Positions 1 to 34,122 of a DNA stretch of 34,122 nucleotides are shown in pieces; the first letter of the stretch is position 1, and every line of letters begins with the position of its first letter. A program made the position numbers and the translations under genes. Source of the DNA: Candidatus Poribacteria bacterium (lineage in GTDB: Bacteria > Poribacteria > WGA-4E > WGA-3G); NCBI GenBank assembly GCA_009839745.1, contig VXPE01000131.1, positions 36,703-70,824 of the forward strand, read 5' to 3'. Under the pieces are notes generated by a model, which was given only the letters and a program-made list of their open reading frames with translations, did not search any database and had not been told where the DNA came from.

Positions 1-1010
1 ACCAAGGCGGTGGAACTCAAACCCGATTTTGCCGAGGCATATCACAATCGGGGCAACATTTACCAAGAAAAAGGTGATTTTGATAACGCCATAAATGACT
101 ATAACATTGTAATAAAACTACAACCCGATTATGCTGATGCCTATTACAATCGGGGTAGTGCTCACGCAAAAAAAGTCGATTTTAATAATGCCATCAATGA
201 CCTTACCAAGGCGGTGGAACTCAAACCCGATTTTGCCGAGGCATATCACAATCGGGGCATTGCTTACCAAGAAAAAGGTGATTTTGACAATGCCATAAAT
301 GACTATAACGCTGCTATAAGACTCAACCCGGATGATGCAAACATCTATTACACCCGCGGCAATGCTTATGAAGAAAAAGGCGACCTTGATAATGCCATAA
401 ATGACTACTATAACGCTGCGATAAAACTCAACCCGGATGATGCCGAGGCATATCACAATCGGGGCCTTACTTACGCCCACAAAAGTGATTTTGATAGTGC
501 TATAAATGACTTTACTAAGGCCATACAACTTAACCCTGATTATGCTGATGCCTATTACAATCGGGGCCTTGTTTCCTTCAACAAAAGTGATTTTGACAAT
601 GCTATAAATGATTATAACACCGCTATGCAACTCAAACCCAATGAGGCCGTCTATAACAATCGGGGCATCGCTTACGCCCACAAAGGTGATTTTGATAGTG
701 GTATAAATGACCTTACCAAGGCGATAAAACTACAACCCGATTTTGCCGAGGCATATCACAATCGGGGCAATGCTTACCAAGAAAAAGGTGATTTTGACAA
801 TGCCATAAATGACTATAACATTGCGATAAAACTACAACCCGATTTGGTCCCAGCCTATTACAATCGCAGCAATGTTTATAAATGTAAAGGCGACTTTGAT
901 AACGCCATCAGAGACTATACCAAAGTGATAGAACTCCGTCCCGATGATGCCATAGCCCATTGCAATCGTGGTGAAGGATGGCTACACTTAAAAGAGTGGA
1001 CAAAAGCTAG
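1..1010 (+). repeat. In-gene tandem repeat, ~102-bp TPR-coding units
   Basis: The bases coding for the NRG motif recur near 48, 150, 252, 354, 459, 561, 660, 762, 864 and 966. The period is 102 bp, apart from one step of 105 and one of 99. Three stretches (about 27-105, 229-309 and 739-843) are nearly identical at DNA level, including synonymous positions, which points to recent unit duplication rather than old divergence. The repeat in the TPR gene at 1937-3298 is much more diverged at DNA level. Confidence 0.85.
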
Positions 1011-1152
1011 AGTTGACCTGGATACTGCCAAAGCTCTGGGGGCAGATATCGTCGCTTCATTCCATAATGAGTACGAAAACGTTGAAGACTTCGAACAGAA
1101 AATAGGTATTCAATTACCTGCAGACATCGCTGCCCTACTAACTTTGCCATAG
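1..1152 (+). CDS. TPR-repeat protein, 5'-truncated by window edge
   Basis: The reading frame is open from base 1 and the first codons already belong to a TPR unit, so the true start lies outside the window; the GTG at 10 is an internal valine codon. At least 383 residues are visible. They consist of about ten 34-residue TPR units of the type AxAYxNRGxxYxxKGDFDNAINDYxxAIKLxPD, one of 35 and one of 33 residues. The last ~50 residues form a different C-terminal segment (LGADI..FHNEY...FEQKIGIQLPADIAALL) that also ends the TPR protein at 1937-3298. TPR arrays form superhelical scaffolds for protein-protein contacts; no catalytic domain is visible. The FRG-domain gene starts 8 nt after the stop, which suggests an operon. 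No signal peptide can be assessed. The partner and function are unknown. Confidence 0.9.
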   Translation, partial: TKAVELKPDFAEAYHNRGNIYQEKGDFDNAINDYNIVIKLQPDYADAYYNRGSAHAKKVDFNNAINDLTKAVELKPDFAEAYHNRGIAYQEKGDFDNAINDYNAAIRLNPDDANIYYTRGNAYEEKGDLDNAINDYYNAAIKLNPDDAEAYHNRGLTYAHKSDFDSAINDFTKAIQLNPDYADAYYNRGLVSFNKSDFDNAINDYNTAMQLKPNEAVYNNRGIAYAHKGDFDSGINDLTKAIKLQPDFAEAYHNRGNAYQEKGDFDNAINDYNIAIKLQPDLVPAYYNRSNVYKCKGDFDNAIRDYTKVIELRPDDAIAHCNRGEGWLHLKEWTKARVDLDTAKALGADIVASFHNEYENVEDFEQKIGIQLPADIAALLTLP

Positions 1153-1160
1153 ATTTGAAC

Positions 1161-1940
1161 ATGAATTCACCCATTGAGATTGTTGATTTAGAAACCTACA
1201 TCGGTTACATAGGCAATATTGCGACATCGGAAAAGAGTCATCTCTATCGTGGGCAAGAAGATGCCGAATGGCAAGTGAAAAGCAGTGCGCTCCGCCGCCT
1301 GGAATTGGAGGAGGAATACACAGCCGCTGATGATGAGTTTCCTTATGTGTATTTAGAGTATCTTTTAAAGATTATCTATGAGGTCAAACTCAATTATCCG
1401 TCTACGTACAGAAACTTGTTCCCGTTGGAATGTCTGGCACATTTGCAACATAACGGTGTTGCTACCGGTCTCATCGATTTTACCTTCAATCCGCTTGTGG
1501 CTCTTTGGTTTGCTTGCACACATCAAGAGGCAAACATAAACGGCAAGGTGATTGTTCTGGAAAACGATCGTGAAATAATTGAGCAGATAGAAACACCAGA
1601 GAAACTTGAAAGTGACTTGGAAACATTTTTTAGTGTTGATGAAGCGAAATGGCACCTTTGGTCCCCTGCGTTGGACAGCCAATTCGTTGATACCCAACGT
1701 ATGACTCGGCAACATTCCGTATTTCTGTTCGGTTCGCCTGAAGTAGCAAGTGAGATGGTTGCCACCGAAATCGTAATCCCTTCTGATCACAAAAGACGAT
1801 TGAGAGCAGAATTAGCGACAGTGGGTATCTCGGAACAAACCCTATTTGCGGATCTGATCGGCTTTTTTGACAGGAACACGGCTCAGCAGCCTTATGATTC
1901 TTTTTTAAGTGAACCTAACACCGGGGGAAATCTACCATGA
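1161..1940 (+). CDS. FRG-domain protein
   Basis: This 259-residue protein carries the FRG domain (PF08867). It shows the eponymous F/Y-R-G in LYRGQ at about residues 28-32, the central block LQHNGVATGLIDFTFNPLVALWFA at about 95-118 (family form LQHYGLPTRLLDWT.NPLVALYFA), and a late RQ...F block. FRG proteins are widespread in bacteria, often near mobile or conflict-related genes; the biochemical role is not established. The ATG at 1161 is preferred over the in-frame TTG at 1155, though neither has a clear Shine-Dalgarno, so translation may be coupled to the TPR gene 8 nt upstream. The stop overlaps the next start as ATGA (1937-1940). No signal peptide is seen, so it is probably cytoplasmic. 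The TPR partners on both sides may recruit targets (inference). Confidence 0.85.
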   Translation: MNSPIEIVDLETYIGYIGNIATSEKSHLYRGQEDAEWQVKSSALRRLELEEEYTAADDEFPYVYLEYLLKIIYEVKLNYPSTYRNLFPLECLAHLQHNGVATGLIDFTFNPLVALWFACTHQEANINGKVIVLENDREIIEQIETPEKLESDLETFFSVDEAKWHLWSPALDSQFVDTQRMTRQHSVFLFGSPEVASEMVATEIVIPSDHKRRLRAELATVGISEQTLFADLIGFFDRNTAQQPYDSFLSEPNTGGNLP

Positions 1941-3298
1941 AAGACCGGTTACTGAAAGGCGAAGAAAATCTATACCTCGACTATATGATGCGGGGCAGCG
2001 TTAGATTGGCAAAAGGATTCTACGACCCAGCCATTCAAGACTTCAACGAGGCCCTTAAACTAAAACCTGATCTTTTGGATGCTTATCACATTCGAGGCAT
2101 TGCTTATCGAAAGAAAGGCGAAGTTGATAAAGCTATCGAGGACTTTAACACGACAATAGACCGCAAGCCTGATTTAGCCGGAGCCTATTATAACCGAGGG
2201 CTCGCTTACTCTCATAAGTCACAGATCGAAAAGGCTCTGGCGGACTATAACACCTCAATAGACCTTAACCCGACGCTTTCTCGTGCCTATTACCAACGGG
2301 GCATCGTTTACTACGATAGCGGTGAAGTCGATAAAGCCATTGAAGACTATAGCACTGCCATTAAACATAACTACAATTTTGCTGATGCCTATAACAAAAG
2401 AGGGCTTGCTCATCGCGATAAAGGCGAGGCGTATCAGGCAATCAAAGACTTTAGTAAGGCGATAGAGTTCAGACCCAATTTTGCTGAGGGGTATCACAAT
2501 CGTGGTGAAACTTACGCCATCAAAGAAGACTATGACTTTGCTATTGATGACTATAATCGGGCGATAAGCCGTAAACCTGATTTCGCTGAAGTCTACTACA
2601 GCCGTGGGCAAATTTACTTTAGGCAAAACGATTTTGACACCGCGATTCAAGACTTTCACGAGGCAATACGCCTGAAGCCTGACTTTACTGACCCTTATCA
2701 AGCACTCGGCAACGTTTATGCAGTCAGAGGCGAGCATTCCGAAGCGATTGAAAACTACACTAAAGCCATAGCACTGGAACCGGGAGATGCAGGTGCTTAT
2801 GCGAGTCGCGGCAACACTTACTGCTGGCAGGACAACTTTGAACTTGCTATTAAAGACTATGCCAAAGCTGTTGATTTGGAACCCAGTCATGGTGCATCGT
2901 ATGTCGGACTTGGTAACGTTTTAGACCAACAAGGCGATCTGGAGCGTGCCATCCAATACTACAATAGAGCTGTTGAACTGGAACCCGACCATCCCCTTGC
3001 TCACTTCAACCGAGCTGGGACTTACAATAAAAAAGGCGAAGCAGATAAAGCGATTGCCGACTATACCAAAGTCATAAAACTGCAACCGTTGATTAAGGAG
3101 GCACATTACTTTTTAGCGGAGGTTTACATGCAGGTTGGCAATTGGTCAGAAGTCAAATTAAATTTGATGCTTGCCAGAACCCTCGGCGTGGATATCATTC
3201 ATTTGTTTCATAAGAAATACGGAAGTGTTGCAAACTTTGAACAGACAATAGGTATGCAAGTGCCTACAGACATCGCCTCGTTGCTGGCAGGACAGTAG
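1937..3298 (+). CDS. TPR-repeat protein with shared C-terminal tail
   Basis: The 453-residue protein is almost entirely TPR: about twelve 34-residue units with the pattern AxAYxxRGxxYxxKGExDKAIxDYxxAIxLxPD. It ends with a non-TPR tail of about 50 residues (LGVDI..FHKKY...FEQTIGMQVPTDIASLL) that closely matches the tail of the truncated TPR gene at 1-1152. The start ATG overlaps the FRG stop by 4 nt, a strong sign of coupled translation in one operon. There is no signal peptide or membrane segment, so it is probably a cytoplasmic scaffold. Its repeats are diverged at DNA level, unlike those of the first TPR gene, so the two arrays expanded at different times. Specific function unknown. Confidence 0.9.
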   Translation: MKDRLLKGEENLYLDYMMRGSVRLAKGFYDPAIQDFNEALKLKPDLLDAYHIRGIAYRKKGEVDKAIEDFNTTIDRKPDLAGAYYNRGLAYSHKSQIEKALADYNTSIDLNPTLSRAYYQRGIVYYDSGEVDKAIEDYSTAIKHNYNFADAYNKRGLAHRDKGEAYQAIKDFSKAIEFRPNFAEGYHNRGETYAIKEDYDFAIDDYNRAISRKPDFAEVYYSRGQIYFRQNDFDTAIQDFHEAIRLKPDFTDPYQALGNVYAVRGEHSEAIENYTKAIALEPGDAGAYASRGNTYCWQDNFELAIKDYAKAVDLEPSHGASYVGLGNVLDQQGDLERAIQYYNRAVELEPDHPLAHFNRAGTYNKKGEADKAIADYTKVIKLQPLIKEAHYFLAEVYMQVGNWSEVKLNLMLARTLGVDIIHLFHKKYGSVANFEQTIGMQVPTDIASLLAGQ

Positions 3299-3305
3299 AG
3301 CCAAA

Positions 3306-3629
3306 ATGCATCTTTTCCAAACTGCTGATACCGACAGTTCCAAATCCTGGGAGGGAAAGAAAATAAACAAACCAAGAGTTTTCGCAGACTTCCACAACGC
3401 AGATGCAAAAGGAAGGGTGCGGTTGAATTGCGCGGGGACGGAGGCGGATATCAAACGTCAAAAAATCGTGCTGCAAGATGGGCAATCTCTGATTATCTAC
3501 AGCGAAGAGTTGGAGGTTGAGGGGGTTGTTCACTACTCCGAAAAAGAAAAGTTGTGGACAGCCGTGATTGATTGGAATGCTATTCGAGAAGTGGAGCCTG
3601 TTGGTTCTGGAATACCCCCCCATCCGTAA
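3306..3629 (+). CDS. Small conserved-looking protein, unknown function
   Basis: The ORF encodes 107 residues and begins 7 nt after the stop of the TPR gene, so it may be the last gene of that operon. The middle reads NADAKGRVRLNCAGT, followed by a predicted beta-rich stretch (QKIVLQDGQSLIIYSEELEVEGVVHYSEKEKLWTAVIDWNAI). The alternating hydrophobic pattern and Gly-bounded turns look like a real compact beta domain rather than a chance ORF. I do not recognise a named family. The ribosome-binding site is weak, again compatible with coupling to the upstream gene. There is no signal peptide. The C-terminus (PVGSGIPPHP) looks unstructured. Confidence 0.6.
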   Translation: MHLFQTADTDSSKSWEGKKINKPRVFADFHNADAKGRVRLNCAGTEADIKRQKIVLQDGQSLIIYSEELEVEGVVHYSEKEKLWTAVIDWNAIREVEPVGSGIPPHP

Positions 3630-3693
3630 CATAGTATGTTAAGCGTGTTGTAGACCTATCGCGCCTCTGGTCCGGGAGGGTAAAAAACCGATA

Positions 3694-3897
3694 ATGATTC
3701 AGAACAATCAAAAACTTGAAGCAACGTTAGATCGTATCAACCGTTTTCAAAAACAGGTCGAAAAACTCCGAGAGGTTGAAACCAATCCACACAATTATAA
3801 GTTATCCGCAGGTGGATTTCTTGCTGAAATTGACAGGATGCATCTTGAAGTAAGGGCATATCTCGCAATTCAGAGGTGCAATGGCGTAGATGTTTGA
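3694..3897 (+). CDS. Small helical protein, unknown function
   Basis: A 67-residue ORF starts 13 nt after a GGGAGGG Shine-Dalgarno-like tract (3674-3680). The protein is predicted to be mostly helical: an N-terminal heptad-like segment (LEATLDRINRFQKQVEKLREVE), a short break (NPHNYKLSAGG) and a second helix (FLAEIDRMHLEVRAYL). Its size and shape resemble small helical proteins often found beside toxin-antitoxin genes, but no DNA-binding motif is visible and the assignment is tentative. Its last codons run up to the inverted repeat at 3895. The repeat covers the stop codon and may have replaced the original C-terminus. Confidence 0.5.
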   Translation: MIQNNQKLEATLDRINRFQKQVEKLREVETNPHNYKLSAGGFLAEIDRMHLEVRAYLAIQRCNGVDV

Positions 3898-3937
3898 ATC
3901 GCGGATTGACGCGGATTACGCAGATTTCACGGATTTT
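3895..3937 (+). repeat. Left inverted repeat, 10-nt periodic, GxxExxY element
   Basis: These 43 nt begin TGAATCGCGGATT and continue as variants of a 10-nt unit CGCGGATTnn, ending CACGGATTTT. The reverse complement of 4448-4490 has the same length, the same first 13 bases and the same unit structure. The two copies face each other around the GxxExxY gene. Confidence 0.8.
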
Positions 3938-4000
3938 CATCTGCCTTACGGACAACCATTTTTAGTTCAGACAGTCGCATGGATGCAGGATACTGGAAAA

Positions 4001-4408
4001 ATGAACAATCGCCTGAAACATAAGGAGATAACGCAGAAAATCATCGGAGCCGCTTTTGAAGTCCACAAGTTTTTAGGGAATGGTTTCCAAGAGGTAATTT
4101 ATCAGCGCGCCTTGGCGGTTGAGATGAGAAAAGCCGGACTGGAGTTTGCTCGTGAGATCAAGCAGGATATTTTCTATAAAGATTTTCCGAAGCCTATCGG
4201 GACGCGCAGAGCGGATTTTGTGGTCGCAGGAAAGGTGCTGGTAGAATTAAAGGCTATTACGGTGTTAGAAGACGTGCATGAGGCACAACTTTTAAATTAT
4301 TTGAAAGCGTATCGTCTCGAAGTCGGTTTATTAATCAATTTTGGTGAGAAAAGTTTAAAATACAAAAGACGGATTCTTTCACAACCCACCCGCAGGATAC
4401 ACAATTGA
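4001..4408 (+). CDS. GxxExxY family protein (PD-(D/E)XK_3 nuclease-like)
   Basis: From the ATG at 4001 the product is 135 residues, the usual family length (PF13366). The frame is open upstream to 3890, but those codons are translated repeat and were excluded. The family motif GxxExxY is present as GFQEVIY, and the nuclease-fold core follows as ADFVV...VLVELKA (D, then ExK). The helix HEAQLLNYLKAY and the strand VGLLINFG complete the expected fold. Members are predicted PD-(D/E)XK-type proteins of unknown biological role. A weak GGA lies before the start. The gene is enclosed by inverted repeats (3895-3937 and 4448-4490), a setting suggesting a small mobile or repeat-associated cassette (inference). 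Confidence 0.88.
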   Translation: MNNRLKHKEITQKIIGAAFEVHKFLGNGFQEVIYQRALAVEMRKAGLEFAREIKQDIFYKDFPKPIGTRRADFVVAGKVLVELKAITVLEDVHEAQLLNYLKAYRLEVGLLINFGEKSLKYKRRILSQPTRRIHN

Positions 4409-4447
4409 AACCTCTTTTGTCAAATAGATGTCAGATGTGCCAAGACA

Positions 4448-4490
4448 AAAATCCGCGAAATCCGTGTCATCCGCGATAATCCGCGATTCA
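4448..4490 (-). repeat. Right inverted repeat, 10-nt periodic, GxxExxY element
   Basis: The reverse complement starts TGAATCGCGGATT and continues in 10-nt steps (ATCGCGGATG, ACACGGATTT, CGCGGATTTT), matching the left copy in length and register. Bases 4478-4493 (AATCCGCGATTCAGAC) recur exactly at 5304-5319. Confidence 0.8.
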
Positions 4491-4534
4491 GACGAATATT
4501 GCAAAAGACTGAGTGCAATCACATACCGCTCCGC

Positions 4535-4627
4535 AGGACTTACGCGATTTTGACTGTAGGGTGTGCTGTGAGATGGAGATCCCTGAAAAACATATTATGC
4601 TACAAAAGCGCAACATGCGTAAGTGCT
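4535..4627. repeat. Possible degraded MITE-like element
   Basis: An ACTTACGC at 4538-4545 is matched by its reverse complement GCGTAAGT at 4617-4624, about 87 bp apart with no coding content between. Similar ACTTACGC-type ends occur on small inverted-repeat elements in other bacteria. Here the arms are only 8 bp and no target duplication is clear. The rest of the 4409-4705 spacer holds the right GxxExxY repeat and a small palindrome, nothing else recognisable. Confidence 0.3.
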
Positions 4628-4653
4628 ACTTAAGTAAAGTGGTCGCGATCCAG

Positions 4654-4663
4654 AGATATATCT
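4654..4663. promoter_or_regulatory. Palindrome upstream of the TA pair, possible operator
   Basis: AGATATATCT is a perfect 10-bp palindrome 42 nt upstream of the antitoxin start. Its TATATC core could overlap a -10 element. Toxin-antitoxin operons are commonly autoregulated through such sites, but this role is inferred from position only. Confidence 0.3.
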
Positions 4664-4705
4664 TACATATTGATAAACGCGTGTAGGCGTGGAGGAGGAA
4701 AAGTG

Positions 4706-5041
4706 ATGCTACAACCGATGTCAGCACACAAAGTTGAGAATACACAATTTCAGCGCGCCACAATTATTGATTCCGTCTTTGAGGAACCCTACACCGCACA
4801 CCTAAAAAAAGAAGCAGTTGGATGGCGCGGATGGATACCTCAGCTTCCTGAAGTCGAATGCACAGCGAAAACCAAAAAAGAACTTTTGAACACGCTTGCA
4901 ATCAGACTCCGTGAAGCACTTCAGGCACGTGAGGACGCTTGGGATAAACAGCTTGAATCGGATATAGAAGCGGGAAAATTGGAGCATCTACGAGAGGACG
5001 CGCGCCGCGCAAAAACGGCTGGAAAACTCATTGATCTATAA
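4706..5041 (+). CDS. HicB-like antitoxin of a toxin-antitoxin pair
   Basis: The 111-residue product begins at ATG 4706, set by the strong GGAGGAGGAA tract at 4691-4700 with about 6-7 nt spacing; a TTG further upstream at 4670 is rejected. The middle, KEAVGWRGWIPQLPEVECTAKTKKELLNTL followed by a helix, matches the HicB-type fold (pattern G.W.A.IPELPG..A.G.T.EEA...). The C-terminal part is a long charged helix (LESDIEAGKLEHLREDARRAK) of the kind that wraps a toxin. The downstream toxin gene overlaps by 11 nt. The predicted role is to neutralise that toxin and probably repress the operon. No separate HTH or ribbon-helix-helix domain is obvious, so the DNA-binding part is uncertain. Confidence 0.65.
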   Translation: MLQPMSAHKVENTQFQRATIIDSVFEEPYTAHLKKEAVGWRGWIPQLPEVECTAKTKKELLNTLAIRLREALQAREDAWDKQLESDIEAGKLEHLREDARRAKTAGKLIDL

Positions 5042-5288
5042 AACCACGCCCGAGTTCTGGGAGTATTATCGTAGACTCCCACGGGACATTCAAAGACGCG
5101 TTGATAAACAATTTCAACTTCTAAAGCAGAATCCAAACCATCCGTCACTCATGTTTAAAAAAACGCGACGGTCAAATTATTGGTCCGCAAGAGTTAACGA
5201 CGACTATCGCGCAATCGCAATTCAAGACGGACAGGTTTTCACGTGGGTTTGGATCGGAAAGCACGGCGAATACGACCGCCGAATTTAA
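5031..5288 (+). CDS. RelE/ParE-superfamily toxin
   Basis: The 85-residue protein has the RelE/ParE pattern: N-terminal helices (TPEFWEYYRRLPRDIQRRVDKQFQLLKQNP), then beta strands with SNYWSARVNDDYRAIAIQDGQVFTWVWIGKHGEYDRRI. The final GKHGEYDR segment resembles the xxHxxY ending of RelE/HigB-like mRNA interferases. The proposed start is TTG at 5031, inside the antitoxin's last codons; no ATG exists before residue 41, so this start or another non-ATG codon must be used. The 11-nt overlap implies translational coupling. Predicted activity is translation inhibition by ribosome-dependent mRNA cleavage (family knowledge). Its partner is HicB-like rather than a RelB-type antitoxin, a mixed pairing. 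Confidence 0.75.
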   Translation: MIYKTTPEFWEYYRRLPRDIQRRVDKQFQLLKQNPNHPSLMFKKTRRSNYWSARVNDDYRAIAIQDGQVFTWVWIGKHGEYDRRI

Positions 5289-5303
5289 AGTAAGAAATCT
5301 GTA

Positions 5304-5319
5304 AATCCGCGATTCAGAC
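5304..5319 (-). repeat. Third copy of the GxxExxY-associated repeat (partial)
   Basis: AATCCGCGATTCAGAC is identical to 4478-4493 and in the same orientation. The two copies flank the toxin-antitoxin module as direct repeats. It lies just beyond the toxin stop and before the end of the convergent GNAT gene. Confidence 0.7.
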
Positions 5320-5321
5320 AG

Positions 5322-6299
5322 TTACCCCCGCGCAAATACCCAGACATCATAGGACTGTCCACTGTATGTGAATTGGTCTTTGAACCGACCTTCACAGGTA
5401 AATCCGGCGGTTTCCAAAATCTCTGCCTTCTTCTCAGCATCGCTATCCACATAACACTGAACCTTCACATCAGGGAACGCTACCGAAGAGAGCAACGCGG
5501 GAACATCGGCTGCGAAATTGGGATGAAAGAAGAGGTCCAACACAGCAGTCGCTGGGTGCCAGCGTGAATCACGACTGAGAGTTGCCCACCCGACAATCGC
5601 ACCACCTGAAGAAATTAACAACTTCGCATCAGCGTAGGTGTCCTCGGTCTCCAAATCGTGTTTGAAACCCAGAAACCCGCCTTCAAGATTCGTGGGACCG
5701 TAAACTGCCCACTTCAGACTTCGGAGCGTGTCCCATCCAACAATGCCCGATAACGCCGTGACTTTGGGCCAATCGTGCCATTCTACGGACTTTGGCACCG
5801 CAGCGGCAGGTGCGAAATAGCGTTCCTCAAAGTCGTCATTGACATGATACTTCATGAAACCGGATTCTGGAAATACGCTTTCAAATCCGAAACTGTGATA
5901 GATATAATACGGATGACTATTGTAACCCGTGCCGAGATAGAGTGCCTTGCCTGACCGTTGTCGGAAATCCTCCATCTGATACGCCATCACGCCCTTTGCT
6001 GCACCCTTCCTACGCTGTTTCGGGAGCGTAAAAACGTGCCCTAAAATACCGACCCCTTCATACTCGACTGTCATGATATTGGTAATCACAGCGCCGTCAA
6101 GTTTACCGACATAGAAACGGGTTTCTAACGCATCAAGCACTTCTGTAACACACCGTTCAATATGCCACTTATAGTTCCCCGGTTTATGTCCAAGGAATTG
6201 TTTCACCTCTTCGGCATGGGGCGCGTCAGGAGCGGTAACCACACCGACTTCCATCCGTTCGCCTGTTTTCAGTAATACGTCTCCGAGTTTATCGTACAT
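5322..6299 (-). CDS. GNAT-family acetyltransferase, tandem domains
   Basis: The product is 325 residues from the ATG at 6299, chosen because GAGG lies 5 nt upstream; the longer frame from 6320 lacks such a site. The N-terminal GNAT domain shows the acetyl-CoA-binding region (GHVFTLPKQRRKGAAKGVMAYQM, matching the R/Q-xx-G-x-G/A motif A) and the closing YYIYHSFGFESV strand-helix. The C-terminal half has a second, weaker GNAT-like end (YVDSDAEKKAEILETAGFTCEGRF...WVFAR). The substrate cannot be read from the sequence. It is divergent from ndk and shares an overlapping promoter region with it. Likely cytoplasmic. Confidence 0.85.
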   Translation of the reverse strand: MYDKLGDVLLKTGERMEVGVVTAPDAPHAEEVKQFLGHKPGNYKWHIERCVTEVLDALETRFYVGKLDGAVITNIMTVEYEGVGILGHVFTLPKQRRKGAAKGVMAYQMEDFRQRSGKALYLGTGYNSHPYYIYHSFGFESVFPESGFMKYHVNDDFEERYFAPAAAVPKSVEWHDWPKVTALSGIVGWDTLRSLKWAVYGPTNLEGGFLGFKHDLETEDTYADAKLLISSGGAIVGWATLSRDSRWHPATAVLDLFFHPNFAADVPALLSSVAFPDVKVQCYVDSDAEKKAEILETAGFTCEGRFKDQFTYSGQSYDVWVFARG

Positions 6300-6334
6300 A
6301 ACCACCTCTATGAGAGTCATCTCAGGAAATAAAA

Positions 6335-6363
6335 TTGCACTACACGCAAAAATATGGTATACT
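6335..6363 (+). promoter_or_regulatory. Sigma-70-type promoter for ndk
   Basis: TTGCAC (6335-6340), a 17-nt spacer and TATACT (6358-6363) lie about 95 nt upstream of the ndk start. Both hexamers are close to consensus with ideal spacing. The -10 overlaps the -10 of the divergent GNAT promoter. Confidence 0.65.
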
Positions 6364-6382
6364 TAAAATCGCTTGATGTCAA
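6354..6382 (-). promoter_or_regulatory. Sigma-70-type promoter for the GNAT gene
   Basis: Read on the minus strand, TTGACA (6382-6377), a 17-nt spacer and TACCAT (6359-6354) precede the GNAT start by about 55 nt. The -35 is a perfect consensus. The element faces and overlaps the ndk promoter. Confidence 0.6.
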
Positions 6383-6457
6383 GCCTGAATACTTATATCA
6401 TAAAGCATTAATACACGTGCGCTGTAGAGGCGCGTGCCAAGTTAAAATGGAGGGACT

Positions 6458-6922
6458 ATGGAGACAGAACAGACACTGGTTCTCATCAAACCGGACGGTG
6501 TTCAACGAGGGCTTATCGGTGAAGTGATTGCCCGTTATGAACACAAAGGACTCAAAATCGTTGGAATGAAATTGTTGCAGCTCCCGCGCGAAACAGCAGA
6601 GAAACTCTATGCTGTCCACCAGGGCAAGTCTTTTTACAATGTACTTATCGAATTCATGACTTCAGCCCCTATTGTTGCCTTAGCGATTGAAGGGCGCGAC
6701 GCAATAGAATTGGTGCGCATCCTTAACGGGGAAACCGACCCAAAGAAATCGCAACCCGGAAGTATCCGAGGCGATTTTTCAATCAATATCACGCATAACG
6801 TTGTGCACGCATCCGACTCTCCGAGGAGTGCTGAGCGTGAATTAGATATCGTGTTTGCACCCGATGAACGCTACAAATATCACCGAATAGATGAAGATAT
6901 CCTGCATCCTTCGGCATCGTAG
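6458..6922 (+). CDS. ndk: Nucleoside diphosphate kinase
   Basis: NDK transfers the terminal phosphate of ATP to other (d)NDPs through a phosphohistidine, balancing nucleotide pools. The 154-residue protein shows the N-terminal TLVLIKPDGVQRGLIGEVI, the ARYEHKGLKIVGMK segment, the GETDPKKSQPGSIRGDF block and the active-site signature NVVHASDS with catalytic His at residue 117. Length is slightly above the bacterial norm (~140-150) because of a C-terminal tail (YHRIDEDILHPSAS). A GGAGGG sequence precedes the ATG at the right distance. It appears monocistronic, with a good promoter at 6335-6363; no clear terminator is seen downstream. Predicted cytoplasmic. Confidence 0.97.
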   Translation: METEQTLVLIKPDGVQRGLIGEVIARYEHKGLKIVGMKLLQLPRETAEKLYAVHQGKSFYNVLIEFMTSAPIVALAIEGRDAIELVRILNGETDPKKSQPGSIRGDFSINITHNVVHASDSPRSAERELDIVFAPDERYKYHRIDEDILHPSAS

Positions 6923-6962
6923 CCTACACCGACCAGATACGTTTTACGAAATCAGGTTTTTG

Positions 6963-7071
6963 TGGCAATTTCGTGTTATATAGGTTATTATAATTGAAAG
7001 TATAAGAACGAATTTCAATCCTGCAGCCGTGCGTTTCAAGCGCGCTCGGTAAACATAAGAAGGAAATAACT
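6963..7071 (+). promoter_or_regulatory. Promoter/leader of first LamG gene, with hairpin
   Basis: A TATAAT at 6989-6994 sits in a block that aligns without gaps to 7954-7987 upstream of the second LamG gene (shared core TATAGGTTA). Downstream, GTGCG-TTTCAAG-CGCGC forms a short stem that is preserved in the second leader as GTGC-ATTTCAA-GCAC despite base changes. No good -35 fits at 17 nt. Confidence 0.45.
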
Positions 7072-7839
7072 ATGAAAAAAGTATTATTAACACTCGGTGT
7101 GGTATGTTTCAGCCTTATGGCTGTTGATATGAGCACTGCTGAGATTGACTTCGATACCGCCGTCGGTATTTGGCTGTTCGATGAAGGCAAAGGCGGGGTC
7201 GCTAAAGACACATCCGGTGAAGGAAACGATGGCGAAGTCGTCAAAGTCCCATGGGTGGATGGTAAATTCGGCAAAGCCCTCGATTTTGATGGAAAATCCG
7301 GCTGTGTCAAGACGGGCGCGAAACTTCTTGAGGCGCTCGAAGAATTCACGATCCTTTGCTGGATACAAAGCACGGACGATCCCCCCGCTCGGACGGGACT
7401 CGTCGGACAAAACAACGCACCTGAGTTCGGCTTTATTACCACGAATGAGCTGAGCCTCTGGACCCCCTCGGCTGGCTTGACGAATAATCCGTGGAAACAC
7501 AAACACGGTGATGGTGAATGGCATCACGTCGGGTGTGTCGCTACGCAGGATTACGTCCATACTTATATCGACGGTGAATACGTCGAGCAGAAGGGGAAGT
7601 GGGCGAATCACGGCGCGGCTCCCTTTGACGTTAACATCGGTGGATGCGGGGTCTGGGATCCAGGCGGAAACTTCTTCCCTGGTCTAATGGACGAAGTCAT
7701 GATTTTCCACTCAGCGTTGGAACAAGAAGATATCCAAGAATTAATGGACAAAGGCTATGTAAATTATTTGGCTGTTGATCCGGAAGGCAAACTCGGGACA
7801 ACTTGGGGAAATATAAAATCGACCCATCATATCAAGTAA
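7072..7839 (+). CDS. Secreted LamG/concanavalin A-like domain protein (copy 1)
   Basis: The 255-residue product begins with a Sec signal peptide (MKKVLLTLGVVCFSLMAVDMSTA, cleavage near residue 23). The rest is one LamG/ConA-like lectin-fold domain: GIWLFDEGKG, a DTSGEGNDGEV block, GKFGKALDFDG, FTILCWIQ, DGEWHHVGCVATQDYVHTYIDGEYV, and the end block GLMDEVMIFHSALEQEDIQELM. Such domains bind glycans or proteins outside the cell; ligand unknown. AAGGA lies 8 nt before the ATG. The next gene (8064-8834) is a close paralogue that also shares the upstream region, so both arose by tandem duplication. A strong hairpin follows the stop. Predicted location is periplasmic or extracellular. Confidence 0.88.
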   Translation: MKKVLLTLGVVCFSLMAVDMSTAEIDFDTAVGIWLFDEGKGGVAKDTSGEGNDGEVVKVPWVDGKFGKALDFDGKSGCVKTGAKLLEALEEFTILCWIQSTDDPPARTGLVGQNNAPEFGFITTNELSLWTPSAGLTNNPWKHKHGDGEWHHVGCVATQDYVHTYIDGEYVEQKGKWANHGAAPFDVNIGGCGVWDPGGNFFPGLMDEVMIFHSALEQEDIQELMDKGYVNYLAVDPEGKLGTTWGNIKSTHHIK

Positions 7840-7863
7840 TAATCACATCCTTTTCTAACAATT

Positions 7864-7899
7864 ATAGCGGCGCGTGGCGGGAAATCCACGCGCCGCTAT
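7864..7899 (+). terminator. Perfect 14-bp stem-loop after LamG copy 1
   Basis: Bases 7864-7877 (ATAGCGGCGCGTGG) pair perfectly with 7886-7899 around an 8-nt loop. It is very stable and lies 25 nt after the stop, but no T tract follows. It may act as a transcription block or 3' stabiliser rather than a classical intrinsic terminator. Confidence 0.6.
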
Positions 7900-7953
7900 G
7901 AGCCCTCCAATCTACGAACTGACCCCTTACGACACCCACCTCCGCATTTTCTC

Positions 7954-8063
7954 TTGCAACTTTATACCGTATAGGTTACCATAACTGTAACTTAAAAGTG
8001 AATTTCAACAGTGTAGTTGTGCATTTCAAGCACGCACACACTAAATATTGGGAGGAAGTAAAG
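7954..8063 (+). promoter_or_regulatory. Promoter/leader of second LamG gene, with hairpin
   Basis: This is a duplicate of the leader upstream of LamG copy 1. TTGCAA (7954-7959) and the TATAGGTTACCATAAC stretch align to the corresponding block at 6963-6996. The GTGC-ATTTCAA-GCAC hairpin is retained. A strong GGGAGGAAG ribosome-binding site precedes the start. Confidence 0.4.
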
Positions 8064-8834
8064 ATGAAGAAAGTGTTATTAACCCTCAGCGCGGTGTGTT
8101 TCAGCCTTATTGCTGTTCAGGTTAGCACCGCCGAGATTGACCTCGAAACAGCGGTCGGTATATGGCTATTCGATGAAGGCAAAGGGGGAGTCGCGACCGA
8201 CCTCTCTGCCGCAGGAAATGATGGCGAACTCGTCAAATCTCCTGCATGGGTAGACGGTAAATTCGGCAAGGCACTCGAATTTGATGGGAAAGCGAGTTGT
8301 GTCTCAACCGAACAGAAACTTCTTGATAACCTTGAAGAATTTACGATTCTCACGTGGGTCAAAACCAACGAGGCTCCGGCAAACCGAACGGGACTCGTCG
8401 GGCAGAACGACTCTCCAGAGTTCGGTTTTATTGATGCCAATACTATCAACCTCTGGACACCCACGGCGGGTGGAACACCTAATCCGTGGAAACACAAACA
8501 CGGTGATGGTAAATGGCACCACGTCGGGTGTGTCGCTACGACTGAATACGTCCACGTTTATATTGATGGTGAGTATGTCGAGAAAAAGGGCGGCTGGGCA
8601 AATCATGGCACATCTGCCTTTAACGTCAATATCGGTGGCTGCGGGGTCTGGGATCCAGCCGGAAATTTCTTCCCAGGTGCCATGGACGAAGTTGCTATTT
8701 TCCACTCTGCGCTGGAACAGGAAGATGTTCAGGTGCTGATGGAAGGATTTCAGACATACTTGGCTGTTGATCCGGCAGGCAAGCTTGGTACAACCTGGGG
8801 GCATATTAAAGCAACGCATCATTTCAGGCAATAG
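8064..8834 (+). CDS. Secreted LamG/concanavalin A-like domain protein (copy 2)
   Basis: The ATG at 8064 is chosen over the in-frame start at 7998 because it follows GGGAGGAAG at proper spacing and gives a signal peptide (MKKVLLTLSAVCFSLIAVQVSTA) matching copy 1. The 256-residue protein keeps every block of copy 1: GIWLFDEGKGG, GNDGELV, GKFGKALEFDGKASC, DGKWHHVGCVATTEYVHVYIDGEYV, VNIGGCGVWDPAGNFFPGAMDEVAIFHSALEQEDV. Differences are spread over the length, so the duplication is not very recent. The likely role is extracellular or periplasmic binding; substrate unknown. It has its own leader and its own terminator, so the two copies can be expressed separately. Confidence 0.88.
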   Translation: MKKVLLTLSAVCFSLIAVQVSTAEIDLETAVGIWLFDEGKGGVATDLSAAGNDGELVKSPAWVDGKFGKALEFDGKASCVSTEQKLLDNLEEFTILTWVKTNEAPANRTGLVGQNDSPEFGFIDANTINLWTPTAGGTPNPWKHKHGDGKWHHVGCVATTEYVHVYIDGEYVEKKGGWANHGTSAFNVNIGGCGVWDPAGNFFPGAMDEVAIFHSALEQEDVQVLMEGFQTYLAVDPAGKLGTTWGHIKATHHFRQ

Positions 8835-8852
8835 TCTCCCCTTTTTTCAACG

Positions 8853-8911
8853 CTCGTAGACGCACTGGGGTATCATAAATTCCCCAGTACGTCTATGAGT
8901 AACCTTTTTCT
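8853..8911 (+). terminator. Intrinsic terminator after LamG copy 2
   Basis: An 18-bp stem (8853-8870 with 8882-8899, one G-T pair and one C-A mismatch) and an 11-nt loop are followed by a T-rich run (CCTTTTTCTTT). It fits a rho-independent terminator for the plus-strand LamG genes. Confidence 0.7.
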
Positions 8912-8950
8912 TTCGTGGTATCCGTTTTCTCTTTCTTTTTCTCTCTAAAA

Positions 8951-9040
8951 CATAGCCTGCAACAACGGCGCAGGCGGATCTATCTCAACCCTGTCTATAT
9001 TCCCAGACCTGCGTATTTCTCCGCAAGGAAAAATTAAAAT
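8951..9040 (+). repeat. Dispersed repeat, copy A
   Basis: It starts with a small stem (GCCTGC...GCAGGC), then CGGAT, a variable middle and the A-rich end CCGCAAGGAAAAATTAAAA. The same two ends recur at 10786-10869, 12661-12760 and, inverted, 21887-22048. The copy runs into the last codon of the minus-strand TPR gene. Confidence 0.7.
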
Positions 9041-10881
9041 AATTCATGAAGTTCCCTGAGCTTGTCTAACGCAACCTTATTCCCCGGTTCTAATTCTAAA
9101 ACCCGTTCAAAGGTCCCAATCGCCTCTGGAATATTCCCAAGTTCCTGATAAGCAACACCCAAGGCCCCATAGGCGCGAACGTGCCTCGCCTCAATTGCGA
9201 TAACCTTTTTAAACAGGGAGACGGCTTCGAGATACTCCTCCTTCATCAGAGAAATTAAGCCGAGTCTGTAAATGACTTGAACGTCCGTTGCGTCGTATCT
9301 GATGACCAGTTTGTAGTGTGGCTCGGCGGCTGTATAACGTCGTTGTTTCCAGTAGGCACCCGCAAGATCGCGATGCACAGACAGTTGAGATGGCATGCCC
9401 TTTTCCCAATTTAAAGAAGTAAGTGCCGCCTGATAGTGCCGAATCGCCTCTCCAAACTGCCCTGTGTTCTCATACACCGTTGCAAGATTCGCATGGACAT
9501 TTGAGAAAAAAGTGTCGTAATCCGAAGGATTCAGCCGTCCGTGAGATTCGCCATCTGTTTTATTCTTTTTAAACTGAAGTGCCGTTCGGCAGGCACGGAT
9601 CGCTGCAGCCGTCTGTCCGGTTTCATAATAGAGCTGTCCCATATAGTTATAAGCCTGCGCTTTCAAGTAGGCTATCTCGTCGGCACTTCTCTCCTTCTGA
9701 ACCTCTATATCCGTGTCGAGTAGCGATACGAGGTGTTCTAATGCTGCTAAGGCTTCCGCGTGCCGGGACGCATAGAGGAGTGATACGCCATAGTCGAACC
9801 AGACCTTTATATCTTTCTGTGCGTCTGAGATAAGCGTCTCAAATTCAGCGACCGCTTTCCGGTAATTGCCCTCCGACATATAACGTCTGCCGCGTTCCGC
9901 ATATAGCGGAGCAGTGACACCCGCTTTAAGCACGTCCCACCATAGCGGATCTATCAACTCACCGTATTGACTGGGGTTCCGGGCTGCCTGCGCGTGCTGT
10001 TTCGCTGTTTGGGTATCTCCCAGTGCAATAGCGACCTGTGCCATGAGTGCGTGCGCTTCACTTTGCCCTGGATTCAAGCGGAGTGCCTTCTCTAAATGCG
10101 TTCGAGCGAGTTCCAACTGCTGTTTTGCAAGTGCGATTTCTCCGAGCCAGAGCTCAGAGAATGGATTGTTCGGTTGGAGATGTTGTGCGAGTTCCAAATG
10201 TTGCTGTGCTTCATCGAACCTCCCCAAAATACGGAGCGCAGAAGCGAGATAGAGATGTGCGGGGGCAGATGTTGAATCCAAGGTAAGCGCACGGGTGAGG
10301 TGTTTCACAGCCGCCTCGGGTTGACGCTGTTTCGTCAGACGTCCGAGCAGGTAGAGCCACTTGAATTCATTGGGCGCGAGTCTGGTTGCTTGACGATAAC
10401 ACGGTATCGCTGGCATCTCCCACCCGTGGCTGAGGTAGACATGCCCGAGGTGTCCCCATACCTCCGCAGTATTCGGAGACTTCCGAACCGCTTTTTGAGC
10501 GTTTTCAATCGCCGCTATCAGCGGTTTTTCCTCAACCAAGTCAAGATCCGCGGGTTCGGGAATAGTCGTCAGTACGGATTTTTTTTCAAAAAATCCTTTC
10601 AGTTGTCGGTTGTCAGTAACCAGAAGTTTCTCATCTGTGACGACTCTCTTTAACTGACTGCTAATTTCACCAACCGCAAAAATAGGGGCACCGACCAGTA
10701 TGAAAAGAAAAAAGATAAGCGTTTTAAGGAAACTTATCCCCTGTCTAATTGGATACTTTAATGGTATTATAACGGAAACGCAGCCTGTAACGAAGTGGAA
10801 GGCGGATTTACGTCGAAAAACGCCATTAGCAAAAAATATCTGACCGAACCGCAAGGAATAATTAAAAAACAGTTTCTTCAA
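9034..10881 (-). CDS. TPR protein with N-terminal signal/anchor segment
   Basis: The frame gives up to 615 residues. A hydrophobic segment (LKTLIFFLFILVGAPIFAVG, about residues 53-72) looks like a signal peptide or anchor. From about residue 135 to the end there are roughly ten TPR units (for example AEVWGHLGHVYLSHG, SAPAHLYLASALRILGRFDEAQQHLELA, VRAYGALGVAYQELGNIPEAIGTFERVLELEP). The start is uncertain: only TTG codons (10881, 10854) are available before the hydrophobic segment, and the first ~50 codons are dispersed repeat (copy B). The stop of the upstream FG-GAP/ASPIC gene overlaps this TTG. The pairing with an ASPIC/UnbV protein suggests a joint envelope role. The real N-terminus may be shorter and use a rare start codon. 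Confidence 0.85.
   Translation of the reverse strand: MKKLFFNYSLRFGQIFFANGVFRRKSAFHFVTGCVSVIIPLKYPIRQGISFLKTLIFFLFILVGAPIFAVGEISSQLKRVVTDEKLLVTDNRQLKGFFEKKSVLTTIPEPADLDLVEEKPLIAAIENAQKAVRKSPNTAEVWGHLGHVYLSHGWEMPAIPCYRQATRLAPNEFKWLYLLGRLTKQRQPEAAVKHLTRALTLDSTSAPAHLYLASALRILGRFDEAQQHLELAQHLQPNNPFSELWLGEIALAKQQLELARTHLEKALRLNPGQSEAHALMAQVAIALGDTQTAKQHAQAARNPSQYGELIDPLWWDVLKAGVTAPLYAERGRRYMSEGNYRKAVAEFETLISDAQKDIKVWFDYGVSLLYASRHAEALAALEHLVSLLDTDIEVQKERSADEIAYLKAQAYNYMGQLYYETGQTAAAIRACRTALQFKKNKTDGESHGRLNPSDYDTFFSNVHANLATVYENTGQFGEAIRHYQAALTSLNWEKGMPSQLSVHRDLAGAYWKQRRYTAAEPHYKLVIRYDATDVQVIYRLGLISLMKEEYLEAVSLFKKVIAIEARHVRAYGALGVAYQELGNIPEAIGTFERVLELEPGNKVALDKLRELHELF
10786..10869 (+). repeat. Dispersed repeat, copy B (inside a CDS)
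   Basis: AGCCTGTAACGAAGTGGAAGGCGGAT at one end and CTGACCGAACCGCAAGGAATAATTAAAA at the other match the ends of copies A, C and D. Read on the minus strand it is translated as FFNYSLRFGQ and the residues that follow in the TPR gene. Confidence 0.7.
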
Positions 10882-12578
10882 AAAGATACCCCCTTTCCTT
10901 GATAAACCACCACACGCTGATTGATACTCGCGCCGGGAAACCTTTCACGACTGCCATCTTGCCAGTGGACCTCAATGGTCTGAATTGCATCGATCTCCCC
11001 TAACCCGAAATGCACGCTCGGTTCACTGCTGCTGAGATAACTCGTCCCCGAGAGCACGTATCCCGTCAATACACGTGAGGGTGTTTGGAGCGTTACGTGC
11101 GCGCCAAGGGCATCGCGATTCTGGGTGATTGCCTGCACGGAAAGATAGTGGTGTTGTGGCGGCGGGGCATCGTTTCGGAAAAAGCGGAGTCGATTGTCGA
11201 GACCGCTCACTACCATATCGATATCGCCATCTCTATCAATATCGCCGAAAGCCATTCCGCGGCTGACTTCAATCCGTCTCGTGAAATCAGGCGCCCGTGA
11301 ACTCACATCGGTGAATGAGTGTTTTTGCTTGGGTGTTTTCTCTCCGCCTACAGGCGTTGTCTGAGAATTTTGGAAGAGAAGGTTCGGTTCAGCGTAGAAG
11401 TCCCAGAATTCACCCGTGTTTGCACTCTCAAGGACAGGACCCCGCTTCACCCGACCGTTGACGAGTGCGATGTCCAGATCGGCATCATTGTCGAAGTCCA
11501 CGAAACCGCACCCAAATCCTGTAAAAGGTAAATCCCGTCCGGCGAATCCCGCCATCTCCGTCATATCAACGAATACAGAGAAGGTAGAAGTCGTATAAAA
11601 TGTATTTGTTTCACCCGACAAGTGTGTTAGGAATAGGTCGGGACGCGTATCACCGTTGACATCCCCGACGGCGATACCCATGCTTCCTTCAGGTTGACCA
11701 TAAGCGTTGAACGCTAGACCGTGCAGTATGGCTTCTTCAGTAAAGGTGCCGTCCTTCTGATTCACCCAGAGCTGGTTGGCTTCGCCGTCGTTGGCGACAT
11801 AAAAATCCGCCCAACCATCGCCTGTCAGATCAAGACATACAACACCGAGCCCTCTACCGGGCATCGCGGCGATTCCCGTCTGTTCGGATACATCTGTAAA
11901 TGTGCCGTCGCCATTGTTTCGGAATAACCGATCCGCGGCGGGTTCAAAAACCTGTGGATTGCAGTAATCCGGGGCACCATGTTTTCCACGACAGACCGTC
12001 TCTGGATCGAACTGAACGTAGTTGGCGACATAGAGATCGAGGTGCCCGTCCCTGTCATAATCGCCAAAGGTCGCAGATGTTCCCCACGCATCATTTGAGA
12101 GTCCTGCTTCCTGTAAAGCAAACGTCCCATCACCGTTGTTACGGTGGAAGACATCAGCCCCGTAGTTCGTCACATAGACATCCTTATCCCCATCATTGTC
12201 CACATCACCGATTGCGACCCCCTGTCCGTAGCCTTCATGTCCGATACCAGCAGTTTCCGTAACGTCAACAAACGTTCCATCGCTTTGTTGTCGAAAAAGT
12301 CGGTTCGGCGCGGGAGTATCCTCTTCCGCAGCGGGTGGAAATCGGACATGTAGAACATCCAGCACGCCATCGTTATCGTAATCAAACAGTGCAACCCCAC
12401 TCCCGATGACTTCCGGTAGGGCGTAAGTCCCTGCCTGCCAAGGGGTTTCTGCCTGTGTGAAACCGAGTGCAGCGGTCACTTCTGTAAAAAAGGGTTTATC
12501 CGTTTCCGCTTGTGCTGTCCATAAACAGAGTGTGATGAGGATGAGTGTTATAGCGTATGGCTTCGTAAACATAGCCAT
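10878..12578 (-). CDS. Secreted FG-GAP/VCBS repeat protein with ASPIC/UnbV domain
   Basis: The 566-residue protein begins with a signal peptide (MAMFTKPYAITLILITLCLWTAQA). It carries seven calcium-binding FG-GAP-type motifs of the form DxDxDGxxDxxV: DYDNDGVLDV, DVDNDGDKDV, DYDRDGHLDL, DLTGDGWADF, DVNGDTRPDL, DFDNDADLDI and DIDRDGDIDM, predicting a beta-propeller. The C-terminus is an ASPIC/UnbV domain (GAHVTLQTPSRVLTGYVLSGTSYLSS, then HFGLGEIDAIQTIEVHWQDGS). It resembles CRTAC1-like secreted proteins of many environmental bacteria; the ligand is unknown. GGAG lies 7 nt before the ATG. It overlaps the downstream TPR gene. Location is periplasm or outside the cell. Confidence 0.92.
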   Translation of the reverse strand: MAMFTKPYAITLILITLCLWTAQAETDKPFFTEVTAALGFTQAETPWQAGTYALPEVIGSGVALFDYDNDGVLDVLHVRFPPAAEEDTPAPNRLFRQQSDGTFVDVTETAGIGHEGYGQGVAIGDVDNDGDKDVYVTNYGADVFHRNNGDGTFALQEAGLSNDAWGTSATFGDYDRDGHLDLYVANYVQFDPETVCRGKHGAPDYCNPQVFEPAADRLFRNNGDGTFTDVSEQTGIAAMPGRGLGVVCLDLTGDGWADFYVANDGEANQLWVNQKDGTFTEEAILHGLAFNAYGQPEGSMGIAVGDVNGDTRPDLFLTHLSGETNTFYTTSTFSVFVDMTEMAGFAGRDLPFTGFGCGFVDFDNDADLDIALVNGRVKRGPVLESANTGEFWDFYAEPNLLFQNSQTTPVGGEKTPKQKHSFTDVSSRAPDFTRRIEVSRGMAFGDIDRDGDIDMVVSGLDNRLRFFRNDAPPPQHHYLSVQAITQNRDALGAHVTLQTPSRVLTGYVLSGTSYLSSSEPSVHFGLGEIDAIQTIEVHWQDGSRERFPGASINQRVVVYQGKGVSF

Positions 12579-12660
12579 GACAAACTCCGTTATCTATCCG
12601 CAAGGTTTTTAATGTATGGGTTTCATACCGATTCGCTGCACTTACGCTCTGTTCTTTTGT

Positions 12661-12760
12661 GTTCCGAAACCGTGAGCCTGCAACATCGGCGCAGGCGGGT
12701 ATGAGGGAGGCACATTAATGTCGAAACACACGTTATTCCTCCGCAAGGTAAAATTAAAAA
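12661..12760 (+). repeat. Dispersed repeat, copy C
   Basis: It has the GCCTGC...GCAGGC stem and CGGGT at the left and CCGCAAGGTAAAATTAAAAATG at the right, as in copies A and B. It fills most of the spacer between the aldolase-like gene and the FG-GAP/ASPIC gene. The rest of that spacer holds CCATACATTAAAAA (minus strand), which recurs just before the aldolase-like gene. Confidence 0.7.
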
Positions 12761-12762
12761 TG

Positions 12763-13722
12763 CTAATGACCACGGGACCCGCGTAACAACTTCTGATACG
12801 CCGCATGAGCATTCTGTGGATCGTCCTCACCATCAAGAACACGGCGCAGGCATTGGACAAAGCCTATCGGTTCATCTTCACCGAAGATGGTGCGTCCGAA
12901 GAGGATCGCGCGTCCACCGTTGCTGGTAACATTATGCGCAAGCGCGAACGTGCTCCGGGCATTTTGACGGGGACCCCCCAAGGCACCGATCACCAAGGTC
13001 GTGTCGAACTGGCACAATTCGCGCCAAACATCCGGGGTCGTATATGCGGTTTTGATAAAGCGTGGGCGTTGGTGTTTTCGGAGGTAACTCATCGTGCGGA
13101 CAATAGAATCCGCCACATACATGCCCCGTTTTTCCTCATCCATCCCCGGCATTTTTACATTCGGTAAAAATACCTCTAAGAGGTGATCGAAGCCCTCAAT
13201 TTCACCCACAACGTGTGCGAACTGCACATACGCTTGTAACATGCGTTCATCAGCAATCGGATCGTTGTTGAGCGTAATGGAATACAACCCAAGATTGACC
13301 CGACATTCAAGTGCCGGACCGATGAGTGCTTCACAATAGCGTTGCATGTCCTCTGGAAACACCGTCTGAAACGGCATCGACAGTCGCGAGGTATAGACAC
13401 CAAACCTTGGATTCCAGATAGCCGTTTCTGAGTTCATCCGGACGATCGGCGTAATCGGTGTATCTTCAAAGAGGTTTTCTTCAAGGGCGAGGGTTTCTGC
13501 ATCGGCGGGGGTCATGAGAAGCCCGTCTAATTTGCCATCTGTCACGAGGTCGCGCTGCAGTTGCAAAAATTCTGCATGCGTTCGGTAGTGCGGTTTCGGA
13601 TGTTGCACTTGTCCAAGCCCTTTAATCCCAGCGGATGCGAGCGGATCCGCCGCAAACACCAGAATCGGGCTACGAGCAAGTAAGTCAGTATCAGCAAGTT
13701 TATCAAATATCCGGTTACCCAT
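12763..13722 (-). CDS. Class I (DeoC/FbaB/LacD-like) aldolase-family protein
   Basis: The 319-residue product has the layout of a TIM-barrel class I aldolase: DGLLMTPADAETLA, ITPIVRMNSETAIW, a long insertion with helices, and FIKTAYTTPDVWRELC with a lysine (about residue 224) where DeoC/FbaB enzymes carry the Schiff-base lysine. It ends with ALGGPRQNARSTFALAHNVTSNGGRAILFGRTIF, resembling the phosphate-binding loop region. It probably cleaves or forms a carbon-carbon bond in sugar metabolism; the substrate cannot be told. GGAGG lies 13 nt upstream of the ATG, rather far. It is followed by repeat C and then the FG-GAP/ASPIC gene, so co-transcription is possible but not evident. Confidence 0.6.
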   Translation of the reverse strand: MGNRIFDKLADTDLLARSPILVFAADPLASAGIKGLGQVQHPKPHYRTHAEFLQLQRDLVTDGKLDGLLMTPADAETLALEENLFEDTPITPIVRMNSETAIWNPRFGVYTSRLSMPFQTVFPEDMQRYCEALIGPALECRVNLGLYSITLNNDPIADERMLQAYVQFAHVVGEIEGFDHLLEVFLPNVKMPGMDEEKRGMYVADSIVRTMSYLRKHQRPRFIKTAYTTPDVWRELCQFDTTLVIGALGGPRQNARSTFALAHNVTSNGGRAILFGRTIFGEDEPIGFVQCLRRVLDGEDDPQNAHAAYQKLLRGSRGH

Positions 13723-13826
13723 TTTTAATGTATGGCCTCCTAGGAGGAATGGTTGTCAGAGCGTTCGCTACGCTCACTGTTGGTGATTGGTTATCGGTTA
13801 CAAGAGGGATGCGTTAAACGATAACC
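13723..13826. other. Spacer with back-to-back Shine-Dalgarno palindrome and mini-ORF
   Basis: CCTCCTAGGAGG (13736-13747) is a perfect palindrome and gives GGAGG on both strands. On the plus strand it is followed at once by a 22-codon ORF (ATG at 13750, stop at 13817). That ORF contains short inverted repeats (GAGCG...CGCTC), so it is probably repeat sequence rather than a gene. Confidence 0.4.
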
Positions 13827-16421
13827 CTAAAGGATACTCGTGGGATCAATGTCAATCACGAATTCAATAGCATTCGATTTAATAGCGACAGGCGGCTCGT
13901 CGGTTAAGTGCTTAAGGAGTTGACTGATGCTTTCAACGGAGTTACTTCGAAGTAAAAAATGCCACCGAAATTTCCCTTCGATTTTCGAGAGGGGGGCTGG
14001 CGCGGGTCCGAGAATTTCCACTTCTGACCCGCCAACATCGCCTTCTGTTTCATCTGCCTGAGCAGTAGATGCTTGATCTGTCAACCATGTCTGAAGGTGC
14101 GCCTCGACAGCGTGCGCAGCCTCTTCAATCTGTTTTTCGTCCTTGCCGCGGAGCAGAAGTGTCCCGACATGTGAGAAAGGTGGATACTGTAAAGCACCGC
14201 GTGCTTCGACCTCCTGCGCGTAGAAACCGAGGTAGTCGTGCTTTTGTGCCGCGGAAATACAGTAGTGTTCAGGCATATAGGTCTGAATGATGACCTTCCC
14301 TTCAAGGTCGGCACGTCCGGAACGTCCAGCGACTTGTGTCAACAGGCTAAACGTCTGCTCACTCGCTCGAAAGTCGGGTAGATTCAAACTGGTATCCGCG
14401 GCGATGACACCAACAAGTGTTACATTCGGGAAGTCTAACCCCTTTGATACCATCTGTGTGCCTATGAGGATATCGATCTGCTGCTGCTCAAATGTCTCCA
14501 AAATCTGCTGATGCGCGTTTTTCCGTGTCGTTGAATCAGCATCAAACCGTTTCACACGTGCCTCTGGGAACGCTTTCCGCACCTCTTGCTCAACAGCCTC
14601 TGTCCCCAACCCAAAATAGCGAATGGCAGGGCTGCCACACTGTGGGCAGCTCGGATGCGTCGGACGCTTATTGCCACAATGGTGACAAACGAGACGTTTC
14701 GTCTCAAAGTGAAAGGTCAATGAGATAGAGCAATTCTCACAGCGTTCAACATACCCACACGTTCGGCAGAAAACATAAGTGGAATGCCCACGCCTGTTGA
14801 GAAACAGGATAATTTGCTCTTGCCTTTCCAAGCGTTCTTCAATCGAATTTCGGAGGACATCTGAAAAGATAGTCCTGTTGCCCTTTTTCAATTCAGTCCG
14901 CATATCAGCGATGTGAACATCAGGCATTTTTCTATTAAGAACACGGTCTGGCAGACTGAGGAGCCGATACCGCCCATTTTTCGCACGGTGAAAACTCTCA
15001 AGGGACGGGGTCGCACTCCCGAGGATGACGGGACAGTTAGCGAGTTCACCCCGCTTCCGCGCGACATCTCGTGCATGGTAACGCGGAACGATATCCGACT
15101 TATAGGAGTCCGAATGTTCTTCGTCTATAATCAGCATACCCAGTTCTTTCACTGGGGCAAAGACAGCGGAACGCGGTCCAATCACAATGTCGGCGTCTCC
15201 GTTTCGGATACGGTGCCACTGATCATAGCGTTCCCCATCGCTCAACCGACTGTGCAGCAGTGCGACCCGTTCCCCGAATCGCCCAACAAATCGGGAGGCA
15301 GCCTGCGGTGTGAGCGATATTTCCGGGACTAATGCGATGACGGATTTCCCGTTGCTAAGGACTTCTGTCATCGCTTGCATGTAGACTTCGGTCTTCCCGC
15401 TTCCCGTTACACCGTGGAGCAGAAAGGTGGGCGCGCGTTCAACAGCAGGGGCGTGAGGGACATCGGGGTTACAAACCCCTCCCGCAGTATCTGATGTGAG
15501 TATATTTTGAAGTTCTGTGAACGCTATGGATTGGGCAGAATTCAGGTGAAGGGGCTGTGTTGTGGCGATCGGTTCAGAACTCAAAGGATTACGAACGGCT
15601 TGTGCACGTGTGATGTCAAGAAAGCCACGTCTTTCAAGCGTGCGGAGCAGAGAGATACTGGAATTCACGCGTTTGGTTAGGTCGGCTGTCGCCAATGGGG
15701 CACCTGCATCAAGCAGGTGTCGCAGGATTTCAGCATGCTTCGCAGCGGCAATGTGCCGACGGTTACCGGGTCGCGAGCCCGCAGGATTCTCGGAACCGTC
15801 TGCCTCACCCTTGAGTCGATCAATTTCCGCTTCAATATCAGTAGACGGTAAGGCTAAAGTTGCTACAGAGGTTAACTGCGTGTTGGCTTTCGGCTTGTGG
15901 GTCACGTCAAGGCTGACGATACCCTTTTCTTGTAGCACGGTAATCTTCGGACGTAGTTTTTGGTAACTAATTCCCATACGTCGGGCAAGTTGATTCAGAG
16001 ATAGCTCACCCTCTGCTGCCAGAAGTGCGACGAGTTGCTTTTGCACCTTTCCCCGGGGTGTGGGTGCGTCCGGTAAGAGTTGCACCTTCTGTTCTTTCTG
16101 TGTTCGCACCGCAGCGGGCACGGCACAAAAGAGCGCGAGACCCCATGAGCAGACGTAATATTCCGCCATCCATTTGGTAAGGGCAAGCAGTTCAGTGGAG
16201 AAGGTTGGGGTTTTCTCAAGACAGGTGGAAATATTCTTGATGATGCCGGGGGCGAGATCGGTTTCATTGAGGCGTTCAACGACAACGCCTTCTTGACGTG
16301 TCCCCCGGAAAGGTGCTAACACACGAGTGCCGGGCTGTAAAACCGCATCCAGCTGCGGCGGCACACCGTAGGTGAAGACTTGATCGACCGATAGCGGAAA
16401 AGCAATATTCGCGTAACGCAT
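13827..16421 (-). CDS. priA: Primosomal protein N' (replication restart helicase PriA)
   Basis: PriA recognises stalled or repaired forks and reloads the replicative helicase. The 864-residue protein has the N-terminal DNA-binding region (MRYANIAFPLSVDQVFTY), Walker A GVTGSGKTEVY (about 337-347), DEEH (433-436) and eight zinc-binding cysteines in four pairs (552/555, 561/564, 579/582, 592/595). Helicase motifs IGTQMVSKGLDFPNV and QVAGRSGR follow. It is over 100 residues longer than E. coli PriA. Part of the excess is a linker near 200-225 and another near 308-330, both encoded by GC-rich palindromic DNA. No clear Shine-Dalgarno precedes the ATG. The udg gene ends 40 nt upstream on the same strand. 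Confidence 0.96.
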   Translation of the reverse strand: MRYANIAFPLSVDQVFTYGVPPQLDAVLQPGTRVLAPFRGTRQEGVVVERLNETDLAPGIIKNISTCLEKTPTFSTELLALTKWMAEYYVCSWGLALFCAVPAAVRTQKEQKVQLLPDAPTPRGKVQKQLVALLAAEGELSLNQLARRMGISYQKLRPKITVLQEKGIVSLDVTHKPKANTQLTSVATLALPSTDIEAEIDRLKGEADGSENPAGSRPGNRRHIAAAKHAEILRHLLDAGAPLATADLTKRVNSSISLLRTLERRGFLDITRAQAVRNPLSSEPIATTQPLHLNSAQSIAFTELQNILTSDTAGGVCNPDVPHAPAVERAPTFLLHGVTGSGKTEVYMQAMTEVLSNGKSVIALVPEISLTPQAASRFVGRFGERVALLHSRLSDGERYDQWHRIRNGDADIVIGPRSAVFAPVKELGMLIIDEEHSDSYKSDIVPRYHARDVARKRGELANCPVILGSATPSLESFHRAKNGRYRLLSLPDRVLNRKMPDVHIADMRTELKKGNRTIFSDVLRNSIEERLERQEQIILFLNRRGHSTYVFCRTCGYVERCENCSISLTFHFETKRLVCHHCGNKRPTHPSCPQCGSPAIRYFGLGTEAVEQEVRKAFPEARVKRFDADSTTRKNAHQQILETFEQQQIDILIGTQMVSKGLDFPNVTLVGVIAADTSLNLPDFRASEQTFSLLTQVAGRSGRADLEGKVIIQTYMPEHYCISAAQKHDYLGFYAQEVEARGALQYPPFSHVGTLLLRGKDEKQIEEAAHAVEAHLQTWLTDQASTAQADETEGDVGGSEVEILGPAPAPLSKIEGKFRWHFLLRSNSVESISQLLKHLTDEPPVAIKSNAIEFVIDIDPTSIL

Positions 16422-16461
16422 AGTTTTTTATAGCCATCAGTTGACGACGGACACTCTTTTT

Positions 16462-17181
16462 TTATCCCTCTTCCAAAAAAGCAAGCACCTTTTTGACATC
16501 TTCCCATACGTCAGCTTTACCCTTCGGGTTTCTGAGCAGATATGCCGGGTGATACGTCGGCATGATGACTGGCGGTTTCCTATGTGGAAGGACGCGGAGT
16601 CCTGGCACCTCACACGGATGGAATTCCCCTCGAAGTCTTGTAATACCGGTTTTGGTATCCAGCAACATCTGTGCCGCAAAACTTCCGAGTGCCATAATCA
16701 CTTTCGGTTGAATGAGTTCTATCTGACGCACTAAATAGGGACTACAAGTTTCGACCTCATCGGGGGCAGGATTCCTGTTACCGGGGGGACGACACTTAAG
16801 CACATTCGCGATATAGACATCCTCACGCTTAAGTTGCATACCATCCTCAATAATGCGCGTCAACAACTGACCGGCTCTGCCGACAAAAGGTTCTCCCTGT
16901 TCATCTTCATCAGCACCGGGGGCTTCACCGATGAACATAAGGTCGGCTTCCGGGTTGCCAACACCAAAAACGACACTGTGCCGTGTCTCGTGCAACCCAC
17001 ATTTGGTGCAATCTGCGGCATCAGTCGCCAGCGTAGGGAGATCGAGGTTCGCATACGGGGATTCCCGCTCTGGCTCGTTTATTTCTGATTCTATAAAACC
17101 GAGTTGAAGTTGTTCTTCCACGTATTCCCTCACACTTGCAATAAGATCTACATATTCTTTTCTGAGGCTGTCTCTATCCAT
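16462..17181 (-). CDS. Uracil-DNA glycosylase, family 4 (Fe-S type)
   Basis: This enzyme removes uracil from DNA to start base-excision repair. The 239-residue protein shows [23 protein letters not shown] (motif A, about 85-107), the four Fe-S cluster cysteines (58, 61, 130, 146), [17 protein letters not shown], and the HPAYLL motif near 211. These are hallmarks of the thermostable-type family 4 enzymes rather than classic Ung. A charged N-terminal extension of about 50 residues precedes the core, as in many family 4 proteins. It is adjacent to priA on the same strand, forming a small DNA-maintenance pair downstream of rseP. Confidence 0.93.
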
Positions 17182-17194
17182 TTTTTTAAGAATT

Positions 17195-17223
17195 GTCAGT
17201 TATCAGTTGTCAACTGAAAACTA
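17195..17223 (-). repeat. TCAGTTG-type heptamer repeats
   Basis: The rseP-udg spacer reads GTCAGTTATCAGTTGTCAACTGAAAACT, three tandem imperfect heptamers plus an inverted copy. Related short arrays appear at 22702-22794, 21280-21297, 30707-30724 and inside the TPR gene at 10597-10620. Confidence 0.5.
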
Positions 17224-18912
17224 ATTGCGCAAATCGTCAATCAGGGATATACCATCGAACCAAGTGATGTACAAGAAGAGTGCAATCAGGAGAACAATAC
17301 AAACCTGTTGAACAATCTCTTGTGCTCTCCGAGGCATAGGTCTGCCACGGATCTTCTCGACAGTGAAAAACAGCAACTGTCCCCCGTCAGCAATCGGAAT
17401 CGGCAACAGATTGACGATGCAAAGATTGATACTAATAAAGCCAATGAAAAAGAGCGCGCTACTCAACCCCACCCGATCAAACATACGACTTGTGGCGTTC
17501 GCGATACCGATGGGCCCCGAGAGATGCTTCGGTGATACTTCTCCACCTACCAGCTGTTGCAAGGTTCTGCCGACAGTTGTGAAGGTCAACCATGTCGCCT
17601 CAACACCTTTTCCGAGGCTTGTAAAAACGTCATAATCCGGCAACGGTGCCGTTTTTGCAGCGAATTCCATGCCACTGAGAGATGTCTGCCACGCCAATCC
17701 GAAGAGGGCTCCATCGGGATTCGTCTCTGAATTTTGTATCTCCGTGGCAAGTCTTACCTTTTTCAGGTTCCCGTCTCGCATCAATCCGACTTCGATGGAT
17801 TCACTGGTTGCCATTGCTTTGAGTTCTGAATAGAGCGTTGCATTGTCTACTAATGTGCCGTTAAGCATCGCAAGGACGTCTCCATCTTGGATCCCCGAAT
17901 TTTGTGCGATACTATCCTCTTGGATACTCGCTTTCACACGCCAACGGACCGGCACTTCGATCGTAAGCGACGCATCATCCCGTCGGATACCGAGTGTCAA
18001 TGCTTCTGGATTTTCGTTAATACTTTGATAAAGTGACTGATATTTCCTATTACGCCAATCTTCGGAGGCGTGCCAGACCCCGTATCCAAAATAAGGAACG
18101 TTGTGGAGTTTCTGACCGTTGATGCTCTCAATCTGATCGCCGACTTGGATCCCGGCTTCTGCCGCGGGACTCCCTTCTTCGACATGACTGATGATCGTTT
18201 CCGATCTACTGCTCACTCTAATGATACCAATATCGCCTCTGACACTCGGCTCCGCATCGGGGATAACAGAAAGTATCTTCCGTTCACCCTCCCGTTCTAC
18301 GACGATATCCAGTGGCCTATTTGCGCTGGTGAAAATCCGTGTTTGGAACATCGCCCAATGGCTAATCGGGTCCCCATTGACAGAAATAATGGTATCGCCG
18401 GGCATGAGTCCACCGATCGCACCGGGTCCATCGTCGGCGACCCAACCGAGCTGGATCACCTCTTTTTCACCGAGGGGTAAACCAGTTAATCCACCAATCA
18501 ACCGAGCGGAATCCGTGTTAATCCCAGTAGCAAAGACGAGCCAGTATACCAATACACCAAACAATAAGTTAACTGCGGGACCCGCGGCGACGACGAAAGC
18601 GCGGCTGCCGATTGAGGCACTCGCAAATTCACCCGGCGCCCCGGTTTGTTCGGTTGGACTCTCTCCTTCCATCTGAACGTAGCCGCCAAATGGCAAGAGC
18701 GAGATTCTATAGTCTGTTTCATCCCGCTGAAATCCGATGAGTTTCGGACCGAAACCGAGTGAAAAGGTGTTTACCTTAATACCACACCGTTTCGCGACAT
18801 AAAAATGACCGAGTTCATGAATGAAAATAATGAACCCGAGCGGAATAATCGCGAGAAATGCCGTTTTTATGTAGGGAATTATGGAGCCAATCAGGTCAAT
18901 CAAGAATTCCAT
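17221..18912 (-). CDS. rseP: Site-2 intramembrane zinc protease RseP
   Basis: RseP cuts membrane-anchored anti-sigma factors within the bilayer during envelope stress and clears signal-peptide remnants. The 563-residue protein has the catalytic HELGH (32-36) in its first membrane helix and GFGPKLIGF and LPFGGYVQMEGE just after. Two PDZ-type regions follow (SRSETIISHVEEGSPAAEAGIQVGDQIESING; EDSIAQNSGIQDGDVLAMLNG). The second metal-site motif near 501-513 reads NLLPIPIADGGQL, keeping the zinc-binding Asp but differing from the usual LDGGH. It is longer than E. coli RseP (450), mostly in the PDZ part. A third PDZ-like stretch (DDGPGAIGGLMPGDTIISVNGD) may explain this. It follows dxr by 26 nt. 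Confidence 0.95.
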   Translation of the reverse strand: MEFLIDLIGSIIPYIKTAFLAIIPLGFIIFIHELGHFYVAKRCGIKVNTFSLGFGPKLIGFQRDETDYRISLLPFGGYVQMEGESPTEQTGAPGEFASASIGSRAFVVAAGPAVNLLFGVLVYWLVFATGINTDSARLIGGLTGLPLGEKEVIQLGWVADDGPGAIGGLMPGDTIISVNGDPISHWAMFQTRIFTSANRPLDIVVEREGERKILSVIPDAEPSVRGDIGIIRVSSRSETIISHVEEGSPAAEAGIQVGDQIESINGQKLHNVPYFGYGVWHASEDWRNRKYQSLYQSINENPEALTLGIRRDDASLTIEVPVRWRVKASIQEDSIAQNSGIQDGDVLAMLNGTLVDNATLYSELKAMATSESIEVGLMRDGNLKKVRLATEIQNSETNPDGALFGLAWQTSLSGMEFAAKTAPLPDYDVFTSLGKGVEATWLTFTTVGRTLQQLVGGEVSPKHLSGPIGIANATSRMFDRVGLSSALFFIGFISINLCIVNLLPIPIADGGQLLFFTVEKIRGRPMPRRAQEIVQQVCIVLLIALFLYITWFDGISLIDDLRN

Positions 18913-18938
18913 GGTGTTTATTACCTCGTGATGCGTTT

Positions 18939-20126
18939 TTAGTAACTCGCTTGTGACATACTTTTTTTATTTTTTATTATTGAATGTACTGTTGTTTTTG
19001 CCCATCGGTCAACCTCAAGGATATCCGAAAGTGTTGGATCAGCGATTACCGCATGTGCATCCATCACACGCGCAAGGATCGCAGGAATATCCATAAATCC
19101 GATGCGTGCCTCAAGAAAAGCCGCCACGACCACCTCATCTGCGCTACTGAGCACTACAGGGAGTGTGCCACCGATTTCTGCAGCGGTATACGCGAGCGAG
19201 AGGCATGGAAATTTCTCAAAGTCAACCGGTTCAAAGTGTAGCGTGCGTGCTTCCATTAAATCCAAACGTGGCACGGGTGCCGAAAGCCTACGCGGATAGG
19301 TTAAAGCGTATTGGATCATAATACGCATATCTGTGGGGCCCAGTTGTGCGAGCGTGGAACCGTCTGTCCATTCCACCATAGAATGAACAATACTCTCTGG
19401 ATGGATGACGACATCAATCTTTGAGATCTCCATGTCAAACAACCATTTCGCTTCAATGACCTCCAACCCTTTGTTCATCATCGTCGCGGAGTCGATTGTA
19501 ATTTTCTGTCCCATCTTCCAATTCGGGTGCCGGAGTGCTTGCTGCGGCGTGACGGAATAGAGGGCTTCTTTGGGCACTTCTCGGAAGGGACCGCCTGACG
19601 CGGTAATCAGGAGTCGGTGGATATCTGTCTGTTGATCGCGTGCCCCCTCTAAGCATTGGAAGATGGCACTCATTTCACTATCTAGCGGTATTAAGTTAAC
19701 ATCGTTTTTTTTCACAGCTGCCTTAACAAGAGGTCCCGCCATCACCATTACCTCTTTATTGACAAAGGCGATGTCCTTACCGGCGTTAATTGCTGCTAAG
19801 GTCGGCAACAAACCCGCCGTTCCACCCATCCCGTCCAAAACTTGGGATGCCTGCGGCATGGTCGCGACGGCTTGAAGTCCCTCAGTGCCGCCGAGGACTT
19901 GTGTGCAGTTGAGATCTCGGATCCGTTCACTGAGCTGTGCCGCTGCTGCAGGTTCATTTAAAGCCACCAATGCCGGACGATACCGTCGAATCTGTTGTTC
20001 AAGGGTGTCAACATCTCGGTTCGCTGCGAGACCGACTACCTTAAATTCGTCAGCATGCGTTTCGACAACGCTGAGGGTGTTTTTCCCAACAGAGCCCGTG
20101 CTACCAAGTATGGCGATGTGTTTCAT
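18939..20126 (-). CDS. dxr: 1-deoxy-D-xylulose 5-phosphate reductoisomerase
   Basis: Dxr converts DXP to MEP with NADPH, the committed step of non-mevalonate isoprenoid synthesis. The start is set at ATG 20126 (MKHIAILGSTGSVGKNTL), the family's usual N-terminus; the frame extends 20 codons further but that part is not Dxr-like. From here the protein has 395 residues, normal length. Visible are the Rossmann motif GSTGSVG, FVNKEVMVMAG, the metal-binding PLDSEMSAIFQCL, ITASGGPF, HPNWKMGQKITIDSATMMNKGLEVIEA and VVIHPESIVHSMVEW. It lies between cdsA and rseP, its common bacterial neighbourhood. Confidence 0.96.
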   Translation of the reverse strand: MKHIAILGSTGSVGKNTLSVVETHADEFKVVGLAANRDVDTLEQQIRRYRPALVALNEPAAAAQLSERIRDLNCTQVLGGTEGLQAVATMPQASQVLDGMGGTAGLLPTLAAINAGKDIAFVNKEVMVMAGPLVKAAVKKNDVNLIPLDSEMSAIFQCLEGARDQQTDIHRLLITASGGPFREVPKEALYSVTPQQALRHPNWKMGQKITIDSATMMNKGLEVIEAKWLFDMEISKIDVVIHPESIVHSMVEWTDGSTLAQLGPTDMRIMIQYALTYPRRLSAPVPRLDLMEARTLHFEPVDFEKFPCLSLAYTAAEIGGTLPVVLSSADEVVVAAFLEARIGFMDIPAILARVMDAHAVIADPTLSDILEVDRWAKTTVHSIIKNKKSMSQASY

Positions 20127-20368
20127 ATTTTTAACTACGGGCTCCTGGGCGTTGCTCCAAATGTAAATGCAGAAAGCCGAAGCCATCCCATAGCGAATAG
20201 CGTATGGGGGACAAATTATGCCATTTAAGGAAACCTAATTTCATTGCGCAACGGTTTCTGGTGAGTTCTTAACCGGGTTCGGGAATCTGTATCGTAATTC
20301 TTTTTCTTCTCTTTAACCAACTCTGCAGTATTACGCCTTATCCTAATTCGGACCACCGTCATAAACAT

Positions 20369-21202
20369 TTATCCTAAGTGCCCTGTCAATGCAAGATAGT
20401 AGTAAAGCACAGGTGTACTAAAAATAAGGCTATCGCACCTATCAATAAATCCGCCATGTCCGGGGATAACCTGTCCGGAATCCTTAACACCGGCGGTTCG
20501 CTTCATCAGCGAGGCACTGAGATCTCCCAGTTGCCCCAAAACACTCAGGAGGAGTCCAATGAAGATTGCGTGCCCCCAAGAGAGTGTCCCTTTCAGCAGG
20601 ATTGCATTCAGTAAGAAACTCGTCAAAGTGCCGACCACCAATCCGCCAATCGTTCCTTCAATCGTTTTTCGTGGACTGACGGGCGTGCCGAGTTTGTGTT
20701 TACCGAACGCTCTGCCAACGAGATACGCGCCGGTGTCGCTACACCAAATGATGCCAGCCAATAGGAAGATCAGTTGTCTACCGATCGGTTCCGCATTTCG
20801 GAGTAAGATGAGATGGTAGCCTAATGCCCAACCGATGGTTAAAATGCCGGTGAGTTTCAGTGTAACCGCAAGCAATTCACCCGCGACCTTCGCCCTAAAA
20901 ATACTCTCCGCGAAAATATAAATGAATACGAAGGTAAAGTAACTGAAGATGACCGTTGAGGCAGCGGTCGTCTGTGTAAGTTCAGGCAAAAAATACGCGA
21001 ACAAACAGAACACACCTGACAAGAGTGCAGGCATCACCGGATTCAATTTTTCCGTGAAGTGCTGTGCCAAACGACAGTACTCAACTTGCATCATCACCAC
21101 GACGACGGATACAAGTATCAGGTAGAGCCAATCCCCCTGATAAACAATTAGGAGGACTAACGGTGCTAACACAGCCACACTCAAGGCTCGCCGCCAAAAC
21201 AT
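20369..21202 (-). CDS. cdsA: Phosphatidate cytidylyltransferase (CDP-DAG synthase)
   Basis: CdsA makes CDP-diacylglycerol from phosphatidate and CTP, the branch point of phospholipid synthesis. The 277-residue membrane protein starts with hydrophobic helices (ALSVAVLAPLVLLIVYQG, YLILVSVVVVMMQ) and contains about seven to eight membrane segments. The family signature is complete near the C-terminus: SLMKRTAGVKDSGQVIPGHGGFIDRCDS. SDTGAYLVGRAFGKHKL and SPRKTIEGTIGG precede it. Length is typical. No clear Shine-Dalgarno lies before the ATG. In most bacteria uppS precedes cdsA; here only a 100-nt spacer separates it from frr. Confidence 0.96.
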   Translation of the reverse strand: MFWRRALSVAVLAPLVLLIVYQGDWLYLILVSVVVVMMQVEYCRLAQHFTEKLNPVMPALLSGVFCLFAYFLPELTQTTAASTVIFSYFTFVFIYIFAESIFRAKVAGELLAVTLKLTGILTIGWALGYHLILLRNAEPIGRQLIFLLAGIIWCSDTGAYLVGRAFGKHKLGTPVSPRKTIEGTIGGLVVGTLTSFLLNAILLKGTLSWGHAIFIGLLLSVLGQLGDLSASLMKRTAGVKDSGQVIPGHGGFIDRCDSLIFSTPVLYYYLALTGHLG

Positions 21203-21302
21203 ATTTTTTTGTCGTTAACAGTCTTCAGGGAACAGATCGGTAAAGTTCAACGAAACCTTTTAACTCTCACTGCGAGGCAAACTGATAACTGACAACCCTT
21301 CC

Positions 21303-21887
21303 TCAAGTTTCTAATAATTCGGACTCTTTCGCCTCCGTCAAGTCGTTAATCTGGTCGATGTACGTATCCGTCAGCTGCTGAACCGGATCCGCACTCGCTT
21401 TCCCGCGCTTCCTGTCGCCGCCTCGTCCTCTGCTTTTACCGCCGCCACCGGTATCCCCATCGGCTTTTTTAACGGCATCGTTGGCATCGCGTCGGATATT
21501 CCGAATTGCCACCTTCCCTTCTTCGGCGAGTTTACGGACGACCTTCGTTAGCTCCGTCCTGCGCTCCAATGTGAGTTCGGGGATTTGGATTCGGATAATG
21601 TTCCCGTCATTGCTCGTCGAGAGTCCCAAATCTGAGTGGGCGATGGCTTTCTCAATCTCTGTAATTAGCGTTTTGTCCCAAGGTTGAATGACAAGCAGCC
21701 GCGGTTCAGGCGTAGTAATCGTGCCGACTTGACTCAATGGACTTTTGCTACCGTAATACGTAACGCTGACCTGATCCAAGAGTGCTGGTGTCGCTCGGCC
21801 TGTCTGTACATGCGACAATTTCGTCGCTGTTGCTTCGACTGTCTTCTTCATCCGGGACTCCGCCTGTTGAAGAATCTGCTGTTGCAT
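21303..21887 (-). CDS. frr: Ribosome recycling factor
   Basis: RRF splits post-termination ribosomes together with EF-G. The 194-residue protein matches the family for its first ~140 residues (LSHVQTGRATPALLDQVSVTYYGSKSPLSQVGTI, IPELTLERRTELTKVVRKLAEEGKVAIRNIRRDAND) and its last ~25 (VQQLTDTYIDQINDLTEAKESELLE). Between them, about residues 142-168, the usual helix is replaced by a Gly/Arg/Lys-rich linker (DTGGGGKSRGRGGDRKRGK). The ATG is preceded by AAGGA in the A-rich end of dispersed repeat D. No pyrH gene lies upstream; tsf is the next gene. Confidence 0.95.
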   Translation of the reverse strand: MQQQILQQAESRMKKTVEATATKLSHVQTGRATPALLDQVSVTYYGSKSPLSQVGTITTPEPRLLVIQPWDKTLITEIEKAIAHSDLGLSTSNDGNIIRIQIPELTLERRTELTKVVRKLAEEGKVAIRNIRRDANDAVKKADGDTGGGGKSRGRGGDRKRGKASADPVQQLTDTYIDQINDLTEAKESELLET

Positions 21888-22048
21888 TTTTTAATTATTC
21901 CTTGCGTTTCGGTCAGGTGGGTCTTGGGTTTAAGGGGTTAATCTCCGTAGACCTAGCGGAAATCCGCAGAAATACCCAAGCAATACGCAAAAATCCCCCA
22001 GCAAAACACCCCAAGTAAAAACCCTTCCGATTCGCTTACAGGCTACAG
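21887..22048 (-). repeat. Dispersed repeat, copy D (upstream of frr)
   Basis: On the minus strand it runs from GTAGCCTGTAAGCGAATCGGAAGGG to CTGACCGAAACGCAAGGAATAATTAAAAAATG. These ends match copies A-C. A longer middle carries an inverted CTTGGG...CCCAAG pair (21922-21927 and 21974-21979). The A-rich end contributes the AAGGA used by frr. The copy fills most of the tsf-frr spacer, where pyrH would normally be. Confidence 0.65.
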
Positions 22049-22088
22049 TTCTGGTTGACATCAAGACTGTAGGGTTACAGTTTCCTGT

Positions 22089-22682
22089 TCACTGTCCAAG
22101 TACGTAGAGTACAAAACGTTTGACGACAATGTTCTCACCCAATTGGGCTATTGTGTCCTTTACGAGACTCTCAATGGTCTTGTCTGAATCTCGGATATAA
22201 GGCTGCTGTAAGAGGCAGGTCTCCGTATAATATTTAGAGATTCGTCCTTCAACAATCCGTTCAGCGATGTGGGCAGGTTTCCCTTCTTGCTCGGCTTGTG
22301 CTTTCAGAATTGCTTTTTCTGCTTCAAGATCTTTGGCAGGAACATCTTCCGGTTTAACATATTTCGGTTTTGCGGCTGCGACCTGCATCGCGATCTCTTT
22401 CGCCAAATTTTGGAACTGCTCTGTTCGGGCAACGAAATCGGTTTCGCAATTGAGTTCGACCAATGTGCCGACACGGCTACCGGGATGAATATAGGAAACA
22501 ATCAATCCTTCTTCTGTCGTTCTACCGCCTTTAAGTTCGGACGCTTTCAGTCCCTGCTCCCGTAATTTCTGAATTGCTTCGTCAATATTTCCGTTCGTTT
22601 CTGTTAGCGCCTTTTTGCAGTCCATAATCCCTGCCCCCGTGCGCGAACGGAGGTCGCTAACAAGCTTTGCTGTAATTGCCAT
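22089..22682 (-). CDS. tsf: Elongation factor Ts
   Basis: EF-Ts releases GDP from EF-Tu. The 197-residue form is the short type, as in Thermus, with one core subdomain. The N-terminal TA motif region VSDLRSRTGAGIMDCKKALTETNGNIDEAIQKLREQG, the core ELNCETDFVARTEQFQNLAKEIAMQVAA and the end block TIAQLGENIVVKRFVLYVLG are all present. A strong AAGGAGG lies just upstream of the ATG. It follows rpsB at a 117-nt spacer that contains TCAGTT-type repeats, so readthrough from the rpsB promoter is likely. Confidence 0.97.
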   Translation of the reverse strand: MAITAKLVSDLRSRTGAGIMDCKKALTETNGNIDEAIQKLREQGLKASELKGGRTTEEGLIVSYIHPGSRVGTLVELNCETDFVARTEQFQNLAKEIAMQVAAAKPKYVKPEDVPAKDLEAEKAILKAQAEQEGKPAHIAERIVEGRISKYYTETCLLQQPYIRDSDKTIESLVKDTIAQLGENIVVKRFVLYVLGQ

Positions 22683-22701
22683 GTATCCTCCTTAATTATA
22701 G

Positions 22702-22794
22702 TTTTCAGTTAACAGTTTCCAGTTAACAGTTAAGGAGGGATCTGGTTTAACAAACCCACCTCTTAACTGAAAACCGAAGACTGATGACTGATTG
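22702..22794. repeat. TCAGTT-type repeats in the rpsB-tsf spacer
   Basis: TTTCAGTTAACAG occurs twice in tandem form at 22702-22733. A second group (AACTGAAAACCGAAGACTGATGACTGATTG, 22765-22794) is its inverted, heptamer-phased counterpart. The two groups could pair into a long imperfect stem between rpsB and tsf. Confidence 0.45.
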
Positions 22795-22799
22795 CCAAT

Positions 22800-23705
22800 T
22801 TATTGAGACTGTCGCCGCGGGGCTCTTCCTCTCCGTCGTTGACGCGGTGCACGTGTCTGACGCTGTTCCCCATCGCCAATCGCCTCTGGCTCTGCGGACA
22901 GTTGGGCTTCTTCGAGAATCGCGACACTTTCTTCCTCGTGCTTTTCCACTGCAAGTATCGCATCTACTTGCGCCACAGCTGCTTGGGGCTGCTCTGCTTC
23001 CGCCGCGACCTCTGCGCCTTCTAACGCATCTCCCTTGCCATTAACGACGGCATCGGCTAAGACAGAACAGATGAGACGAATTGAGCGGATAGCGTCATCG
23101 TTACCCGGAACCGGCAAATCAATCGGATCAGGGTCACAATTGGTATCAACGATAGCGATGATCGGGATACCGAGTTTGTTTGCCTCTGCGATCGCTGTAT
23201 GCTCTTTCCGTGTATCCGTAACAACCACGGCTTCAGGGAGCTTTTTCATCTCTCTGACACCACTCAGGTTGCTGTCGAGTTTGCCTTTCTCACGGCGCAA
23301 CCGCATGACCTCTTTTTTCGGCCTCTGATCAAAAACCCCATTCGTTTCATCGGCATCCAGTTGATCCAACCTGTTGACACTCCGACGGATGGTTTGGAAA
23401 TTCGTCAGCATACCACCGAGCCATCGGTGATTTACGTGATACATCCCACATCGCACGGCTTCGCTTCGCACGGCTTCTTGGGATTGGCGTTTCGTGCCGA
23501 CAAATAATACCCCGCCACCTTGCGCGGCGATCTCTTCAACGAAATGCGCGGCGGTTTCGAGCATCCGTAGCGTCTTTTGCAAGTCAATAATATAAATCCC
23601 GTTTCGTTCAGCGAAGATGTACTCTGCCATCTTCGGATTCCAACGACGGGTTTGATGTCCGAAGTGAACTCCACATTCAAGGAGTCCTTTCATTGTAACT
23701 GCCAA
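22800..23705 (-). CDS. rpsB: 30S ribosomal protein S2, with C-terminal extension
   Basis: S2 is a late-assembling small-subunit protein. The start is TTG at 23705: AGGAGG lies 5 nt upstream and the resulting [26 protein letters not shown] fits the family's N-terminus; the next ATG is 12 nt further and too distant from the ribosome-binding site. Family blocks include [91 protein letters not shown]. After about residue 230 there is an extra ~70-residue tail, acidic/Ala-rich then strongly basic ([14 protein letters not shown]). It is first in the operon with tsf and frr. Confidence 0.97.
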
Positions 23706-23916
23706 AAAAACCTCCTAAGTTTGCGGGGACCTGCCGTCCCCACTGGGTTTTCGCGTCCACCTCTTTCATGTCTGCATCAGACTCTCAACACGAGAGAACC
23801 CGCTGTGCAAATCGAGAGGTGTGTCGTATCCAGTATTGTGTGTGTAACTCCCGATGAACGTTTTTCATCAGAATTGATGCAAATATTTTACCACAGAAAC
23901 AATTGAATTTCAAGTT
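23706..23916 (-). promoter_or_regulatory. Structured rpsB 5' leader (~200 nt)
   Basis: Three hairpins can be read: an 8-bp stem (23851-23858 with 23864-23871), CTCTC-5 nt-GAGAG (23782-23796), and GGGGAC-5 nt-GTCCCC (23725-23741) directly before the AGGAGG site. rpsB leaders are autoregulated by S2 in several bacteria; here that role is inferred from structure and position. Confidence 0.45.
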
Positions 23917-23945
23917 TTTATAACACACCTCTTACCGAATGTCAA
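23917..23945 (-). promoter_or_regulatory. Near-consensus sigma-70 promoter for rpsB-tsf-frr
   Basis: On the minus strand, TTGACA (23945-23940), a 17-nt spacer and TATAAA (23922-23917) form an almost perfect housekeeping promoter. Transcription would start near 23910, giving a leader of about 200 nt. Confidence 0.8.
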
Positions 23946-24000
23946 GAAAATTGTAGATTCAGGGCAGGTTCTGTGATATAAAACATCAGGAGGCATATAG

Positions 24001-25077
24001 GTGAACCATCTGATTGAACAGATCGCAGCCCACTTCCAAACAGAGGTAGAGGCTCTGAAACTTGAACCGATTCAGCACGGCAGTCAGCAGAAGCACAATG
24101 TCTGTCGTTTAAAACTCGGTTCCGTGAACTACCTACTCAAACAGCACGACATCACCACACCCGTCGTTGAGGCAGGCTATACCCCTTGTGAGATTGAATC
24201 CACTGTCCTGTCAGTATTACACCGCAATGGGTGTCGTGTTCCGCAAATTGTTTGGAAATTGGAAGCCTTGCATACCCTGTTGTTGGAATGGTGTGGCGAA
24301 TTGACACTGGATGCCATGGCACAAAGCAGACCCTTGTCTGCTCTTACCCCCATTTTGCGGACTGCACTTATGGAGCTCTGTCGGGTTGAAACCGTTTTCG
24401 CAGAAAACATGGAACTTCTTACCCCCTACGCCTTCCGCTTTGATCTGAACGTTACCCTGCAACGTTTACTTGAACAAGGCAGAAAAACCCTCGGCTATCT
24501 TTGTGGTGCGATGACCTCATCACAAACTGCACATCTTGATGCGCTATGGACCACTTTTTCCAACCGACTCCAAACGGCACCACCGACTTTCGATAGTCTC
24601 GACTACCAGAGCCGAAACATCGTGATTTCCGACGACATCCCTTTTTTGATTGACTTTTCGAGTGTTGGTTGGGATTGGCAGGAACGGCGGTTGGTCCAAT
24701 TTTTCAATAGTATCGGGGCAAACCAAGAGGGGACAAACTTCGTCTCGTTGTTAAATCGGGAGTTGGTCGAGGCTTATGCAGGGTGGGTTGCCGCACATCG
24801 TGAAACCTGTTCATCTGCGGAGATCGCGGCACGTGTTGACAGTCATCATCTCCTCTTTTATCTATCCGTAATCCATCGAATTTTGTGTGCTGTTGCACAG
24901 CCTGAAGCCTCCGAAAGCAGAACACTTTTCAAAGCGTGGGGTGATCTCAAGGCGAGATACCAAAGCGCACTGCGGCAGGTGATTCATACGGGGCTGAGCG
25001 ACGGGGTTTACACAACTCAAATTCGAGAGATGATTGCCAATAGGATGACCCAACCCCCTAAAGAATCAACGGTATGA
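24001..25077 (+). CDS. Aminoglycoside phosphotransferase-like (APH/CHK) kinase
   Basis: The 358-residue protein starts at GTG 24001, 7 nt after AGGAGG. It has an APH-type kinase layout: an N-lobe with LKQHD (Lys 47, likely ATP contact), the catalytic loop DSLDYQSRNIVIS with Asp 201 and Asn 206, and the metal-binding PFLIDFSSVGWDW with Asp 218. The usual HGD of the loop is SLD, so the histidine is missing. The substrate is unknown; relatives phosphorylate sugars, choline or small molecules. It is transcribed divergently from rpsB, with a possible TATAAA -10 at 23977-23982 but no convincing -35. Two small hairpins follow the gene. An aminoglycoside-resistance role should not be assumed. Confidence 0.7.
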   Translation: MNHLIEQIAAHFQTEVEALKLEPIQHGSQQKHNVCRLKLGSVNYLLKQHDITTPVVEAGYTPCEIESTVLSVLHRNGCRVPQIVWKLEALHTLLLEWCGELTLDAMAQSRPLSALTPILRTALMELCRVETVFAENMELLTPYAFRFDLNVTLQRLLEQGRKTLGYLCGAMTSSQTAHLDALWTTFSNRLQTAPPTFDSLDYQSRNIVISDDIPFLIDFSSVGWDWQERRLVQFFNSIGANQEGTNFVSLLNRELVEAYAGWVAAHRETCSSAEIAARVDSHHLLFYLSVIHRILCAVAQPEASESRTLFKAWGDLKARYQSALRQVIHTGLSDGVYTTQIREMIANRMTQPPKESTV

Positions 25078-25112
25078 ATGCCTTATGGCATTCCCCGCCC
25101 CTTATCAGGGGG
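25076..25112. other. Two stem-loops between convergent genes
   Basis: GAATGCC-TTAT-GGCATTC (25076-25093) is a perfect 7-bp hairpin overlapping the kinase stop. A CCCC-TTATCA-GGGG stem follows directly. There is no T tract, so termination is only possible, not clear. Confidence 0.4.
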
Positions 25113-25135
25113 ACTGTAAGAGGATAGGTTAAACA

Positions 25136-25537
25136 TCACTCCTTAATTGTATCCTTAAGAATTGTTCTCTCAAGTTCAATAAGGAACGCTTGTATTTCAG
25201 GGGTTGATGGTGTTGTGGTATGAAACGCTGTCTGATACGATTTCAGCACTCTGTAAAGGGATGTAAGATGGACTTTCCGTTTCTGGGTTGCCTCGCGCAC
25301 GTTTGCAAAGACTGCGATTACCTGATCTTCTGAGATACCATCAGGACGATTTTTCGACTTAAGATGGTTTTCTACACCGTTTAGGGCGCGTCCTGCCATC
25401 CAATAGCGGGCACCTTCAGACCCACCGACGCGGCGATAAACGATGCCACCTGCGATTAAACTGACTGCCACAACTGCTAACACGAAAGTCAGGACTCTTC
25501 TATAACAGCCACTGAGTTTTTTGTTTGTACTCGCCAT
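25136..25537 (-). CDS. Small membrane-anchored protein, unknown function
   Basis: The 133-residue ORF has one hydrophobic segment near the N-terminus (VLTFVLAVVAVSLIAGGIVY, about residues 15-34), preceded by basic residues, which suggests a single-pass anchor or uncleaved signal. The remainder (KNRPDGISEDQVIAVFANVREATQKRKVHLTSLYRVLKSYQ..., then EIQAFLIELERTIL) is predicted helical and would lie in the periplasm. No named family is recognised. It begins 6 nt after the stop of the amidohydrolase gene on the same strand, so it is probably the last gene of the queE-amidohydrolase unit. No Shine-Dalgarno is evident. Confidence 0.6.
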   Translation of the reverse strand: MASTNKKLSGCYRRVLTFVLAVVAVSLIAGGIVYRRVGGSEGARYWMAGRALNGVENHLKSKNRPDGISEDQVIAVFANVREATQKRKVHLTSLYRVLKSYQTAFHTTTPSTPEIQAFLIELERTILKDTIKE

Positions 25538-25543
25538 ATCGGT

Positions 25544-26671
25544 TTAAATTTTTCCTTCGCGTATCGTTAGCGTGGCTTTCAATTTTTTGTTCCCGATAAA
25601 CTTGTTGTCGTGTGTGTCGAAGAATTCAAATTCACCGTCCAGTACTTCAAAGACTGCGACATCCGCGAGGGTTCCAACTTTCAGATGACCGAGTTGCGCC
25701 TCACGTTGGATGGCTTTTGCGGCACTGAAAGTCGCCTTCTCAATCACTTCTTCCAGTGAGAGTCCCAAATGCATCAACTTCGACAGGACGGTCGGTAAAT
25801 CGTAGACGGGTCCGTTGATGTTCCCTGTATGAAGATCGGTACTGATAACGTCAGAGATGAACCCCTGTTCCATGGCGCGTTGTGCGACCTCATAATGGAA
25901 ACTGCCTGCCCCGTGTCCGACATCAAAGATAATACCGTCCTCGCGCGCCTTCCAGGCTTCAGGGATCACGCGCCCTTTCTCGTCAACAATGTTATCACCG
26001 TTGCCTTGGAAACAGTGGGTAATCACATCGCCCGGACGGAGTAATCGCAAAATATCAGGCAGCGGCACCCCCGCGCCAATATGACACATGACGGGCGTTT
26101 CTGCACATTCGGCGGCTTCAATGGCAAGTTTCAGCGGTTCAACCCCGTTATCGCCAACCTGCATTTTTCCCTGACGCACCTTGACCCCCACCGTCATATC
26201 ACGATGCGCTTGTAAGGTCTCCGCAACACGCCCGGGATTGGCGTAAGCCATATCGTGCATTTCACCGACAGGTCCATAGACAAGCCCAATTCCAGAGATG
26301 TGGATATAGGTGAGGATGTTCGTCTGCGCAGGTTCGGCGATGAATTCACGGAAACCGGGGAACGTCACCCAACTTGGGCTGCCGGCATCGACAACGGTGG
26401 TGGTTCCGGCTGTTGGGCAAACCGCGTCGGCTCTGATGCCCCATGTCGTTACACCGTAATAGACATGCGTGTGGATATCCACGAGTCCCGGTGTCACGAA
26501 TTTATCCTTAACATTGATGGTTTGCGTCGCTGCGCCTTCGGGAATGTCCTGTTCAATCGCAGCGATGACACCGCTCGTAATTGCGACATCTCGCCTTGCA
26601 TTCAGATGCTGTGCGGGGTCAATGACGGTGCCACCTTTTAGTAGAATATCATAGTTCATTTCCGTACCCAT
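25544..26671 (-). CDS. Metal-dependent amidohydrolase/deacetylase
   Basis: This 375-residue enzyme belongs to the amidohydrolase superfamily, closest in pattern to the deacetylase (Atu3266/EF0837-like) group. Metal ligands are visible: HTH in VDIHTHVYYG (His 67, 69), the lysine expected to be carbamylated in VGVKVRQG (Lys 164), His 197 in CHIGAG, His 219 in ITHCFQG and Asp 279 in STDLHTGN. The N- and C-terminal parts form the usual small beta-sandwich (DILLKGGTVIDPAQHL; LADVAVFEVLDGEF). It hydrolyses an amide or ester bond; the substrate is not predictable, and a dihydroorotase role is unlikely. It could also start four codons later (ATG 26659). It follows queE by 6 nt. Confidence 0.85.
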   Translation of the reverse strand: MGTEMNYDILLKGGTVIDPAQHLNARRDVAITSGVIAAIEQDIPEGAATQTINVKDKFVTPGLVDIHTHVYYGVTTWGIRADAVCPTAGTTTVVDAGSPSWVTFPGFREFIAEPAQTNILTYIHISGIGLVYGPVGEMHDMAYANPGRVAETLQAHRDMTVGVKVRQGKMQVGDNGVEPLKLAIEAAECAETPVMCHIGAGVPLPDILRLLRPGDVITHCFQGNGDNIVDEKGRVIPEAWKAREDGIIFDVGHGAGSFHYEVAQRAMEQGFISDVISTDLHTGNINGPVYDLPTVLSKLMHLGLSLEEVIEKATFSAAKAIQREAQLGHLKVGTLADVAVFEVLDGEFEFFDTHDNKFIGNKKLKATLTIREGKI

Positions 26672-26677
26672 TACTGC

Positions 26678-27358
26678 TTAGATGCCGCGTTTGTCTCCCC
26701 ATATATCCACGTGCACACGAGGGGAATAGCGATAGCCGTTCTCTTTACAGAGATCCACCAACCATTCCTGTTTCTGCCGTAGCACGGTAGGTGTTGTCCC
26801 TTGCGGCATCAAGAGGATGGTCTCGGCGGGAATATCTATCTCCGTCTGTAAGGCTTGGATCTCTGCTAAATCTTCGGGTGTGTCCACGACAAATTTCACT
26901 TGGCATGGATACTGATCCAAAAACTTTCGGATAACGTCGGGACGAATGCGTCCACGTTCGTGACGTTTGAAAAACCGGTTGTCTGCTGGCGGATTAGAAT
27001 TACGCAACTTAGGGCTCATGGAAATGAGGTGTGCGGGAACTGCTGCAAAAAGCGTGGCGTTCGTTTCAATGGTGATGTGATGCCCACGTTTATCCAGTTC
27101 ACAACAGAGTTCCATCAATTCCCTCGCCTGAATAAACGGCTCTCCACCGGTAATAACCACGTGCTTACAGCGGTATTGCGAGATGGCGTCAACGCTTTCA
27201 GCAACAGAGATGTTCCGATCTTCCGGCTTCCAAGATGTGTAAGGTGTATCACACCAAACACATCTCAGATTGCAATAACTCGTTCGGAAGAAAACGGAGG
27301 GGACACCGATAAGTTGTCCTTCTCCTTGAATTGTATGGAAGAGTTCGCTAAATTTCAT
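26678..27358 (-). CDS. queE: 7-carboxy-7-deazaguanine synthase (radical SAM)
   Basis: QueE rearranges 6-carboxytetrahydropterin into CDG in the queuosine/7-deazaguanine pathway. The 226-residue protein has the N-terminal SELFHTIQGEGQLIGVPSVFFRTSYCNLRCVWCDTPYTSW, with the radical-SAM cysteines at 29, 33 and 36, the SAM-binding VVITGGEPF, and ITIETNAT. The ending RYSPRVHVDIWGDKRGI is typical of QueE. Length is normal. No queC, queD or queF is present in this window, so the pathway partners must be elsewhere. It leads a short minus-strand unit with the amidohydrolase. Confidence 0.93.
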   Translation of the reverse strand: MKFSELFHTIQGEGQLIGVPSVFFRTSYCNLRCVWCDTPYTSWKPEDRNISVAESVDAISQYRCKHVVITGGEPFIQARELMELCCELDKRGHHITIETNATLFAAVPAHLISMSPKLRNSNPPADNRFFKRHERGRIRPDVIRKFLDQYPCQVKFVVDTPEDLAEIQALQTEIDIPAETILLMPQGTTPTVLRQKQEWLVDLCKENGYRYSPRVHVDIWGDKRGI

Positions 27359-27496
27359 ACTGCCATCCCCTCGCGCAGCGCTCAGTCAAGGTGATGTATA
27401 AGCTGACAACATCTTGTTAGGTCGGTCTTAGATGTTAGGGAAATTAGACGCGAGTGCTATCTATGAACGGTGCGAGGTGGCGATTTCCGCGAACGA

Positions 27497-27868
27497 TTAA
27501 GCCTCAATGAGTTCAATTTGAACGTTGTCGGGTCCTTTGAAAAACGCCATCATGAGTCCATTGGGTTTCAAATCTTCGAGTTCCGCGCCCTTCGCTTGAA
27601 GCTGCGCGACCTCAGCGTCCAGGTCTTCCACGGTAAAAGCGAGTTGATAGACACCCCAACGCGGATTCCCGCTGGTGTCCTCGACTTCCATATCTCCGAA
27701 TTTCGGTGAGAGGAAGATCCGTTCGCCGCCAATCTCCATCCGGACGATGGGTAACCCGCGGACCTCTACTGTTTCCGTGACCTTTCCATCAAACATCTCT
27801 TCATAATAACGAATCGCACCTTCTAAATCTTCACAACGAAGATGAACGTGGTGAAATGTAACTGCCAT
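27497..27868 (-). CDS. VOC/glyoxalase-superfamily protein
   Basis: The 123-residue protein has two beta-alpha-beta-beta-beta modules: TFHHVHLRCEDLEGAIRYYEEMFDG...VRMEIGGERIFLSP and GVYQLAFTVEDLDAEVAQLQAKGAELE...FFKGPDNVQIELIEA. His 7 and Glu 119 are at metal-ligand positions, but the second module begins with YQLAF where a histidine is more usual. It may bind metal with Gln or act without one. The substrate is unknown; relatives include lyases, dioxygenases and resistance proteins. AAAGGAAA lies 8 nt before the ATG. It looks monocistronic. The spacer between it and queE (27359-27496) shows nothing recognisable. Confidence 0.85.
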   Translation of the reverse strand: MAVTFHHVHLRCEDLEGAIRYYEEMFDGKVTETVEVRGLPIVRMEIGGERIFLSPKFGDMEVEDTSGNPRWGVYQLAFTVEDLDAEVAQLQAKGAELEDLKPNGLMMAFFKGPDNVQIELIEA

Positions 27869-28065
27869 TGTTAGAATTTCCTTTCTTTAGAAGAATCGCG
27901 TGTGTCACGCGCCAATTGAAATGTGGTATTAGGAAATTATCACACAACCTCTTGATTGTGTCAAATTATTTTTTTACAGTAAAACCAAAAAATAAATAAA
28001 AAAAAACTAACTTTTTTCAAGGGAATGCGTCTAAAGTAACGAACACGTTAATTGAACATTCAAAA

Positions 28066-28095
28066 TTGTTGTTTAAAAAGTAAAAAAAGTAATAT
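28066..28095 (+). promoter_or_regulatory. Promoter for the STAS gene
   Basis: TTGTTG (28066-28071), an 18-nt spacer and TAATAT (28090-28095) lie in a very AT-rich spacer about 40 nt before the GTG start. The remaining spacer (27869-28065) holds only A/T runs. Confidence 0.5.
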
Positions 28096-28135
28096 AGACT
28101 TTCAATATTTTCCGAAATAAAAAAGGAGAAAAACA

Positions 28136-28477
28136 GTGTCAACGCAAATTCGCCAACAAGGCAGCGTAGCGATTTTAGAACCCAGTGGAAAATTGGTAGG
28201 AACCTCCGCATTAGAATTACGAGAGGCAATCGCCCCGCAAATAGAAACTTACGACGAGCCACGTATCCTCATCAACTTCGAGAATGTCAATATGATTGAC
28301 AGTTCAGGACTCGGTGCCCTCATGGAGGCACGTGCGATCGCAACCCGAAAGAACGGGCGCATTGGTGTTATCCATGTCGGCAAACATATCAAAAACTTGG
28401 TCGTTCTGAGCCGTCTCGTGAGTATGTTTGAGCATTACGACGATGAGGACGCAGCAGTTTTAGGACTATCCGCGTAG
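28136..28477 (+). CDS. STAS-domain anti-sigma factor antagonist (SpoIIAA-like)
   Basis: Such proteins bind anti-sigma kinases and are switched off by serine phosphorylation. The 113-residue product is a single STAS domain: VAILEPSGKLVGTSALELREAI, then ILINFENVNMIDSSGLGALMEARAIATRKNGRIGVIHV and NLVVLSRLVSMFEHYDDEDAAVLGL. The DSSGLGAL motif with Ser 56 is the expected phosphorylation site. The GTG start at 28136 follows AGGAG at good spacing. It has its own promoter and a clear terminator, so it is a one-gene unit; no kinase or phosphatase partner is nearby. Cytoplasmic. Confidence 0.93.
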   Translation: MSTQIRQQGSVAILEPSGKLVGTSALELREAIAPQIETYDEPRILINFENVNMIDSSGLGALMEARAIATRKNGRIGVIHVGKHIKNLVVLSRLVSMFEHYDDEDAAVLGLSA

Positions 28478-28504
28478 AACGCAGCGTTCAACGCATGTCA
28501 AAAA

Positions 28505-28531
28505 GGGGCTGGTTTTACCGGTCCCTTTTTT
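28505..28531 (+). terminator. Intrinsic terminator after the STAS gene
   Basis: A 9-bp stem (28505-28513 with 28517-28525, two G-T pairs), a 3-nt loop and TTTTTTC directly after. An A run precedes the stem. It ends just before the heparinase-like gene. Confidence 0.85.
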
Positions 28532-28548
28532 CTTGAAGGTGCCACAAC

Positions 28549-30705
28549 ATGTCGCTGGAAAAGTGGACAACGCTCCAAACTGAACAGATCCAAACCCTTT
28601 CTGAAACTCTTTCAGAAAGGGAACTCTCTGCGGTCAGGCAACTGGAACCGATCGCGGATTTTGAGGAACTCTTCACGTTTGACGAAGCATACCCGACACC
28701 GACCGAATTCACGCCAGAATACCCCGCGTGGCGATTGGAATCTGTCGCCGCACGGGTCATAGAGGCAGTCGCGATTGCAGCCCATGAACCGCTTACGGCG
28801 TTGGGATACCGCGAACTCGCCCGTATCCTGTCAGCACACGCTGAATATCTCTACACCTATTCAGACGGTGAACCGCGTCCGAGACTCGAAGCGGGCAGTG
28901 CACTGGCATTGGCAGGCAGCGTCTGTGCGTCACTTCCGCAATCGGCACTCTGGCGACTTGCCGGATTTGGAAGGATGTCGGGAGTGTTGACGGAGGTCGC
29001 GCCTACACCGACGGATTCGCATCTCATCCGACCGATTGATGTTGCCTTCTCGCTTGCGAACGAGCGGAACCTTCCGATCTTGGCAGCCGCGGTGAACGCC
29101 TATAATACCGTCCTTAAACGCAACTTCACGCCGCAGCGTCAATACAACTTGCCTCTCAGCGATAGCGATTTTTTTGAGGCTCTGAATTTGGATTTTTGCG
29201 AGTCAAAACTTGCTGTTAAAAATGCGGACGATGTAGCCGTAGCCAAAGCCGCATACACCGTCTTTCGGAGAGAATTTTTAGATTCACAGGTCGAACAAAA
29301 ATCAATCCCACTCACAGACAGATCCGATACCTATACGACTGCGAAAACCTACCTCGAATGTCTGCTCCGGTTGTCCATCCATCCGACACCCGCTATCACT
29401 GCGACGACAGAGATCGGTATTGCGGCACACCTCTTTCCTGAATTCCGTGGGAGTGAACAACTGCGTCTCCTCGCGCTGCGTCGCTATAAATGGATAATGG
29501 AGGCGTTTTTTCATTCAGATGGCTTTCACAAGGATCGGACACTCCGGTCCCACGTTGAGGCAATTGCGGATTCTGTCAGATTCCTATCTGTTTACGGAGA
29601 CGCCAGGGAGAGTGCCGGCTCCTTGGCAGAGATACAGACATCGCTGGAAAGACAGGTCGAAGCGTGTATCCGTCTGCGTCAACCCGATAACGCGTTTCCA
29701 CCGTTCGGCCCGCTCCCCGCGCCGAACTTCGATGCCGCTGAACTCTGCACGATTGTCGATAAAGACTTCCGACTTGAGGATTTTCCATCCACTGATACCA
29801 CCTCACACGCGCTTCCTGAGACGGGTTGCTATGTCATGCGAGACAGTTGGGAACCCGAGGCACAATACCTGTTTTTCGATACGCATCCATCTGAAAAACC
29901 GAGCCACACGGACACATCAATTTTCGTGTTACACGCTCACGGACGACATCTAACAACGGGTTCCGTTGGTGTGCTTGAGACCACCCGCTCGGAGCCTGAT
30001 GCACTTAACACACGATGGATAACGACACCCGCATTCGATTTCGTTGAAAAGTGGGACGTTTTGACCGCAGCTCTCGGCAACGCGCAAGCCGTGCCAAAAA
30101 CGACTGAGGCGCAGCACAAACGCGCTATTTTCTATCTTAAAGGTGAATACTTCGTCCTACACGATCTCGTTCTCGGTGCGGGTGCGTACACATTGGAACA
30201 GGTATTTCGTTTCGATCGAAAGGTCGCCCCTTATATCATTTCCGAAGCAGGGAACATACGGACGCAGGAACCACAGCGTAGCAATCTGTTCATCGGTGCG
30301 GTGCAGACACCCGATCTCTCGGTAACATCGGGCGGGAACAGTATTACATATCGGAAACATCGGGAATCGCCAATGGCAGTGAACACAGTGCTGTTGCCGA
30401 TGAAGCCTGAAGTGGAAGTGCGTCCGACGCTTTCTGCTATTGAGGTGTTTACCGATCCTGATGTTTTAGGGACAGGTTTCACCCTCCGGTTACCCAACGC
30501 GACGGATACGTTCCTCATCTCTGATGATGGCTTGGCGGAGATGTCTACCGCAGATATTCGGTGTGTCGGTGAATTTCTCTTCTTACGGCGCGACACCTCC
30601 GGTGCAGCCGTTCAATTCGTGATGCTGAACGCCCGGTTCCTGCAGGTGGATGGGAGTGTCCTTGCCGATTTGGACGAAACCTGTGAGAGCTATGTTCGGA
30701 TGTAA
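28549..30705 (+). CDS. Heparinase II/III-like polysaccharide lyase family protein
   Basis: The 718-residue protein has a helical N-terminal half resembling the alpha/alpha toroid of alginate lyase and heparinase families (YKWIMEAFFHSDGFHKDRTLRSHVEAIADSVRFLSVYG). A beta-sandwich half begins at LPETGCYVMRDSWEPEAQYLFFDTHPSEKPSHTDTSIFVLHAHGRHLTTGSVG, the heparinase II/III signature region. The His of SHTDTS and the downstream tyrosines are candidate catalytic residues. No signal peptide is seen (MSLEKWTTLQTEQIQ), unusual for a lyase acting on external polysaccharide; it may work in the cytoplasm or on imported oligosaccharides. AAGG lies about 8 nt before the ATG. It follows a terminator, so it probably has its own promoter, which I cannot identify. 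The substrate is unknown. Confidence 0.8.
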   Translation: MSLEKWTTLQTEQIQTLSETLSERELSAVRQLEPIADFEELFTFDEAYPTPTEFTPEYPAWRLESVAARVIEAVAIAAHEPLTALGYRELARILSAHAEYLYTYSDGEPRPRLEAGSALALAGSVCASLPQSALWRLAGFGRMSGVLTEVAPTPTDSHLIRPIDVAFSLANERNLPILAAAVNAYNTVLKRNFTPQRQYNLPLSDSDFFEALNLDFCESKLAVKNADDVAVAKAAYTVFRREFLDSQVEQKSIPLTDRSDTYTTAKTYLECLLRLSIHPTPAITATTEIGIAAHLFPEFRGSEQLRLLALRRYKWIMEAFFHSDGFHKDRTLRSHVEAIADSVRFLSVYGDARESAGSLAEIQTSLERQVEACIRLRQPDNAFPPFGPLPAPNFDAAELCTIVDKDFRLEDFPSTDTTSHALPETGCYVMRDSWEPEAQYLFFDTHPSEKPSHTDTSIFVLHAHGRHLTTGSVGVLETTRSEPDALNTRWITTPAFDFVEKWDVLTAALGNAQAVPKTTEAQHKRAIFYLKGEYFVLHDLVLGAGAYTLEQVFRFDRKVAPYIISEAGNIRTQEPQRSNLFIGAVQTPDLSVTSGGNSITYRKHRESPMAVNTVLLPMKPEVEVRPTLSAIEVFTDPDVLGTGFTLRLPNATDTFLISDDGLAEMSTADIRCVGEFLFLRRDTSGAAVQFVMLNARFLQVDGSVLADLDETCESYVRM

Positions 30706-30706
30706 A

Positions 30707-30724
30707 TCAGTTGTCAGTTGTCGG
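30707..30724 (+). repeat. Tandem TCAGTTG heptamers
   Basis: TCAGTTGTCAGTTGTC directly follows the heparinase-like stop codon. It is the cleanest copy of the heptamer repeat also seen at 17195-17223. The rest of the spacer to 30857 shows nothing recognisable. Confidence 0.5.
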
Positions 30725-30857
30725 TAGCCAGTGCGCGCCAATCGCGTTTTGTTGCAAAAAGCAAGAACCATTCAATGGAAGGCAAGTTGTCTATATGGGT
30801 AATGTAGTAGAGGGCTCTTATATTTCGCTCCTGCACAATTGTTCCTCTGTGTTATAA

Positions 30858-31619
30858 CTAATCCTCAATGACCTCTAACCCTTGCATTCGCTCAAGGGCG
30901 AAGACGCGGGTATCCTGGCGCAATTCGCAAAATCCTTCTACACACAACGTCTCACCGGATGCCCGGCTGTTCGGAATATTCAGGAACCGCTCCGGTGTAA
31001 CGACACGCGTCCTCCACCTTTTGGCGCGCGGCTTTTTATACTCAAACCGAATCCGCTGCTCGTTGTCAATCGCGGATTGGATTTCTGTGAATTGTTCCGC
31101 AAATTCTGACTGCGATGCCTTTAGCGTAAAAGTGCCAAAAATGTTGCCTTCATGGTATGTCCCCCTGTAACATTCGGCACAGACGAGTCTGAGCGTATCT
31201 AACTTGTTCGTGCCTCCTTCAAATACGGGAATATCGTGCAGGAGATAGACATCCTGCTCTTTACCACACTTTGAACAGCGCGAACCCTTTTCTCGGATAA
31301 CTTGTCGTTTCCGTTCATCCCAATCGGGTGGCCAACACGGCAGATAGTCATAGATTTCGGTTAAAACGGATTTTACCTTCGCGAGTTTGGCACGTAAATC
31401 TTCACTATCAGCCTCCGGCAACGCATGCTGTTCTTGCGTTTCGTTTGGCACAAAGAGCGACAAGATGAGTTGCGATTTCTGTTGCTGCAGTGCCGTTTCA
31501 ATCTCATGTTCTCGCATCTGCAACAGGAGGATACATGAATAATGAACGAAGTCTCCGTTGGAGAGTGCTATATCGTATTCCCAATCTGTCTCTATCTTGC
31601 ATACGGTACAATAAGGCAT
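30858..31619 (-). CDS. Zinc-finger + HNH nuclease + WYL-domain fusion
   Basis: The 253-residue protein appears to have three parts. The N-terminus has a small zinc-finger-like module (C4, C7, H26, C29). The middle is an HNH-type nuclease module: DERKRQVIREKGSRCSKCGKEQDVYLLHDIPVFEGGTNKLDTLRLVCAECYR, with C115/C118, His 128 and C147/C150. The C-terminus (about 180-250) reads as a WYL domain: SAIDNEQRIRFEYKK, then RVVTPERFLNIPNS...CVEGFCELRQDTRVFALERMQGLEV. WYL domains sense nucleic acids or nucleotides in defence regulators, so this could be a ligand-gated nuclease (inference). AGGAG lies 6-8 nt before the ATG. It starts 17 nt after the AAA-PDDEXK gene, so both are in one operon. Confidence 0.72.
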   Translation of the reverse strand: MPYCTVCKIETDWEYDIALSNGDFVHYSCILLLQMREHEIETALQQQKSQLILSLFVPNETQEQHALPEADSEDLRAKLAKVKSVLTEIYDYLPCWPPDWDERKRQVIREKGSRCSKCGKEQDVYLLHDIPVFEGGTNKLDTLRLVCAECYRGTYHEGNIFGTFTLKASQSEFAEQFTEIQSAIDNEQRIRFEYKKPRAKRWRTRVVTPERFLNIPNSRASGETLCVEGFCELRQDTRVFALERMQGLEVIED

Positions 31620-31636
31620 TTCATGCTCCTGGAATC

Positions 31637-33247
31637 TTAAGCATCAGGGAGATGTGTCTCTGAAGGACGTTCCTGAACGACAGGAATCACATAACTCCGA
31701 ATTGTTACATCGTCGATTGTCTGGGTTTCCACACGCGGCTCAGGATCCTGGCGATGGTCAAAAACTATATAGTAACCTTCCGTTGTTCCTTCCAATTTGA
31801 GGTATGCCGCTAATTGCTGTTTGCCTGCTTCATAGCGACTCCTACCTCTCCAAATCTTTGTCTCAACAATGTATTTTTGCTGATTGTGCGTAATAAGGAT
31901 GTCCATCCTACCTCGCCCGGTTGGTACTTCTATGTGCATGACGCCACCAATACGCCCAACAAACTCGTCGAGGTAAGCAAGCAAGAGGTGGCGGCCTACC
32001 GATTCTTGCGGCGTATCTGGGACTTGCAAAATCCTAAACCCCGCACGTGCTATGAAATCTTGGAAGTTATCAAGTAACGCCTTCATTTCAATTTGATCGG
32101 TAGATGTGAGATACTCACGGAGCGCGTCGCTGGTATCTGTCGGGAAGTATTCCCGCTCTAACCCGTTTACGAGTGGCTTGAATGCTCTCATAATACGATA
32201 GAGGTAAATTGGATTGAGAATCTCACAGTCTCCGTCATTACCTCTTGCAATGACCCCATAAGTGGCGAGTTCACTGATAATGTCATTATCGGGATTGAAG
32301 TCCACGCCTTCATCACGTTCCATGATGTGCATCAGCATACTTTCAAAACGCGGATTTTTGCGGATGTTGGTTATCAAGTGTGTGATGTTGACATTGTTCT
32401 CCTCAAGGAGTTGTGCATGTGCCTTTGTAAAATGTGGCATCGTAATCGGTTCTGTTTTGGGAATATCCAACGCCTCTGTGAGAATCTGCGCGAATCGGTT
32501 GACGAGAACAGGTTGTCCAGCTGTCTGCTTATGAATGGATTCAATCACCTCGGGTGCAAATGGCTGTCCGACTTCTTCCGTATATTGCCCAAGGAGTTCC
32601 TGCACCTGTTCACGCGTGAAGTTCGGCAGGTTGAACTCATCTTGGATATTGAACGGGGAGATGGATCGGTCGTAGTTCAGCTGCGTAATACTCTTGACTC
32701 CGACAATACCGACACTATGTGGACATCGAGAAATAGGGTTTGAAACATAGATACGGCGAAGTGAATGCAGAAAACCTCTCACCGCTTCCTTCGGGATGCC
32801 GTCAAACTCGTCTATGATGAGGATAAGGCGTTGGTCACCCAGGAAACGGGAAAAGCGTCTAAAGAATCTTCCCATTGAGAGATGATCGGTGATCTCTGTG
32901 TTCTCCAAGAATTCCGCCAACGCTTCAGAAAAGACTTCTCCGCGTTGCGCAAAAATATTTTCTATCTCCTCGCGAATATCTTCGTGAAGATTGCTATAAA
33001 AAACCGACGGTGTGCAACCTTCGTATTCCTCAAAATTCAAGGCGATAGGGAAGTAGGCAGATGCTTCGTCTCTGAACACATCTAAGGCACGTTGAAAGAA
33101 GGTCGTTTTGCCGGTCTGACGGGGCGCGAAAATAACGATGTAACGCCCTTCTTCGACACGCTTGATGAAATCTGTGAGTTCAACAGCGCGGCTGACGACA
33201 TAGTTTCTCTCGGGATGAACGGGACCCTGCGTCCCAAAGCGTCTCAT
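31637..33247 (-). CDS. AAA ATPase fused to a PD-(D/E)XK nuclease domain
   Basis: From ATG 33247 (GAGG 6 nt upstream; a GTG at 33259 is less likely) the product has 536 residues. The N-terminal ATPase shows Walker A APRQTGKTT and Walker B LILIIDEFD, followed by a sensor-like SVGIVGVKSI and a winged-helix-like region (MLMHIMERDEG...ELATYGVIARGNDGDCEILNPIYLYRIM). The C-terminus is a PD-(D/E)XK nuclease: GRMDILI (Asp), then KYIVETKIW (ExK) and the GKQQLAAYL helix. This layout is common among AAA-like ATPases of unclear function in environmental bacteria. With the HNH-WYL gene downstream it forms a two-nuclease operon, possibly a defence or repair unit. Cytoplasmic. Confidence 0.82.
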   Translation of the reverse strand: MRRFGTQGPVHPERNYVVSRAVELTDFIKRVEEGRYIVIFAPRQTGKTTFFQRALDVFRDEASAYFPIALNFEEYEGCTPSVFYSNLHEDIREEIENIFAQRGEVFSEALAEFLENTEITDHLSMGRFFRRFSRFLGDQRLILIIDEFDGIPKEAVRGFLHSLRRIYVSNPISRCPHSVGIVGVKSITQLNYDRSISPFNIQDEFNLPNFTREQVQELLGQYTEEVGQPFAPEVIESIHKQTAGQPVLVNRFAQILTEALDIPKTEPITMPHFTKAHAQLLEENNVNITHLITNIRKNPRFESMLMHIMERDEGVDFNPDNDIISELATYGVIARGNDGDCEILNPIYLYRIMRAFKPLVNGLEREYFPTDTSDALREYLTSTDQIEMKALLDNFQDFIARAGFRILQVPDTPQESVGRHLLLAYLDEFVGRIGGVMHIEVPTGRGRMDILITHNQQKYIVETKIWRGRSRYEAGKQQLAAYLKLEGTTEGYYIVFDHRQDPEPRVETQTIDDVTIRSYVIPVVQERPSETHLPDA

Positions 33248-33397
33248 GTTTTTCCTCACGCTGTAATATGAACATTTCTATAACACATTCGTTTTGTTTA
33301 ACAAGCATACCCTATAGGTATTTCATTGTCAAGCGGTTTGCGCACTCTCCAAAGTGCTGGGAATCGGAGTGCCCTCTTAGAAAGAGGTTATCATCGG

Positions 33398-33985
33398 TTA
33401 GTCGGTTGTTGGCTTTTGTGCCTTTTTCAATGCTTTTTTCACGTCTTGGGGCGTAACATCGATGGTTTCTTGTCCCGTGTTGAGGGCATTGTATGCGATA
33501 ATGGTTTTGAGGATTTGATGTGCCAAGGTCACATGCTGCATAACGTCTTTTGAATTGCTATGTTGAAAGATGTGTTGTTTCCCATATCCGTAAAGGGTTT
33601 CTAATTCTCGAACGACGTTTTCCGGCACGTTGAGGTCGGGGATACGATAATTATTGCAGAACTCATCTCGGGTGTCCTTAAAGAGTGCCTTGTATTTATC
33701 GGGGAACTGTCCGTGGTCGATATCAAGACGGCGAAAGCGATTGAACAGGTTTTCTCGGATCTGTTCTTTGTGCGTTGCGAGTCCTTGGTTCCGGAGCTTG
33801 TCGCGAGCATTCGTGTAGTACTGTGTATACTCAAGATCATAGTCCTCAAGTGCTTTTTCATTGAGCAGTTCATCGGCTTTATCCTCGTACATTTCTTCAA
33901 AAATTTCCCTATTTTCTTCGATGAAATCGTTGATAAACTCAAGTTTTATCGCGGGTTCTTCTTCGCCATGGTCATCCTTTATCAT
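33398..33985 (-). CDS. Highly charged helical protein, unknown function
   Basis: The 195-residue ORF is rich in Glu, Asp, Lys and Asn and predicted helical throughout (EFINDFIEENREIFEEMYEDKADELLNEKALEDYDLEYTQYYTNARDKLRNQG). The C-terminal part (HVTLAHQILKTIIAYNALNTGQETIDVTPQDVKKALKKAQ) resembles a helical bundle. I do not recognise a family. The ATG at 33985 is the only plausible start, since an in-frame stop lies 24 nt upstream, but it has no Shine-Dalgarno. It lies 150 nt upstream of the AAA-PDDEXK gene on the same strand and may belong to that operon. Its GC content is visibly lower than that of the core genes. Confidence 0.55.
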   Translation of the reverse strand: MIKDDHGEEEPAIKLEFINDFIEENREIFEEMYEDKADELLNEKALEDYDLEYTQYYTNARDKLRNQGLATHKEQIRENLFNRFRRLDIDHGQFPDKYKALFKDTRDEFCNNYRIPDLNVPENVVRELETLYGYGKQHIFQHSNSKDVMQHVTLAHQILKTIIAYNALNTGQETIDVTPQDVKKALKKAQKPTTD

Positions 33986-34122
33986 TTCTGCGTCGGTAGA
34001 GAACCCAGTGATTGTAAGGGTTTATAGGCATTTTTTGTAACCTACTGCTGCGAAAAAAACAGATAAATTAACGACTTGTGCTAAATAACTGTTTGTAAAA
34101 CACAACTTCACAGAAGTGCCAT
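33986..34122. other. AT-rich non-coding end of window
   Basis: No ORF of note occurs here. The sequence is AT-rich and probably holds the upstream region of the charged-protein gene, but I see no convincing promoter hexamers. Confidence 0.4.

Follow-up and report, generated by a model that had tools for sequence, protein, structure and literature searches.

WYL domains are carried by several transcription factors, including BrxR, CapW, PafBC, and DriD, of which several bind single-stranded DNA (ssDNA) and some regulate defense loci. In PafB, ssDNA binding depends on its arginines together with the tyrosine of the WYL motif (PMC11804915). A short WYL domain without a WCX domain is also found at the C terminus of bacterial Pif1 helicases (DdPif1, SsPif1, and TePif1; PDB 8bnv and 8bns), and five arginines of DdPif1, namely R464, R491, R495, R498, and R501, have been modeled on ssDNA (PMC9964779). 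The sections of the survey by Makarova et al. (2014; PMC4012209) drawn on here describe a WYL ligand groove lined by four basic residues and a cysteine, and include WYL-HNH fusions among the domain combinations listed.

In this study, we analyzed a window of 34,122 nucleotides, the whole stretch of DNA considered here, from Candidatus Poribacteria; the named relatives of its genome are metagenome-assembled genomes likewise labeled 'Candidatus Poribacteria'. Poribacteria are sponge symbionts. Two neighboring genes of the window encode an AAA_35 ATPase with a PD-(D/E)XK nuclease-like C terminus (AAA-PDDEXK) and a protein composed of a zinc finger, an HNH-like module, and a WYL domain (HNH-WYL). 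In general terms, HNH-WYL has the domain combination of the WYL-HNH fusions of Makarova et al. (2014), whereas its N-terminal zinc finger and eroded HNH module are not described in the sections of that paper drawn on here, so that the likeness is one of domain combination. An earlier note on this DNA had called a direct HNH-WYL fusion with a zinc finger unusual. That claim is weakened, as HNH-WYL fusions have been known since 2014; we found no description of the erosion of the HNH module, the Pif1-type WYL domain, or the history of the locus.

Results

Open reading frames and Pfam profiles confirmed the basic arrangement proposed in the earlier note, an ATPase-nuclease gene separated by 17 nt from a downstream HNH/WYL gene with a zinc finger (Table 1). 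Both are real genes under selection, as indicated by dN/dS values of 0.16 and 0.11. Translation of AAA-PDDEXK could begin at the ATG listed in Table 1 or possibly at a GTG 12 nt earlier (33259), and the ATG is preferred because most relatives begin at the equivalent MRRFGTQG.

Table 1. Positions in the window of the two genes, their domains, and flanking genes
Feature	Position	Strand	Remarks
AAA_35 ATPase - PD-(D/E)XK nuclease-like protein	31637..33247	-	536 aa from ATG at 33247; Walker A/B, D453/E466/K468; fold closest to 2QEN
Zinc finger - degenerate HNH - WYL protein	30858..31619	-	253 aa; follows the AAA gene after 17 nt
N-terminal CCHC zinc-finger-like segment of HNH-WYL	31533..31610	-	C4, C7, H26, and C29 invariant in 27/27 orthologs
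HNH-like zinc module, residues ~100-158	31146..31322	-	C115, C118, C147, C150, and H128 invariant; 127 L/V/I, N142 to T in the window protein, 151 Y
WYL (Sm-like) domain, residues ~168-251	30867..31118	-	R205, R234, R238, and R244 invariant
Heparinase II/III-like gene	28549..30705	+	Conserved gene that anchors one side of the variable, defense-rich locus
Small protein with DUF2280-like relatives	33398..33985	-	Family recurs at the same locus in other species

The AAA_35 domain (PF14516) was detected with an E-value of 6.9e-15 (55.1 bits against a cut-off of 27), and the Walker A residue K51 and the Walker B residues D150 and E151 are invariant (AAA-PDDEXK residues are numbered from the GTG). 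Pfam profiles of PD-(D/E)XK nucleases remained below threshold (PDDEXK_9, 0.0076; NERD, 0.0055). The predicted model contains an alpha-beta core, with beta strands at residues 440-469 and a helix at 473-490, in which the D...(E)xK motif is present; among 36 relatives, D453 and K468 are invariant and E466 is kept in at least 90%. The AAA fold is closest to that of the Pyrococcus abyssi ATPase 2QEN. In its AAA_35 domain, ATPase_2-like fold, and C-terminal PD-(D/E)XK residues, the protein resembles the multi-copy AAA_35/ATPase_2-PD-(D/E)XK ATPases, from which it differs in representing a lineage expanded in Poribacteria; a literature search on AAA-nuclease families of Poribacteria and on PF14516 found nothing relevant.

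The window genome contains 17 matches to this gene, about 12 of them full-length and the rest truncated or broken by stops, and every other genome of the family contains 3-18. The other copies in the window genome are mostly solitary among housekeeping genes, and the AAA_35-PD-(D/E)XK family behaves like a duplicating repeat family. Two distant copies (L100 and L101, on contigs C42 and C72 of genome G000) have 222 bp of upstream DNA in common at 98%, ending near the gene, a sign of recent gene duplication, as if the gene had been copied together with its promoter. A transposon with fixed ends was considered and rejected, since the flanks of the paralogs hold no common sequence outside this pair and no ends could be defined. 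Dispersed copies, some with stops or truncations, were located on G000 contigs C42, C72, C75, C80, C62, C61, C23, C54, C33, C115, and C25 (loci L100-L110). Another AAA-PDDEXK copy has a second type ISP/IIG methyltransferase paralog of the same genome (L107:6659-9811) at a distance of ~1.4 kb.

In the genus of the window, queE, a STAS gene, and the heparinase-like gene mark one side of the locus as anchors, with MlrC and HD genes on the far side; in the second genus carrying HNH-WYL, the gene and its AAA neighbor adjoin the same MlrC and HD genes. In sister species, the interval between these anchors holds a DarT-DarG gene fusion (PADLOC: DarG, 2e-44; DarT, 9e-41), a restriction-methyltransferase of type IIG/ISP, and a PD-DExK gene listed by PADLOC as CRISPR-associated. 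These genes support the view of the locus as a defense-rich hotspot, and a defense-island location, which the earlier note had named as a check, is supported by the DarTG fusion and the type IIG/ISP restriction genes of sister species at the same site. The DarT toxin and DarG-type macrodomain antitoxin form a single 389-aa open reading frame (L098:10021-11190) that many sister genomes share at this site, where pieces of it are present as well. In PADLOC and NCBIfam, HNH-WYL matched at most a generic WYL domain or, weakly, HNH, and we know of no defense phenotype of this protein. An origin of HNH-WYL from phages or plasmids was also considered and set aside: viral contigs, phages, and plasmids yielded only lone HNH or WYL matches at <50% coverage and no full-length homolog.

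The earlier note had suggested that the two genes form a defense or repair unit, and a two-gene defense unit, in which ligand sensing by the WYL domain gates DNA cutting by HNH, by AAA-PDDEXK, or by both, would suit a locus that gathers defense genes and an AAA protein with conserved catalytic residues. Two genera contain HNH-WYL, in 27 species that make up about half of their total. An intact AAA gene adjoins it in 15 genomes across both genera; AAA lies upstream in 14 of these pairs, separated by -4 to 17 nt, and G047 has the opposite order. This short, conserved gap argues for a function shared to some degree. A quick tree split the paired AAA clades of the two genera; a tree constrained to one clade was better by 29.6 lnL (AU p 0.817), so that separate recruitment of AAA by each genus is not supported. 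The paired AAAs may thus represent one ancestral lineage, and the family may have inherited the pair itself from its ancestor. The two genes have long been adjacent, and where the pair is intact it is probably a co-transcribed operon.

The two genes are nevertheless separable. Next to an intact HNH-WYL, 11 genomes have a decayed or broken AAA gene or none at all (one of the 27 HNH-WYL loci, cut by a contig end, stands outside the tally of 15 and 11). AAA occurs without HNH-WYL at the same locus in 8 genomes, and both genes are absent at 11 resolvable loci; in G076, AAA lies beside an HNH-WYL remnant, and in G031 and G037, the same ABC-transporter and MlrC genes flank AAA without HNH-WYL. The resulting table (15/11/8/11 for both, HNH-WYL only, AAA only, and neither) showed no association of presence, with a Fisher p of 0.37, a value that serves only as a guide for counts that share ancestry. 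In G041 and G038 (L086 and L088), HNH-WYL is a solitary insertion in the nuo (complex I) operon, beside nuoE. Among ten genomes, HNH-WYL distances followed those of the neighboring heparinase gene (Mantel 0.88, p 0.0005), whereas AAA did not clearly co-vary with the heparinase gene (0.28, p 0.07) or with HNH-WYL (0.29, p 0.10). The dN of HNH-WYL relative to the heparinase gene was 0.71 with AAA and 0.65 without it, and HNH-WYL is equally constrained in both situations. Conservation of the pair, which the earlier note had named as a check, holds as adjacency in 15 genomes across both genera, with one gene order shared by 14, but the genes are not retained or lost together. A member of a repeat family that decays or goes missing beside HNH-WYL and stands alone elsewhere, next to a gene that follows the heparinase tree, does not fit a single unit, and with the metal site of the HNH module lost as well (see below), we consider the gated two-gene unit unlikely. 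Copies of a Uma2-like gene were also noticed near the nuo-inserted HNH-WYL of G038.

HNH modules typically contain two CxxC knuckles, and the residue preceding their catalytic histidine is normally aspartate or histidine. In an alignment of 27 HNH-WYL orthologs (58-83% identity to the window protein), the zinc-finger residues are unchanged throughout, and the two structural zinc knuckles of the HNH module, C115/C118 and C147/C150, are present in every ortholog. HNH profiles of Pfam remained below their curated cut-offs (PF01844, 13.5 bits against 21.4; HNH_5, 16.4 bits against 27.5, E 0.0085), and a profile search of the PDB matched HNH nucleases, including a group II intron maturase and an IscB construct. 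Aligned with phage, archaeal, and corynebacterial HNHs, the segment is ungapped across the motif. The catalytic H128 is kept in 27/27, in each case with an acidic residue (D/E129) after it, and N138 is invariant. Position 127, just before the catalytic histidine, is L, V, or I in all orthologs; position 142, the middle asparagine of the motif, is N in 22 and T or E in five; and position 151, the final H/N, is H in seven and Y in 20. Of the positions of the (D/H)-H...N...(H/N) pattern, only H128 is universal.

By sequence, the module retains its structural zinc site, but its metal-binding catalytic site is eroded, so that loss of the cutting site and, with it, of catalysis is probable. The label "HNH nuclease" used in the earlier note is accordingly corrected to an HNH-like zinc domain whose catalytic site is eroded, the only correction to the arrangement described there. 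Ligand-gated DNA cutting, also proposed there, is unlikely for this module because its metal-ligand positions are lost. Altered or residual metal catalysis is conceivable because an acid follows H128, seven orthologs keep H151, and 22 keep N142. A still active nicking enzyme, gated by ssDNA and relying on H128 and D/E129 in a metal site that has changed, would account for the constancy of these two residues, N138, and the four cysteines; we regard it as doubtful, with the ligand position before the catalytic histidine hydrophobic in every ortholog and the substitutions at 142 and 151 placed by the ungapped alignment exactly on the motif.

The C-terminal WYL domain (PF13280) was detected with an E-value of 7.6e-12 (45.5 bits against a cut-off of 21.8). 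Residues 168-251 are predicted to form an Sm/SH3-like beta-barrel, with pLDDT mostly 75-85 and dips to 42, and the top Foldseek matches of this model were BrxR, PafBC, CapW, and DriD (probability up to 1.00), at modest E-values (best 1.4e-3) and modest whole-model TM-scores. The WYL fold, on which the earlier note had made its proposal depend, thus stands. The model of the whole protein was weak (mean pLDDT 55.6), and a whole-protein fold was dropped because the pLDDT was too low to position the HNH module. HNH-WYL has the WYL fold of these transcription factors; unlike them, it yielded no HTH or WCX domain in our analysis, which argues against a regulator of their kind.

The closest PDB sequence match of HNH-WYL was the C-terminal WYL domain of bacterial Pif1 helicases (8bns, 3.2e-7). 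Both are short WYL domains without WCX, and both have a GFCxxRxDxRVF core and lack the WYL-motif tyrosine, which is a cysteine in HNH-WYL. Given the role of this tyrosine in PafB, its absence speaks against ssDNA binding, although Pif1 lacks it as well. Residues R464, R491, R495, R498, and R501 of DdPif1 align with R205, R234, R238, A241, and R244, so that four of the five arginines modeled on ssDNA in Pif1 are present and invariant in 27/27 orthologs; together with C231, likewise invariant, they match the four basic residues and cysteine of the WYL ligand groove as given in the sections of Makarova et al. (2014) drawn on here. The differences lie in the alanine at the R498 position and in the partners of the domain, a zinc finger and an HNH-like module instead of a helicase. 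Because of the Pif1-type match and the four unvarying arginines, we strongly infer that HNH-WYL binds ssDNA.

A repair or replication accessory that binds ssDNA through a Pif1-like WYL domain, unrelated to phages and placed in the hotspot incidentally, would be in keeping with the vertical inheritance and purifying selection of HNH-WYL, mostly at one ancestral site, and with the lone HNH or WYL matches in viral, phage, and plasmid collections, but presence in about half of the species of only two genera is too patchy for core repair and the neighbors at the hotspot are defense genes, which makes this account improbable.

Discussion

The interpretation that we favor, with moderate confidence in it as a whole, is that HNH-WYL is an accessory ssDNA-binding protein restricted to Poribacteria, likely non-catalytic, located in a defense-rich hotspot, and independent of AAA-PDDEXK. 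It would be a vertically inherited and often lost protein of these sponge symbionts, whose Pif1-type WYL domain most likely binds ssDNA or another nucleic acid, while the zinc finger and the catalytically eroded HNH module would hold duplex or structured DNA. A defense or repair role is probable, and HNH-WYL would then probably serve DNA-damage or phage-defense responses without catalysis of its own, as a sensor, adaptor, or protector. AAA-PDDEXK, a member of a dispersed multi-copy family with intact ATPase and nuclease residues, would often be co-transcribed with HNH-WYL without being required, at a hotspot that also takes up DarTG and type IIG/ISP restriction genes. A bolder version, which we consider rather unlikely, would make the zinc finger, pseudo-HNH, and WYL domain an ssDNA sensor that licenses AAA-PD-(D/E)XK, DarTG, or restriction genes only upon phage- or damage-derived ssDNA, with the dead nuclease serving as a recognition module.

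With the motif eroded and the residues of the ssDNA groove invariant, the HNH-WYL fusion should not be called a gated nuclease. The AAA gene illustrates that an apparent operon partner can come from a large ATPase-nuclease repeat family with a mobile look. If the reading of HNH-WYL as an ssDNA sensor is true, it would represent a non-helicase, non-HTH use of a Pif1-type WYL domain. The conserved chromosomal hotspot in uncultured sponge symbionts offers a place to mine for defense genes.

The small protein with DUF2280-like relatives is helical-looking and gave a weak match to a Cas12a REC1 profile (E 0.0043), probably by chance; the window stops at the contig end, past this gene.
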